Source of the DNA: Photobacterium leiognathi
GTDB lineage: Bacteria; Pseudomonadota; Gammaproteobacteria; Enterobacterales; Vibrionaceae
NCBI RefSeq assembly: GCF_030685535.1
Contig: NZ_CP131599.1
Location: forward strand, 1,396,302-1,460,301
Length of the DNA: 64,000 bases
Direction of reading: 5' to 3'
Part shown: positions 1 through 64,000 of the stretch, one piece after another
Layout of the letters: the number at the start of each line of letters is the position of its first letter
Numbering within the stretch: the stretch's first letter is position 1
The notes under the pieces: model-generated
Databases searched by the model: none
Told to the model about the DNA's origin: nothing
Seen by the model: the letters and a program-made list of their open reading frames with translations, nothing else
Made by a program: the position numbers and the translations under genes

Positions 1-774
1 TTTCCCTTCTTGGTAATCTCTTAGCTTATCTTCACGAACGTTAAACACTGCCCACGCATCGTGAATATCAATGATATTCACAACAGGGAAGCCTTGAGGT
101 GCTAGCTCACCGTCGTGCAGTAAAACTTGAGAAACCTCACCTTGGTGCCAGCTAGAAATCTTAGTATCAGCAACATACGCTTCAACTTCTGCTACTGCAC
201 CAGCCGCCATTTTCACTTTCTCTTGTGCTGCACGTTTTGTCTCAACTCGTGCACCTTCTTTCGCCATTTCATACATTTGGTAAGCGGCACTTTCGGTATA
301 TTGTGCGGCTTGCCATTGTGTGAAAGCTTCATCGCGTTTTTGCTCTGCGATAACACCATCTTTATAAAGATTGTTCACACGAATATAGGTTTTATGCATC
401 AACTTCGCAGCAGCTGTTGCCTTACGCCATTGATCTTCTGCAGCTGCAATTTGTTGACGACGCGCACCTTTTTCCGCTTCTTCAGCCAATGCGCCAGCGG
501 CAGATTCACCAGCTTTTGCTTGCTCTAATTTGGCATCAATTTCCGGACTTAAAATGGTGAAAATAAGTTGTCCCGGTTTCACCTCATCACCTTTACGTAC
601 AAGCACTTGATCAATACGGCCTGGTACTTTCGATGAGATATTATATTGCTGCGCTTCAATCTGACCTTGCATACGTTCAGGTTGAGGCTGGTAAGCGTGC
701 CAGAAGGTGTAACCCAACCAACCCACAACAGCGATCACTGGAACCGCCACTGCCATAGATTTCAACTTACTCAT
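1..774 (-). CDS. HlyD-family periplasmic adaptor of an efflux system (C-terminus beyond window)
   Basis: Membrane-fusion protein that would bridge an inner-membrane exporter to the TolC-like channel encoded just upstream. The 258 visible residues start MSKLKSMAVAVPVIAVVGWL, one N-terminal membrane anchor, followed by a lipoyl/biotinyl-like half-motif (SSKVPGRIDQVLVRKGDEVKPGQ, split here as SSKVPGRIDQ and VLVRKGDEVKPGQ) and a long Ala/Glu/Lys-rich alpha-hairpin coiled coil typical of HlyD/EmrA/YbhG-like adaptors. Its ATG lies 4 bp after the stop of the outer-membrane channel gene, so the two are co-transcribed. The start is fixed by that junction. The gene runs off the left edge; the matching ABC or MFS exporter is expected there but cannot be seen. 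Family assignment is secure, substrate unknown. Confidence 0.85.
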   Translation of the reverse strand, partial: MSKLKSMAVAVPVIAVVGWLGYTFWHAYQPQPERMQGQIEAQQYNISSKVPGRIDQVLVRKGDEVKPGQLIFTILSPEIDAKLEQAKAGESAAGALAEEAEKGARRQQIAAAEDQWRKATAAAKLMHKTYIRVNNLYKDGVIAEQKRDEAFTQWQAAQYTESAAYQMYEMAKEGARVETKRAAQEKVKMAAGAVAEVEAYVADTKISSWHQGEVSQVLLHDGELAPQGFPVVNIIDIHDAWAVFNVREDKLRDYQEGK

Positions 775-778
775 GTTT

Positions 779-2215
779 TTAAACCTCTATACCTTGATAT
801 TGCTGATAGTTGTTAAAAGTGTTCATCTCACCGCTTATTGCGAGTAAGCGAGTAAGACACATAACGTATTGATAAGCCGCTGCAAGACGCTGAGTTTTCA
901 CAGCCGATAGATAAAGCTCGGCATCTACCACATCCAGTGATGTCGATAATCCTTGGCTAAAGGCTTTTTCACGTAAACGAATATTTTCTTTTGCCAATGC
1001 TAGGCTTGACTTCAAACCGTTATATTCTTCTAACGCTTGATTTGCTTCACGGTAGGTTTTTTCTACTAGAACACTTAGATCTTGCTCAGCTTGAGCCCGT
1101 AAGTGATTCACTTGTGTCACCATCGAATGGGCAGCTTTGACTTTGCCTGAACGACCAGAGCTATCAATAAGAGGAACACTAACACCAATACCAACAGCCC
1201 AATCAGGTGCCATTTTTGCTGCTAAGCTATCGCTCTCATACAAATTGTAATCACCGTATAAGTAGACTTCTGGGTAGTATTTCCCTTTCTCAACATCGAT
1301 TAAGCCATCAGCCTGCTTGCGTTTTGCATCTAAAATATGAAGGCCAGGATAACTTGCAAGTGTCTTATTGATAAAGGATGACATCGGAGGCAAGGAGCTA
1401 TTAATAAATAACTTAGTGGTAGGTACTGTTGTAGAAGATTGCTGTAATAGTTTTGTTAGTGCAACTTGAGCGATTTCTAGATCTCGTACCGACTTTTGAG
1501 TATCGACTTTCGCTTTATCGTAAGCAGATTCAGCTTGCAAGCGCTCAACTTTGGCGATCTGACCTTGCTGCTGCAGCTTTACTGCGTCTTCATAATGACG
1601 TTTTAGCCCTGCTTCAACCTCTTTACGGGTTTCAACGACTTTCTCAGCCAGTACAACACCAAAGTAAAAGCGGGATAAATCTTCAAATTTCGCCTGCTGC
1701 ATCATGGCTAACATGTATTTCGCTTCTTGGGTTTTCCCTTGAGCAATATCTTGTGCAGCACTTATGCGACCACCAGTAAAGATAGGCCAAATCGCACGAA
1801 CAGAGCTAGTTAAGACATCACGATCTGCAATTGTAGAAGTAAATGCATTATTCAATTGACCAGCAAATGAGGCTATCTCTGGATTATTACTAATTATACG
1901 ACCAATGACTTTTTGGAGTTCTGCATTTTGGGAAGCAGGCATGCTACCAAACAAATCTGATGGTGATAGTTTTACATCTTGATCAAGTCGCGTGTAATTC
2001 GCGCCAACCGTCACGGTTGGTAAATAGAGATCACTTGCGGCATCTTGCATGTGCTCCGCTTGCTCAACATTAGCGCGCTTGGCTGCCAAGCCATCATTCT
2101 TTGTAACGACGGTATGCCAAGCATCGCTGAATGCGATTGGCGATGCATAAATACTCGGCGTAATAGCAAGTAATGCGACAGCCAATGGCTTAACCATAAA
2201 TGGTTTTATTCTCAT
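779..2215 (-). CDS. TolC-family outer membrane efflux protein
   Basis: Outer-membrane channel subunit, 478 aa, the usual size for the TolC/OprM family. It opens with a Sec signal peptide (MRIKPFMVKPLAVALLAITP, cleavage likely after IYAS) and then shows the two internally similar halves of long amphipathic helices expected of the OEP fold, with the conserved GxxVSVPLIDSSGRSGKVK stretch (GVSVPLIDSSGRSGKVK) before the second helical hairpin. It lies 4 bp upstream of the HlyD-type adaptor gene, so both form one operon read leftwards; a TetR regulator sits about 270 bp upstream. The promoter should be in 2216-2412. This is probably not the housekeeping tolC, because it is bound to a dedicated adaptor gene. 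Confidence 0.88.
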   Translation of the reverse strand: MRIKPFMVKPLAVALLAITPSIYASPIAFSDAWHTVVTKNDGLAAKRANVEQAEHMQDAASDLYLPTVTVGANYTRLDQDVKLSPSDLFGSMPASQNAELQKVIGRIISNNPEIASFAGQLNNAFTSTIADRDVLTSSVRAIWPIFTGGRISAAQDIAQGKTQEAKYMLAMMQQAKFEDLSRFYFGVVLAEKVVETRKEVEAGLKRHYEDAVKLQQQGQIAKVERLQAESAYDKAKVDTQKSVRDLEIAQVALTKLLQQSSTTVPTTKLFINSSLPPMSSFINKTLASYPGLHILDAKRKQADGLIDVEKGKYYPEVYLYGDYNLYESDSLAAKMAPDWAVGIGVSVPLIDSSGRSGKVKAAHSMVTQVNHLRAQAEQDLSVLVEKTYREANQALEEYNGLKSSLALAKENIRLREKAFSQGLSTSLDVVDAELYLSAVKTQRLAAAYQYVMCLTRLLAISGEMNTFNNYQQYQGIEV

Positions 2216-2412
2216 AAGGTAACCCTTTGATACCCATCTTTCATGTACACGTTGAACATTTTAGAGCAACGACTCTAAAACAAAACAGTTTTTTATTAGA
2301 TATCTTTTCAGTCTATAAATATAAAACGATAGATACATTAATGTTAAATATGATAGTACCTTAAAAACAGTTACATACCATTACAGTATTCTACGATTTA
2401 TCAATAGATATA

Positions 2413-2440
2413 AAAAAACCCACTTTAAATGGTGGGTTTT
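2413..2440 (-). terminator. Intrinsic terminator after the TetR gene
   Basis: Inverted repeat AAACCCAC / GTGGGTTT with a short AT loop, flanked by A and T runs on both sides. It lies 45 bp past the TetR stop and separates that gene from the efflux operon promoter region (2216-2412). Confidence 0.7.
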
Positions 2441-2485
2441 ATGCAATATGAAATCATTCGTAAAAATAAGATCTCAATAAAAGAA

Positions 2486-2947
2486 TTATCGAGCAAGACG
2501 GATTAATGAACGACCTAATAGTCTTTCTAGTTCATCAATACTTTGCTGACCATAACGCTCTTCACATAGGGTAAATAAGCGCTCAATACCGCGATGGGCA
2601 AATTCGTGGGAAGTTTCAGCAGAAGAGATATGGTGGAAAAGTAAACGTAGAATCGCACGGAATTTTTCATCATCTAGTGCAACTGACCAGCTTGCAGAAA
2701 ATGCCGCTAGATCCCCTGTTAAATCGAGTTTATCAACAAACAGTTGATAAATACGCCCGTCAAGCGCATGCGCAAAGTCTTGCTTCTTCGGAAAATGATG
2801 GCTAATGCCAGTACGAGAGATCCCTGTTTGATTACTTAATGTGGTGTACGACATTTTGTCATAACCTAGGGTAAGGATTTGATCAATCACGGCATCCATA
2901 ATCGTTTGGATGGTTATCTCTGTGTCTTCTTTACTACGCTTTGGCAT
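2486..2947 (-). CDS. TetR-family transcriptional regulator
   Basis: DNA-binding regulator of 153 aa, shorter than the typical 190-210 aa TetR protein. The N-terminal helix-turn-helix is clear: LGYDKMSYTTLSNQTGISRT followed by GISHHFPKKQDFAHALDGR, matching the family pattern of a recognition helix followed by Y/HFxxKxxL. The C-terminal ligand domain is short. It is encoded directly upstream of the TolC/HlyD genes on the same strand, so it is the best candidate regulator of that efflux operon (inference). An intrinsic terminator follows it, so it is transcribed separately. The ligand cannot be predicted from the sequence. Confidence 0.85.
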   Translation of the reverse strand: MPKRSKEDTEITIQTIMDAVIDQILTLGYDKMSYTTLSNQTGISRTGISHHFPKKQDFAHALDGRIYQLFVDKLDLTGDLAAFSASWSVALDDEKFRAILRLLFHHISSAETSHEFAHRGIERLFTLCEERYGQQSIDELERLLGRSLIRLAR

Positions 2948-3156
2948 AATGAGTTGACTCTATTCTAATCATTCTATGCAACAGTACGATTTCAATAATT
3001 GCCGTCATTGAAATCAGTGGCTCGCATTAGTATTACAAAATGTTATTCCCTTAACTAGCGTAAACTGGGATTTTTAACTACATCGTGCTGTATATGGTTA
3101 AAAATCACCACATACCATGTAAATATTTACTTCTTACACCACGCTTTTAGCTAAAA

Positions 3157-3858
3157 CTAGCGTCCAAATTTACGCGCTTCCTGCTCTATATTACGATATA
3201 AAATCTGGGTCCAGAACGGCTGATTTAATGCCGCTGTCAGCTTCCCTTTCTTTGGATCACGAGGGCTGATCACAACTTCAATATTATCAACCCCTGTTCT
3301 TTCTGCTAATACAAATAGCTCTTCAATACTATAGTCACCCATGGCTAAACACCCAGTAGAGGCTTGTTTACCATGAATAAAAATATTGCTGCCCGGTGAT
3401 GTTCGCCCTTCTAATCGTGCATATTTGCGATCAAATGCATTGGGATAATCCAGCTTCATTGACAGATGAAAACGGCTATTGGGATTAAGCAACGATACAC
3501 GATAAATACCTTCAGGAACTTGTTTATCCCCTTCACGAAGTTTAGGTCCTTTTTTACCGCTAATTTTCTCGATATCGTAACGCTTTACATAAGACCATTT
3601 ACCCTTTTCTTCAGCCCATAGCTCTAACGACATTTCTTCTTTCATCGCAAAAAGAGCAATATTTTTAGGGGGATAAGTAAGACCAACACTCTCGAAGTAA
3701 CGTTTTATACGAGGTTCAACAAAAGGAGAATAACGTTTCATTACATCATCTACTGTTCGACTTCCCGCAGGCGGATACGTCGCATATGAAGATGCTGCTT
3801 GAGCATCAGTTACAACAGTAAACATAACCAGTAATGGTAATAACGCTTTTTTAAACAC
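3157..3858 (-). CDS. L,D-transpeptidase family protein (YafK/ErfK type)
   Basis: Periplasmic YkuD-fold enzyme of 233 aa. The signal peptide (MFKKALLPLLVMFTVVTDAQA) is followed by a mature protein ending in the catalytic signature HGKQASTGCLAMGD, in which the Cys is the nucleophile and the His is the upstream catalytic residue. This family forms or removes 3-3 crosslinks or lipoprotein attachments in peptidoglycan; the YafK/DpaA subgroup, which this resembles in length and in the GCLAMGD wording, is linked in E. coli to releasing Braun lipoprotein. Which reaction this copy performs is not determined by the motif alone. It is a single gene: upstream lies the oppositely oriented kinase gene, downstream the TetR gene after about 210 bp. 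Confidence 0.82.
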   Translation of the reverse strand: MFKKALLPLLVMFTVVTDAQAASSYATYPPAGSRTVDDVMKRYSPFVEPRIKRYFESVGLTYPPKNIALFAMKEEMSLELWAEEKGKWSYVKRYDIEKISGKKGPKLREGDKQVPEGIYRVSLLNPNSRFHLSMKLDYPNAFDRKYARLEGRTSPGSNIFIHGKQASTGCLAMGDYSIEELFVLAERTGVDNIEVVISPRDPKKGKLTAALNQPFWTQILYRNIEQEARKFGR

Positions 3859-4116
3859 AGAACCCTCGGAATTAGCTAACTCGCCTACAAAACAAACGAA
3901 AATAGGAGATGAGAAACATCAAAAATAAGGCGCTAGTTTACTGAGGTTTGACGGGGGTGCAACTGCTTCAATGGACATTTTTACAACAAAATATTGCATT
4001 GTATTTTCAACAAAAGATAAGTCGTTCATATCCCTATCGCAATTTCAAAAATTGGCATTTACGCTACACACGTTACAATAGCGCAATTCACTTCCCAATT
4101 CGTAGGCATCTCGATT

Positions 4117-5364
4117 TTGCACACATTAGAACAAGTACGCTCAGGTGAGCTGGCAGGCATTACCCGATTAAAGATCTCACAACAGTTAACCTCTTTCCCA
4201 TCAGAAATTTTAACGCTCGCTGATAGCTTAGAGATCCTAGATCTAACAGATAACCGACTTAGTCAGTTACCCGACGATTTTGCCAAGCTAACCAAGTTAC
4301 GCATCGTATTTATGTCTAATAACTGTTTTACTGAATTACCGAAAGTATTGGGTGCCTGTCCGAACTTAGAAATGATTGGATTTAAATCCAACCAAATCAC
4401 AACCGTTGATGAAACTGCGCTACCGGAAAAGTTACGTTGGCTTATTTTAACCGATAATAAGATCACTCAATTACCTGATAGCTTAGGTCTACGTCCTCGC
4501 TTGCAGAAACTGGCTCTAGCCGGAAACCAGCTTACCGAGCTACCGGCAACCATGGCGCAATTACACAACCTTGAGTTGATCCGCTTATCGGCCAACCGAC
4601 TGCAAGCATTCCCTATCCAGTTACTAGATTTACCTAAACTGGCATGGTTAGCGTTTTCTGGTAATGATTTTAACCGTCACCAACAGGTCGATAATGATTT
4701 ACCTCAAGTATCACCAGCTGATTACCAGTTACAACATGTGTTAGGACAAGGGGCTTCAGGCGTTATTTCATTGGCGACATGGCGTAATAATGCTCACCAG
4801 TTAGCTGATGATATTGCCGTGAAAGTGTTTAAAGGTGAAGTGACTTCTGATGGTTACCCACAAGATGAATTAAATGCCTGTTTAAAAACAGGACGTCATC
4901 CAAACCTTGTTCAGTCTTTAGCCCACGTAACAGATCCTAAACACCTCGCTTTAGTGATGGCACTGATCCCTGCGCATTTTAAAAACCTAGGACTACCGCC
5001 AACGTTTGAAACCTGTACTCGAGATACTTTCCCTGACGGCTTCGAACTTACGATTAAACAAATCGATAGCATGGTAGCGCAAATGACGGATGTGATTACC
5101 CATATGCAAAACCAAGGCGTTTCTCACGGTGATATCTATGCCCATAACGTTTTATTTGATGACGAAGCAAATATTCTCGTGGGTGATTTTGGTGCAGCCT
5201 CTATTTACGATGATCAACCAAAAGAAATACAACAAAAAATGAAAACTATTGAGTCTCGCGCACTTGGTTATTTCATTGAAGACTTACTCAGTGTTTGCCA
5301 AACACAAGATCGCACCTCGCCAACCTTCCAAAAACTGCATAACCAAGCGCAGAATTTAATCTAA
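4117..5364 (+). CDS. Leucine-rich repeat / serine-threonine protein kinase fusion
   Basis: A 415-aa fusion of an N-terminal LRR domain and a C-terminal eukaryotic-like kinase domain. Residues ~18-195 hold about seven repeats of ~23 aa with LxxLxLxxNxLxxLP spacing. The kinase part shows a glycine-rich loop GQGASG (~210-216), the ATP-binding Lys in IAVKVFKG (~236), a catalytic loop HGDIYAHN (~337-344) and the metal-binding DFG (~357-359), so key catalytic residues are present; the C-lobe is short. The start is a TTG codon (MHTLEQVRSGELAG), chosen because family members as I recall them begin at this position; the upstream Shine-Dalgarno is weak. No signal peptide, so cytoplasmic. Substrate unknown. 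A long stem-loop terminator follows. Confidence 0.82.
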   Translation: MHTLEQVRSGELAGITRLKISQQLTSFPSEILTLADSLEILDLTDNRLSQLPDDFAKLTKLRIVFMSNNCFTELPKVLGACPNLEMIGFKSNQITTVDETALPEKLRWLILTDNKITQLPDSLGLRPRLQKLALAGNQLTELPATMAQLHNLELIRLSANRLQAFPIQLLDLPKLAWLAFSGNDFNRHQQVDNDLPQVSPADYQLQHVLGQGASGVISLATWRNNAHQLADDIAVKVFKGEVTSDGYPQDELNACLKTGRHPNLVQSLAHVTDPKHLALVMALIPAHFKNLGLPPTFETCTRDTFPDGFELTIKQIDSMVAQMTDVITHMQNQGVSHGDIYAHNVLFDDEANILVGDFGAASIYDDQPKEIQQKMKTIESRALGYFIEDLLSVCQTQDRTSPTFQKLHNQAQNLI

Positions 5365-5384
5365 AGCATCCAAAAATAACAATA

Positions 5385-5435
5385 AAAGCAACAATCAGCG
5401 TTCATTATTACTAATAACTGGTTGTTGCTTTCTTC
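5385..5435 (+). terminator. Terminator after the LRR-kinase gene
   Basis: Long stem AAAGCAACAATCAG / CTGGTTGTTGCTTT with one mismatch; part of the 19-nt loop (GTTCATTA / TAATAAC) can extend the stem. A TTTCTTCT tract follows. Beyond it, 5436-5736 is about 300 bp of AT-rich DNA in which I see no gene; it must hold the promoter of the ligase gene. Confidence 0.7.
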
Positions 5436-5736
5436 TAAATCATTCCCACACAAACATGATCTTTGTAACAAATATGATACAAAGTTTTTATTTTAACTCT
5501 GCCCGTTTTATTAAAGTTTTCATACAACCGTTTAAAATAATTGATTGATTTTAAGTCAGTTAATTTATTTTTATAAATACTATTCGTTGTGAAACCCGAT
5601 TTATCTTACTGATTTTCCTTATGCTACACCTTGACTAGCACCTAAAATAAGCATTAAATTTAACAACATAATAACAAATGATGTTTTCCTCTGGACACAT
5701 CCTTTACTTGTAGCAATCCATTTAAGGGAAATTAAT

Positions 5737-7357
5737 ATGGCTCAACTGCTACCCAATGACATGATCCTAAAATGGGCGGAAGAACGTCCAAACGACATTT
5801 ACCTCCGTCAAATCATTAACCGTCAATTTGTCGATTACACTTATGCAGAAGTGGCAGACAAAGCGCTGCGCTTGGTCAGTGCCTTTCGAGACCTTGGTAT
5901 TCAACCCGGTGAGCGTATTGCGCTAATTTCAAAAAACTGTGCTGAATGGTTCATTAGCGATCTCGCAATGATGCTTGGTAACTACATCAGCGTACCTATT
6001 TTCCCAACAGCAGGCGCTGATACCATTGAGCATTGTGTTACCCATAGTGATAGCAAGTTGATCATTATTGGTAAACTCGATAGCCCAGATGCTATTAATA
6101 GCGTAACCAATAAACTATCACATATCCCTACAATTTCATTGAGTTACCCAGGAACACCTCAAGGACAATACACCTTTTCACAGTTGATCAGCGAACATCA
6201 ACCAAGTGAAGAGCGTCCAACCCACAATGATGATGAGTTGATGTCGATTGTTTATACATCAGGCACTTCAGGGTTACCGAAAGGTGCGATGTTAACCTAC
6301 GGCTCATTTGCTTGGGCATCACATCAAATTACTCAACACATAGGCTTGGGCGAATCAGAACGTCTGTTCTCTTACCTGCCCCTAGCCCATATTACTGAGC
6401 GCGTATATATTTTTGGCTCTTCAATTATGTCAGGACTTCAGGTCGCGTTTCCTGAATCACTTGATACCTTTATTGATGACGTGAAAATGCACCGTCCGAC
6501 AGTTTTTGTTTCTGTACCAAGGCTTTGGACATTGTTCCAACAACGTATTCAAGAAAAACTTCCACCAGCGAAGCTCAATTTATTACTAAAAATACCGCTT
6601 ATTTCAGGCTTAATTAAACGTAAACTAGCCGATGGGTTAGGGCTTAATGAAGCACGTGTACTCGGTTGTGGTTCAGCCCCTGTATCTGCTGGCCTATTGC
6701 GCTGGTACGAAAGTATTGGACTCAATATTACTGAAGCATGGGGCATGACCGAGTCCTTTGCTTACAGCACCCTAAATTATCCTTATCGAAGCGATAAAGT
6801 GGGCTCAGTAGGTAATGCAGCACCAGGTATTGAACTGAAAATAGCTGCTGATGATGAAATACTGGTTCGCAGTAAAGGGCTATTTTCTGGTTACTACAAC
6901 AACGAGGAAGCCACTAAGGAATGCTTCGACCAAGATGGTTGGCTACATACCTAGTGATATTGGCTTTTTAGATGAAGAAGGCTATCTCACTATTCAAGGC
7001 CGTAAAAAAGATACATTCAAAACTGCCAAAGGAAAGTTTGTTTCCCCTGTTCCTATTGAAAAGCGTCTATTTGAGTTGAGTAATGTTGAGATGATGTGTT
7101 TAGTTGGATCGGGCATGCCTGCACCAATTTTGCTGGCACTGCCTCACGACTTCCCGAACTTTGATCGTAAGCGTTATGAAAAACGGGTACACCGCGTGAT
7201 TAATACCATAAACAATGAGCTTGAATCTCACGCTAAAATTAAAGGCGTGCTGATGATCAAAGAACCATGGTCGATTGAAAATGGCATCTTGACTCCAACA
7301 CTTAAAATCAAGCGTCATGTACTTGAGAAAAAATACGCAGATATTGGTCACGACTGA
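5737..7357 (+). pseudogene. AMP-binding long-chain acyl-CoA ligase, frameshifted
   Basis: ANL-superfamily adenylating enzyme that would activate fatty acids as acyl-AMP/acyl-CoA. The first frame (5737-6954, 405 codons) contains the P-loop-like signature YTSGTSGLPKGAML and the A5 region ITEAWGMTESF; it stops at TAG 6952-6954 right after FDQDGWLHT. The expected continuation (TGDIGFLDEEGYLTIQGRKK, here S for the first G) resumes at 6953 in the +1 frame and runs to 7357, including the hinge GRKKDTFKTAKGKFVSP. One extra base near 6952 therefore explains the break; repaired length is about 540 aa. The C-terminal subdomain with the catalytic Lys is lost in the truncated product, so the gene is probably inactive unless this is a sequencing error. 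A good Shine-Dalgarno (AAGGGAA) precedes the ATG. Confidence 0.85.
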
Positions 7358-7417
7358 CCAAGTGATCAATTAGTCCAATGGGAAGAATAGTGAATCATAT
7401 TCTTAAGTAAAAAATAA

Positions 7418-7460
7418 TAAAGCCTGATAACGCCTTCCAGCATTTGTTATCAGGCTTTCA
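7418..7460 (+). terminator. Terminator after the acyl-CoA ligase
   Basis: Stem AGCCTGATAAC / GTTATCAGGCT with a 14-nt loop, AAA before and TTTCATTT after. The DNA from 7461 to 7740 is AT-rich and holds only the promoter/leader of the next small gene as far as I can see. Confidence 0.75.
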
Positions 7461-7740
7461 TTTACATTTCTTACGACTTAAGAATCTAGCGAATATATAT
7501 TGAAGATAGCTCATTCATATATATTTCAAAATAATGGTCGCATTTTGGAAAATATATTCCTATCTACTTAATTGACGAAATAATCTGTCGTTATATCTAA
7601 GTTATCTATCATAAATTGTACGTTTTTATTTACACCACTTGTTTTATACCACCAGCCTGAGAACCTTGAAGCATAATGAGAAATATTTATCATACAAATA
7701 TCTTCTTTGTTCTAATGCTTTAATTATTAAGGATTTAAAA

Positions 7741-7845
7741 ATGGCTAAAGGCGATATGAAAACATGTAAAGGTAAGCGTCGTGCACATTCACATGGCAAT
7801 GCTCGTTTAACCACAGAAGGTAAACGTAAGCATCACCACGAATAA
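7741..7845 (+). CDS. Very small basic protein, probable ribosomal protein Thx-like
   Basis: A 34-aa Lys/Arg/His-rich peptide (MAKGDMKTCKGKRRAHSHGN, then ARLTTEGKRKHHHE). The N-terminal pattern M-x-KGD-x-KT-x-x-GKR...S-x-G-x-x-R resembles the 30S ribosomal protein Thx family, whose members are 25-45 aa and begin MGKGDxKTxxGK. The ATG at 7741 is preceded by AAGGA with 7-8 nt spacing, so it is preferred over the longer reading that starts at 7639 without a ribosome site. A strong hairpin follows at 7882. The His-rich tail (HHHE) is unusual for Thx and could indicate another role; the family call is by eye only. Confidence 0.55.
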   Translation: MAKGDMKTCKGKRRAHSHGNARLTTEGKRKHHHE

Positions 7846-7881
7846 TTTCGTACTATAATCGATCTTGCTAATACTCCTATT

Positions 7882-7915
7882 ACTAAGTCCTGTTATATTT
7901 CAGGACTTAGTATTT
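7882..7915 (+). terminator. Terminator after the Thx-like gene
   Basis: Perfect 11-bp inverted repeat ACTAAGTCCTG / CAGGACTTAGT with an 8-nt loop, followed by ATTTAT. It abuts the left end of the 268-bp repeat element. Confidence 0.7.
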
Positions 7916-8182
7916 ATACCCAAGTGACTTCAATATGCCTGATTCAGAGCGAGGTAACTGAGTTTAATTCAAGGAAGACAACGAAGCGGAATAGCGAGCT
8001 CTTTCCAAGTTGTCTGACGCAAGAAGTCGGCTCAGTGACACGCTCCCAAAGGGCGAGCGTCCTTAGCTCTCAGACTTTGTTAACGATTCTCAATGTAGAA
8101 CCACTATATCTTCGAATCGTTGCCGCGCCTGAGAACTAAGGTCGTCTCGCTGAACACTGCATCTTGAAGTTACTTGGGTATA
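7915..8182. repeat. 268-bp MITE-like intergenic repeat with long imperfect inverted ends
   Basis: The left end TATACCCAAGTGACTTCAA and the right end TTGAAGTTACTTGGGTATA are inverted copies with one mismatch in 19 bp. Similarity between the inverted ends continues inward for about 20 more bp (ATGC..., TTCAG..., GCGAG...). The interior carries no convincing gene and has a different composition from neighbouring DNA, with GCGAG/CTCGC-type words. I recall similar TACCCAAGTnACTTCAA ends in Vibrio-group genomes, but copy number cannot be tested in one window. The right end reaches into the 3' end of the PNPOx-family gene and supplies its last codons. Confidence 0.65.
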
Positions 8183-8835
8183 TACCAGCGTTCTCCATAG
8201 ACTGATGAATAATCTGGCTGAGGAATACTTCTATCATCCTCAACATCGTCTATTAAGGGGCCAACAATCGTTCTGTAAGGCAATACTCCTGCCCATACTG
8301 GAACATCTTTGTCTTTTTCTTCATCACCAACGCCGTTATTGCTTATCTTCACCGATGCCTCAGTCAATGGCATCGTTAATAATTCTGTGGCAGTTAATTC
8401 CTTCTCATCACCTTGGCGAACCAATTCACTTCTTCCTGGCGCAATTTGCTCAATAAAATGATTCAATAATTGATTCTTTTGAGCATTACTTTCAATGGTC
8501 TCGAACTGACCAAATACCATTGCCGAACGGTAATGTGCACTATGATGAAAAGCTGAACGCGCCAATACCCAGCCATCAAATAAGGTAAAAGTTAAACAAC
8601 ACGATTGGCCTTGTTTTAACGCTCGCATCAAACGACTATTTTTAGCGCCATGCACATAAATATTGTTATCTACTCGCCATACCAGCATAGGAATAACAAA
8701 AGGCTGATCATCTTGGTTAATAGCAATATGAGCGATCAGGCTCTCATCAATAATTTGATATAGCTTTGCTGTTTCAAATACTGCTTTCTTTTGACTCTTC
8801 TTTATTTCGGTTCTTTTGGTGTTTGATAGCATCAT
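8170..8835 (-). CDS. Pyridoxamine 5'-phosphate oxidase-family FMN-binding protein
   Basis: A 221-aa protein of the split-barrel flavin-binding (PNPOx-like) fold: an N-terminal stretch with IAHIAINQDDQPFVIPMLVW, the strand VDNNIYVHGAKNSRLMRAL and the AHYRSAMVFGQFETIE strand are typical of the general-stress/nitroimidazole-resistance branch of this superfamily. It is divergent from a MocR/PdxR-type regulator, a common pairing, suggesting a vitamin B6 or flavin-linked role (inference). The extreme C-terminus (YIPK and the TAA stop) is encoded by the end of the 268-bp repeat, so the original tail may have differed. True substrate unknown; it is not the standard pdxH, which is shorter and has different PLP-binding motifs. 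Confidence 0.75.
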   Translation of the reverse strand: MMLSNTKRTEIKKSQKKAVFETAKLYQIIDESLIAHIAINQDDQPFVIPMLVWRVDNNIYVHGAKNSRLMRALKQGQSCCLTFTLFDGWVLARSAFHHSAHYRSAMVFGQFETIESNAQKNQLLNHFIEQIAPGRSELVRQGDEKELTATELLTMPLTEASVKISNNGVGDEEKDKDVPVWAGVLPYRTIVGPLIDDVEDDRSIPQPDYSSVYGERWYIPK

Positions 8836-8922
8836 GATGTCCTTCTCTGCTCACAACTTAAATGGCGTCGGATAGACATAACATCAAATTTTGGTACTGT
8901 GGATAAGAGCCAGTTTTGAATA
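8836..8922. promoter_or_regulatory. Divergent promoter region between PNPOx-like and MocR-type genes
   Basis: This 87-bp spacer must carry both divergent promoters and probably the operator of the MocR-type regulator, since such regulators usually control a divergent neighbour. GGTACTGT...AGCCAGT in the middle is a possible weak operator half-site pair. No strong palindrome is visible, so this is mainly positional evidence. Confidence 0.35.
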
Positions 8923-10383
8923 ATGGATGGATCCAGTTTGAAAATAGATATTGGGGATTTGGCGCTGTCTGCACAACAAAGCTCTCGCCAAACAGCGCTG
9001 TTTATTGCTATTAGAGATAAGATCACCCAAGGCTACTGGGAAACCAATAGCAAACTACCATCAACCCGACAGTTATCACAAGCATTGTCAGTTAGCCGCA
9101 ATACTGTCATTGCCGCTTATGAGCAATTAGTCGCTGAAGGCTATATTCAAAGTAAAGCCAGCAGTGGATACTATATTTCAGCGCGCCTACCTGAACATTA
9201 CCTCACAACAGCACATAACCAACACGCCTTAGCACCAACATCACTACAGCCGCAGGTAAATAATACCAATAATGCTTTTGCGCCCGGTGTTCCTGATCTC
9301 GCTCATTTTCCTTCAAAGAAATGGCAACGCTTATATCAACAACAATTTGATAGAAAATCATTTCTTGGGTGCAATGATTTACAAGGCGATATCAATTTTA
9401 GACAGGTATTAAGCCACTATTTAAAAACATCCCGTTCAGTGAACGTAAGTGCAGAGAGGATCATCGTTACATCAGGGGCTCAACAAGCCTTGATGATGAC
9501 AATAATGGCGACAACACAACCTAACGACACGGTATTAGTGGAAAATCCGGGGTATACCCAAATGCGCAAAGCGCTTTCTCTTTGTAATGTAAATATTGCG
9601 CCTCTGCCTGTTATCCCTTTTACTGGCATAGAGATGGATCAACTGACTCAAACCAAGGCAAAAGCTATCTATATAACCCCAAGTAACCAATATCCATTAG
9701 GCACAACACTTAATATCTCGCAACGAATACAATTACTTGAATGGGCAAGCCTCCATAACGTCACAATCATTGAAGATGATTATGATAGCGAATTTCAATA
9801 CGCTCACCGACCTTATCCCTCACTACAAGGGTTGGCTTATCAAACAGGCATAAAGGTCAACATCATCTATATTGGTACCTTTAGTAAAATCATGTGTAAC
9901 AGCATTAGGCTTGGTTATATGGTGGTGCCAAAGCCCCTCGTCTCTCGCTATCTTGAAATAAAAGATGCCTTGAGTGGTGAAACCCAGATCCAACTTCAAT
10001 TAGCCATGACTGAGTTTATTCAAGCTGGAGATTTACTGCGCCATATTCGAAAGATGCGACGGCTTTATCAAACCAAACACCAACATATGCTGCAAAGTAT
10101 AGAAAAATACAGCTCCAAACATTGGCAAGTGATCAGTCAAGCTGCGGGGTTACATGTCACGGTGAAATGGCAAGTTCCTGTGTGTGAAAAGCGGTTTGCG
10201 AAATACGCATTACAACAAGGAATTATTAGCCGTCCACTTAACTATTACGAACAACCAGATACAAAACGAGATTGGCATGGGGTCGTGCTAGGTTTTGGTA
10301 ACACTTACCTAGATGATATACCCGCGCTCATTTCTAAACTTTATACTATTTTCATCTCACTACTTAATGAGCAAATTCAATGA
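8923..10383 (+). CDS. MocR/PdxR-type regulator (GntR HTH fused to aminotransferase-like domain)
   Basis: 486-aa chimeric transcription factor. Residues ~20-90 form a GntR winged helix (GYWETNSKLPSTRQLSQAL, then SVSRNTVIAAYEQLVAEGYI). The rest is a fold-type I aminotransferase domain with IIEDDYDSEFQY and the PLP-lysine region IYIGTFSKIMCNSIRLGYMV, in which the K of FSK would form the Schiff base. Length and order are those of the MocR subfamily (PdxR, GabR). It is divergent from a PNPOx-family gene, which may be its target; the last 4 bp overlap the cupin gene (ATGA), so the two are translationally coupled. Effector probably PLP with an amino compound, by family knowledge. Confidence 0.85.
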   Translation: MDGSSLKIDIGDLALSAQQSSRQTALFIAIRDKITQGYWETNSKLPSTRQLSQALSVSRNTVIAAYEQLVAEGYIQSKASSGYYISARLPEHYLTTAHNQHALAPTSLQPQVNNTNNAFAPGVPDLAHFPSKKWQRLYQQQFDRKSFLGCNDLQGDINFRQVLSHYLKTSRSVNVSAERIIVTSGAQQALMMTIMATTQPNDTVLVENPGYTQMRKALSLCNVNIAPLPVIPFTGIEMDQLTQTKAKAIYITPSNQYPLGTTLNISQRIQLLEWASLHNVTIIEDDYDSEFQYAHRPYPSLQGLAYQTGIKVNIIYIGTFSKIMCNSIRLGYMVVPKPLVSRYLEIKDALSGETQIQLQLAMTEFIQAGDLLRHIRKMRRLYQTKHQHMLQSIEKYSSKHWQVISQAAGLHVTVKWQVPVCEKRFAKYALQQGIISRPLNYYEQPDTKRDWHGVVLGFGNTYLDDIPALISKLYTIFISLLNEQIQ

Positions 10384-10703
10384 ATATTTTCAGTCAGCTC
10401 CCCAATGAAATACAAGATGAAGAGTTTATCGACTTACTGAATACAGGCTCTGTCCGTATTGAACGCATAGTATCAAAGGGGCACATAACCCCAGCAGATA
10501 AATGGTACGATCAGAGTGAAGATGAGTGGGTAATTGTATTAGAGGGTAAAGCAGAGATCACCTTTGATAATGATGAAATAGTAACATTAGAAAAAGGCGA
10601 TCATCTCCATATTCCTGCTCATAAAAAGCATCGTGTTAGCTGGACAGATCCTAAGCAATTAACCATTTGGCTAGCGGTATTCTTTGATGTTATAGAAAAC
10701 TAA
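10380..10703 (+). CDS. Small cupin-domain protein
   Basis: 107-aa single-domain cupin. The double-stranded beta-helix motif is recognisable: EDEWVIVLEGKAEITFDNDE, then EKGDHLHIPAHKKHRVSW. The usual metal ligands are partly altered (motif 1 has DEW rather than HxH; motif 2 retains H-x-x-x-H), so it may bind a metal weakly or not at all. The start overlaps the stop of the MocR-type gene by 4 bp, implying one transcript. The gene ends 3 bp from the convergent pilin-like gene. Function unknown. Confidence 0.75.
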   Translation: MNIFSQLPNEIQDEEFIDLLNTGSVRIERIVSKGHITPADKWYDQSEDEWVIVLEGKAEITFDNDEIVTLEKGDHLHIPAHKKHRVSWTDPKQLTIWLAVFFDVIEN

Positions 10704-10706
10704 CCA

Positions 10707-11276
10707 TTAACAATCAGAGAGGTGTAATTCAAAGTGACTCGTTTGATGATTAAATGTTGTAGCTGGAATATATTCTAACGAGCACTGTTTTATTTCTCCT
10801 TTATCTGACCAAAATCGATCTGTTTTAGGAAAAATATAAAAGCCACCATCACCCGTTACAACCAAGTTGAAATCTGCTTTACCTTCATTACTTTTCGCAT
10901 CATAAGATAGATCAATATCGGCAAGCGCTTGAATATCTTTTAATGGTTTATCTTTGCTATCACCAGCATATAGCGGAAGAAGAATTAACGGAAAGTTATC
11001 TATATCATTAATACGAATTTCTTGACCGTTTATTTTCAAAAAACGTACTGACGTACCGCCAAGTTGCTTAGTAATTATCTTGCTATTGGGCATATCAACT
11101 TTTGCAGAAAACATTGAAAAAGCAGACGTTAATGCACCTTTAGCTCCTTTTAAAGAAGCTATCCTTGCATCTTTTTGAATATTTAGGAATTTAGGAGCTG
11201 CAACCACAGCAAGAATACCTAATATAACAATAACAACGTTCAGTTCGATTAATGTAAAACCAGAATCACGCTTCAT
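10707..11276 (-). CDS. Type IV pilin-like protein (MSHA/PulG-type prepilin), orphan
   Basis: 189-aa prepilin. The short leader MKRDSG is followed by the classical processing site and hydrophobic helix G/FTLIELNVVIVILGILAVVAAPKFLNIQ, with Glu at +5 of the mature protein; the closest recalled wording is that of MshA-family pilins. Two cysteines in the C-terminal region (CSLEY... and the terminal SDC) could form the D-region disulfide loop. No other pilus assembly genes occur in the window, so it depends on a prepilin peptidase and secretion system encoded elsewhere. The gene is convergent with the cupin gene with only 3 bp between stops. The leftward tRNA transcription unit lies upstream. Confidence 0.82.
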   Translation of the reverse strand: MKRDSGFTLIELNVVIVILGILAVVAAPKFLNIQKDARIASLKGAKGALTSAFSMFSAKVDMPNSKIITKQLGGTSVRFLKINGQEIRINDIDNFPLILLPLYAGDSKDKPLKDIQALADIDLSYDAKSNEGKADFNLVVTGDGGFYIFPKTDRFWSDKGEIKQCSLEYIPATTFNHQTSHFELHLSDC

Positions 11277-11436
11277 TTGAGCTCTCTAAATTTTCTAGGT
11301 ATTTATATAAAACACAAAATAATTTCTGTTTTTCATACAGTATTATTTCAAAAGTGGTCTTATTAATGACAGCAGTCAGTTCGACAGAGTTTGTAGATGT
11401 AATATATCAATAAATGATTTAGATAGGCATATAATG

Positions 11437-11464
11437 AAAAAGCCCGATGCTTTCGCATCGGGCT
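11437..11464 (-). terminator. Terminator of the tRNA-Ser/tRNA-Asp transcript
   Basis: Stem GCCCGATGC / GCATCGGGC with a 4-nt loop; read leftwards it is followed by TTTTT. It lies directly downstream of tRNA-Asp. Confidence 0.85.
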
Positions 11465-11471
11465 AAATCAG

Positions 11472-11548
11472 TGGCGGAGCGGACGGGACTCGAACCCGCG
11501 ACCCCCGGCGTGACAGGCAGGTATTCTAACCAACTGAACTACCGCTCC
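11472..11548 (-). tRNA. tRNA-Asp (anticodon GTC)
   Basis: 77 nt including an encoded CCA. The acceptor stem GGAGCGG / CCGCTCC, T-arm GCGGG-TTCGAGT-CCCGT and the anticodon loop CTGTCAC are all intact. The anticodon stem is CCTGC / GCCGG, which contains a U:C mismatch at pair 29:41; E. coli has CCUGC/GCAGG and I recall CCGGC/GCCGG for vibrios, so this copy looks like one or the other with a single substitution. It is co-transcribed with tRNA-Ser, 40 bp upstream. Confidence 0.93.
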
Positions 11549-11588
11549 AATTCTTTGTGAAACCCGATTTCATCGAATCTCTAGAATA

Positions 11589-11679
11589 TGGCGGAGAGAT
11601 AGGGATTTGAACCCTAGATACGCTATTAACGTATGCCGGTTTTCAAGACCGGTGCTTTCAACCACTCAGCCATCTCTCC
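11589..11679 (-). tRNA. tRNA-Ser (anticodon TGA)
   Basis: 91 nt including CCA, with the long variable arm of class II tRNAs (CATACGTTAATAGCGTATC). Acceptor stem GGAGAGA / TCTCTCC is perfect; the anticodon stem-loop is CCGGT-CTTGAAA-ACCGG, anticodon UGA, reading UCN codons. First gene of the short tRNA transcript ending at the 11437 terminator. Confidence 0.95.
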
Positions 11680-11816
11680 GTAAGTGCTGCGAATAATACA
11701 GAGTACCGAACTTTCTGTAAACCCTATTTTTTAATAAAAATTACCGTTCGTTCAAAAAACAACCTTTACTCGCTGTTTTTCATTATACTTTGTACACCAC
11801 TCGTCTTAACTATTCG

Positions 11817-12473
11817 TTATCCTGCTAATTTATCAGCGTTTAATTGTGATGCTAACAATTCACGTCCTTGCGGTGTAATACGCAAACACTCCTCAAACTG
11901 CGGATAACGCTGACTTTCAATTTGGTAATATGCCGCTAGCAACTCAGGCTCTAAACCAACTCGCTCTCTTGCCTCTTTCAATGTCAGATCCATTAACTCT
12001 GAATAGTTAATTTTATCTAACGGTTGGCAATCTGAGACATAGCCTAAATGTGCCGCTTTCTTAAAAACGACTATATCTTCATCAGAAAATTTATAAGGCC
12101 CCGGGTACAGGTACTTCGCTGCAAAGGTGTACATTTTCTTTTCTGCAGTCGTCATCCTATTAGAAGACCCCATAGTAAAACCAATCACGAACGCTTCGTC
12201 TTTTGGCAACATACCTCGACCTAATAAAAGATGAATCACGTCATGATCTTCAAGACTTACCGCACCGTTAAATAAATTAATTCCCGGTATATCGAATTTT
12301 GGATTTTCAATTAACCTAACAATTAAAGGAATATCAGCACTACCAGCAGCAACTGGCGCTTGAGTTGCTAAACATTCACGTACCGTGGCATTTTCTTCTT
12401 CTAAAGGTACGTACCACTTTTTCCAATGTGTTCCTTTTACTGGCAGTAAGCTCTTTTGTTGTTGATTATCCAT
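11817..12473 (-). CDS. Uncharacterised protein with Coq4-like HDxxHx11E motif; last gene of the TelA/vWA/OmpA operon
   Basis: 218-aa soluble protein without signal peptide. Residues HDVIHLLLGRGMLPKDE match exactly the H-D-x-x-H-x(11)-E metal-binding signature of the Coq4 family (ubiquinone-complex scaffold and hydroxylase/decarboxylase). The rest is helical and only loosely Coq4-like, so the family call is tentative. It is the sixth and last gene of a tightly spaced operon, 18 bp after the TelA-like gene. That context, not ubiquinone synthesis, suggests a role with the envelope-linked partners encoded upstream (inference). No terminator is visible between its stop and the tRNA genes. Confidence 0.5.
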   Translation of the reverse strand: MDNQQQKSLLPVKGTHWKKWYVPLEEENATVRECLATQAPVAAGSADIPLIVRLIENPKFDIPGINLFNGAVSLEDHDVIHLLLGRGMLPKDEAFVIGFTMGSSNRMTTAEKKMYTFAAKYLYPGPYKFSDEDIVVFKKAAHLGYVSDCQPLDKINYSELMDLTLKEARERVGLEPELLAAYYQIESQRYPQFEECLRITPQGRELLASQLNADKLAG

Positions 12474-12491
12474 CGCTTCATCCTTTTAGCT

Positions 12492-13670
12492 TTATAATTC
12501 AATTAACTGAGACAGATTACTTTGAATTTCTTTACCTTTTTCAGCATCTTTAATGCGATTTTCCATCTGCTCGGTTAAATGATCCATTTCCAAAATAGAT
12601 TCCGCCATTTGCGGCAGTGCTTTCACACGGTATTGGCTAATATCATTTAATGCGGCATTGATATTAGAAAACGCTTGTTTAAGCTTAGTAATATCTAACT
12701 GACTTTCAGAGGCTTGTTTTTGAATCGTCACCCCTTGATCTCGAAGTTGCTCACTGGTTTGTAAAATCAAATCATTGGTTGTTTCATTGACCGCTTGCGT
12801 TGCTTTTAAGAGCTTCTTTTGATGTTGCAGAGCAATAGACATCACTGATGCTGTTTCAAGCGCAGAAACCGTAACGTTAATAGCACGATCAACACCACGA
12901 ATAAGTTCACGGTTATTTTGCATGATCACCTCTGTAGTGATCACTGCTTGCTGGTTCACAGCTAAAGTTTGCTGTAAGTCCATGACACGCTGACGCAATG
13001 GAAATAGTACTTGTTCTTGTAAAAACTTAACTTGGCTTTCAGCTAAGCTTTGCGTCTCAAGCGTTCCACTTACTTTGGTATCAAGTAGTTGACCAAAACG
13101 AACATAATCTTCTAATAAAAACGTCAGTTCACGATAACGAATTTGATCATCTTCTAGCGTGATATTGTCACGTTGTAATTGCGCTTGCCCGCCACGAAGT
13201 GATTGCACAATGTCTTTGATCACCCCTTCTGCTGTTTGGTAACGAGCAAACCATTTCGCAATAGGCGTACCGATAAAAGGAAGAAAGCTCAATAATCGAC
13301 GGATAGTTCCCATCGTAAAATCGGTACGATTAGGGTTAACCGCATTCACTTGCTGTTGCAGATCCAACAAGCTTTTCGCCGTTCCGCCGCCATCTTGCGC
13401 ATCATCGACTAAAGTATGTAACGGAGTTTTCAATAATTGGCTGCATTGCGCTAACTGACGACAACTATCTTCGCCCAACGATGAAATTAAATTAGCCATA
13501 TCACGTTGTTCAGTAAGATCCCGCTCACCAATCGCCAATAGCGCAGTTAAGGTATCTTCAACTTTACGGGTTATTTTGTCACTTGATTCTGAACTAGAAA
13601 CAGGGATATCTAATGTCTTTTTTACAGTATCAGGTGTCGCTAATATTAATGTCGTGTCTTGTTGTGCCAT
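12492..13670 (-). CDS. TelA/YaaN-family toxic-anion-resistance-like protein
   Basis: 392-aa cytoplasmic, strongly helical protein of the TelA (KlaA/YceH/YaaN) family: a short variable head, then a central region with LLSFLPFIGTPIAKWFARYQ and a long alpha-helical body ending with QMENRIKDAEKGKEIQ. TelA proteins have been tied to tellurite resistance and to envelope-antibiotic tolerance; they typically pair with XpaC-like proteins, and an XpaC-like gene is immediately upstream here. The start at 13670 (MAQQDTTLI) is chosen because AAGGAT precedes it at good spacing and it lies 10 bp from the upstream stop; longer readings overlap that gene. Biochemical role of the family is unresolved. Confidence 0.75.
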   Translation of the reverse strand: MAQQDTTLILATPDTVKKTLDIPVSSSESSDKITRKVEDTLTALLAIGERDLTEQRDMANLISSLGEDSCRQLAQCSQLLKTPLHTLVDDAQDGGGTAKSLLDLQQQVNAVNPNRTDFTMGTIRRLLSFLPFIGTPIAKWFARYQTAEGVIKDIVQSLRGGQAQLQRDNITLEDDQIRYRELTFLLEDYVRFGQLLDTKVSGTLETQSLAESQVKFLQEQVLFPLRQRVMDLQQTLAVNQQAVITTEVIMQNNRELIRGVDRAINVTVSALETASVMSIALQHQKKLLKATQAVNETTNDLILQTSEQLRDQGVTIQKQASESQLDITKLKQAFSNINAALNDISQYRVKALPQMAESILEMDHLTEQMENRIKDAEKGKEIQSNLSQLIEL

Positions 13671-13680
13671 TTTTCTATCC

Positions 13681-14481
13681 TTAACGAGTACTGTATTTTT
13701 GTGCACGTTGAGCAAGTAGACGTAACTCTTCCATCGCAGTTTCAAGCTCCATGCCCTGCTGCGAAGAAATTAATGATAGTTGCGTCGTTACACGATCAAG
13801 CTCAGTCATCGCTTGCTCGTTTTCCGTCAATACGGTGGAAATATGTTGCTGAGATTGTTGGTAGATCTCGACACGCTTTTGCAGCGCATCCATTTGTTGT
13901 TCAATAAGAGGAGATGATTCTACCGACGTTACTCGCTCGGCTTTTAAGCTCTGTATTTGTTGATTAATGTGCGCATAATCAATACCAGATAACGCTTTAG
14001 CGCTGACTACTACGGCTCGAAGATTATCGAGAGCACCAACAAAGACCGCTTCAGCCATCGTTAAATAACGTGAATACGCCAACTCATCTTTATTTAATTT
14101 GCTATCAAGCACATGCTGAAAGGCGGCAAACTTTCGGCTTAACTGCTCAAGCTGTTTTAACGCATCGGCTTGCTTGATCTCATTTAATGCCTGTTGTAGA
14201 TCAGCCAGTGCTTGTTCACGCTTTAGCAATAAAGAACGGTGATAATGTTCAACAATCTCTAACGCATGATGCTGATACTTAACTTGATATCCCCAACATA
14301 TTTTCGCAAAACATACGGTGCCAGCAGTAAGGCTGATGCCCCAACTTAAAACACTGCCATCAAACAACACGCTATACACAGTTCCGACAACAGCAATCAC
14401 ACCGCTATACAATACGCTCGGTGCTTGAATGCTTTTAGAAATAACCTGTTTTCTTATTGCTTCAGGTGAAAGAAGATCCAA
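13681..14481 (-). CDS. XpaC-like membrane-anchored coiled-coil protein, TelA partner
   Basis: 266 aa. Residues ~20-65 contain two hydrophobic segments (SVLYSGVIAVVGTVYSVLF and LSWGISLTAGTVCFAKICW), placing the protein in the inner membrane; the remainder is a long Gln/Glu/Leu-rich coiled coil facing the cytoplasm. This two-part build and the position directly before a TelA gene match the XpaC (5-bromo-4-chloroindolyl phosphate hydrolysis) family, whose members are found beside TelA genes in many bacteria. The sequence itself is divergent, so the call leans on architecture and context. Spacing is 11 bp from the preceding SBP-OmpA gene and 10 bp to telA, indicating one transcript. Confidence 0.6.
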   Translation of the reverse strand: MDLLSPEAIRKQVISKSIQAPSVLYSGVIAVVGTVYSVLFDGSVLSWGISLTAGTVCFAKICWGYQVKYQHHALEIVEHYHRSLLLKREQALADLQQALNEIKQADALKQLEQLSRKFAAFQHVLDSKLNKDELAYSRYLTMAEAVFVGALDNLRAVVVSAKALSGIDYAHINQQIQSLKAERVTSVESSPLIEQQMDALQKRVEIYQQSQQHISTVLTENEQAMTELDRVTTQLSLISSQQGMELETAMEELRLLAQRAQKYSTR

Positions 14482-14492
14482 AATAACTCCTT

Positions 14493-16019
14493 TTAATAGG
14501 TCTCACTTAACAGTGCGATTTCCACTCGCATTAACCTATTGGCATAACGACGCTGACTTTCCCCGCTTAATCGCTCAAGCGGCTCCTTGCTACCTTTGCC
14601 TATTGCGTGGATACGGCTCGCTTCAAACCCCAACTCATTGACTAAATAATGTTTCACAGCTTTAGCTCGTTGCGCAGAAAGCTGCTCATTTAATGCTTTG
14701 TCACCACGTAAGCCAGTATGGCCTTCAACTAAAATCCTAAATTTAGGGTAATGCGTTAAGCTTTCAGCCGTTTGTTTAAGTTGTTTTTTTCCGTTTGCAG
14801 TCAGTTGATCACTACCACTTGAGAAAATGACAGGCCGTGTTTTTAAGGTGCCAATTTCAGACATGTGAGACCACTGAAGATCCGTTAATGCCTTGAACGA
14901 TAGTGATGTTGATAATTGCGGGTTTTCTTGCAGACCTAAGTTATTCAGTGTCTTTGCTACTGTTTGTATTGGTAGCGAGTTAATCAATCGATAAGGATCG
15001 TTATCAGGTAACCATTGCTCCGCTTTGCCAGAAGTATCGTTAATCACACCAATCGTGCTTTCAATCGTATCTATCAACAATTGCTGCTGACTAAACCATC
15101 CCTGTGTATTACCTTTTAGCCCAACCCATTCCACACCATTAAGTAATTGCTTCACTTGTTGCTGTGGTAAATCCGTAACATTCTCTAGCTCGTTAACCAA
15201 TTCAGATGGATGATCACGATAATATTTCAGCACTTTAAAATAGGTTGCTAAAAGCGAATCTAACTGCTCGGGTTTATTTTTAATGAAGGTTTTATTAGCA
15301 AGTAATACATCTACAATTAAGTTTTTAGTCTCTGCTGTGCTGATAACTGTCGTGAAATTACCTTTAGCAAGTGCGGTTGATACATCCGGTTCCCACAACA
15401 CCGCAACATCTAATTTTCCCTTTAGCAGTTGCTCTAACGCGTTACTTGAACCTGATGTGGGGATACGATCAATATGGCTTGCTTTAAAAACATCTAAGTC
15501 AAAATGCGAAGAAATAGCTCGAAGCAAAAACTCACTAGGCGAGTCTTGGGTATAACCTAACGATAAATCTTTCGCTTTTTTTAAGTCATTTATTGATTTA
15601 ACTGCATCACTGTTAGCAACAATGACATCACCACCTTTTGATTCATCGATTACTGCTACAATGCTGGCAGGATAACGAAAATCATGCCCTGCCGTGATAT
15701 AAGCATCAACAGTAGCAACCGCTAAATCAAGCTCACCTGTTTCTAACCCTTTCATGCGCTTTAAATAGTCAGCACCATCATCAATACATGACAGACGGTA
15801 GCCTTCACGACGCATTAAACGACGCATCTCTTTAGAACAAAGTGGATAATAGCCAACCCAGTTATCAACCCCTATCGTAATATCCCCTTTTGTTCCTCGG
15901 GCATCAGAGGTATCGGCATATAAATGTTCATCAATATGCGGTTGCATAACTTTGTAGCCAATCAATGCCAATACACCAGCCACTAAGATAAAGAGAGCAA
16001 TTTTGCTGTGCTTTTGCAT
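14493..16019 (-). CDS. Membrane-anchored solute-binding protein / OmpA-like fusion (operon gene 3)
   Basis: 508-aa fusion. An uncleaved N-terminal helix (FILVAGVLALIGYKVM) anchors it in the inner membrane. Residues ~45-300 resemble periplasmic solute-binding proteins of the NMT1/TauA/NrtA type (ITIGVDNWVGYYPLCSKE; GKLDVAVLWEPD). Residues ~385-505 are an OmpA C-terminal domain with the peptidoglycan-contacting pattern VEGHTGLRGDKALNEQLSAQ followed by RAKAVKHYL. No ABC permease or ATPase gene is nearby, so the binding domain more likely senses a ligand or acts as a scaffold while the OmpA part grips the cell wall (inference). It is paralogous in design to the first gene of the operon. Confidence 0.8.
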   Translation of the reverse strand: MQKHSKIALFILVAGVLALIGYKVMQPHIDEHLYADTSDARGTKGDITIGVDNWVGYYPLCSKEMRRLMRREGYRLSCIDDGADYLKRMKGLETGELDLAVATVDAYITAGHDFRYPASIVAVIDESKGGDVIVANSDAVKSINDLKKAKDLSLGYTQDSPSEFLLRAISSHFDLDVFKASHIDRIPTSGSSNALEQLLKGKLDVAVLWEPDVSTALAKGNFTTVISTAETKNLIVDVLLANKTFIKNKPEQLDSLLATYFKVLKYYRDHPSELVNELENVTDLPQQQVKQLLNGVEWVGLKGNTQGWFSQQQLLIDTIESTIGVINDTSGKAEQWLPDNDPYRLINSLPIQTVAKTLNNLGLQENPQLSTSLSFKALTDLQWSHMSEIGTLKTRPVIFSSGSDQLTANGKKQLKQTAESLTHYPKFRILVEGHTGLRGDKALNEQLSAQRAKAVKHYLVNELGFEASRIHAIGKGSKEPLERLSGESQRRYANRLMRVEIALLSETY

Positions 16020-16036
16020 CCTTTCCTCTTTATGAC

Positions 16037-16810
16037 TTAATTAAAGCTAGAGACATCAAATTGCGCAGATTCAGCAAGCACACTCTGCAAACCTGCTAAT
16101 AACTTCTCAGGGTTATTGGCAGATTGGTAATAAGTGATCCCTTCCGCGTTCAGTGCATGTCGATTGCCGATACAAAAGCCAATAGTATGAATGGTCACAG
16201 GCGAGTTTTGATAAATACGGCTAATGGCAACTTCCGGCTCTTCACCTACACTCGCATCACCGTCAGTCACGATGACGACATTATATTCACCATAACCTAA
16301 TTGCTTTTCCGCCTGCTTTTCTAATGCGGTGTACCCAGATGTTAATGAGCTTTTTAGCGGTGTCGTCCCGCCTGCTTTCACGTCATAAATAGCTTGTTTT
16401 AATGTCGCACGATTATTGATACCTAATGGCACTCGTAGCGATGAATCAGCATTATCAAAGACATATAAACCAACATTCGCATCTTGTGGAATATCATTAA
16501 TAAAGGTTTGCATCGCTTCTTTAGCGGCAACAATTTTTCTCTGACCATTACCACAATTGGTATTATCCATCGAACCACTACCATCAAAGATCAATAAATA
16601 GTTCGCCGCTAACCAGTTATCACTCGATGAGGTTTGAGTATTATTCAGCGTCGGCCAATTATTTTTTAATGCATCAAAACCATAACCAGTTGAGACAGCA
16701 AGCAAACTCGGTGCAGACACTAACTGTTGTGATGTCGGCTTATCTTTCATGCTCTTATTAATAAAGAACGCCGCTAATCCGACGCATATAAATAAAGTAA
16801 ATTTATTCAT
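16037..16810 (-). CDS. Periplasmic von Willebrand factor A (vWA) domain protein (operon gene 2)
   Basis: 257 aa with an N-terminal membrane anchor (FTLFICVGLAAFFI) and a vWA domain from residue ~70. All MIDAS elements are visible: DGSGSM (DxSxS), the Thr in GGTTPLKSSL, and the Asp in VTDGDAS, so a divalent metal should be bound. vWA domains mediate metal-dependent protein contacts. It sits between two SBP-OmpA fusion genes, 9 bp after the first and 17 bp before the second; the obvious hypothesis is that it bridges these two periplasmic, wall-bound proteins. Confidence 0.85.
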   Translation of the reverse strand: MNKFTLFICVGLAAFFINKSMKDKPTSQQLVSAPSLLAVSTGYGFDALKNNWPTLNNTQTSSSDNWLAANYLLIFDGSGSMDNTNCGNGQRKIVAAKEAMQTFINDIPQDANVGLYVFDNADSSLRVPLGINNRATLKQAIYDVKAGGTTPLKSSLTSGYTALEKQAEKQLGYGEYNVVIVTDGDASVGEEPEVAISRIYQNSPVTIHTIGFCIGNRHALNAEGITYYQSANNPEKLLAGLQSVLAESAQFDVSSFN

Positions 16811-16819
16811 GACCAGCCC

Positions 16820-18535
16820 CTATAATGGTTGGAATACATCAGATTCAGCTTCAAGCTGAATAATTCGAAACACAACACGCATATTTGAACGCCATTCAGC
16901 TTCAGTTGCTGGCGCACAAGGATCGCCACCGCACATGCCTGTTTTAGGATTACCAAAACCGTGTCCAACAAGAGCAAACTGACTTGAATCAAGTGCTACG
17001 CCTTGATCTGTTGCAAATATCAGGACACTTTCTTTTACGCTCTGCGCTCGTGACAGGCTGATATTGCGATTCGATTGCTTAATGCGGTTAAGCACCACAC
17101 CAGTTTCGCCTTTTTTCTTTGAGCGTAAGTATTTAAGCGGATCACTATGTCCTTCCACAGTGATCACAGCGCCACCATAAGTTGAAGCAAGCTCAATCAC
17201 TCGTAAGAACTCTGACTTATACAGTTGCGGATCAAATTTGTTTTGGTTCGGTTGGAAAGCAACTTCAAAAGAAAATAGCTCGCCATCTTCTAATGAATTC
17301 TGTTGCTGTTTTTTAGCAACGACCGAAGCAACACGTTCGCTGTTAAATCGTGATTTGTTACTGAATGCCACATCAGCCCCTAATTGAGAAAAATCCCAAT
17401 TGGCTAATAATGGCAGTTGCGTAGCTGATGTAAGCCCAAGCGTTTTTAGTGTGCTTTGTATTTCTTGGCTTACTTTAGTGATATTTCGTGGGTAGGCTTT
17501 ATCGGTAAAAAGTTGTTTATTTGCATTAATGCCTAAATGCTCAGCATCTGCGTAAAGACCTTTCACATCTTCATGAGCGTCTGGGGAATCTAATAGTAAA
17601 TCTGCTGAATATGTCAGTAACGGTGTTACCTGCGCACTAGTGTTAGCGGTATTAGTGAATAATGTTTTTACTTCCGCTATTGCTGTATTTAACGCTTTTA
17701 CAAAATTCATCACTTCAGCACGATGACTTTTAAAGTAATCAGCACGAACAGCATACACATCTGCAATAACTCTGTTCGCTGTCTTTGTTGACATCAATAT
17801 TTTGGCGCCTTTCACCGAATCCTCAGCGCCCGTTCCCACCGTGCCGCCAGATGTTAACGCTAATGCATCCGGCAAAATAACAAATACCGCATCAACATCA
17901 ACTTCGTATAAGGCACTAAATGGACTGTTGTCTGTACCTGTCAGATCTGGCAGCCATTTAATCGTGACATCTGAAGGTGTGAGTCCTGCATCTTTTAATA
18001 CCGCTCCCATATAATCGACATGCGGTCCATAAGCTTGCAAGGCGATTGTTTTCCCTTTTAGATCGGCAACCGTACGAATATTTGGCTTCACTACTAACGC
18101 ATCACCACCCGATGACCATGATAATTGATGAATTATCACAGGCTGTACAGCAGGTTTATTGGCAAGTAGATCCGACGCGGCATTAATCATGCCTAATGTG
18201 CCACGTAAGTAAGGAGTTTGACCTGATAAGTAATGAGAAAGCTGATCTGAGAATGTGTCATTACGCTTTAACGTATATTTCAAACCATAACTAGCAAAAA
18301 GAGAATCTGCTGAGGTTATCGCTTGGCTGCCATTAGCATAAATCGTATTAATATCAGCCCCCCATGTAATAACAGGTAGTGCATGGGGTTGATTTTTTAC
18401 CGAAGATACAGGGGTAGTGATCAACTGTTCTAGAGGAATGGGGTCTATATATTTAGGTTTAGCAACAACATGTGTTGATGTAGCAAACACTATTAGCGCA
18501 GCAAAATAGCTAGCATATCTCTTCATCAATCCCAT
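16820..18535 (-). CDS. Periplasmic solute-binding protein / OmpA-like fusion (first operon gene)
   Basis: 571-aa exported fusion. The signal peptide (YFAALIVFATSTHVVAK, probably cleaved after VVA) is followed by a TauA/NrtA/PhnD-type solute-binding domain (~50-350: VVKPNIRTVADLKGKTIALQ; GLTPSDVTIKWLPDLTG) and an OmpA-type C-terminal domain (~400-560) with VITVEGHSDPLKYLRSKKKG and NISLSRAQSVKESVL. Within the OmpA part two cysteines (MCGGDPC) form a small insertion that could be disulfide-bonded. It starts the six-gene leftward operon; the promoter must be in 18536-18700, divergent from the barrel gene. The start could be residue 1 or residue 4 (MKRYAS), both ATG. Confidence 0.8.
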   Translation of the reverse strand: MGLMKRYASYFAALIVFATSTHVVAKPKYIDPIPLEQLITTPVSSVKNQPHALPVITWGADINTIYANGSQAITSADSLFASYGLKYTLKRNDTFSDQLSHYLSGQTPYLRGTLGMINAASDLLANKPAVQPVIIHQLSWSSGGDALVVKPNIRTVADLKGKTIALQAYGPHVDYMGAVLKDAGLTPSDVTIKWLPDLTGTDNSPFSALYEVDVDAVFVILPDALALTSGGTVGTGAEDSVKGAKILMSTKTANRVIADVYAVRADYFKSHRAEVMNFVKALNTAIAEVKTLFTNTANTSAQVTPLLTYSADLLLDSPDAHEDVKGLYADAEHLGINANKQLFTDKAYPRNITKVSQEIQSTLKTLGLTSATQLPLLANWDFSQLGADVAFSNKSRFNSERVASVVAKKQQQNSLEDGELFSFEVAFQPNQNKFDPQLYKSEFLRVIELASTYGGAVITVEGHSDPLKYLRSKKKGETGVVLNRIKQSNRNISLSRAQSVKESVLIFATDQGVALDSSQFALVGHGFGNPKTGMCGGDPCAPATEAEWRSNMRVVFRIIQLEAESDVFQPL

Positions 18536-18956
18536 TTTTATCCCTCATAACAGCTAATCAAATGCACAACGTCCTTTTGAGTAGCAGATACGATACCGAA
18601 TAAAAAATAACCTTCAGGTATGTAGCACGAGAATAATGTTAAATTGCGATTGATTTCATAGTAATTAAATGAATCTTTTTATCATTTTCATAAATATTCA
18701 AGAAAAGACGCCAATATAGCTATTAAAACCATAAAAACAGTCAGTTTATTCAAATTAAATGCCCTATTTCGCTAGAAATGTAAAAGCACAGTCCGAGTAA
18801 TGTTAGCTTAACGTCAAACCAAACTGTTCAATAAAACACCTTACAAAACACTGACATTCACCACCTGAATACATCATATTCTCCTCATCGCAGTCAGTGA
18901 TGCCCAAGAGTTAGAGTATTAACTCCTGGGTACAAATATGAATAATAAAGGAAATT
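18536..18956. promoter_or_regulatory. Divergent intergenic region with 5'-leader hairpin of the barrel gene
   Basis: 421 bp between the six-gene operon and the outer-membrane barrel gene. It contains no gene that I can support. At 18903-18930, CCCAAGAGTTA / TAACTCCTGGG forms an 11-bp stem with one mismatch and a 6-nt loop, ending 27 nt before the barrel start codon; it would be in the 5' leader and could influence stability or translation. Confidence 0.5.
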
Positions 18957-19520
18957 ATGATGAAAAAGATTCTATTACCATTAGCACTTGTTCTTACAAC
19001 AGCATCTGGTGCAGCACTTGCCGATCAGACTGGTCCATACGTAGGTGCAAGCCTTGGTAATGCAACAACGGATCTTAAAGCAGATAATTGGGATTATAAC
19101 TACGACGAAAATGTTGTTGCATACGGCCTATACGGTGGTTACAATTTCACTGAAAACCTTGGTCTTGAAGCAACACTAGGCCAAACTGGTGAAAAAGATA
19201 ATATTAAGAAAGGTTACGCGACTCTGACTCCTCGCGTAATGATGCCACTTAACGATCAGTTCTCTCTATTTGCTAAAGCGGGTGTTGCTTACGTAGCGGC
19301 AGACGGTAACTGGCAAGATATTGAGAGAGCTCACATTGATGTTGATGGTTGGGGCTGGACAGCAGGCGCAGGTGTTAACTTCGCAGTTGCTGAACACGTA
19401 GACGTACGCGCAGGTATCGACTACCTATCTACAGATCTAAAGAACGCTGATAACGATAAAGATTTAAACCTAGATTCAGAAACAACAATGTACTACGTTG
19501 GTGTTAACTACAACTTCTAA
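18957..19520 (+). CDS. Small outer-membrane beta-barrel protein (OmpA-N/OmpW-like)
   Basis: 187 aa with a Sec signal peptide (MMKKILLPLALVLTTASGAALA, cleavage before DQTGPYVG) and a mature ~165-residue barrel of eight alternating strands: GPYVGASLGNATT, YGLYGGYNFTENLGLEATLG, LFAKAGVAYV, AGAGVNFAVAEHVDVRAGID, ending in MYYVGVNYNF. The C-terminal Phe is the usual BAM recognition signal. There is no C-terminal peptidoglycan domain, so it is not full OmpA. Two ATGs are adjacent; the second (18960) sits at better distance from AAAGGA, so the first Met may not be used. Followed by a terminator, hence monocistronic. Confidence 0.85.
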   Translation: MMKKILLPLALVLTTASGAALADQTGPYVGASLGNATTDLKADNWDYNYDENVVAYGLYGGYNFTENLGLEATLGQTGEKDNIKKGYATLTPRVMMPLNDQFSLFAKAGVAYVAADGNWQDIERAHIDVDGWGWTAGAGVNFAVAEHVDVRAGIDYLSTDLKNADNDKDLNLDSETTMYYVGVNYNF

Positions 19521-19541
19521 TCAATTAGTTGTAACTAAAGA

Positions 19542-19572
19542 TAAGCCATTAGCGAGAGCTAGTGGCTTTTTA
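19542..19572 (+). terminator. Terminator after the barrel gene
   Basis: Stem AGCCATTAGC / GCTAGTGGCT (one G:T-type mismatch) with loop GAGA, followed by TTTTTATTATATT. From here to 19988 (about 415 bp) the DNA is AT-rich with no supported gene; it must contain the transaldolase promoter. Confidence 0.8.
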
Positions 19573-19988
19573 TTATATTATATACCCTCTCTTTGTATCC
19601 CCTTTATCCAACACTTCGTGCATTTTGCTTTTCTTTTAACCAATCCTAATAGCAATAATGAACATTTGATCAAAAAAAGGATCATATGTTCACAAATAAA
19701 AACAACTCAGATAATAATAAAAAGCAATTAAACACTACTAAGTAACGATAATCACAGTTTTTATGAGATCTAAACGTGATTTATTCGCATTTTGAATTGA
19801 CAAAAAACCTTAAAAAGACAATTATCGATTTATCAAATGCTCTCACACAAACCATCCGCTCATTAGGCGTGTAAAAGGTTCTGTATGAAGACGTTAAGAA
19901 TAAGTAATAATTCTTTTGAGCATGACAGCATTTCACGTTATAAATAGTGGCTGGCATGGCATAAGCCCTATAAACAAGGTCAATAGAT

Positions 19989-20939
19989 ATGAGCACAAAA
20001 TTAGAACAGCTACGCGCACTAACAACTGTTGTTGCAGATACTGGTGACATTAAAGACATCACAAAATACCAACCAGAAGATGCGACGACTAACCCTTCAT
20101 TGATCTTAAAAGCAGCGCAAATCGCTGAATACGCACCTTTAATCGAAGCTTCAATTGCTTACGCAAAAGCACAAAGCAGTGATAAAGCACAACAAGTTCA
20201 AGACACTTGTGACATGCTTGCTGTAAACATCGGTAAAGAAATCCTAAACGTAGTACCTGGTCGTATTTCTACAGAAGTAGACGCACGTCTTTCTTACGAC
20301 ACTGAAGGTAGCGTGGCAAAAGCTCGTCAGCTAATCAAAATGTACAACGATGCAGGTATCAGCAACGATCGTATCCTGATCAAGCTAGCTTCTACTTGGG
20401 AAGGTATCCGTGCGGCAGAAATCCTAGAGAAAGAAGGCATCAACTGTAACCTAACGCTTCTATTCTCATTTGCTCAAGCACGTGCATGTGCTGAAGCAGG
20501 TGTTTACCTAATTTCTCCATTCGTTGGTCGTATTATGGACTGGTACAAGGCGAAAGAAGGCCGTGATTTTGCACCACAAGAAGATCCAGGTGTGATTTCT
20601 GTAACGAATATCTATAACTACTACAAAGAACACGGTTACAATACCGTGGTTATGGGCGCAAGTTTCCGTAACACTGGTGAAATTCTAGAATTAGCAGGTT
20701 GTGACCGCTTAACTATCAGCCCACAACTACTTCAAGAGCTAGAAGAAGCGCAAGGTGAAGTTGTTGAGAAACTAAAAGCAGCAACGGAACTGAAAGATCG
20801 TCCAGCAGCTATGACTCATGCTGAGTTCCTATGGGAGCACAACCAAGATGCAATGGCTGTTGAAAAACTAGCTGAAGGTATTCGTAATTTCGCGATTGAT
20901 CAGGGCAAACTAGAAGCAATGATCGCTGAGCGTCTGTAA
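19989..20939 (+). CDS. talB: Transaldolase B
   Basis: 316-aa cytosolic enzyme of the non-oxidative pentose phosphate pathway, exchanging a dihydroxyacetone unit between sedoheptulose 7-phosphate and glyceraldehyde 3-phosphate. The Schiff-base lysine lies in [13 protein letters not shown], and the family signatures TTNPSLI and [13 protein letters not shown] are intact. Length equals that of E. coli TalB (317). The ATG is 8-9 nt after an AGG-containing segment. Transketolase follows in the same direction after 80 bp containing a hairpin, the conserved tal-tkt arrangement of Vibrionaceae. Codon use is strongly biased to abundant tRNAs, as expected of a highly expressed gene. Confidence 0.97.
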
Positions 20940-20958
20940 TTACAGAAATAACTATTTC

Positions 20959-20985
20959 AGAAAGCGGCCTTAAATGCCGCTTTCT
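20959..20985 (+). terminator. Stem-loop between talB and tkt
   Basis: Perfect 9-bp stem GAAAGCGGC / GCCGCTTTC with a 7-nt loop and only a short T tract (TTTCTTAAG). It may be a leaky terminator that lowers tkt relative to talB, or an mRNA end stabiliser. Confidence 0.6.
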
Positions 20986-21020
20986 TAAGTTTAAAATTCA
21001 AATATTTTGGTGGAAACACT

Positions 21021-23015
21021 ATGGAACATAAAATGTTAGCGAATGCTATTCGTGCGCTAAGCATGGATGGTGTACAACAAGCAAATTCTGGTCACCCTGG
21101 CGCACCTATGGGTATGGCTGATATCGCTGAAGTACTTTGGCGTGGTCACATGAACCACAACCCACAAAACCCACAGTGGGCTGATCGCGACCGTTTTGTA
21201 CTATCAAACGGCCACGGTTCAATGCTTATCTATTCGCTACTTCACCTAACAGGTTACGATCTATCTATCGATGATCTGAAGAACTTCCGTCAACTTCACT
21301 CTAAAACACCAGGTCACCCAGAGTACGGTTACGCGCCAGGTGTTGAAACGACGACTGGTCCTCTAGGTCAAGGTATCACTAACGCGGTAGGTATGGCGAT
21401 TGCTGAAAAAGCAATGGCTGCACAATTTAACCGTGAAGGTCATGACGTTGTTAACCACCACACTTACGCTTTCCTAGGCGACGGCTGTCTAATGGAAGGT
21501 ATCTCTCACGAAGCATGTTCACTTGCAGGTACTTTAGGTCTTGGCAAACTGATCGCTTTCTGGGATGACAACGGTATTTCTATCGATGGTCACGTTGAAG
21601 GTTGGTTCACTGATAACACACCTGAGCGTTTTGAATCTTACGGCTGGCACGTAATTCCTGCTGTTGATGGTCACGATGCAGCAGCAATCAACGCAGCAAT
21701 CGAAGCAGCAAAAGCTGAAACAGACAAGCCTACGCTAATTTGTTGTAAAACAATCATCGGTTTTGGTTCTCCTAACAAATCAGGTTCTCACGACTGTCAC
21801 GGTGCTCCACTAGGCGCTGATGAAATTAAAGCAGCACGTGAATTCCTAGGTTGGACTTACGGCGCATTTGAAATCCCAGCAGAAATTTACGCTGAGTGGG
21901 ATGCAAAAGAAGCAGGTAAAGTGAAAGAAGCAGCATGGGATGAGAAATTTGCAGCATACGCAGCAGCTCACCCTGAACTAGCAGCAGAATTCAAGCGTCG
22001 TATGAACGGCGAACTACCAGCGAACTGGGATCAAGTAACATCTGAAATCATTGCTGATCTTCAAGCTAACCCAGCAAACATCGCTTCTCGTAAAGCATCT
22101 CAAAACGCACTAGAAGCATTTGGTAAGCTACTACCTGAATTTATGGGTGGTTCTGCTGACCTTGCGCCTTCTAACCTAACCATGTGGTCTGGCTCTAAGT
22201 CAATCACACCAACAGATGCATCAGGCAACTACATTCACTACGGTGTACGTGAATTTGGTATGACTGCAATCATCAACGGTATCGCACTACACGGTGGTTT
22301 CGTTCCTTACGGTGCAACATTCCTAATGTTCATGGAATACGCACGTAACGCAATGCGCATGGCTGCGCTAATGAAAGTGCAGAACATCCAAGTTTACACG
22401 CACGACTCAATCGGTCTTGGTGAAGATGGTCCTACGCACCAACCTGTAGAGCAAATTGCTTCTCTACGTCTAACACCAAACATGAGCACATGGCGTCCAT
22501 GTGACCAAGTTGAATCAGCAGTAGCTTGGAAATACGCTATCGAGCGTAAAGATGGTCCTACATCGCTAATCTTCTCTCGTCAGAACCTAACGCAACAAGA
22601 TCGTGATGCAGCACAAGTAGCTAACATCGCGAAAGGTGGTTACGTTCTTAAAGATTGTGAAGGTAAGCCAGAGCTAATTCTTATTGCAACAGGTTCTGAA
22701 GTAGGTATCGCAGCAGAAGCTTACGCACAGCTAACAGCTGAAGGCCGTAAAGTTCGTCTAGTATCTATGCCAGCAACAGACCTATTCGACAAGCAAGACG
22801 CAGCTTACCGTGAAAGCGTACTACCTTCTGACGTAACCGCACGTGTTGCTGTTGAAGCTGGTATTGCTGATTACTGGTACAAGTATGTTGGTTTTGATGG
22901 TCGTATCATCGGTATGACATCATTTGGTGAATCAGCACCTGCTGAAGAACTATTCAAAATGTTTGGTTTTACAACTGAAAACGTTGTAAACACAGCAAAA
23001 GAATTACTAGCATAA
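21021..23015 (+). CDS. tkt: Transketolase
   Basis: 664-aa thiamine-diphosphate enzyme that moves two-carbon ketol units between pentose phosphates and glycolytic intermediates. The ThDP/Mg motif starts at GDGCLMEG and ends at DDNGISIDG; the substrate motif [20 protein letters not shown] and the C-terminal half with [20 protein letters not shown] are complete. Length matches E. coli TktA (663). A Shine-Dalgarno (GGTGG) precedes the ATG. It follows talB and ends in a strong terminator. Codon bias is again that of a highly expressed gene. Confidence 0.97.
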
Positions 23016-23031
23016 TATTGCCTTTAATAAT

Positions 23032-23062
23032 AAAAAGCCGAGCTAAATAGCTCGGCTTTTTC
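23032..23062 (+). terminator. Terminator after tkt
   Basis: AAAAAGCCGAGCTA / TAGCTCGGCTTTTT hairpin with T-rich tail (CTTTTC). Confidence 0.9.
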
Positions 23063-23104
23063 TTTTCTATCAAAAAATTACCACTCGAAATGTTACATTT
23101 TTAA

Positions 23105-23317
23105 TTATTGTTTACATACATTCACGTGAAGTAACTCTTCTCCATTTACTTCAAAACGCAGCTTTAAATGCCCTTCATCAGACAAATCTTTGATTAATTT
23201 AATCCCTTAACCAGCAAAACGCTGACTAATTAATTCGTGTATATCATTGATTAAATTAACTTTATCTTCACTAGATAAGACTGATTGTGATGATGATTTA
23301 TAAGTATTAAAAAACAT
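23105..23317 (-). pseudogene. Small conserved-looking protein interrupted by an in-frame stop
   Basis: Reading leftwards from ATG 23317 gives MFFNTYKSSSQSVLSSEDKV and on to HELISQRFAG, then TAA (about codon 37), then in the same frame GIKLIKDLSDEGHLKLRFEV and NGEELLHVNVCKQ to a TAA at 23105. The two parts together form a plausible 70-residue alpha/beta protein with an AGAG ribosome site upstream; the downstream part has no start of its own. The simplest reading is a gene broken by one nonsense change. I do not recognise the family. Confidence 0.45.
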
Positions 23318-23622
23318 AAACTAAGCTCTAAATAAACTTTAATTCACCATAGATAAAAAAACTCATCTATTCCATCTTTAATTTTATAAATTATGTAAAT
23401 ATTGATTACTTGATTAAAACGGTTAGTTAAATATCAAAAATGGAATATTAATCTAAAGGAAAGCTTTAATTAATATACCTATTTTTTCATATCAGCAATT
23501 ACCAAAAATAAAAAGTTTGATCATTAAAAATGTCTATTGTTGATAATAAAAATAAGCGTAAATTAAATCGCATAGACAGACACCAACTTATTTTTTAACG
23601 CTGTTTATCAAAGGATTTAGAT
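23318..23622. other. AT-rich gene-free spacer
   Basis: About 300 bp of very AT-rich DNA between the broken small gene and the histidine-rich gene. No gene or strong hairpin seen; it should contain both divergent promoters. Confidence 0.5.
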
Positions 23623-23937
23623 ATGCCACATTTCAATAGCCAAGAGCACAAAGGTTCACAAAAAGGTCACCAACACGGTGCTGAATTTGAACATGAAAAA
23701 ATGGAACGTCGTTACGATGATGGCGCAGAGCATAAACATAATCGTGACCACCACGAATTCCGTGAACACGAGAAAAGTCATCCACATACACAACATGGCG
23801 GCGCTCCAGTAGGTCATAAACACCCAGAGCAAACTCACCATAATCGCCATGAACATGATGAGCATCGTCACCATAAAACTAAAGAGCATGATCATAAAGA
23901 ATCATCTCGTGAACATCACAAAACTTCTTCTAAATAA
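23623..23937 (+). CDS. Histidine-rich small hydrophilic protein
   Basis: 104 aa, of which 26 are histidine, with most of the rest Glu, Lys, Arg, Asp and Gln; no hydrophobic segment and no signal peptide. His pairs and H-x-H clusters recur throughout (HKHNRDHHEF, HHNRHEHDEHRHH). The composition suggests an intrinsically disordered cytoplasmic protein able to bind Ni, Zn or Cu, but no named family is recognised. AAAGGA lies 8 nt before the ATG, and a strong bidirectional terminator follows, so it is a real monocistronic gene. The opposite-strand reading is a composition artefact. Confidence 0.7.
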   Translation: MPHFNSQEHKGSQKGHQHGAEFEHEKMERRYDDGAEHKHNRDHHEFREHEKSHPHTQHGGAPVGHKHPEQTHHNRHEHDEHRHHKTKEHDHKESSREHHKTSSK

Positions 23938-23975
23938 TAGTTTTGCTTTCTATCTTTTTGATTAGAGATAAGAAT

Positions 23976-24024
23976 AAAAAGCCCAATTAATACGTCTTTA
24001 CGGCTTATTAATTGGGCTTTTTTA
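23976..24024. terminator. Bidirectional terminator
   Basis: Stem GCCCAATTAAT / ATTAATTGGGC with AAAAA before and TTTTTT after; serves the His-rich gene (+) and the deaminase gene (-), which converge here. Confidence 0.85.
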
Positions 24025-24034
24025 TTAAGTTGCA

Positions 24035-24475
24035 TTAATTTCGGATTAAATACGGCTCTATAAAGTCCAGGACTTCGTTTTCACACAATCCTACTTCCAC
24101 TTCAACACCAGCTTGCTCTAGCACCGCAATACCTTTTCCACTATTACGTGTATCAGGATCTAAAGTCGCAACTACAACTTTCTTGATCCCTCGTTCAACC
24201 AATGTGTGCGCACAAGAAGGTGTTCTTCCAACAAAAGAGCACGGCTCTAGCGTTACATACGCTGTAACGTCATCTAAGCTTGCACCATAATTCGCCAATG
24301 CCATTGCTTCTGCATGATGATGTCCTGGTCGTTGAGTAAAACCTTCACTAACTATCTGCCCATCTTTCACTAGCACACACCCTACAGGTGGATTTGGACG
24401 ACAAGCTGGTAATGCCTGATGAGATAATAATAGCGCTCGCATCATAAATGCTTGCTCTTGATGATCGCCGCTCAT
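24035..24475 (-). CDS. Stand-alone RibD-type pyrimidine deaminase domain protein
   Basis: 146-aa zinc deaminase of the CDA superfamily, closest to the N-terminal half of RibD: PNPPVGCVLV, HHHAEAMAL (HAE catalytic pair) and LEPCSFVGRTPSCAHTL (PCxxxxxxxxC zinc ligands) are intact. The C-terminal reductase domain of bifunctional RibD is absent, and the protein stops at the natural domain end. It may therefore supply only the deamination step of riboflavin synthesis, or act on another pyrimidine; a full ribD presumably exists elsewhere. The ATG at 24475 is chosen over an upstream GTG (24487) that lacks a spaced ribosome site; this is uncertain. Confidence 0.78.
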   Translation of the reverse strand: MSGDHQEQAFMMRALLLSHQALPACRPNPPVGCVLVKDGQIVSEGFTQRPGHHHAEAMALANYGASLDDVTAYVTLEPCSFVGRTPSCAHTLVERGIKKVVVATLDPDTRNSGKGIAVLEQAGVEVEVGLCENEVLDFIEPYLIRN

Positions 24476-24667
24476 AACTCTATACACCTATATGAAAAAA
24501 CAATATCTAAATGAGTGAATAAAAATATCATGGCATGATTCAACACACTATTTAAAAATTCTATTCAAATTTTGTTTTTATTATGAATGAAATATGAATA
24601 GTGGAATCACTCTTTATTCAGTCAGAATAACGTTTACTGTCTGCGTCTTAATTCTGAGAGGAAGACA

Positions 24668-24973
24668 ATGAAACGTGTAATCACAGGTCTAATTCTATCG
24701 TTAGCACTGCATTCACTATCCGCATTCGCTATAACGCCATCATCTCCCCACTCAACGAATATTATTGCTGAGAACACTATTGAATATCTTGACCATACTC
24801 ATCGACTCAATCATGTACAGCAACAACAAAGTACAATGCTAACATCGATTAATAACAATAATTACCTCTTAACCAATGGGCATAAAGAAGGTCATATAGA
24901 ACAAAAACGAGTAGAAGAAACCCGTATAAATCGGACGAACGCACGCTATAGAGCAGAAAAAAAGCATAAATAA
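24668..24973 (+). CDS. Small exported protein of unknown function
   Basis: 101 aa with a clear Sec signal peptide (KRVITGLILSLALHSLSAFA, cleavage likely before ITPSS). The mature ~80 residues are hydrophilic, rich in Asn, His, Gln and Arg, and end in a basic tail (NRTNARYRAEKKHK). No cysteine, no membrane helix. GAGAGGAAG precedes the ATG at ideal spacing, and a long hairpin follows. I do not recognise the family; it is probably a periplasmic protein. Confidence 0.6.
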   Translation: MKRVITGLILSLALHSLSAFAITPSSPHSTNIIAENTIEYLDHTHRLNHVQQQQSTMLTSINNNNYLLTNGHKEGHIEQKRVEETRINRTNARYRAEKKHK

Positions 24974-24980
24974 TGATTTC

Positions 24981-25020
24981 AGCCCAAGTATTGTTCTTTG
25001 ATAACCTCAATACTTGGGCT
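24981..25020 (+). terminator. Hairpin after the small exported protein gene
   Basis: Stem AGCCCAAGTATTG / CAATACTTGGGCT, 14-nt loop, followed by ATTAAATC. The next 300 bp (25021-25324) are AT-rich with no supported gene. Confidence 0.65.
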
Positions 25021-25324
25021 ATTAAATCACTAAGTCACTGAGATTAAATATAGAAAATGATTTAATTTCAACCTGAACGAACCGTCGAAACTTTTTATAA
25101 AAAATAATGTGTTTAATTTATATAGAAATATAAAACATCGTAAAATAAGTCATATTTTCAAGATATTATCTAATTTTATTAAAAATACAGTAAACAATTA
25201 GTGCTTGTAGTTTTAATTCATTTACGGTTCAGAAAAGCTATGTTTTCATACAAGCTCACAAAAATAAGCTAGTGCATTTAATAAGCACTCACTAAAAATA
25301 AAATCAGACGAGCATTCAAAGTTT

Positions 25325-26650
25325 ATGTCTACGTTTAAAACGACAATTTTGAGCAAATTTATTAATTCTCGATATATTACTCTGGTAGGAATTTCGCTTC
25401 TTACCGTAGCAGCGGCGTTATCTATCAATACATCAACAACACAACATAAGCCAACTCAAGTACAACTACCCATTTCAAACACACCTGAAGTTGTTCTGAA
25501 AGCGCTATCACCAAAAGAAATGAAAAAGACGGTGGAACTACCACCAAGCTATGAATATAAGATCCAAAAAGGCGACACATTAAGTGAGATCTTCGCTCGT
25601 TTATCTATTCCTTATTCAACCATTCAAGACATCATGAAAGCGGACTTAAATACGCTTCAAATAGATAAACTAAAACCAGGTAACACATTACGTTTTTGGA
25701 TTAATGAAAGCGATCATAAGCTCAACAAACTAGAACTTGAATTTAGTTTGGCTCAGCGCATTGATTATATTAGACAAAAAGACGGTAGCTTTGATGTAAA
25801 AGAAATCACCTTACCTGGTGTATGGCACGAATCCGTAGCAACAGGCAGTATTCATGGCAGTTTTACCGCATCTGCACGCAAAGCAGGATTAAGCCACAGC
25901 GAAATCCAAGAAATCATGTCGCTGCTGAAAGATAAAGTAAATTTCAATCGCGATCTTAAAGCTGGTGATTTTTTTGAAGTCGTAACTAAGCGTAAATATA
26001 TTCAAAATCATCTGACGGGTGATAGTGAGCTACAAGCGATCCGTATTTATAACGGTAAGAGTTTAATATCGGCTTATCTACACTCAGATGGTAACTTCTA
26101 CGACCAAAATGGTGAAAGCTTACAACGTGCCTTCCTTCGCTATCCATATCCAGCGTCGAAGCACTTCCGTATTAGCTCACCGTTTAATCCAAACCGTGTG
26201 CATCCAGTAACGGGACGTCGCCAACCTCACAATGGTGTCGACTTTGCAACACCATCAGGTACACCAGTATTAGCAACTGGTGATGGTGTCGTAACATTGG
26301 TTACCAATCACCCTTATGCGGGACGATATGTAGTGATCAAGCACAGTGCTAACTACAGCACTCGTTATCTTCACAATAGCCGTATCTTAGTAAAACAAGG
26401 GCAACATGTTAAACGAGGTCAAGAAATTGCATTATCAGGTCGAACAGGACGTGTAACAGGACCACATATCCATTACGAGTTCTTGATCCGTGGTAAAGCG
26501 GTAAACCCGATGACGGCGAAAATTCCACTAGCAGCTTCTGTTCCTCATAAAGAGAAGAAAGAATTTGAGTTGCAAGTCGCGCAATATAACAAGCTGATGA
26601 AACAAGCACTGGAAACCGACAAAAACCAAATTGCTATTGTAAAAAAATAG
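25325..26650 (+). CDS. M23 murein DD-endopeptidase (MepM/Shy-type)
   Basis: 441-aa envelope metalloprotease that cuts D-Ala-mDAP crosslinks to let peptidoglycan expand. One N-terminal hydrophobic segment (ITLVGISLLTVAAALSI) exports or anchors it. Residues ~78-125 form a LysM-like domain (YKIQKGDTLSEIFARLSIP). The LytM/M23 domain at ~285-400 keeps its zinc ligands: the H and D of HNGVD (~302-306) and the last His of HIHYEF (~382-387), with RYLH between them. Architecture matches E. coli MepM and the vibrio Shy proteins; which Shy paralogue cannot be settled by eye. Monocistronic, with a terminator after it. Confidence 0.88.
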   Translation: MSTFKTTILSKFINSRYITLVGISLLTVAAALSINTSTTQHKPTQVQLPISNTPEVVLKALSPKEMKKTVELPPSYEYKIQKGDTLSEIFARLSIPYSTIQDIMKADLNTLQIDKLKPGNTLRFWINESDHKLNKLELEFSLAQRIDYIRQKDGSFDVKEITLPGVWHESVATGSIHGSFTASARKAGLSHSEIQEIMSLLKDKVNFNRDLKAGDFFEVVTKRKYIQNHLTGDSELQAIRIYNGKSLISAYLHSDGNFYDQNGESLQRAFLRYPYPASKHFRISSPFNPNRVHPVTGRRQPHNGVDFATPSGTPVLATGDGVVTLVTNHPYAGRYVVIKHSANYSTRYLHNSRILVKQGQHVKRGQEIALSGRTGRVTGPHIHYEFLIRGKAVNPMTAKIPLAASVPHKEKKEFELQVAQYNKLMKQALETDKNQIAIVKK

Positions 26651-26671
26651 CACTTTAACCACTCCCCCTGT

Positions 26672-26710
26672 AAAGAAGCACTGTCAGTCTAATGGCAGTG
26701 CTTCTTTATT
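26672..26710 (+). terminator. Terminator after the M23 endopeptidase
   Basis: AAAGAAGCACTG / CAGTGCTTCTTT stem with internal CA/TG pairs and a TATTTT tail. The remaining 240 bp to the next gene look like promoter DNA only. Confidence 0.8.
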
Positions 26711-26950
26711 TTCCATAGAAGCGTTTAATCCTATTGTTACCGTTAAAATGCTTTCTGATAACAATCAAGAATACATTTGGAAACATATTGTTTGTTAGAT
26801 GCTGTAAAAGTGTGATCAAATTATCTATTTATAAATTCGATTTACGCTTATTCTTTTTGCCATTGTATGCGCCATGATTGACCTGCTTGTGTTATCGGCA
26901 TCCAACACCTTTTCTACCTTTATATAGACTACCGAATACAGGAAATATCT

Positions 26951-28003
26951 ATGGCTAAGAAAACGCCTCCGTTTGAATTTGCAGGCCTTACTATTGAGGC
27001 TGGTAAACATGTTAATTGTGAATTAGAAATCGCGCGTCTTTATACGCATTCACCACTTTCAGTTTCCGTTGATGTGCTTCACGGTAAGCACCCAGGCCCA
27101 GTGCTATTAATTAACGCAGCTATTCATGGTGATGAATTAAACGGTATCGAAGTGGTTCGCCAAGTGATCGATAAAATCGATTTAAACAAACTACACGGTA
27201 CTATTATTGCGGTACCTGTGGTTAATGTGTTTGGCTTTATTCATAAATCACGTTACCTACCCGATCGCCGTGACTTAAACCGTTGTTTCCCAGGTTCAGA
27301 GCGAGGCTCAATTGCTGGTCGTATGGCTTACCAATACTTTAACCAAGTGGTACGTCGTGCAACTCATGTTGTTGATTTACATACCGCAGCTATCTACCGT
27401 ACTAACTTGCCACAGATCCGCGCGAACCTTGATAATCCATTAGCAAAAGAGATGGCAATGGCATTTGGATCACCTGTTGTGGTCGATGCAAGTTTGCGCG
27501 ATGGCTCATTACGAGCAGCTGCTGAAGCATTTAACATACCCGTGATCACATTTGAAGCAGGTGAAGCGTTACGTCTTGACCCACATGCAGTAGGATCTGG
27601 CGTTCAGGGCGTACTTAAGGTGATGCGCCATTTAGATATGCTACGCACTAGCCGTAGTAAAAAAGTTATTGAACCAATGGTGCCAAAGGCAACCCGTTGG
27701 ATCCGTGCCGACTATGATGGCTTGCTTCGATCCCATGTGGCCTTGGGTGAGAAGGTGTCGAAAGACCAGGTCATCGCCACAGTTAGCGATCCGGCTGGCA
27801 GTAGCGAAGTATCCGTTATTGCCCCACAAGGCGGGATCGTAATTGGTCAACAGACATTACCATTAGTTAATGAAGGTGATGCTATTTTCCATATCGCATT
27901 CTTTGAAGAGCCAGATGGCCTTGTCGAAGAGCAAGTGGAGAACTACTTAGGTGAAGCCATTGAAGAGCTTGATGATGACCTTAAATGGGGTATGACAAAC
28001 TAA
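26951..28003 (+). CDS. Succinylglutamate desuccinylase/aspartoacylase-family protein
   Basis: 350-aa zinc hydrolase of the M14-like AstE/AspA family. The first zinc motif is INAAIHGDELNGIEV (H and E ligands) and the third ligand lies in HVVDLHTAA; the Arg-rich DRRDLNRCFPGSERGSIAGR substrate region is conserved. The C-terminal ~90 residues form a barrel-sandwich/lipoyl-like subdomain. The family removes acyl groups from amino acids. Homologues I recall in this group often accompany a RimK-type ligase; here the nearest ATP-grasp gene is 5 kb away. AATACAGGA precedes the ATG. Exact substrate unknown. Confidence 0.82.
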   Translation: MAKKTPPFEFAGLTIEAGKHVNCELEIARLYTHSPLSVSVDVLHGKHPGPVLLINAAIHGDELNGIEVVRQVIDKIDLNKLHGTIIAVPVVNVFGFIHKSRYLPDRRDLNRCFPGSERGSIAGRMAYQYFNQVVRRATHVVDLHTAAIYRTNLPQIRANLDNPLAKEMAMAFGSPVVVDASLRDGSLRAAAEAFNIPVITFEAGEALRLDPHAVGSGVQGVLKVMRHLDMLRTSRSKKVIEPMVPKATRWIRADYDGLLRSHVALGEKVSKDQVIATVSDPAGSSEVSVIAPQGGIVIGQQTLPLVNEGDAIFHIAFFEEPDGLVEEQVENYLGEAIEELDDDLKWGMTN

Positions 28004-28023
28004 GCTTTGTCTAAGTAAGAAAT

Positions 28024-28056
28024 AAAAAGGGAAAGCTGACATCAGCTTCCCCTTTT
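28024..28056 (+). terminator. Terminator after the AspA-like gene
   Basis: AAAAGGG-AAGCTGA / TCAGCTT-CCCCTTTT stem with a bulge, followed by ATTT. Confidence 0.8.
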
Positions 28057-28082
28057 ATTTGAACGTTAAAAAAGCATAAATA

Positions 28083-28112
28083 AAAAGGCTAAGTGCGAAC
28101 ACTTAGCCTTTC
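28083..28112 (-). terminator. Terminator after mrcB
   Basis: AAAGGCTAAGTG / CACTTAGCCTTT perfect stem, loop CGAA; read leftwards it is followed by a T-rich tract, as expected for the convergent mrcB transcript. Confidence 0.8.
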
Positions 28113-28151
28113 TTATTAAATATTAACTCGTTGTTCAACGAATATGCTTAC

Positions 28152-30500
28152 TTACCAGTTAAACAACTTATTAAAGAAACCTTCAACTTTCTTCTGTACT
28201 TCTTGTGCTTGCTGTTTAACTTGCTGAACCTGACAGTTCTGCTTCAAGTCGCCATTTGGATCCCAAATCGGCATACGTGTAGTACCTGAACAATCTTCAG
28301 TATAGGTACCATTTGCTGCTACTGTATATTTCACCGCTTCAAGATCAGACGGTTGACGCAATACCAAAGGTTCAGGTTTTCGATGTTGAATGTAATCCGT
28401 ATACAAACGAAGCGCACCTGTTGCACCTGTTAAGTGGGCAGACTTGTTATCGTCACGTCCCATCCAAACCGTGACAACTTCACGTCCATCAATACCTACA
28501 TACCAGCTATCTTTACCATCGTTAGTTGTCCCTGTTTTACCCGCTAAGTGGCTATTAGGGAATAACTTATTCAATGAATGTGCCGTACCAAATTTCACCG
28601 TATCTTGCATTGCAAACATAGTTAACCACGCCGCTTGGCTTGGGACTACTGGTGCGGCTTTCGGCCAATTTTGATAAAGCACTTTACCATTTTCATCAAC
28701 CACTGCATTTAATGCTGTTAATGGTGCTAGGTAACCGTTATTACCAATCGCTTGATACATTTGCGTCACTTCTAATGGTGATAACGCAATCGAACCTAGG
28801 AATAACGATGGTACTTGTGGGATCTCTTGATAAGGAATACCCAGTTTCGTTAGCGTCGTAGAAACCTTATCGACACCTAACGCCATACCAAGGTTTACGG
28901 TTGGTACGTTATACGATTTCGCCAGTGCCATAAATAAAGGCACTTCACCACGGTATTTACGATCGTAGTTACGTGGGCTCCATGTCGCACCATCTTGCAT
29001 CTTAACCGACAGCGGCTGATCTTTAAGCGATGTAGCCAAGGTAAATTGCTCTGGCTCTTCCAACGCTGATAAGTAAATAGAAGGCTTCACTACAGAGCCG
29101 ATTTGACGCTGCGCATTAATGGCACGGTTATAACCCGGGAAGTCAGGGTTACTACCACCAATCATGGCGCGAATTTCGCCCGTTGTGCGATCTGCAATAA
29201 CCATCGCCGTTTGAAGATCTTTACCCGAACGTTTTTCAACAATCGGGATCATTTTCTTCACAGCTTCTTCAGCTAGCTTCTGAGATTGAGGATCCAATGA
29301 GGTAAATAGACGGAAACCTTTACCTTCTTCAAACGCATCACCCACCTTTTCTTCCAACTCACGTTTAATTTGATCAAAGTAAGCAGGCTGGCGTTTTGCT
29401 AATTGTCCCTTCGCTTGAATATCAAGAGGCAATTTAATCGATGAACGGTACTCTTTTTCAGTGATCAGCTTGTTATCAAACATGATCTTAAGTACCACAT
29501 TACGGCGGTCTTTCGCACGCTCAGGATGACGCCAAGGATTGTAGTAAGACGGGCCTTTTACCATGCCAATCATTAATGCCATTTGATCTGGACGTAATTC
29601 AGATAACGGGCGATCAAAATAATAACGCGACGCTAACGCAAAGCCATGAATACCACGACCGTTATATTGCGCTAGATAAACTTGGTTCATGTAGGCATCA
29701 AGGACTTCATTTTTACCGTATTTGTAGTCAATGATGATCGCCATATAAGCTTCTTTAAACTTACGCCACAGGCTACGTTCGCTTGATAGGAACATATTTT
29801 TTGCCAGCTGCTGGGTTAAGGTACTACCACCTTGAACCGTACGACCAACTTTAATATTCGCCACAAATGCGCGGGCAATACCCACCAGAGAAATACCATC
29901 ATGCTCGTAGAAATGGCGATCTTCTGTATCAACCAAACCTTCTACTAATAATTTAGGCATTTTATCTTTTGGTAAATAGATACGCTGCTGATCAGAGCCG
30001 CTTTCAAGCATACCTAACATTTTTGGATCAATGTGTAGGAAGCCCAACTCTTTATTGGTATCTAAATCCATCATCTTACTGATCCCTTCGCTATTGAAAG
30101 AAACAGAAACATGACGAGCACCTTCAGCGCCTTCTTTAAAGTTAAATGGACGACGAACGAACTCAACGCTCCAGCCATTTGCCTTATATTCACCACTTTG
30201 ATCTGGATGAGCTGCTTTGTGGTAACCCAATACTTTTAGCTCATTAACTAAAGCGTTATAGCTAATAGGAGAGCCTGGCTGTAGTGCTAATTCACGGGCA
30301 TAAACAACCGAAGGTAATTGCCAAAGTTGACCTGCAAACTTTTCGCTGATGGTTTTATTCAGGTTATTGCCTAAATAAGCCATGCCGACACCACCCACGA
30401 TGGCGACTGTCAGCAAACTGCGTTTAATGAAATGACGCGTCGAAGATGGTTGCGTCTTAGTGTCCTGCTTTTTATCAGGTTGTTGATTATTTGACGTCAT
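28152..30500 (-). CDS. mrcB: Penicillin-binding protein 1B (bifunctional transglycosylase/transpeptidase)
   Basis: 782-aa class A PBP that polymerises and crosslinks peptidoglycan from the inner membrane. A short cytoplasmic tail and one membrane helix (SLLTVAIVGGVGMAYLG) precede the UB2H domain. The GT51 domain shows EDRHFYEHDGIS and QGGSTLTQQLAKN. The transpeptidase domain has SVVKPS (SxxK, Ser nucleophile), SYN (KSYNVPT) and KTGT. Length and order equal PBP1B. The ATG at 30500 (MTSNNQQPDKK) is chosen over 30551 because a GGAT-type ribosome site precedes it and the upstream extension is hydrophobic and unlike the family. The gene is transcribed alone. Confidence 0.95.
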   Translation of the reverse strand: MTSNNQQPDKKQDTKTQPSSTRHFIKRSLLTVAIVGGVGMAYLGNNLNKTISEKFAGQLWQLPSVVYARELALQPGSPISYNALVNELKVLGYHKAAHPDQSGEYKANGWSVEFVRRPFNFKEGAEGARHVSVSFNSEGISKMMDLDTNKELGFLHIDPKMLGMLESGSDQQRIYLPKDKMPKLLVEGLVDTEDRHFYEHDGISLVGIARAFVANIKVGRTVQGGSTLTQQLAKNMFLSSERSLWRKFKEAYMAIIIDYKYGKNEVLDAYMNQVYLAQYNGRGIHGFALASRYYFDRPLSELRPDQMALMIGMVKGPSYYNPWRHPERAKDRRNVVLKIMFDNKLITEKEYRSSIKLPLDIQAKGQLAKRQPAYFDQIKRELEEKVGDAFEEGKGFRLFTSLDPQSQKLAEEAVKKMIPIVEKRSGKDLQTAMVIADRTTGEIRAMIGGSNPDFPGYNRAINAQRQIGSVVKPSIYLSALEEPEQFTLATSLKDQPLSVKMQDGATWSPRNYDRKYRGEVPLFMALAKSYNVPTVNLGMALGVDKVSTTLTKLGIPYQEIPQVPSLFLGSIALSPLEVTQMYQAIGNNGYLAPLTALNAVVDENGKVLYQNWPKAAPVVPSQAAWLTMFAMQDTVKFGTAHSLNKLFPNSHLAGKTGTTNDGKDSWYVGIDGREVVTVWMGRDDNKSAHLTGATGALRLYTDYIQHRKPEPLVLRQPSDLEAVKYTVAANGTYTEDCSGTTRMPIWDPNGDLKQNCQVQQVKQQAQEVQKKVEGFFNKLFNW

Positions 30501-30856
30501 TAATTTATCCAATTCAACAGCACCACTGATTAAAAAGAAATTTATAATCAATGAGATAGAAAATAAAACTTGCTGCTAAATTATTGCCTTATATAGAAAT
30601 CAATATAGTTGTGCTAAACATAATCTGATTACTCAATGATCATGTCATCCGTATGTCAGTTCTGTATTGTATGATTTTTCCCATCATCTCGCAGTGACTT
30701 TTCATTACACGCCAATCCTCACCTTTACTATATGCCCTCTAATATCACTTGCGATTTGCGCTTTTATTCGCAATTTTGTCTTAAATCATCCAAAATAGTG
30801 CCCCTTTAATTACGCCAACGATCAATACCGATCAGGCAAGGCGCTCAGAGATATCT
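30501..30856. promoter_or_regulatory. Divergent spacer upstream of mrcB
   Basis: Gene-free AT-rich DNA that must contain the mrcB promoter and the promoter of the 148-aa gene. I see no strong palindrome. Confidence 0.4.
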
Positions 30857-31303
30857 ATGCAACGCGATTATACTTTAAACAGCCTATTAACAATGCCTCG
30901 TCATGAACTTGAGGAATTTAGCTTACGCGTGATCGGCCGTATGGTGCCTGAAGATGTGATGCAAGAAATCTTTACCTTCGAGCAAGAAGAAGTAGATAGC
31001 GAAGAACGTCTTAAATCAGCACAGTTTGATGCCATGCTACGTATGACAGCTGTCGCTTTAGGTGAAGTAAAAGAAGCCTTTTCAGAATCAGAGAATGCAA
31101 AACAGAATACAGAACGTATGACACGCCTTATTCTTTGGCACTTTTATGCTATTTCATTCCAGTTAGAAGAAGCGGTAACACTTGAGCAGCATTGTGCGGA
31201 GGTTGAGAAAATTTTGGCTAATGCACCTGAAAATGCATTTGGTTGGATCAGCGTATTAACTGAATTACTGCATCGTTACGCAGCCCTAAGCGAAGAAAAG
31301 TAA
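30857..31303 (+). CDS. Conserved-looking helical protein of unknown function
   Basis: 148-aa acidic, all-helical soluble protein (MQRDYTLNSLLTMPRHELEE...) with no signal peptide, no cysteine pair and no recognised motif. The protein has an unusually even spread of Glu and Leu, consistent with a helical bundle or protein-binding adaptor. It stands alone between divergent mrcB and a terminator shared with the next small gene. I do not recognise a named family; start chosen at the first ATG, preceded by GGCGCTCAGAGA (a weak ribosome site). Confidence 0.65.
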   Translation: MQRDYTLNSLLTMPRHELEEFSLRVIGRMVPEDVMQEIFTFEQEEVDSEERLKSAQFDAMLRMTAVALGEVKEAFSESENAKQNTERMTRLILWHFYAISFQLEEAVTLEQHCAEVEKILANAPENAFGWISVLTELLHRYAALSEEK

Positions 31304-31328
31304 TAGCTACATTTTCTGCAGATAAATA

Positions 31329-31360
31329 AAAAGGCGTATCCATGGGATACGCCTTCTTTA
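31329..31360. terminator. Bidirectional terminator
   Basis: AAGGCGTATCC / GGATACGCCTT stem with a 3-nt loop, A-run on the left and T-rich on the right; serves the 148-aa gene and the convergent 53-aa gene. Confidence 0.85.
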
Positions 31361-31389
31361 AATCTTTTATTGCCGAGAACTAATCTGTA

Positions 31390-31551
31390 TTAATAATCGA
31401 AATCGCTGTACTCCGGACTCTCAGAACGTGAACGTGAAACACGACGTTTCTTCTTGTTACGAGATTGGTTCAAATCATAAAAATCATCATTAAATTCTGA
31501 GTTGAATTTTGATTTGCTGCCCTTATGAAACTTTTGGTCTAACTTAGCCAT
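31390..31551 (-). CDS. 53-aa charged small protein
   Basis: ATG at 31551 with AGGA 8 nt upstream. The product begins MAKLDQKFHKGSKSKFNSEF, has a very basic centre (RNKKKRRVSRSRS) and an acidic, aromatic end (ESPEYSDFDY). It is hydrophilic, without a membrane helix, and probably binds nucleic acid or a negatively charged partner (inference from charge only). It ends 30 bp before a bidirectional terminator and is encoded just downstream of hdfR on the same strand, separated by about 230 bp. Family not recognised. Confidence 0.6.
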   Translation of the reverse strand: MAKLDQKFHKGSKSKFNSEFNDDFYDLNQSRNKKKRRVSRSRSESPEYSDFDY

Positions 31552-31779
31552 TTGCGATTCCTGAACTACATCCAGATTGAGTAATTAATAAATAGAACAC
31601 ACGCAATATTAATGCTCTATTGTGACAAATATACGTCGCTTTTCTTTAAAATCAGTGACAACTACCTTGTTTGTCTTTGCTCTGATTTATTAGCTCAAAC
31701 CGTATTTTTCTTAAGACTAATTCAGGATCTCGCCTTCTGTACAACAAGATTTTTTACTCATTAAAACAAAAAAAACTTA

Positions 31780-32640
31780 TCAAATGTTTTCGATCACATT
31801 CTTAAATGGTACTTCCACCAAAGCCTTGATCAAGTCCTCTTTTTCGTTATCTTCTCGCCATACTAAATATAAACTTTGTTCCATAACAGGTGCATCTTCA
31901 ACCAAGTGGATCAAGCCTGCTTGTTTAGCATTAGCTACAACAGGTGATGGTAAATAACCAACCCCATCATTTGCCAAAATATAATCAAGTGCCATCTTCA
32001 CTGAGTGAGTATGCATGATAGGTGTACGTTGTAATTCGGCGATACGACTGTGCTCAACAGAAAAACGTGTACCCCAATCTAAAAAGACGAGTGGAATATC
32101 ACGCGTATCATGTAAGTGGCAGCCTTCTTTATTAGTCACCAACTGCAACTGATAATCACGCACTTTACGTACATTCAAGTTTTCAATCTTTGGTGGCTCA
32201 CTGGTAATAAACAGATCAATGCTCTTATCAAAGAGACGTTTTGCCATCCCTTCACGCTTCACTGACTCTAAACGTAATGCCAACCCAGGGATGCTAGTGT
32301 AGATCTGATTGATCCAATCAGAGATCCCATCAAACTCCCAAAATAAAGGAGATGCACCGATTGCTAATTGGGTGTTCAAACTATCTGTTAACGCAACATC
32401 CTGTTTAGCACGTCCCCAGGTTTGCAAAATCGCTTCTGCATAGGGCTGTAAACGCTCACCAGCTGCCGTTAAGTGTACATTACCACGCTGACGAGAAAAC
32501 AACGGGTTACCAAGTTGAGACTCTAGTTGTCGAATGCGAAAACTAACGGCTGATTGAGTTAAATATAAGTTGTCAGCTGCTCGTCCAAAATGGCGAGTTT
32601 TTGTAACTTCTAAGAATGTTTTTAGTAATTCTGTATCCAC
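31780..32640 (-). CDS. hdfR: LysR-family regulator HdfR
   Basis: 286-aa LysR-type transcription factor. The N-terminal winged helix (MDTELLKTFLEVTKTRHFGR, then AADNLYLTQSAVSFRIRQLE) is nearly the HdfR wording, and the C-terminal effector domain is of the usual two-lobe form. In E. coli HdfR represses flhDC and activates gltBD. The assignment is supported by synteny: maoP (yifE) is divergent immediately upstream, as in E. coli. The start is at the first ATG of the conserved N-terminus. Confidence 0.88.
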   Translation of the reverse strand: MDTELLKTFLEVTKTRHFGRAADNLYLTQSAVSFRIRQLESQLGNPLFSRQRGNVHLTAAGERLQPYAEAILQTWGRAKQDVALTDSLNTQLAIGASPLFWEFDGISDWINQIYTSIPGLALRLESVKREGMAKRLFDKSIDLFITSEPPKIENLNVRKVRDYQLQLVTNKEGCHLHDTRDIPLVFLDWGTRFSVEHSRIAELQRTPIMHTHSVKMALDYILANDGVGYLPSPVVANAKQAGLIHLVEDAPVMEQSLYLVWREDNEKEDLIKALVEVPFKNVIENI

Positions 32641-32859
32641 TGCGAAATTCTCAAGAATTAGAAGGATAAATAGCGTGATTATCGCGCTATTTAAGCATTA
32701 TATATCTAATTAGCAAGAGCTTAATCTCGTTGTTAACCAATATGATGATTTAGTGCAGATTTTGATTAAAAAAATTAATCGTAATAATAAAAATAGTTTG
32801 ATTTACAAATTTTCAAAGCTGGATAAATATCACCGCAAATCACATCAAGGACTTTATGA
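32641..32859. promoter_or_regulatory. hdfR-maoP divergent promoter region, possible maoS location
   Basis: 219 bp carrying both promoters. In E. coli the same spacer holds maoS, the single site that with MaoP confines the Ori macrodomain. I cannot point to the site by sequence; the claim is positional only. Confidence 0.35.
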
Positions 32860-33216
32860 ATGAGAAGTGAAGGTAAATTTTACGACGATAAAAATTTCCC
32901 ACGTGGCTTTAATCGCTCGGGGGTTTTCACAATTAGTGAGGCCAGCGTCTTAGAGAATTATGGACGTACAATGCGCGCTTTACATGAAGGTGCTGCGCAA
33001 CCTATCGATGAGTCTGAAACTCAATTCCTTGCTGAAATATTAGGCCAGCAAGCAGCAGTGTCTGAATTTGGTAAGTGTTGGTTAAAATACCTAAATCACA
33101 CCAATCATAAAGCACGCAGTTACACATTATGCGTATCTCAGCGCTCTAGTAATAGCGCATACGGCGACGATGATGATACCGATGGTGATAGTAGTGATAG
33201 CGATTTAGACTATTAA
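32860..33216 (+). CDS. maoP: Macrodomain Ori organisation protein MaoP (YifE family)
   Basis: 118 aa. The N-terminal YDDKNFPRGFNRSGVFTISE and the central FGKCWLKYLNHTNHKARSYTL match the YifE/MaoP family as I recall it from E. coli (FDNKHYPRGFSRHGDFTI...). The C-terminus is an acidic tail of Asp and Ser (DDDDTDGDSSDSDLDY), longer than in E. coli. MaoP works with the maoS site to organise the replication-origin region; whether it does so on the replicon represented here is not known. AAGGA precedes the ATG. A terminator follows. Confidence 0.85.
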   Translation: MRSEGKFYDDKNFPRGFNRSGVFTISEASVLENYGRTMRALHEGAAQPIDESETQFLAEILGQQAAVSEFGKCWLKYLNHTNHKARSYTLCVSQRSSNSAYGDDDDTDGDSSDSDLDY

Positions 33217-33260
33217 TCACCCAGAGGAACTCCTTCCTCTGCTTTGATCGAGTAACAATG

Positions 33261-33292
33261 AAGCCATCCCACATTTGTGTGATGGCTTATTT
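33261..33292 (+). terminator. Terminator after maoP
   Basis: AAGCCATC(CC)ACA / TGT(G)ATGGCTT hairpin followed by ATTTCTTTTT. Confidence 0.8.
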
Positions 33293-33336
33293 CTTTTTAA
33301 TAGCCTGTAAAAAGCAGGTACTTTATTGGTAAAGCT

Positions 33337-34362
33337 ATGAAAATTTGTTTTGTTATGTACCCGTGGGACAAAGTTGAAGCAGAAAACGATTCAACATTAC
33401 GTCTAATCCATGAAGCAGCTAGTCGTGGACACACGGTTGCAATTACAACACCGAGTAACTTAACTATGCGCGACAGCATGGCAATTGCTTTCTGTAACGT
33501 ATTAAAGAAAGGTGATGTATCAAACAATATCCCTAGCTTTTACCGTAAAGCAGAATTTAATAAAGCTGAGTTACCACTTGCGGGCTTCGATGTTATTTTC
33601 ATGCGTGCTAACCCACCGCTAGATACCATGGCATTGAACTTCTTGGATTCTGTTCGTGAGCACACGTTTATCATTAACGATATTGATGGCCTACGTGTAG
33701 CAAACAACAAGCTATACACTGCATCACTACCAGATCCAAACCATGAGTTTATTCCAGCAACGCACGTATCGAAGAACCGTGAGTACCTTGAGCGTGTATT
33801 AGATGAATCAACCCAAGAACGCATGATCCTAAAACCACTGAATGGTTACGGCGGTAAAGGCGTTATCTTGGTTGAGAAAAGTGCAAAATCAAGTGTGAAA
33901 TCACTGCTTGATTTCTACATTGGTGACGATGAGAACTATGTGATCCTACAAGATTACATCGAAGGTGCAGAGCAAGGCGACGTACGTATTCTTGTGTTAA
34001 ATGGTGAGCCAATTGGTGCGATGCGTCGCGTACCTGCTGAAGGTGACGTTCGCTCAAACATCCATGCAGGCGGCCGTGAAGTAAAACACACACTAACCAA
34101 GCAAGAGCTTGATCTATGTAAACACATTGGTCCTAAGCTAGTGCGCGACGGTCTGTACTTCGTAGGTCTTGATGTTATCAACGGTAAGCTCGTTGAAGTT
34201 AACGTATTAAGCCCAGGTGGCATTACACGTATTAACCGTCTAAACCGCGTAAAACTTCAACGTAACGTGCTTGATTTTGCTGAAAGCGTAGTAATGGCGA
34301 AAGAAATTGGTATTGCTCGTAAAAATGATTTTCGTAAGGTAATTGCTGATGCTGCATACTGA
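33337..34362 (+). CDS. GshB/RimK-type ATP-grasp ligase
   Basis: 341-aa ATP-grasp enzyme that should join an amine to a carboxylate through an acyl-phosphate. The N-terminal domain (MKICFVMYPWDKVEAENDST) and FMRANPPLDTMALNFLD, INDIDGLRVANNKLYTASL are strongly glutathione-synthetase-like; MILKPLNGYGGKGV is the ATP-grasp loop and LVEVNVLSPGGI carries the Mg-binding Glu and Asn. However, it is not beside gshA and its stop overlaps the start of a QEGLA/DUF1704 protein gene, a pairing not expected of the housekeeping gshB. A specialised peptide ligase is more likely (inference). Confidence 0.82.
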   Translation: MKICFVMYPWDKVEAENDSTLRLIHEAASRGHTVAITTPSNLTMRDSMAIAFCNVLKKGDVSNNIPSFYRKAEFNKAELPLAGFDVIFMRANPPLDTMALNFLDSVREHTFIINDIDGLRVANNKLYTASLPDPNHEFIPATHVSKNREYLERVLDESTQERMILKPLNGYGGKGVILVEKSAKSSVKSLLDFYIGDDENYVILQDYIEGAEQGDVRILVLNGEPIGAMRRVPAEGDVRSNIHAGGREVKHTLTKQELDLCKHIGPKLVRDGLYFVGLDVINGKLVEVNVLSPGGITRINRLNRVKLQRNVLDFAESVVMAKEIGIARKNDFRKVIADAAY

Positions 34363-36328
34363 GTTAGAGGTTCTGGAGAAAATCCGCAGCCTGACTCCAT
34401 TTGAAGCTGAGCTTGGTGACGGTAGCTTGAGTATTCGTGTAAGCGAGTACCAACCTTATATTGCTACCGCGATTCACCATGGTCATAACCTTCGTGGAGA
34501 ATTAAAAGAAAAATGTGCGCTTACTGAAGAAGAGCGCTACTTTGAAGAAGATCCGTTTACTGGCGATTTTATTTCATCACTGCCAATCGTTCTTCAAGGT
34601 CAAGATTCTCGTTACGAATACGACTTAAACCGCGATCCAAGTAACTGTATTTATGAAGATGCTTGGGGTAAAAACGTGTGGCTTGAGCCATTAACACCAG
34701 AAGAGCGTGCGATCAGCCATGAAAAACATAGCTGTTACTACCGTATTCTTAAGTGTTTAGTGGAAACATTAGAAAAAGAATTTGGTCTTTGTTTGGTATA
34801 TGACATTCACTCATATAACCACCAGCGCATTGATGCTGAAACACCAACGTTCAACGTTGGCACGAAGCAAATCAATTGTCGTCGTTGGCGTAAAGAAATC
34901 AACGTTTTACTTGAAAACCTAAACAGCGTAGAGCTACCAAACCTTGAAGTCACAGCATTAGAAAATGATGTTTTCAAAGGCATGGGTTACCAAGCAACTT
35001 TCATTAAAGAAAACTTCAGCAACACATTAATCTTACCGATTGAAGTGAAGAAGATTTTCATGAATGAGCAAGGTGGCGAAGCCTACCCGTTAGTAATTGA
35101 GAAACTGAAAGAGTCGATGAAAACCGTGATCACGGAACATGCGGCTTATACAGTAACCAAACGTACTAAAGCGAAAGGGCTAACAGGTAGCGACTTACTA
35201 GCATCTAATCTGTCAAAAGAAGTGCTGAAGCTTGATCGTCAGTTATATCGTATTGCTCGTGGTATCAATACCTTGAGCTACATTAACCCGACGAACTTAA
35301 AGCAAGAGAAGCGTCGTTTCTTAAGTAAACCACACAGCTATACGCCACAGTTTACTTACCGTCAGCTTGACTTGGATCCATACAAGTTCCGCGAGCAACT
35401 TTACCGTTTGCTAGTTGAAGGTATTCGCGATGCTGACGTGCAGAAAATGTACCGTAAGGTAATTGACCAGTTAGCAGTACGTATCGATCTACTTTGTTCG
35501 ATTGGTACAGATGAGTTCCTATACAACTCGCTACGCTACTACGGTCAACCTGATGAGCGTGATATTGCTAATGCGAAATTTATTCTCCATGCTTGTGAGT
35601 ATAAAGAGCAGCAACCTGCCACCATCAGTGCCAAAGAAGCGATTGAAGCGTTTAAAGAAGCCGCTCTTGACTACGACATTCCATGTAAGGTTGTCTCTTC
35701 TAAGCAGCTGATTGCCCGTGCAATGGTAAGCGGCAAGACAATTAAGGTGAACCCTAACAGTCGTTTTACTCAAGGCGATCTTGATGCCTTGATCCATCAC
35801 GAACTGGGTGTGCACTTGGTAACGTCAGTAAATGCTGAACGTCAACCATTGAAGATCTTACAATTAGGTTTACCAGGTAACACCCACACACAAGAAGGCC
35901 TTGCGATTCTGTGTGAGCACTTATCAGGTAGCTTCCCACTACACCGACTTAAAACATTAGCGTTACGTGTAGTGGCAGTAGAGATGATGGTAAATGGCGA
36001 CACCTTTAACGACTGTTTCAACAGCTTGAAACACGAGTACGGTGTAAGCGATGATGAAGCCTTCACAGTAACCGCACGTGTTTACCGTGGTGGTGGTTTC
36101 ACGAAAGACTTCTTGTACCTACGTGGTTTGAAAGATGCGATCCATGCGTATAAAAATGAAGATCTAACATCGCTATTTATTGGTAAAACTGGATTTGAAT
36201 TTAAGCCACTACTTGATGAGCTCATCGAGCGTGGGATCTTAAAACAACCAGATTACCTACCAAAAGCATTAACCATGGACGCAAACATCGATCCTGTAAT
36301 GGAATTTATGTTGAATTCAATTCGTTAA
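34349..36328 (+). CDS. QEGLA-motif / DUF1704 metallopeptidase-like protein with N-formylglutamate-amidohydrolase-like domain
   Basis: 659 aa. The N-terminal ~270 residues resemble N-formylglutamate amidohydrolases (LVYDIHSYNHQRIDAETP). The C-terminal half is the flavohaemoglobin-expression-modulating QEGLA family (DUF1704): HHELGVHLV gives the HExxxH zinc signature shared with MATCAP-type tyrosine carboxypeptidases, followed by NTHTQEGLAIL with the QEGLA Glu. ATG 34349 is chosen because AAGG stands 9 nt upstream; the alternative TTG 34343 is too close. It overlaps the ATP-grasp gene by 14 bp, so translation is coupled and the products probably act on one substrate: ligation by one, hydrolysis by the other. 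Function not established. Confidence 0.82.
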   Translation: MLHTELEVLEKIRSLTPFEAELGDGSLSIRVSEYQPYIATAIHHGHNLRGELKEKCALTEEERYFEEDPFTGDFISSLPIVLQGQDSRYEYDLNRDPSNCIYEDAWGKNVWLEPLTPEERAISHEKHSCYYRILKCLVETLEKEFGLCLVYDIHSYNHQRIDAETPTFNVGTKQINCRRWRKEINVLLENLNSVELPNLEVTALENDVFKGMGYQATFIKENFSNTLILPIEVKKIFMNEQGGEAYPLVIEKLKESMKTVITEHAAYTVTKRTKAKGLTGSDLLASNLSKEVLKLDRQLYRIARGINTLSYINPTNLKQEKRRFLSKPHSYTPQFTYRQLDLDPYKFREQLYRLLVEGIRDADVQKMYRKVIDQLAVRIDLLCSIGTDEFLYNSLRYYGQPDERDIANAKFILHACEYKEQQPATISAKEAIEAFKEAALDYDIPCKVVSSKQLIARAMVSGKTIKVNPNSRFTQGDLDALIHHELGVHLVTSVNAERQPLKILQLGLPGNTHTQEGLAILCEHLSGSFPLHRLKTLALRVVAVEMMVNGDTFNDCFNSLKHEYGVSDDEAFTVTARVYRGGGFTKDFLYLRGLKDAIHAYKNEDLTSLFIGKTGFEFKPLLDELIERGILKQPDYLPKALTMDANIDPVMEFMLNSIR

Positions 36329-36346
36329 TAGCTATCTAGCAAACAC

Positions 36347-36370
36347 AAAAAAGCGACCGTCTGGTCGCTT
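36347..36370. terminator. Terminator at the left border of the IS110-family element
   Basis: AAGCGACC / GGTCGCTT stem, loop GTCT, with AAAAAA on its left. Read leftwards the T-run is intact; read rightwards (for the QEGLA gene) the expected T-run is cut off after CTT, where the insertion sequence begins. Confidence 0.75.
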
Positions 36371-36435
36371 AATTATATGGTCCGCCTCATCCTAAGCCGT
36401 TAGGCTTAGGGTAGGCTTTCAAAGAGGTGAACCAT

Positions 36436-37462
36436 ATGTCTACTATCCACATCTTAGGTATCGATTTAGGTAAACACTGCTTTCATGCTGTCGCACACAA
36501 TTACGCAGGTAAAGAGGTGCTACGTAAGAAATATAATCGAAGCCAACTTCTAAAGTTTCTCTCAAATTTAGAAACCACCACTATCGCATTTGAAGCATGT
36601 GGTGGTGCACATTGGTTAGCCCGTAAATGTGCTGATTTTGGGCATCAAGTTCAACTCATTCCTCCTCAGTATGTAAAACCTTATGTGAAAGGCAATAAAA
36701 ATGACTTCATTGATGCTGCAGCTATCGCTGAAGCAGCAAGTCGACCTTCCATGCGCTTTGTTGCTGTTAAATCAGAAGAAGCACAAGTCATTGCTGTCAT
36801 TCATCGTATCCGTGATGGTTTTATTAAGGAGCGAACAGCCTGTATGTCTCGTATCGGAGCGATATTGTTAGAGTTTGGACTGAGCTTGCCTACAGGACAT
36901 GCGAAAATGAAGATGCTTTTTCAGTGGATAGCAGACCAAAAATATCAAACTCTTCCACAAAGTCTTATGTACGAATTAAGCTTAATTCACGCACATTATT
37001 TGTATCTTAATGAGCAGATAAAAATACAAGATACGAAGTTGAAACAGCTAGCTGAGCAACATGAATTGGCTAAGTTATTAAAAACTGTGCCTGGCATCGG
37101 TGATTTAACAGCAACCCTGTGTGTGGCAGATGTTAGTGCCGCCAGTAACTTTTCAAATGGAAGGAATATGGCTGCTTGGTTAGGGTTAGTGCCTCGACAA
37201 TACTCTACGGGAGGTAAAACAAAGTTACTTGGGGTGAGTAAACGAGGAAATAAACATCTCCGGACATTATTCATTCATGGCGCAAGAGCTGTATTATCAA
37301 GGTTAGAGACAACGGGTAAAAGTCTTCGGACAATGGCTGGTAGATTTAAGAGCCAGTAAGCCATTCAATGTGGTTGTTGTCGCATTGGCTAACAAATTAG
37401 CAAGAATAGCTTGGGCGGTGTTATACCACCGCCAAGCGTTTAAGACTGCATCGCAGTCATAA
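36436..37462 (+). pseudogene. IS110-family transposase, frameshifted near its C-terminus
   Basis: DEDD transposase/recombinase of the bridge-RNA-guided IS110 family: N-terminal RuvC-like domain with GIDLGKHCFHAVAH and KNDFIDAAAIAEAA, and the C-terminal Tnp domain with TVPGIGDLTATL and WLGLVPRQYSTGGKTKLLG, plus KRGNKHLRTLFIHGARAVL where the catalytic Ser region lies. The first frame ends at 37359 with a tail unlike the family (SLRTMAGRFKSQ). From about 37310 the +1 frame continues properly (FGQWLVDLRASKPFNVVVVA, then LANKLARIAWAVLYH) to TAA 37460-37462, restoring ~342 aa. ATG 36436 follows AGAGGTG at good spacing. The catalytic core is before the break, but the copy is probably defective. Confidence 0.82.
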
Positions 37463-37674
37463 CCGAGTTTGCAACGACAATGCAAGTGATGACATTAACG
37501 GTAAATCGGCCAGATTAATAACCTGATAATAAAAACAGCAATAAATGCTTTTCGCTTTTTAAGGATAATCTGGCGCGGATATCATCGTGGAGCTAGGACA
37601 TTAATATGCCTAATTTTGACTCCGAATACATTAGCGCAACTCCGTTATTACTAATATTGTAGTTGCAATAACGG
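37463..37674 (+). ncRNA. Candidate IS110 bridge (seek) RNA region
   Basis: In the IS1111 group the guide RNA is encoded in the non-coding right end downstream of the transposase; this 212-bp stretch occupies that place. Two long-range stems are visible: CCAGATTA (37510-37517) with TAATCTGG (37566-37573), enclosing a 48-nt internal loop, and CCGTTATT (37642-37649) with AATAACGG (37667-37674). The RNA boundaries and guide loops cannot be set without alignment to related copies. Confidence 0.45.
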
Positions 37675-37710
37675 GGCGGACCATACATTTTATTATCTTT
37701 ACTTCGTGAT

Positions 37711-38997
37711 TTACATTGGTAAACGTTTACTATCGACACGAATGATCACACAGGTTAGCACCACTAAAGTAACAGCAATCGCAGCTAATAAAGTAAATAC
37801 ACCACTCCAAGAATAAGCCGTTTCAATCATCGCAATCGGCGCACCAGCAAGTGCAGCACCAATGTAGGTAACACCACCTTTTAAACCTGTAGCCGCACCT
37901 GCACCGTCAGCGTGTGACGCTTCAATAATACCTAACGCAAACAGCATTTGTGGCGCATAAATACCAGCTCCGATAATGAAGAAGCATAGTGCCACCAGCA
38001 TGTAGTCAATATGAATAGTAAATACCACACCGACCATCCCCGCAATTAACACAAAGCTATAAATTAGAATGGTTTTCCAACGATCGGCACCAAAGAATTT
38101 GTCAGAGATAATACCCGACGTTAAACCACCTAAAATACCACCTACTTCAAACCAAGCGACCAGTGAGTTAGATTTGACTAAATCCCAACCTAGCTCTTTA
38201 ACGAAATAAACACTTACCCAGTCGTTAGTTACAGTACGGATCACATAAATACATAAGTCACCACCGATCGCTAACCAAATAATAGGGTTAGTTAGAATGT
38301 AGCGCTTAAACATCACCCACATGCTAAGACCTACTTCAGAACGCTTATTGATCTCAAGCTGCTTAGTATCATTACGCCATTCACCTACATTCGGTAAACC
38401 ATAATTTTCTGGCTTACCACGCATCAAAATTGCGGCAATAACGGCTTGAACCGCAGTAATCGCTGCAGGTACATAAAATGCGTAACGCCAGTTACCAGTG
38501 TAAGCAATAACAGCAGAAGCAATGAGCGGCGCCATCGCACCACCGACATTATGAGAAGTATTCCAAAGCGAGTACCAACCACCGCGTTCAGATTTTGAAT
38601 ACCACTGGCTGATCGCTTTCGCAATAGGCGGGAAACCACAACCTTGAACAACCGCTGTTAAACAATACAACGCAAGCAGCATATTAACGCTGTTAGTCAT
38701 ACCTATACCTACGTTGATAATGGCAATCACAACAAGCACTGGTGCAAGGAATAAACGAGGATTAATTTTATCGGCAAGAAGGCCAGAGCTAAATTTGGAT
38801 ACGCCGTATAAAATGTAGTAAATCGAAGATGCTAAACCAAATTGAACCGTTGTCATACCCAGATCGGTCATCAATAACGGTGCTGCTGCTGCGAAAGCTT
38901 TACGAGAAATATACATCACTGTATATGTCAGAAAGGTGGTAATAATAATTTGCCAGCGTAGACGTTTATACGTTGCGTCTAGTTTATTGTTACTCAT
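37711..38997 (-). CDS. MFS organophosphate:phosphate antiporter-family transporter
   Basis: 428-aa, 12-helix inner-membrane protein of the GlpT/UhpT/UhpC/PgtP (OPA) family. Signatures are RLRWQIIITTFLTYTVMYISRK near the N-terminus (RLRWQIIITTFLTYTVMY, SRK) and NVGGAMAPLIAS, with WFEVGGILGGLTSGIISDK and AATGLKGGVTYIGAALAG in the second half. It should exchange inorganic phosphate for a phosphorylated sugar or glycerol. No two-component regulator or phosphate-ester enzyme is adjacent, so the substrate is open. IS1111-type and IS50-type elements stand on either side; the first may have separated the gene from its terminator. Confidence 0.85.
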   Translation of the reverse strand: MSNNKLDATYKRLRWQIIITTFLTYTVMYISRKAFAAAAPLLMTDLGMTTVQFGLASSIYYILYGVSKFSSGLLADKINPRLFLAPVLVVIAIINVGIGMTNSVNMLLALYCLTAVVQGCGFPPIAKAISQWYSKSERGGWYSLWNTSHNVGGAMAPLIASAVIAYTGNWRYAFYVPAAITAVQAVIAAILMRGKPENYGLPNVGEWRNDTKQLEINKRSEVGLSMWVMFKRYILTNPIIWLAIGGDLCIYVIRTVTNDWVSVYFVKELGWDLVKSNSLVAWFEVGGILGGLTSGIISDKFFGADRWKTILIYSFVLIAGMVGVVFTIHIDYMLVALCFFIIGAGIYAPQMLFALGIIEASHADGAGAATGLKGGVTYIGAALAGAPIAMIETAYSWSGVFTLLAAIAVTLVVLTCVIIRVDSKRLPM

Positions 38998-39468
38998 AGG
39001 TTAAATACTTACGGGTTGAAATTTTTAAAGTGCCAGCAAGCCTACTCCTGGAAATATTTACTTACAATTTAATTATTCGCCGCAGTTTTAACCATAAAAA
39101 CAAATATTATGAACTCATATATTAACACTGGTATTACCAGATGAATAACCTAAATATATTGAACTTAATAGATTAAAATAAATAAAAACAACCAAAATAA
39201 AGATAGGATATTATAAAGTTACATATTAATAGAATAAGAAAAAATTAACTAAATAGCGTGCTTTTGTTAATTTGCCATGACATCAGATTCACCATGAAAA
39301 TATATGCTGTAAAACACATTTTTAATTTAGATGTTATTGACAAGCACCCTATTTACAGAACAACAACATTTATAGAAATTAATAACAAATAATACTCACT
39401 AATAGCAATAATGAGTTACATGTTTGAATTATATTCTTAAGCTTTAATATGCAGTTAAAAATAAAAAA
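38998..39468. other. Gene-free AT-rich spacer upstream of the MFS gene
   Basis: About 470 bp without a supported gene; it holds the promoter of the leftward MFS gene. No palindrome strong enough to name was found. Confidence 0.45.
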
Positions 39469-39491
39469 GGCAGCCAACGCCTGTCTCTTGA

Positions 39492-40880
39492 TCACAAGTC
39501 ATTGTGTTCAAGAGACTTAGCTAGTTCATATCCTTCAAGGATGGTTTGTAACCTAAACCATCCTTGCCATAATGTCTTTACAGAAGCGCGACCCGTCCGC
39601 TTGGTATCTTTCCAACCACCTAACCGTGCAATACTTTTGTAAGCCCACGATATATTTGGTGCTTCTTTGGGCAGCTTTTTCTTCTCTAATTTTAACCACA
39701 TAAGCTTCCACGCTTTACCTTTTAACACCCGTTCACAACAGCTACTAGATAACTCTTTAGATTCGTTCATAAATCTTAACTGGAGTAAACGAGTAGCAAT
39801 AAATGCCAAAATAACACTGAGCCTTTCTAAGTTATCTTTACTTTGCATTCTCAGTTGTTCAACTTGCGTGCCTTCACTTTTCCAAACCTTGTGAAAATCT
39901 TCTATCAGCCAACGACGCTCATAATAACTGAAGATTTTAAGTGCTTCCTCTTTGTTCGTTACAGGCTCTGATGTCAGTAAATGCCATGCGAGCTTGTCGT
40001 CACTCTCACCTTGCTCTATACATCCAACATAGTAGAGAGAGATATTATCGAACTCTTTTTTATTGGCGGGAGACTTAAGTGTCACGGGAGCATATTTGAT
40101 GTCTAGATGAGCCGTGCGAGACTTACGACCGCCTTTTTGCGGTATTTTTAGCTCTTTGCTTCCTGCTGATAACAACTTGGAAGCGTAGTCATAAAGACGA
40201 TTATCATGCTCCTCGATACAGCGACTTTGCATTGAGCGAACGATAAATCGTTGTTGTTGCTCGTGCTTGTAAGTGAGGTACTCGAATAAATCTGCTTCTC
40301 TATCACATACAGAAATAACCTCTGATATTTTCTCGCCTAGTCGCTCTGCAACATGGCGAGATGCTTGTTCCCATTTATAACTTTCTTTTTCTTTGTATGG
40401 TCGAGTTGCGTGTTGGTGTCTTTGACCACGTTTTTCAATATCTCGGGTCCAGCGTTGTTGTTCGATTAAACCAACTACAGTGTGAGTTTCGGGAGCAAAA
40501 AGCAACGTTGAATGAACGAACATTGCTCGGTGTCGATTACCTTGATTGGAATGCCCGAGTGTATCTTGTATGCTGTGATGTGAGTAACTTAGAGAAGTGG
40601 TATCTTCCAATGCAAGCAGTGTTTGTTGTTTAAAAGCTTCTTGTGCTGTGACATAGAATCCAGCTTCTGCAATATCTTCTGCTTTGATTTGTTCATTACG
40701 AATAAAGCGATAAGCCCCTTCCATATCGGCTGGGGATATGATGAGTTTTGAGATAGGGATACCAGGTTGTTCAGCCAGAGAGGTAGCTAGAGCAACGAGT
40801 CTTTGAGTGCGTCTTGGGTCATTAAGATCGGCTTGACCGAATTGTTTTTGAGCCCAAAGAGTTGGTTCTATATAGGTCAT
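39492..40880 (-). CDS. IS50-like (IS4-family) transposase
   Basis: 462-aa DDE transposase closely resembling Tn5 Tnp. The catalytic Asp residues lie in LLALEDTTSLSYSHH and VISVCDREADLFEYL; the YREK signature Y-x2-R-x3-E-x6-K is exact in YERRWLIEDFHKVWK. The C-terminal WAYKSIARLGGWKDTKRTGR also matches Tn5. The gene is intact. AAGG stands 9 nt before ATG 40880 (6 nt before ATG 40883), so either Met can start. Two GATC sites (40908-40911, 40913-40916) lie just upstream in the presumed promoter, as in IS50 where Dam methylation limits transposase expression. Confidence 0.92.
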   Translation of the reverse strand: MTYIEPTLWAQKQFGQADLNDPRRTQRLVALATSLAEQPGIPISKLIISPADMEGAYRFIRNEQIKAEDIAEAGFYVTAQEAFKQQTLLALEDTTSLSYSHHSIQDTLGHSNQGNRHRAMFVHSTLLFAPETHTVVGLIEQQRWTRDIEKRGQRHQHATRPYKEKESYKWEQASRHVAERLGEKISEVISVCDREADLFEYLTYKHEQQQRFIVRSMQSRCIEEHDNRLYDYASKLLSAGSKELKIPQKGGRKSRTAHLDIKYAPVTLKSPANKKEFDNISLYYVGCIEQGESDDKLAWHLLTSEPVTNKEEALKIFSYYERRWLIEDFHKVWKSEGTQVEQLRMQSKDNLERLSVILAFIATRLLQLRFMNESKELSSSCCERVLKGKAWKLMWLKLEKKKLPKEAPNISWAYKSIARLGGWKDTKRTGRASVKTLWQGWFRLQTILEGYELAKSLEHNDL

Positions 40881-40940
40881 CATAATCATCCTTATCATTG
40901 CTTAGATGATCAGATCATGAAACATAAAATTAGTTCAAAA

Positions 40941-40968
40941 AAATCCCCAAGCATTGGCTTAGGGATTT
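40941..40968 (-). terminator. Protective hairpin at the outer end of the IS50-like element
   Basis: AAATCCC-AAGC / GCTT-GGGATTT stem (one mismatch) with loop ATTG. Read towards the transposase gene it ends in TTTTTTT, an intrinsic terminator blocking read-through from slyB-side transcription. Confidence 0.7.
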
Positions 40969-41018
40969 GTGTATAAGAGACAGGCCAACGCTGCCTTTAT
41001 TATTCACTATATTTAAAC

Positions 41019-41489
41019 TTAATTAGCAGGTACAACTCGTGTCGTACTACCTTGCTGATAAATATCAACACGCTGACCAACGCGGAAGATCATATTTGGA
41101 TCAACTTCCTGCACGACAGCAATGGTTCTACCACTATCAAGTTTAATCACAATATTCACACCATTACGCTGACTAATGGCATCACCCGCTTTATTACCTA
41201 AAGCAGCACCAGCTAAACCACCGCCAATTGCTGCAATGTCAGAACCACTACCGCCACCAATTTTTGAACCTAGAATGGCACCTACAGCACCACCAGCAAT
41301 GGTACCAATGGTACTTTCACCGCCACCACTCATCGTAACAGCATCTAATTTGGTAATGGTTCCTGTTAATACATTTTGAACTGTACGCGCCTCACCGACA
41401 TCATAAGCATTACCATATGGGTTTTGAGCACAACCAGACACACCCAGTGCCGCGACAAGACATAAAGATGCTACTGTAAACTTTTTCAA
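41019..41489 (-). CDS. Glycine-zipper outer-membrane lipoprotein, SlyB/Pcp family
   Basis: 156-aa lipoprotein: signal LKKFTVASLCLVAALGVSGC with the lipobox VSGC, then a glycine-zipper segment (GTIAGGAVGAILGSKIGGGS; AAIGGGLAGAALGNKAGDAI) and a small C-terminal beta domain (VIKLDSGRTIAVVQE). SlyB-type proteins stabilise the outer membrane under envelope stress. The start is decided by the ribosome site: GGAGG stands 5 nt before TTG 41489, while the upstream TTG (41504) would include the site itself. Its terminator was split by the IS50-like insertion, so transcripts now run into the IS end. Confidence 0.85.
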   Translation of the reverse strand: MKKFTVASLCLVAALGVSGCAQNPYGNAYDVGEARTVQNVLTGTITKLDAVTMSGGGESTIGTIAGGAVGAILGSKIGGGSGSDIAAIGGGLAGAALGNKAGDAISQRNGVNIVIKLDSGRTIAVVQEVDPNMIFRVGQRVDIYQQGSTTRVVPAN

Positions 41490-41627
41490 TGGAACCTCCG
41501 TCAATAAAGCAATCTATTTGCTACAACGCTATAAGTTTGGACTTTAATTTAACATTTTGCTCACAAACCCTGTATCCACACTGAATAGATAAAGCAAAAC
41601 AATGCATTACCTAATTTTGGCACAAAA

Positions 41628-41656
41628 AAAAGCCAGCACAAAATGCTGACTTCTTA
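41628..41656 (-). terminator. Terminator after the DUF808 gene
   Basis: AAGCCAGCA / TGCTGACTT stem (one mismatch) with an A-rich loop; read leftwards it is followed by TTTTTTT. Confidence 0.75.
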
Positions 41657-41682
41657 TTCATGGTGATTTTTTAATACTCAGG

Positions 41683-42594
41683 TTAGTGTGATTTACCACG
41701 GATTTTGTTAATCCCTGTTACCACAGCAACAACCACGGCACCTGCAATCACACCAACAATACCATTAAATAATGGCGGTAAGATCGATGCTGAACCAGGG
41801 AAGCTTACAGCATGTGTAATTTGCTCTACGATTTGGTGTGAATGTGGCAAGGTATGAACCACAATACCACCACCAACAAGGAACATTGCAATCGTTCCGA
41901 CAACCGCTAAGAACTTCATTAGATAAGGTGCAAGATTTACCAGCATGGTACCAAAGCGGTGTTTCAAACTGGCTTTCTCATTGTGATTAACCAAATATAA
42001 GCCAGCATCATCCAACTTTACGATACCCGCAACTAGACCATATACGCCCGCCGTCATAACTGCAGCAATCACACTCACAACAACCGCTTGGGTAAAGAAT
42101 GGGTGGTCTTGTACTACACCTAATGTAATTACAATGATTTCTGCTGATAGTACAAAATCGGTACGCACCGCCCCTTTTATTTTCTCTTTTTCGTATGTTG
42201 CTGGATCAATATTACTGTTTGCTAGCGCTTCTACTTTATCTTCTGCTTTCGCTTCAGTGTGGAAGAACTTCTCGATAATTTTCTCTACCCCTTCAAAACA
42301 AAGGAATAGACCACCAAGCAGTAACATCGGTTGGATCAACCAAGGTGCTACCACACTAATAAGCAATGCTGCAGGTACCAATATTAGCTTATTTTTAAAT
42401 GAGCCTTTTGCCACTCCCCACACTACCGGAAGCTCACGCTCAGCTCGTACTCCCGTCACCTGTTGAGCATTTAATGCTAAATCATCGCCTAACACACCCG
42501 CTGTTTTACGTGCTGCGACTTTAGTCATAACAGCAACGTCATCTAATACAGTCGCGATATCATCTAACAAGGTTAATAAACTTGCACCTGCCAC
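41683..42594 (-). CDS. DUF808 (YedI-family) inner-membrane protein
   Basis: 303 aa. Typical DUF808 opening MAGASLLTLLDDIATVLDDV followed by VMTKVAARKTAGVLGDDLALNAQQV, and at least six hydrophobic segments from residue ~75 on (LILVPAALLISVVAPWLI; MLLLGGLFLCFEGVEKI; VVVSVIAAVMTAGVYGLVAG; LAVVGTIAMFLVGGGIVVH). The family's function is unknown; YedI is the E. coli member. It is a single gene with a promoter in 42595-42800 and a terminator after it. Confidence 0.88.
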   Translation of the reverse strand: MAGASLLTLLDDIATVLDDVAVMTKVAARKTAGVLGDDLALNAQQVTGVRAERELPVVWGVAKGSFKNKLILVPAALLISVVAPWLIQPMLLLGGLFLCFEGVEKIIEKFFHTEAKAEDKVEALANSNIDPATYEKEKIKGAVRTDFVLSAEIIVITLGVVQDHPFFTQAVVVSVIAAVMTAGVYGLVAGIVKLDDAGLYLVNHNEKASLKHRFGTMLVNLAPYLMKFLAVVGTIAMFLVGGGIVVHTLPHSHQIVEQITHAVSFPGSASILPPLFNGIVGVIAGAVVVAVVTGINKIRGKSH

Positions 42595-43055
42595 AGGTTA
42601 CTCCTTCCAATAAGAGTGATTTACTCTTAAATACAAAAACTAAATATAAAAATTACATCAAAGCCGCCATAAATAATGACTATTTCATCAACGGACTTTG
42701 TTATTTATTGTAGTCATCAATAGACAATAATGAGGCTGCCTACTCACAACGAATGCTCTCAATGGCGGACACCACAAGAGGTATTTTGCTGCATTATACT
42801 GCCTAGATCACAAAAATAAAAATCACCGTTTTTTATCACTGTGTCACCTACCGACAATTTAAGCTGTTATAAACAAGAATGGCTAATTTTTCTTATGGTT
42901 ACGACAAGTCTTTTTTGATTGCAGTAAACGCCATTCAATTGTCTAATCGCCAAGCACCCTCTTAAATGGTTTGAGGTGTAGACTGAGATGGTTTAACCAT
43001 TTTTTACGTTATGTCATACCGTGCCTGTATTAGCACGACCTGTTCGGAAATGACA
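42595..43055. promoter_or_regulatory. Divergent spacer between the DUF808 gene and the speA leader
   Basis: 460 bp without a supported gene. CGTGC / GCACG at 43019-43036 is a short hairpin ahead of the candidate leader ORF. The remainder is AT-rich promoter-type DNA. Confidence 0.4.
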
Positions 43056-43217
43056 ATGAAATTATTCGCAGCACTATACCTACAGGCTTTCTCTAGCCTG
43101 AATAAAGTATGCGACAACGCAGCCAACAAAATCAGACCACACCAATCTAGACGAACGACACGCATGTTCATTAGTAATAATGATGAAACTAACTCGGATA
43201 GTCCCAGTTATGCGTAA
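43056..43217 (+). CDS. Candidate Arg-rich leader peptide of speA
   Basis: 53-codon ORF (MKLFAALYLQAFSSLNKVCD onwards) whose ATG has GGA 7 nt upstream. Midway it contains IRPHQSRRTTRMF, four Arg codons within eleven (AGA, AGA, CGA, CGC, three of them rare). The stretch PH-x-x-RRTT recalls the E. coli SpeFL ornithine-sensing leader (PHIRRTTH), though one extra residue offsets it. Between it and speA are two hairpins, GTGC / GCAC followed by a T-rich tract (~43232-43260), and CTGGC / GCCAG followed by CTTTTATTTT (~43277-43310). Arrangement suggests translation-dependent control by arginine or a polyamine precursor; unproven. Confidence 0.4.
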   Translation: MKLFAALYLQAFSSLNKVCDNAANKIRPHQSRRTTRMFISNNDETNSDSPSYA

Positions 43218-43389
43218 TTAAACCTAGCTGTGCTTTTTCGCACCTCGCTATTTTTATTACCGTGCCTTTTATATCCTGGCATTAAAGCCAGTAGCCATAA
43301 CCTTTTATTTTATTTGATATTTTCTGCAGTGTTGTAGGGTTTTCGCTTGCCTTGAATACACGCAGCAATACCTCACAAGGATTAAGACT

Positions 43390-45309
43390 ATGAGTGAGTG
43401 GACAATCAATAACGCACGTGACGTTTACAACACCCCTTACTGGAGCCAAAACTACTTCGATATCGCACAGGATGGTTCGGTTGTTGCGCGCCCTAATGTG
43501 AATGCCCCAGAGAACACCATTGGTTTATCTCAACTTGCAGATGAACTGATTGCAGCAGGTGCTTCGTTGCCTGTACTGGTTCGTTTCCCTGAAGTGATGC
43601 ATCACCGTGTAGATAGCTTATGTAGTGTGTTTAACCAAGCTATCGAAAACTATGGTTACCAAGGTGATTACTTGGCGGTTTACCCAATTAAAGTAAACCA
43701 ACAAGAAGAAGTGGTGAGCGAGATCCTAAAAAGCCAATACGCTAAACAACAGCGTCAATTAGGCTTAGAAGCAGGCAGTAAACCTGAGCTAATGGCTGTG
43801 TTGGCAATGGCACAAGAAGCCAGTTCAGTGATTGTGTGTAATGGCTATAAAGATAAAGAATACATTCGCTTAGCATTAATTGGTGAAAAGCTAGGTCATG
43901 AAGTTTACATCGTGCTTGAGAAGCTGTCTGAGCTAAAAATTATTCTAGAGCAAGCACAAGAGTTAGGTGTAACGCCTCGCCTTGGTTTACGTGCTCGTCT
44001 TGCCTCTCAAGGTAAAGGTAAATGGCAAGCCAGTGGTGGCGAAAAGTCTAAGTTTGGATTATCGGCATCTCAGGTTTTAACTGTGGTAGATGAATTACGC
44101 CAGCGTAATATGCTAGGTTGCTTGCAATTACTGCACTTTCATCTGGGCTCACAAATTGCCAATATTCGTGACGTACGTAGCGGCGTAGGTGACGCAGGTC
44201 GCGTTTACGCAGAATTGAAAAAACTCGGAGCAGGTATTACAACTGTAGACGTTGGTGGTGGTTTAGCTGTCGACTATGAAGGTACACGTTGCCAAAGCAG
44301 TTGTTCGATGAACTACAGTATTAATGAATACGCCAACAACATTGTTTATGTGTTAGGTGATATTTGTACTGAATACGAAATGCCAATGCCGCGCATTATT
44401 TCAGAATCAGGTCGTAACTTAACTGCACACCACGCAGTACTTATCACTGATGTGGTTGGTATTGAAAGCTATAAACCAGAAAGCATTAGTGCACCTGCGG
44501 AAGATGCACCACAAGTGCTACAAAACATGTGGATGTCGTGGAAAGAGCTCTCTGAGCATTCCGATCAACGCTCGTTAGTTGAGATCTATCACGACAACCA
44601 AAGCGATTTAGCCGAAGTGCATGCTCTATTTGGAGTTGGCATGATCAGCTTTATCGACCGTGCGTGGGCAGAGCAAGTTAGCTTACGCCTATGCTACGAA
44701 TTACAGAAAAAGCTCTCAGATAAAAACCGAGCTCACCGCCCGATTTTAGATGAGTTGCATGAGCGTTTAGCAGATAAGTTCTTCGTCAACTTTTCACTGT
44801 TCCAATCCTTGCCTGATGCATGGGGTATTGATCAAATCTTCCCTGTATTGCCTCTAAGCAACTTGGATAAAGCACCTGAACGTCGTGCGATTATTTTAGA
44901 TATCACCTGTGATTCTGACGGTGCTATCGACCAGTATGTAGAAAGCCAAGGTATTGAAACAACGCTGCCCGTTCCAACATGGTCAGCAGAAGAGCCTTAC
45001 CGCATTGGTTTCTTCATGGTCGGAGCATACCAAGAAATCTTAGGTGACATGCATAACCTATTTGGTGATACCGATACCGCTGTGGTACGTACCCGTGCCG
45101 AAGGCGGCTATGAAATTGAAAAAATTGATCGTGGTGACAGTGTCGGTGATGTGTTGCGTTACGTGCATTTGGACTCAAAAGCATTCTTACGCCAATACCA
45201 AGCAATGGCAGAGCAACACTTAGCAGATCACGAGCGTGATGCGATTTTACAAGAGTTGGCTGAAGGTCTAGAAGGTTACACTTACCTCGAAGATGTTCGT
45301 GCTATCTAA
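43390..45309 (+). CDS. speA: Biosynthetic arginine decarboxylase
   Basis: 639-aa PLP enzyme converting arginine to agmatine, first step to putrescine. The PLP lysine lies in [33 protein letters not shown] binds the cofactor phosphate side and [18 protein letters not shown] carries the second active-site Cys-Asp. Length is near E. coli SpeA (658). AAGGATTAAG precedes the ATG. Agmatinase (speB) follows 95 bp downstream on the same strand, so the two steps are co-encoded. The upstream 330 bp contain the candidate leader ORF. Confidence 0.96.
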
Positions 45310-45332
45310 TTAATTTATAGACTGAATAAGGT

Positions 45333-45361
45333 TCCTATCACGTCAACTCGGCGTGATAGGA
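45333..45361 (+). other. Intercistronic hairpin between speA and speB
   Basis: TCCTATCACG / CGTGATAGGA, 10-bp perfect stem with a 9-nt loop and no T-tract after it. It may be an mRNA-processing or stabilising element rather than a terminator. Confidence 0.55.
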
Positions 45362-45404
45362 CGTCTTAACAGGGCTTTGCCCAAGATTGTTGTTGGAGAT
45401 AACC

Positions 45405-46337
45405 ATGGCAACATTAGCTAACTACCCAGATTACTCACTATACGCAAATGCGTTTGGTTTTTTACGTCAACCACTCAACTTCGCCCCAATGGAGTCTGAT
45501 GCTGATGTGGTGATCACTGGTATTCCATTTGATATGGCAACCACTGGTCGTTCTGGTAGTCGCATGGGACCAGGCGCGATTCGCCAAATTTCAACTAACC
45601 TAGCATGGGAAGGTAAACGCTGGCCGTGGAAATTTAACTTATTTAACACCATTAAAGTCGCTGATTGTGGTGACTTAGTGTTTGATTGTGGTGATGCAGC
45701 ACAAATGTGTGAGCGTCTAGAAGCACACGCAACAAGCCTATTAGAACAAGGTAAGGCAATGTTAAGCTTTGGTGGCGATCACTTTGTGACCCTGCCGCTG
45801 CTTCGTGCTCACGCCAAGCAGTTCGGTAAAATGGCATTGATCCACTTTGATGCTCACACTGACACTTATGCTCAAGGCAGTAAGTTTGATCACGGCACCA
45901 TGTTCTACCATGCACCGAAAGAAGGTCTAATTGACCCTCACCACTCAGTACAAATTGGTATTCGTACCGATCACTGTGACAGCCTAGGCTTTAACGTGAT
46001 TGATGCTGGTACCGCTAATGATTGGTCGGTTGAGCAAATCGTTTCAACTATCAAAGAAAAAGTGGGTGATATGCCTGTGTACTTAACCTTTGATATTGAC
46101 TGTTTAGATCCTGCGTTCGCACCAGGTACAGGTACGCCAGTGTGTGGTGGTTTAACATCTGATAAAGCACTGAAAATTATCCGTGCGCTAGAAGGTATTA
46201 ACCTAGTTGGTATGGATGTGGTTGAAGTAGCACCGTCTTACGATCACGCTGATATGACATCCCTTGCAGCAGCAACAATTGCAACCGATATGCTGCACCT
46301 ATGGGCATTAACTCATAAGAAAGCAGATATAAAATAA
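45405..46337 (+). CDS. speB: Agmatinase
   Basis: 310-aa manganese ureohydrolase that splits agmatine into putrescine and urea. Metal ligands are in [19 protein letters not shown] and [19 protein letters not shown]. The ATG at 45405 ([11 protein letters not shown]) has GGAGA at 6-nt spacing; the upstream reading from 45387 (MLLEIT) contains that ribosome site and is rejected. Second gene of the speA-speB unit, ended by a strong terminator. Confidence 0.95.
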
Positions 46338-46363
46338 ACGATAAAGCACATAGAAATACAAAA

Positions 46364-46390
46364 ATGCCAGAGCTTTCACTCTGGCATTGC
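46364..46390 (+). terminator. Terminator after speB
   Basis: AATGCCAGAG / CTCTGGCATT stem with a 6-nt loop; T-content after it is modest (GCTTTAGG). Confidence 0.7.
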
Positions 46391-46424
46391 TTTAGGTGTT
46401 CTCTTTTATTATTGAGTATCGTCG

Positions 46425-46784
46425 CTAGCTAATTAAGATCCCGCCCCACACCACAACAACCAGTGCCATCGCAACAAATACTGCGGCTGAGCCAATGTCT
46501 TTCGCTCGACCGCTTAACTCATGATGCTCAGGACCGATACGATCAACCACCGCCTCAATGGCTGAGTTAATTAACTCAACAATCATGACTAACAACAATG
46601 AAGCGATCATGATAACTCGCTCTACCCCTGTTACGGGTAAGAAAAAGCTAATCGCAGTCATTAACACTAATAGCACTGATTCTTGGCGAAATGCAGCCTC
46701 ATTTATCCATGCAGCTTTCAGTCCTTGAACAGAATAACCTGCAGCATTAATAATTCGAGTAATTCCCGTCGCACCCGGTTTCAT
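46425..46784 (-). CDS. dgkA: Diacylglycerol kinase
   Basis: 119-aa trimeric inner-membrane kinase that recycles diacylglycerol to phosphatidic acid. The family signature ELINSAIEAVVDRIGPEHHE (continuing LSGRAKDIGSAAV) is complete, with three hydrophobic segments. It lies 43 bp downstream of eptA on the same strand. This makes metabolic sense: EptA takes phosphoethanolamine from phosphatidylethanolamine and leaves diacylglycerol, which DgkA removes. Confidence 0.95.
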   Translation of the reverse strand: MKPGATGITRIINAAGYSVQGLKAAWINEAAFRQESVLLVLMTAISFFLPVTGVERVIMIASLLLVMIVELINSAIEAVVDRIGPEHHELSGRAKDIGSAAVFVAMALVVVVWGGILIS

Positions 46785-46827
46785 TATTATTTTTCTCTCT
46801 ATTTATAATCTGTTAGCTAGCATTTCA

Positions 46828-48462
46828 TTAATGGGCGCTAATACTACGACATTGTGAAAATATATCTAGTTTAGGTTCATAAACCTTGGTTTTTACATCC
46901 ATCATACCAAGTAGCGAATGGAATAGGTTATCTTGAGAATATCCACCAGCTTGTGCTTCTTTTTCTAAACAAGCACGGTTAATGTGCTGGCTTTTCTGAT
47001 ATTCAGGCGATAGCCATAAAATCAATGGCACTGTGGTTTGCTCTTTTGGTGCTATCGCATAAGGTAAACCATGAAGATAGACCCCATCTTCACCTAATGA
47101 TTCACCGTGATCTGCCATATAGAACATCGCTGTATTGGCATGATGATCGTCTTTCTTCAACATATCAATCACTTGGCTCAAGATATAGTCGGTATAGACA
47201 ATGGTGTTATCGTAGGTGTTCTTTACCTGCTGCTGAGTGCAATTTTGCAAATCACTTGTATCACAGGTTGGGGTAAACACCTTAAATTTTTCTGGGTAAC
47301 GATCATCATAAGTCGGACCATGGCTACCGATAACATGTAACACAATAAAGGTATCTTGCTTCGCATCATCTATGTATTGCTGTAGACCTTTTAATAAGAT
47401 CTGATCGTAGCAAGAGTCGTTATGACACAAGCTAGGATCAATTTCAGCACTCATTTCAACATGTTTAATACGATCACATGCCCCTTTACAACCACCATCA
47501 TTATCTTTCCATAACACATCAATGCCTGCATGATGCATCACATCTAATACGCCATCTTGGTGACGTGCGGTGATTGGATTGTAGTTCGCTTTAGTCATAT
47601 CAGAGAACATACAAGGCACAGAAGCTGCCGTTGCTGTACCGCAAGATTTGACATCTTTAAAGCTAATCACGTTTAGTTTTGAAAGCTCAGGGTTAGTATC
47701 ACGATCATAACCATTGAGTGAGTAGTTCATTGAGCGTGACGCTTCACCTAATACCATCACGACCACATTTGGTTTACCTGTTTTTGCGGTGATAGCAGCG
47801 TGTTCATTAACCGCATCAGTGCCAATGTGTTTAAACGGCATTTTCGCTTCAATTAACTGGTACTGCGCATAACGATAAGTCGCAGATAAATAGTTAGTGG
47901 GGTTAATGAGCGCCTTAATTTCAGAGTGGTTACGCACCAATGAGGCGTAATCTTTGTAATAGCCAGCCGCAATTAAACCAATCACCAGCAATGAAATAAC
48001 AATCGAGCCAAATTTTGACAGTAACTCTTTAAAAAACGGCTTAAATTGCACTTTCATCGCAGTAAAAATGATCGCAGGAATGATCCCTATAGCCAGCAAC
48101 CATAAACCGCCTCCTAACGACAGGTAACTGGTAGCCTCTCCGGTATTGGTCTCAAAAATATTAACGATCATGCCATAATCGAAAAATATGCCATAACTGT
48201 ACATACCATAAGTCGCTAGTGCCGACAGAATAATAAGTACAGGGATCAAAACACGATATACTTTAGGCCAAATAAGTAAGGTAAAAATAATATTTAACGC
48301 CGCACAAATAAAAATCGGAATAGATATAGCAAAAATGAGGCTATTTGGCGGATTGGCTTCAAATAATTCAGTGATATGTTGCCATAACGCAATATTTTGT
48401 ATAGCCGTAAAAAACAAGGCGATTAAAAGCGTATATAGCACACTCGTTAAACGAAATTTCAT
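46828..48462 (-). CDS. eptA: Lipid A phosphoethanolamine transferase
   Basis: 544-aa inner-membrane enzyme with a periplasmic catalytic domain. Five N-terminal membrane helices (~1-180) are followed by the sulfatase-like domain: KPNVVVMVLGEASRSMNYSL (metal Glu), CGTATAASVPCMFS (Thr nucleophile), ADHGESLGEDGVYLHG (metal Asp/His), and several disulfide cysteines. Adding phosphoethanolamine to lipid A lowers binding of polymyxin. ATG 48462 (MKFRLTSVLY) is chosen since GGGAA lies 8 nt upstream; the longer reading to 48516 lacks a ribosome site. Co-transcribed with dgkA. MCR/EptA subgrouping would need alignment, but length fits EptA. Confidence 0.9.
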   Translation of the reverse strand: MKFRLTSVLYTLLIALFFTAIQNIALWQHITELFEANPPNSLIFAISIPIFICAALNIIFTLLIWPKVYRVLIPVLIILSALATYGMYSYGIFFDYGMIVNIFETNTGEATSYLSLGGGLWLLAIGIIPAIIFTAMKVQFKPFFKELLSKFGSIVISLLVIGLIAAGYYKDYASLVRNHSEIKALINPTNYLSATYRYAQYQLIEAKMPFKHIGTDAVNEHAAITAKTGKPNVVVMVLGEASRSMNYSLNGYDRDTNPELSKLNVISFKDVKSCGTATAASVPCMFSDMTKANYNPITARHQDGVLDVMHHAGIDVLWKDNDGGCKGACDRIKHVEMSAEIDPSLCHNDSCYDQILLKGLQQYIDDAKQDTFIVLHVIGSHGPTYDDRYPEKFKVFTPTCDTSDLQNCTQQQVKNTYDNTIVYTDYILSQVIDMLKKDDHHANTAMFYMADHGESLGEDGVYLHGLPYAIAPKEQTTVPLILWLSPEYQKSQHINRACLEKEAQAGGYSQDNLFHSLLGMMDVKTKVYEPKLDIFSQCRSISAH

Positions 48463-48841
48463 GTGTCTATTCCCAAGAGTATTTGTCATCGTTTGGTATG
48501 TCGTGAACATTGGCATCCCAGTTCACAAATAACGTCATGCCAACCTTGGCGAATCTGATCCATTTTGGCGGCGAATTATATCTATAAATTCATACAATTA
48601 ATCAATAACTATATAAATTGCTTTATATCTTAAATGCAAACAAAGATTCAGCTAATGAACAATGACGTTTTCATACCATCTTCTTTTCACCTTTTAGTAA
48701 ATATAGAAGATGTACGATAACTGCACCCATGTCGAAAAAAGGTCAAAGCAATATATTCACGCGTTGTATTATGAATGGATAAGCTGTTTTTATCCTGACA
48801 GGTAATAGAACAAGATAAAGTTCTCACCGTTTTGATATAAA
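48463..48841. other. AT-rich spacer upstream of eptA
   Basis: About 380 bp with no supported gene; contains the eptA promoter. No two-component-regulator box could be recognised with confidence. Confidence 0.4.
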
Positions 48842-48903
48842 AAACGCCAATACATTCTATGTATTGGCGTTGGAGTTATCAGCATTAGGGGGATTAATGC
48901 TGA
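48842..48903. terminator. Two tandem hairpins after the GH63 gene
   Basis: AACGCCAATACAT / ATGTATTGGCGTT (48842-48870, loop TCT), then CAGCATTA / TAATGCTG (48878-48903). Read leftwards the first is followed by TTTTTTAT, making it the likely terminator. Confidence 0.75.
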
Positions 48904-48929
48904 GTTAAATTAACTTTTCACTGAACAAC

Positions 48930-52150
<3,221 letters not shown>

Positions 52151-52177
52151 AAGCCGCTCATATAAAATGAACGGCTT
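52151..52177 (-). terminator. Terminator after the permease gene
   Basis: AAGCCGCTCAT / ATGAACGGCTT stem (one mismatch), loop ATAAA; read leftwards followed by TTTTTTATTTTT. Confidence 0.85.
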
Positions 52178-52213
52178 ATCTATTTATTTACTTAGCTTAT
52201 TTAGCGATAAAAC

Positions 52214-53674
<1,461 letters not shown>

Positions 53675-53760
53675 TCATGGGACTCGTTGCCAATCTCATG
53701 AATTTAAATATCAAAAGTTCAGGCCCACACTGTGAGCCTGATTGTTACGCTTGCTTGGAA

Positions 53761-57324
<3,564 letters not shown>

Positions 57325-57389
57325 TCAAACCGACGTTTTTTTAATCTGTGATCAATCGTGATAATGACGATAAATCTGTTGGGAATGAG

Positions 57390-57410
57390 TTTAGTAAAAG
57401 TTTTACTAAA
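57390..57410. promoter_or_regulatory. Probable EbgR operator upstream of ebgA
   Basis: TTTAGTAAAAGTTTTACTAAA, a perfect 21-bp palindrome about an odd central G, 80 bp before the ebgA start. LacI-family regulators bind such sites; the ebgR gene is directly upstream. Confidence 0.65.
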
Positions 57411-57418
57411 ATAAATTA

Positions 57419-57433
57419 GTGAAAACGTTTTAC
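57419..57433. promoter_or_regulatory. Second LacI-family-type operator upstream of ebgA
   Basis: GTGAAAACGTTTTAC, with AAAACGTTTT perfectly palindromic around the CG centre typical of GalR/LacI-family sites, 8 bp from the 21-bp palindrome. Confidence 0.5.
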
Positions 57434-57560
57434 ATTAAGCGAGTCACATTTTACGAGGGGATTTAAACCAATCCTGTGATCGGCTTAAAGGAAGTGGCAG
57501 AAGGTAAGATAACAGAAAGAAAACAGTGTAAATAACGCAACGCTTTTCACAGAAAATAAA

Positions 57561-57584
57561 AAGGCACTGTAAAAACAGTGCCTT
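57561..57584 (-). terminator. Terminator after ebgR
   Basis: AAGGCACTGT / ACAGTGCCTT perfect stem, loop AAAA; read leftwards followed by TTTTTATTTT. Confidence 0.85.
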
Positions 57585-57602
57585 ATAAATACTTATTTGA
57601 TC

Positions 57603-58613
<1,011 letters not shown>

Positions 58614-58680
58614 TCACTATCCTAGTGAGATATTTTGAAAATAACACTTTTTATTACTGTTATGTATTGTGCCTGAAGAT

Positions 58681-58709
58681 TTTAGTAAAAATTGTTACAT
58701 TACACTAAA
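58681..58709. promoter_or_regulatory. Possible autoregulatory operator of ebgR
   Basis: TTTAGTAAAA followed after 13 bp by ACTAAA in inverted orientation repeats the arms of the ebgA operator with wider spacing, 95 bp upstream of ebgR. Confidence 0.35.
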
Positions 58710-58818
58710 AATCTATAAAGTTAATACAAAATAAAATATAGCAAATAAATTCAATAAGTTATAAATGTTCATTGGTTTTATCTCTCGCTTTCATCGCTCA
58801 CATTCTACAAATTAAAAT

Positions 58819-58832
58819 TGTAAACGTTTACA
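58819..58832. promoter_or_regulatory. GalR-type operator upstream of galE
   Basis: TGTAAACGTTTACA, a perfect 14-bp palindrome matching the GalR/GalS box core (GTGTAAACGNTTACAC), 115 bp upstream of the galE start. No galR gene is in the window; EbgR or an unlinked GalR could bind. Confidence 0.65.
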
Positions 58833-58947
58833 CATTGCCGAATTGATCACAGATCGTAAGCTCACTTCATTGGTAGACTTTTTTGCAGAAGGTCGAGATA
58901 CGCCACACGCGGATCTCCTCTCCCCAAATTAAGCAGAGGCGAAAATA

Positions 58948-59958
58948 GTGGAAGTTTTAGTCACCGACGGCATGGGATACATCGGCAGCCACACATGCGT
59001 ACAAATGATCCAAGCAGGGATCACTCCTGTCATTATCGATAACTTATCCAATGCCAAAATCGGTGTATTGGCACGTATCGAAGCATTAACAGGTGTAATG
59101 CCTGTGTTTCACCAAGGTAACGTCCAAGATGAGGCGTTTCTCGATAGTGTCTTCGCCAAACACGATATTAAAGCGGTGATCCACTTTGCTGGCTTAAAAG
59201 CTGTGGGGGAGTCGGTCGAAAAACCACTGGAATACTACGACAACAATGTTAATGGCTCTTTAGTATTAGCTCGTGCGATGCGTAAAGCTGGCGTGAAAAG
59301 CATTGTCTTTAGCTCATCAGCAACCGTATATGGCGATCCGGAAATAGTACCTATCACTGAAGACTCGCCAACTGGGGTGACTACCAACCCTTATGGTCGA
59401 AGCAAATACATGGTGGAAGAGTGCTTTAAAGATCTATTCCATGCAGAAAACGATTGGAGTATCACTCTACTACGTTACTTCAACCCAGTAGGCGCACACC
59501 CTTCCGGCACTATGGGAGAAGATCCACAAGGGATCCCTAATAACCTAATGCCATTTATTGCTCAAGTGGCGATTGGTCGCCGTGATCGGTTATCTATTTT
59601 TGGTAACGATTACCCAACCCCGGATGGCACAGGTGTTCGTGACTACATTCACGTCATGGATCTGGCTGATGGTCACATCGCAGCACTCAATGTTCTTCGT
59701 GAAAAAGCAGGATTGCATATCTACAACCTCGGCACAGGTAAAGGCTCTAGCGTATTAGAAATGGTCGACGCCTTTGCTAAAGCGTGTGGCAATCAAGTGC
59801 CTTACATTCTTTGTCCTCGTCGTGCAGGTGATATTGCAGAGTGTTGGGCAAGCACAGACAAAGCTGAACGTGATCTCAATTGGAAAGCGACGCGCAGCGT
59901 AAAAGAGATGACAGTCGATACCTGGAACTGGCAATCAAACAATCCTAACGGTTATTAA
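58948..59958 (+). CDS. galE: UDP-glucose 4-epimerase, with altered NAD-binding glycine
   Basis: 336-aa short-chain dehydrogenase-type epimerase of the Leloir pathway. The active-site Ser lies in [12 protein letters not shown] and the Tyr-x3-Lys pair in [12 protein letters not shown], both intact. The N-terminus reads [20 protein letters not shown]: where GalE normally has VTGGxGYIGS, the first glycine of the GxxGxxG dinucleotide motif is Asp (codon GAC, one change from GGC). This could weaken NAD binding. The start is GTG with AGAGG 8 nt upstream. First gene of galETKM; 17 bp to galT. Confidence 0.93.
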
Positions 59959-59975
59959 TTAAGAGAGTAAAACAC

Positions 59976-61031
59976 ATGTCTGCAGTTGAATTTAACCCTG
60001 TTGATCATCCACATCGCCGTTATAACCCACTGACGGGTCAATGGATTTTAGTCTCGCCACACCGTGCTAAACGTCCTTGGAGTGGTCAAGATGAAAAGCC
60101 ATCAACCGAGCAACTACCAAGCTATGACGAGCAGTGTTTCCTTTGTCCAACGAACGAGCGTATTTCTGGCGATAAAAACCCTGATTACCAAGGCACGTAT
60201 GTGTTTAGTAATGATTTTGCCGCGCTAATGGTGGATTCTCCAGAAGCGCCACAATCGACTAATCCGCTATTTAAAACCCAAGGGGTTCGTGGTTTAAGTC
60301 GTGTGATCTGTTTCTCTCCCGATCACAGCAAAACCTTACCAGAGCTACCTGTTGAAAAAATTCGCGGTGTGATTGATACCTGGAACGATCAAATTGAAGA
60401 GCTAGGTAAAGATTACATTTGGGTACAAGCTTTTGAGAACAAAGGTGAAACCATGGGCTGCTCGCAACCGCACCCACATGGTCAAATTTGGGCAAATAGC
60501 TTTTTACCGAATGAAATCGAACGTAAAGAACACAACCTAAAGGCGTATTACCAAGAAAATGGTCGCAACCTATTGGTCGACTACGTTGAAGCCGAACTGA
60601 AAGACGGTTCACGCATTGTGGTTGAAACCGAACATTGGGTTGCGCTAGTCCCTTACTGGGCTGCATGGCCATTTGAAACCATGCTGTTACCAAAGACACA
60701 TATTCGTCGTATGAGTGAACTCACCGATGCGCAACGTGACGATTTAGCGGTAGCGATTAAAAAGCTGACAAGCCGTTACGACAATCTATTCCAATGCTCT
60801 TTCCCTTATTCTATGGGCTGGCATTACGCCCCTTTCTTTGAGCAAGGCACTGACATTGAACATTGGCAATTACATGCGCTGTTTTATCCGCCATTACTCC
60901 GTAGTGCGTCTGTGCGTAAATTCATGGTCGGCTATGAAATGCTAGCCGAGAGCCAACGTGATTTAACCGCCGAGCAAGCAGCACAACGCCTACGTGATCT
61001 CAGCGACATTCACTACAAAGAGCAACAATAA
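59976..61031 (+). CDS. galT: Galactose-1-phosphate uridylyltransferase
   Basis: 351-aa HIT-superfamily enzyme that exchanges UMP between UDP-glucose and galactose 1-phosphate. The nucleophilic His is in [31 protein letters not shown] and CFLCPTNER (zinc-site cysteines) are present. Length matches E. coli GalT (348). Lies 17 bp after galE and 71 bp before galK. Confidence 0.96.
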
Positions 61032-61102
61032 GTTATTGCTTACTTACACTGTGCTGCTGATATAAGAGCGGCATGAGTTACCCTATTTTGTGAGAGTTTT
61101 TT

Positions 61103-62257
61103 ATGTCAGATCTAATTTCAAACGTTAAACACGCCTTCACCGCAGTATTAGGCTACCAACCAAACCACCTGATCCAAGCACCGGGCCGTGTAAACCTGAT
61201 TGGCGAGCATACCGACTACAACGATGGCTTCGTTTTACCTTGTGCTATCAACTACCAAACTGTAGTCGCTGCTGCGCCTCGTACTGACAACATCATCCGT
61301 GTGGTATCGGTTGATTATGACAATGCCACCGATGAATTTGATCTCACCCAACCTATCGAATTCCAACAAGATAAGATGTGGGCAAACTACATTCGTGGCG
61401 TAGTGAAATGTTTACTTGAACGTGGCTTCACTTTCACGGGTGCTGATATTGCAGTAACAGGTAATGTACCTCAAGGAGCAGGATTAAGCTCATCTGCAGC
61501 ACTAGAAGTGGTGATTGGTCAAACCTTTAAGGTGCTTTATAACCTTGAGATCAGCCAAGCAGACATCGCCTTAAATGGTCAGCAAGCTGAAAACCAATTC
61601 GTAGGCTGTAACTGCGGCATCATGGATCAAATGATCTCTGCCGAAGGTCGTGAAAATCATGCGATGCTATTAGATTGCCGTAGCCTAGAAACCCAAGCGG
61701 TATCCATGCCTGAAGACATGGCAGTTGTGATCATCAACTCCAACAAAAAACGTGGCTTGGTAGATAGCGAATACAATACCCGTCGTGAGCAATGTGAAGA
61801 GGCCGCACGTATCTTTGGTGTCAAAGCACTGCGTGATGTCACCATTGAGCAATTTAATGCCAAAGCGCACGAACTGGATGAGCTAGTAGCGAAACGTGCT
61901 CGCCATGTGATCACTGAAAACGATCGTACCGTTGAAGCTGCGACAGCCTTACGTAACCACGATATGAAGCGTATGGCTGAGCTAATGGCACAATCTCATG
62001 CTTCTATGCGCGATGATTTTGAAATCACAGTATTTGAAGTCGATACCCTTGTTAACATCGTGAAAGACGTGATTGGCGAACAAGGCGGTGTACGTATGAC
62101 TGGCGGCGGCTTTGGTGGCTGTATTGTCGCGCTTGTTCCACCAACATTAGTGGATGATGTAAAAGCAGCCGTTGAAGCGAAATACCAAGCTGCAACAGGA
62201 TTAAAAGAGTCAATTTACGTTTGCCAAGCTAAAGATGGCGCAGGCAAGATTGCTTAA
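61103..62257 (+). CDS. galK: Galactokinase
   Basis: 384-aa GHMP kinase phosphorylating galactose at C1. The three GHMP motifs are complete: [35 protein letters not shown] (ATP loop) and [27 protein letters not shown] carries the catalytic Asp. Length matches E. coli GalK (382). A clear GAGAG ribosome site precedes the ATG. Third gene of the operon. Confidence 0.96.
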
Positions 62258-62301
62258 TTAATTCATTCAGTCACTAACCAATAAACAGGTAAGGAGCACC
62301 A

Positions 62302-63360
62302 ATGCAAAGCCCACTCATGCACGCTATGACTCAGCAGCTCGCCTACGATGGCAAGCCAGCTAATGTCATTGAACTCACTAATAGCCATGGAATGCGTATC
62401 GTGCTGATGGACATTGGTGCTACTTGGTTAAGTTGTTGCCTTCCCCTTAGCAGCAGCAAACAACGAGAAGTGTTATTAGGCGTCGATAACCTTGCTGATT
62501 TTTATGCCCAACAAAGCTACATGGGTGTAACTGTTGGTCGATATGCTAACCGCATTGCCAATGGTCGCTTCAGTATTGATGGTCAAGCATACCAAGTATC
62601 AACCAATCAACATGGTAATTGCCTTCACGGTGGTGGAAATGGCTTTAACCAACGTCGCTGGCAAATCGTAGCGCAAAGCCAAGATAGCGTTTTATTTAGC
62701 TTAGTCTCTGAAGATGGTGATCAGGGCTTTCCTGGTACTCTAAATGTTGCGGTGCGTTATACCTTAACTAATAACAATGAAGTGACCATTCACTACCTTG
62801 CTGATACCGATAAAACCACACCCGTTAATTTAACTAATCACGGTTACTTTAATCTACAAGGGGCGAGCTGGGACGGTGATAATCGCTCACATACAGTACG
62901 TATTAATGCTGACTACTATTTGCCGACCAATAGCCTTGGTATACCACTCGACAAGCCACAACCTGTTGAAAATACCAGTTTTGATTTCCGTATCAGCAAA
63001 ACACTGAGTAAAGACTTACTGACAGATCAACAGCAACAACAAGCTAAAGGTTACGATCATAGCTTCGTATTAAACCCAGCAAGAAATACTAATGAGATTA
63101 TTGCTGAAGTAATTTCCCCTGATAACAAAGTCACCATGACGGTAAAAACCAATAAACCAGCTGTGCAACTGTATGGCGGCAACTGGTTAGCGGGTACTCC
63201 TGCTCGTGATGGCAAGCAATATCAAGATTACGCAGGATTGGCGTTAGAAACCCAGTTTTTACCCGATTCCCCTAACCACCCAGAATGGGAGCAACCCAGT
63301 TGTTACCTCTCCCCCCAAGAGCAATACAACTACAAAACGACATATCAATTTAGTTATTAA
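62302..63360 (+). CDS. galM: Galactose mutarotase (aldose 1-epimerase)
   Basis: 352-aa beta-sandwich enzyme interconverting alpha- and beta-galactose; beta-galactosidase releases the beta anomer while galactokinase uses alpha. The catalytic His is in NLTNHGYFNLQG and the catalytic Glu in LALETQFLPDSPNHPEW; VGRYANRIANGRF binds substrate. GTAAGGAG precedes the ATG. Last gene of galETKM, followed by a terminator. Confidence 0.94.
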   Translation: MQSPLMHAMTQQLAYDGKPANVIELTNSHGMRIVLMDIGATWLSCCLPLSSSKQREVLLGVDNLADFYAQQSYMGVTVGRYANRIANGRFSIDGQAYQVSTNQHGNCLHGGGNGFNQRRWQIVAQSQDSVLFSLVSEDGDQGFPGTLNVAVRYTLTNNNEVTIHYLADTDKTTPVNLTNHGYFNLQGASWDGDNRSHTVRINADYYLPTNSLGIPLDKPQPVENTSFDFRISKTLSKDLLTDQQQQQAKGYDHSFVLNPARNTNEIIAEVISPDNKVTMTVKTNKPAVQLYGGNWLAGTPARDGKQYQDYAGLALETQFLPDSPNHPEWEQPSCYLSPQEQYNYKTTYQFSY

Positions 63361-63369
63361 CTAAAACCC

Positions 63370-63402
63370 AAAGACCTTAAATTTGTTTTCAGGTCTTTTT
63401 TT
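63370..63402 (+). terminator. Terminator of the galETKM operon
   Basis: AAAGACCT / AGGTCTTT stem with a 13-nt loop and a TTTTTTT tail. From 63403 to 63667 the DNA is AT-rich with no supported gene. Confidence 0.8.
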
Positions 63403-63667
63403 ATTCAATCAAACATTAGAGAAACAAAAATAAAACAACGTGTAATTAAACACCACATGGAATAAACAATTCTTAACATAATCTTTTTTAATACTTTCTA
63501 TGTTTTGTAAAAAAGTGTAAATGAATACAACACAAACAGTAAGTGATTGATAAATAGATACTTAATTATATATCCAACTAGATTGGATAATTTGATTATT
63601 CATACCTCAAACCTATAATTCACGTAATTTTATAAATTAGAGATAGTAAAATTTGGTATTAACTTCC

Positions 63668-63868
63668 ATGAAGAAAAGTATCATTCGTTTTTTATCATTA
63701 AATATCATTTTTGTGCTTTGCATGATCTTGTACAACTATGTACATATTAATATGATTGAATATGATATTAAAAACCATTACGACCGAATTATTTCTGCCA
63801 GTAACGAGTTTTATCAACACTATTTAAACACAGAAGTAGAGAATAAAGAGCCGGGTATATATACCGAA
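63668..63868 (+). pseudogene. N-terminal remnant of a membrane-anchored protein cut by an IS
   Basis: ATG 63668 gives MKKSIIRFLSLNIIFVLCMI followed by a periplasmic-looking helical stretch (IEYDIKNHYDRIISASNEFY). One N-terminal membrane helix then a helical region is the usual start of a sensor kinase, diguanylate cyclase or chemoreceptor. The coding sequence runs into the end of an IS630-family element at about 63855-63868 and stops by chance at 63877. Identity of the parent gene cannot be told from 60 residues. Confidence 0.5.
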
Positions 63869-64000
63869 TCAACTTGAAGATGCTGTTTTTAGAACCTGAA
63901 AGTTATCATTAATTCGAGATATCAACGAACCTGCGATCTCTGGAAGAGTCACAGTAAAAAATTGATCTATTGCAACCTTGAAGTCTCGTTTGGTTTTGAA
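63869..64000 (-). CDS. IS630-family transposase, C-terminal 43 residues (gene continues beyond window)
   Basis: Read leftwards the last codons give FKTKRDFKVAIDQFFTVTLP, EIAGSLISRINDNFQVLKTA and SSS before TGA. The wording ...AIDxFFxVTLPxIAxSLxSRINDNFQVLK is the usual C-terminal end of IS630-type transposases in vibrios as I recall it. The DDE core lies outside the window. The element end, about 10 bp beyond the stop, disrupts the membrane-protein gene at 63668; IS630 elements target TA, and the junction is in a TATATATA tract. Confidence 0.75.
   Translation of the reverse strand, partial: FKTKRDFKVAIDQFFTVTLPEIAGSLISRINDNFQVLKTASSS

Follow-up and report, generated by a model that had tools for sequence, protein, structure and literature searches.

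Gene content and layout of the locus

The window (the whole stretch of 64,000 nucleotides of Photobacterium leiognathi DNA that was analyzed) carries six minus-strand open reading frames (ORFs) at positions 11817-18535. A preliminary description had claimed six genes on one strand with gaps of 9-18 bp, and an ORF check located all six with this spacing. The features, in the direction of transcription, are:

sbpO1, 16820..18535, minus strand: 571 aa; export signal, TauA/NMT1-like solute-binding protein (SBP) domain and OmpA-like C-terminal part
vWA gene, 16037..16810, minus strand: 257 aa; N-terminal hydrophobic stretch and MIDAS residues D76, S78, S80, T150 and D183
sbpO2, 14493..16019, minus strand: 508 aa; N-terminal hydrophobic stretch, NMT1-like SBP domain and OmpA domain
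XpaC-like gene, 13681..14481, minus strand: 266 aa, TTG start as listed; named from position and layout only
telA, 12492..13670, minus strand: 392 aa counted from ATG; PF05816
Coq4-like gene, 11817..12473, minus strand: 218 aa; HDxxH-x11-E motif (H77, D78, H81, E93)
tRNA-Asp and tRNA-Ser, 11472..11679, minus strand: flanking landmark directly downstream of the operon

The gaps are 9 bp (sbpO1-vWA), 17 bp (vWA-sbpO2), 11 bp (sbpO2-XpaC-like), 10 bp (XpaC-like-telA, with the ATG start at 13670) and 18 bp (telA-Coq4-like). A scan of the operon for promoters and terminators gave a signal no higher than that in shuffled sequences, and its status as a single transcript therefore rests on spacing and conservation. 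In the related loci the ORF starts were set mechanically; their intergenic gaps and signal types are therefore rough. An RNA scan of the window returned tRNAs and sub-threshold matches, and no riboswitch for a ligand reached the gathering score in six related loci. The eight neighboring Photobacterium genes that were scanned against Pfam resemble ordinary genes of metabolism, regulation or the wall.

Conservation and spread of a five-gene core

The arrangement sbpO1-vWA-sbpO2-(XpaC-like)-TelA was found in a single order and on a single strand in all 50 loci in which the five genes were called (44 once six near-duplicates were removed). Because order and strand are constant in these loci, the association is beyond chance; i.e., the five-gene core is a real and widely spread system, and the gene order first read in this genome is conserved outside it. 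Downstream sequence reached 7 kb or more in 51 loci; 44 of these contained all five genes and six had no called telA. The 83 loci compared are partly non-independent (they include five from Photobacterium, two from plasmids of Vibrio and two closely related pairs), and four in which gene calling missed sbpO1 (L035, L054, L061 and L062) were left out of the counts.

The hosts of the core range from proteobacteria through Verrucomicrobia and Patescibacteria metagenome-assembled genomes, and the core is also carried on Vibrio megaplasmids. Its spread across the Vibrionaceae, which the preliminary description had proposed to survey, is low and patchy, with full-length sbpO1 in 7 of 247 genomes. 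A CDC48-like AAA+ family adjoins the core in 14 of 77 compared loci (one of the 14 was domain-scanned), and a second AAA+ family (AAA_lid_6) in 7 of 77 (two of the seven were domain-scanned); the AAA_lid_6-family protein of L032 carries ankyrin repeats.

The system was also found in part in giant phages, namely LR756511, Bacillus phage G and Lak. Permease and ATPase genes lie beside the SBP-OmpA genes in phage G and in a 595-kb phage. The terminase match in LR756511 serves as support only, because the terminase profile is broad and matched 11 of 14 control genomes. Three IMG/VR contigs (L104-L106) were rejected as proof of phage carriage: a terminase match occurred in none of them, and they may be fragments or misassigned. 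In L106, sbpO1 is split over two ORFs, the pieces of which were analyzed separately. In L104, a true XpaC (PF10112) adjoins TelA in a related cluster.

Domains and conserved residues

A Pfam scan of the six window proteins (matches accepted up to E 0.01) identified an NMT1-type SBP domain in SbpO1 (E 4e-9, spanning about residues 49-382), preceded at the N terminus by an export signal apparent in the sequence, and NMT1 and OmpA (E 2e-19) domains in SbpO2. The SBP domains conform to the two-lobed TauA-type fold. SbpO1 itself gave no Pfam OmpA match up to E 0.01; PF00691 is present in some of its relatives (precomputed annotation). The presence of two SBP-OmpA proteins is supported.

In OmpA C-terminal domains, an Asp and an Arg contact the diaminopimelate of peptidoglycan. 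SbpO1 keeps both residues (D465 and R496, each in 50/50 loci). SbpO2 keeps the Arg (R451, 50/50), and its position 436, the usual Asp site, is Gly in 35, Ser in 10, Ala in 3 and Asn in 1 of 50 loci, so that the usual Asp is missing in at least 49 of 50 (Gly436 in Photobacterium). The only canonical wall binder is therefore the OmpA domain of SbpO1. Two wall-binding OmpA proteins had been proposed; the residues uphold this for SbpO1 and speak against SbpO2 as a usual wall binder.

The TauA-like SBP domains keep two amine-contacting acids. An acid was also present at both positions in 5/5 ordinary SBP relatives, which were chosen by similarity and include two near-identical proteins; the acid pair was thus ruled out as a signature unique to the SbpO proteins. 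TauA Thr132, also an amine contact, is replaced throughout (Pro in 73/73 and 56/56, Val in 38/38), and the pocket therefore differs from that of TauA. Guanidine may be the ligand, an idea that comes from urea-carboxylase gene context.

The vWA protein, which looks exported, matched VWA_2 (E 3e-12), and each residue of a full MIDAS (DxSxS, Thr, Asp) was kept in 50/50 loci, such that its metal site appears intact. TelA matched PF05816 (E 8e-64, 216 bits against a cut-off of 30). The Coq4-like and XpaC-like proteins matched no Pfam family up to E 0.01. HDxxH-x11-E is the Coq4 metal motif, and its residues in the Coq4-like protein were invariant across the 38 rows of the alignment. The preliminary assignments of a metal-binding vWA protein, a TelA-like protein and a Coq4 motif were accordingly retained. 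The label ‘XpaC-like’ found no profile support: PF10112 was not among the three matches of the window protein at E 5, nor among the best 25 of 39 families for nine members, nor in the Photobacterium genome, and an hhalign comparison with a two-sequence XpaC alignment gave a probability of 1.2. The protein has an N-terminal hydrophobic stretch followed by a helical part.

An optional ABC importer

Of 35 well-covered five-gene loci, 21 encode a complete TauABC/NrtABC-like importer (SBP, permease and ATPase) on the strand of the core, two encode part of one and 12 have none on that strand. The 12 belong to several separate branches and include five from Photobacterium; L071 has an importer, but a divergent one. 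The one importer SBP that was scanned (L018) scored 494 bits against TIGR03427, the SBP of a ‘putative urea ABC transporter’ (cut-off 333.9). The Photobacterium operon contains no ABC permease or ATPase gene and carries the Coq4-like gene instead. Coq4-like genes were seen together with importer absence, a putative link. Because 21/35 loci carry an importer, its absence is a local loss and not a trait of the system; the preliminary statement that there is no ABC transporter therefore holds for this operon and fails for the system as a whole. It had also been considered that the SBP domains might serve an unlinked ABC transporter. This was not borne out: no TIGR03427 SBP above the cut-off was found in the whole Photobacterium genome, and permease matches were weak, the best being partial (34.9 bits).

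A possible wall-tethered sensor

Our tentative preference, held with somewhat less than even confidence, is that the operon encodes a sensor that is tethered to the wall, detects a small amine-type ligand and is coupled to inner-membrane TelA. Its products would form a trans-envelope, ligand-responsive complex in which the two solute-binding domains are fixed rather than diffusing, SbpO1 on peptidoglycan and SbpO2 on the inner membrane with its OmpA domain facing the wall. The vWA protein, presumably membrane-tethered, would dock SbpO1 and SbpO2 via its metal site. Binding of the ligand, which is most probably a small molecule with an amine or guanidinium group, would close the clamshells; SbpO2 and then the membrane coiled-coil protein would relay this to TelA on the inner side, and TelA in turn would adjust the envelope state. 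As telA was not called in 6/51 loci, TelA may not be the essential output. Most well-covered relatives also encode a free SBP and an ABC importer in this stretch; in Photobacterium the importer is missing and a Coq4-like gene is present, which would leave the sensing core. Several observations count against a sensor: the non-specific acid pair, the absence of the TauA Thr132 contact, the missing Asp of SbpO2, and the importer kept in most well-covered loci.

That importer could instead be the point of the system, with wall-tethered SBPs enriching a solute in short supply (an amine, urea or a guanidine-type compound) close to the inner membrane for uptake by it, and the Photobacterium operon either a remnant or feeding another transporter. 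The complete importers, the TIGR03427 score of L018 and the permease and ATPase genes of phage G and the 595-kb phage all favor this. However, 12 loci on several branches have no same-strand importer, an orthologous one was not found in the Photobacterium genome, tethered SBPs would presumably be unable to shuttle, and we know of no uptake role for TelA or vWA proteins. We consider this reading rather unlikely. It is unlikely, too, that the operon is a mobile envelope guard or superinfection-exclusion system borne by bacteria, plasmids and giant phages. In such a system, sensors held at the wall would notice a breach of the envelope, and TelA together with its coiled-coil partner would close off the inner membrane. 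The patchy distribution, the megaplasmids and giant phages, and a weak partial match of TelA to JetA (E 4e-5, PADLOC) are consistent with such a role, as are accounts of TelA in jumbo phages, where a part in blocking the entry of phages or xenobiotics has been proposed for it (PMC7824862), and of a Listeria TelA mutant reported to be more nisin-sensitive (as told in PMC12791056). Otherwise, PADLOC returned just the ZorB match of an OmpA part (E 1e-7) and weaker partial matches for the six proteins, the eight scanned neighbors look like ordinary metabolic, regulatory or wall genes, and breach sensing needs no specific small-molecule pockets.

A membrane-remodeling or chaperone-type assembly, driven by the sometimes-adjacent AAA+ ATPases, is improbable. 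Its precedent is the FtsZl1-vWA-OmpA operons, for which PMC2875224 predicts membrane remodeling, and AAA+ genes of the two families do adjoin some loci (14/77 and 7/77). Most loci lack one, however, as do all eight scanned Photobacterium neighbors, and the vWA protein looks exported.

If the sensor reading is correct, it represents a new use of an ABC-importer binding protein, immobilized as a sensor. PMC12791056 gives the mechanism of Listeria TelA as not known; a conserved operon tying TelA to wall-held ligand binders would provide it with an input open to testing. That related parts occur in giant phages, one with a Gram-positive and one with a Gram-negative host, suggests a use during infection. 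A broader version, which we regard as doubtful, is a general trans-envelope signaling machine of wall- or membrane-held SBPs, a metal-dependent vWA clamp and TelA or a similar coiled-coil partner, with the importer optional. Giant phages, with Gram-negative as well as Gram-positive hosts, would have acquired it as a means of monitoring or controlling the infected cell's envelope.

Comparison with known systems

Ter stress systems also contain TelA and a vWA protein (PMC7824862), and the preliminary description had hinted at kinship with them. The Photobacterium genome contains no TerD (PF02342), which rules out a Ter identity; moreover, the vWA protein looks exported and matched TerY at just E 0.011 (PADLOC). 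The TelA-XpaC (yaaN-xpaC) envelope-stress pair of Gram-positives likewise places TelA (PF05816) beside a membrane protein, but no similarity to XpaC could be detected in the Photobacterium protein, and the SBP-OmpA and vWA proteins are additional. Zorya (ZorAB) shares a membrane-anchored OmpA-domain protein. The likeness is limited to the OmpA part of SbpO2 (which also gave a partial ZorC match, E 0.006); ZorA had no match among the six proteins, and an SBP domain is present here. The FtsZl1-vWA-OmpA operons similarly combine vWA and OmpA proteins, whereas the present system has SBP domains and TelA as well, frequently along with ABC genes. In contrast to the TauABC, SsuABC and NrtABC importers and the TIGR03427 SBP, the Photobacterium SBPs are OmpA-fused and held in place, with no permease or ATPase encoded alongside.

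The preliminary view that this is not a described system agrees with the literature searched, in which no earlier description was found (Anantharaman 2012, on Ter, and Collins 2010, on TelA, lie outside that search). The cluster has the appearance of an undescribed machine by which small-molecule binders are kept at or near the wall and connected with intracellular proteins.

Gene content and chromosomal setting

The six-gene envelope operon proposed in the preliminary description was confirmed at 11817-18535 of the window, on the minus strand, with 9 to 18 bp between adjacent genes. In order of transcription, it comprises:

sbpO1, first, minus strand, SBP-OmpA fusion, 571 aa
vWA, second, minus strand, vWA protein, 257 aa
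sbpO2, third, minus strand, SBP-OmpA fusion, 508 aa
XpaC-like gene, fourth, minus strand, membrane protein, 266 aa
telA, fifth, minus strand, ATG start at 13670, TelA, 392 aa
coq4, sixth, minus strand, Coq4-like protein, 218 aa

The solute-binding (SBP), OmpA (in SbpO2), vWA and TelA assignments were backed by Pfam, and sbpO1 and TelA are each present in single copy in the Photobacterium genome. The host lies close to P. lucens and P. angustum.

Two tRNA genes lie downstream of the operon. The congener G107 preserves the order transaldolase, outer-membrane protein, operon, tRNA-Ser, tRNA-Asp, and the tRNA pair also follows the operon at L003, L004, L026 and L082. In eight other congeners no sbpO1, telA, coq4 or tRNA was found in the 11.9-12.7 kb adjoining transaldolase, and none of the eight was among the full-length sbpO1 matches of the family search; a ninth was left out as uninformative, its stretch being only 1.7 kb. 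In one of the eight, G121, the outer-membrane protein gene adjoins transaldolase. Between a cupin gene and tRNA-Asp, the window carries a solitary type IV pilin-like gene with an N-methylation motif (10707-11276, minus strand); the corresponding region of G107 yielded no match to it.

Distribution and conservation

Relatives of sbpO1 were sought with two peptide patterns in a genome collection described as holding 84,980 species genomes. The patterns matched 147 relatives; the best 80 were retained and, once the window locus and two loci from Vibrio plasmids were added, made up a set of 83. The gene order was conserved outside this genome: order and strand of the core (sbpO1 to telA) were identical in 50/50 loci with all five genes called, six of which are near-duplicates of other loci. 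Downstream sequence reached 7 kb or more at 51 loci; 44 of these have the complete core, and the individual counts are 51 for vWA, 50 for sbpO2, 47 for the XpaC-like gene and 45 for telA. By record title, the five-gene loci include Gammaproteobacteria, a Casimicrobiaceae, Desulfobulbaceae and other desulfobacteria, Verrucomicrobia, Spirochaetales, Bacteriovoracaceae, Sungbacteria and Parcubacteria, although some labels may be wrong because many of these records are metagenome-assembled genomes. The system is rare and patchily distributed: full-length sbpO1 was found in 7 of 247 Vibrionaceae genomes (any match, 27; the remainder partial) and, at E 1e-40, in 3/370 genomes of the class sample and 2/397 of the phylum sample, each count including the genome studied here.

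Of 77 loci compared, 14 have a gene of a CDC48-like AAA+ family (one member scanned) close to the core; it is adjacent and divergent in nine of them, and lies beside sbpO1 at L037, L043, L040 and others. A second AAA+ family (two members scanned) occurs in 7/77. Neither was found among eight scanned neighbours in the window. A family of 540-610 aa lies beside the cluster at L016 (16173-18008), L024, L023 and L029; the L016 protein had no match in Pfam or NCBIfam.

An associated ABC importer

For 35 five-gene loci, the retrieved stretch extended 3.5 kb or more upstream and no less than 9.5 kb downstream; at these, importer genes (SBP, permease and ATPase) encoded in the same orientation as the core were counted within that stretch. 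The importer was complete at 21, partial at two and absent at 12, of which five are from Photobacterium and one, L071, encodes all three importer genes divergently. The one importer SBP scanned scored 494 bits against TIGR03427 (cut-off 333.9). In a five-protein tree (FastTree, midpoint root), loci without the importer are scattered over several branches, and Photobacterium adjoins importer-bearing Motilimonas. Genome-wide in Photobacterium, no TIGR03427 match exceeded the cut-off, the sole match being sbpO2 itself, and permease matches were weak (best 34.9 bits). Since importer-less loci fall in several branches and no such importer was detected in the Photobacterium genome, the core persists without it, and the importer is a detachable module.

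Phages and plasmids

Nine phage records match sbpO1. LR756511, an uncultured 595-kb phage record (terminase-profile match, E 7e-43), holds most of the bacterial cluster, encoding in one row sbpO1, vWA, sbpO2, an XpaC-like match (E 3e-10), another unassigned protein, SBP, permease and ATPase; no TelA match was found. Bacillus phage G (L108, gp243-gp250) encodes two SBP-OmpA proteins, gp249 and gp250, together with a permease (gp243) and an ATPase (gp245); neither vWA nor TelA was matched in the stretch. SBP-OmpA, permease and ATPase genes are also present in Prevotella phage Lak-A2 (L109), where absences mean little because the phage recodes TAG and was read with table 11; its terminase match contains seven in-frame TAG codons, so the gene calls were fragmented. 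ABC permease, ATPase and SBP-OmpA genes are encoded together in the giant phages at L107, L108 and L109. Related clusters occur on the IMG/VR viral contigs L104-L106, and that of L104 includes TelA as well as a true XpaC (PF10112); no terminase match was found in these three records. At L106 (4953-6706), two ORFs make up sbpO1.

Eight plasmid records match sbpO1, in seven cases over 80% or more of its length. On Vibrio megaplasmids, the core is flanked by importer genes divided between its two sides. Vibrio coralliilyticus plasmid p380 (L110, 9872-12917) has a distant two-gene version, an SbpO1-like and a longer vWA protein, with no match to the remaining core profiles in that stretch. Both amine-contacting acidic residues of the TauA-like SBP domain are kept in nine of ten hand-picked phage, viral-contig and plasmid SBPs; the exception, the distant V. 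coralliilyticus protein, has one.

Possible function

Fixed SBPs would be unable to ferry solute and are therefore better suited to sensing or gating. In a trans-envelope sensor of the kind originally proposed, SbpO1 held on the wall, SbpO2 held on the membrane and a metal-dependent vWA protein would make up the outer side, with TelA and the membrane coiled-coil protein on the inner side, such that the ligand state outside would set the TelA state inside. TelA relatives are tied to nisin and tellurite tolerance in Listeria, by an unknown mechanism according to PMC12791056, and PMC7824862 proposes that they build sub-membrane structures that block entry. We infer the formation of a complex, its ligand, the signal direction and the output.

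The core might alternatively be a wall-side aid to an importer that scavenges solute, a reading to be set beside both the complete importers at 21 loci and the persistence of the core without one. It might also be a mobile envelope guard, or an assembly for membrane remodelling. Sensing or gating by fixed SBPs is the reading preferred here.

Comparison with known systems

No description of the sbpO1-vWA-sbpO2-XpaC-like-TelA combination was found in the open-access literature searched. The system as a whole is rated as new, its component domain families being mostly known. The nearest known systems are the Ter systems, TelA-XpaC pairs and FtsZl1-vWA-OmpA operons (PMC2875224).
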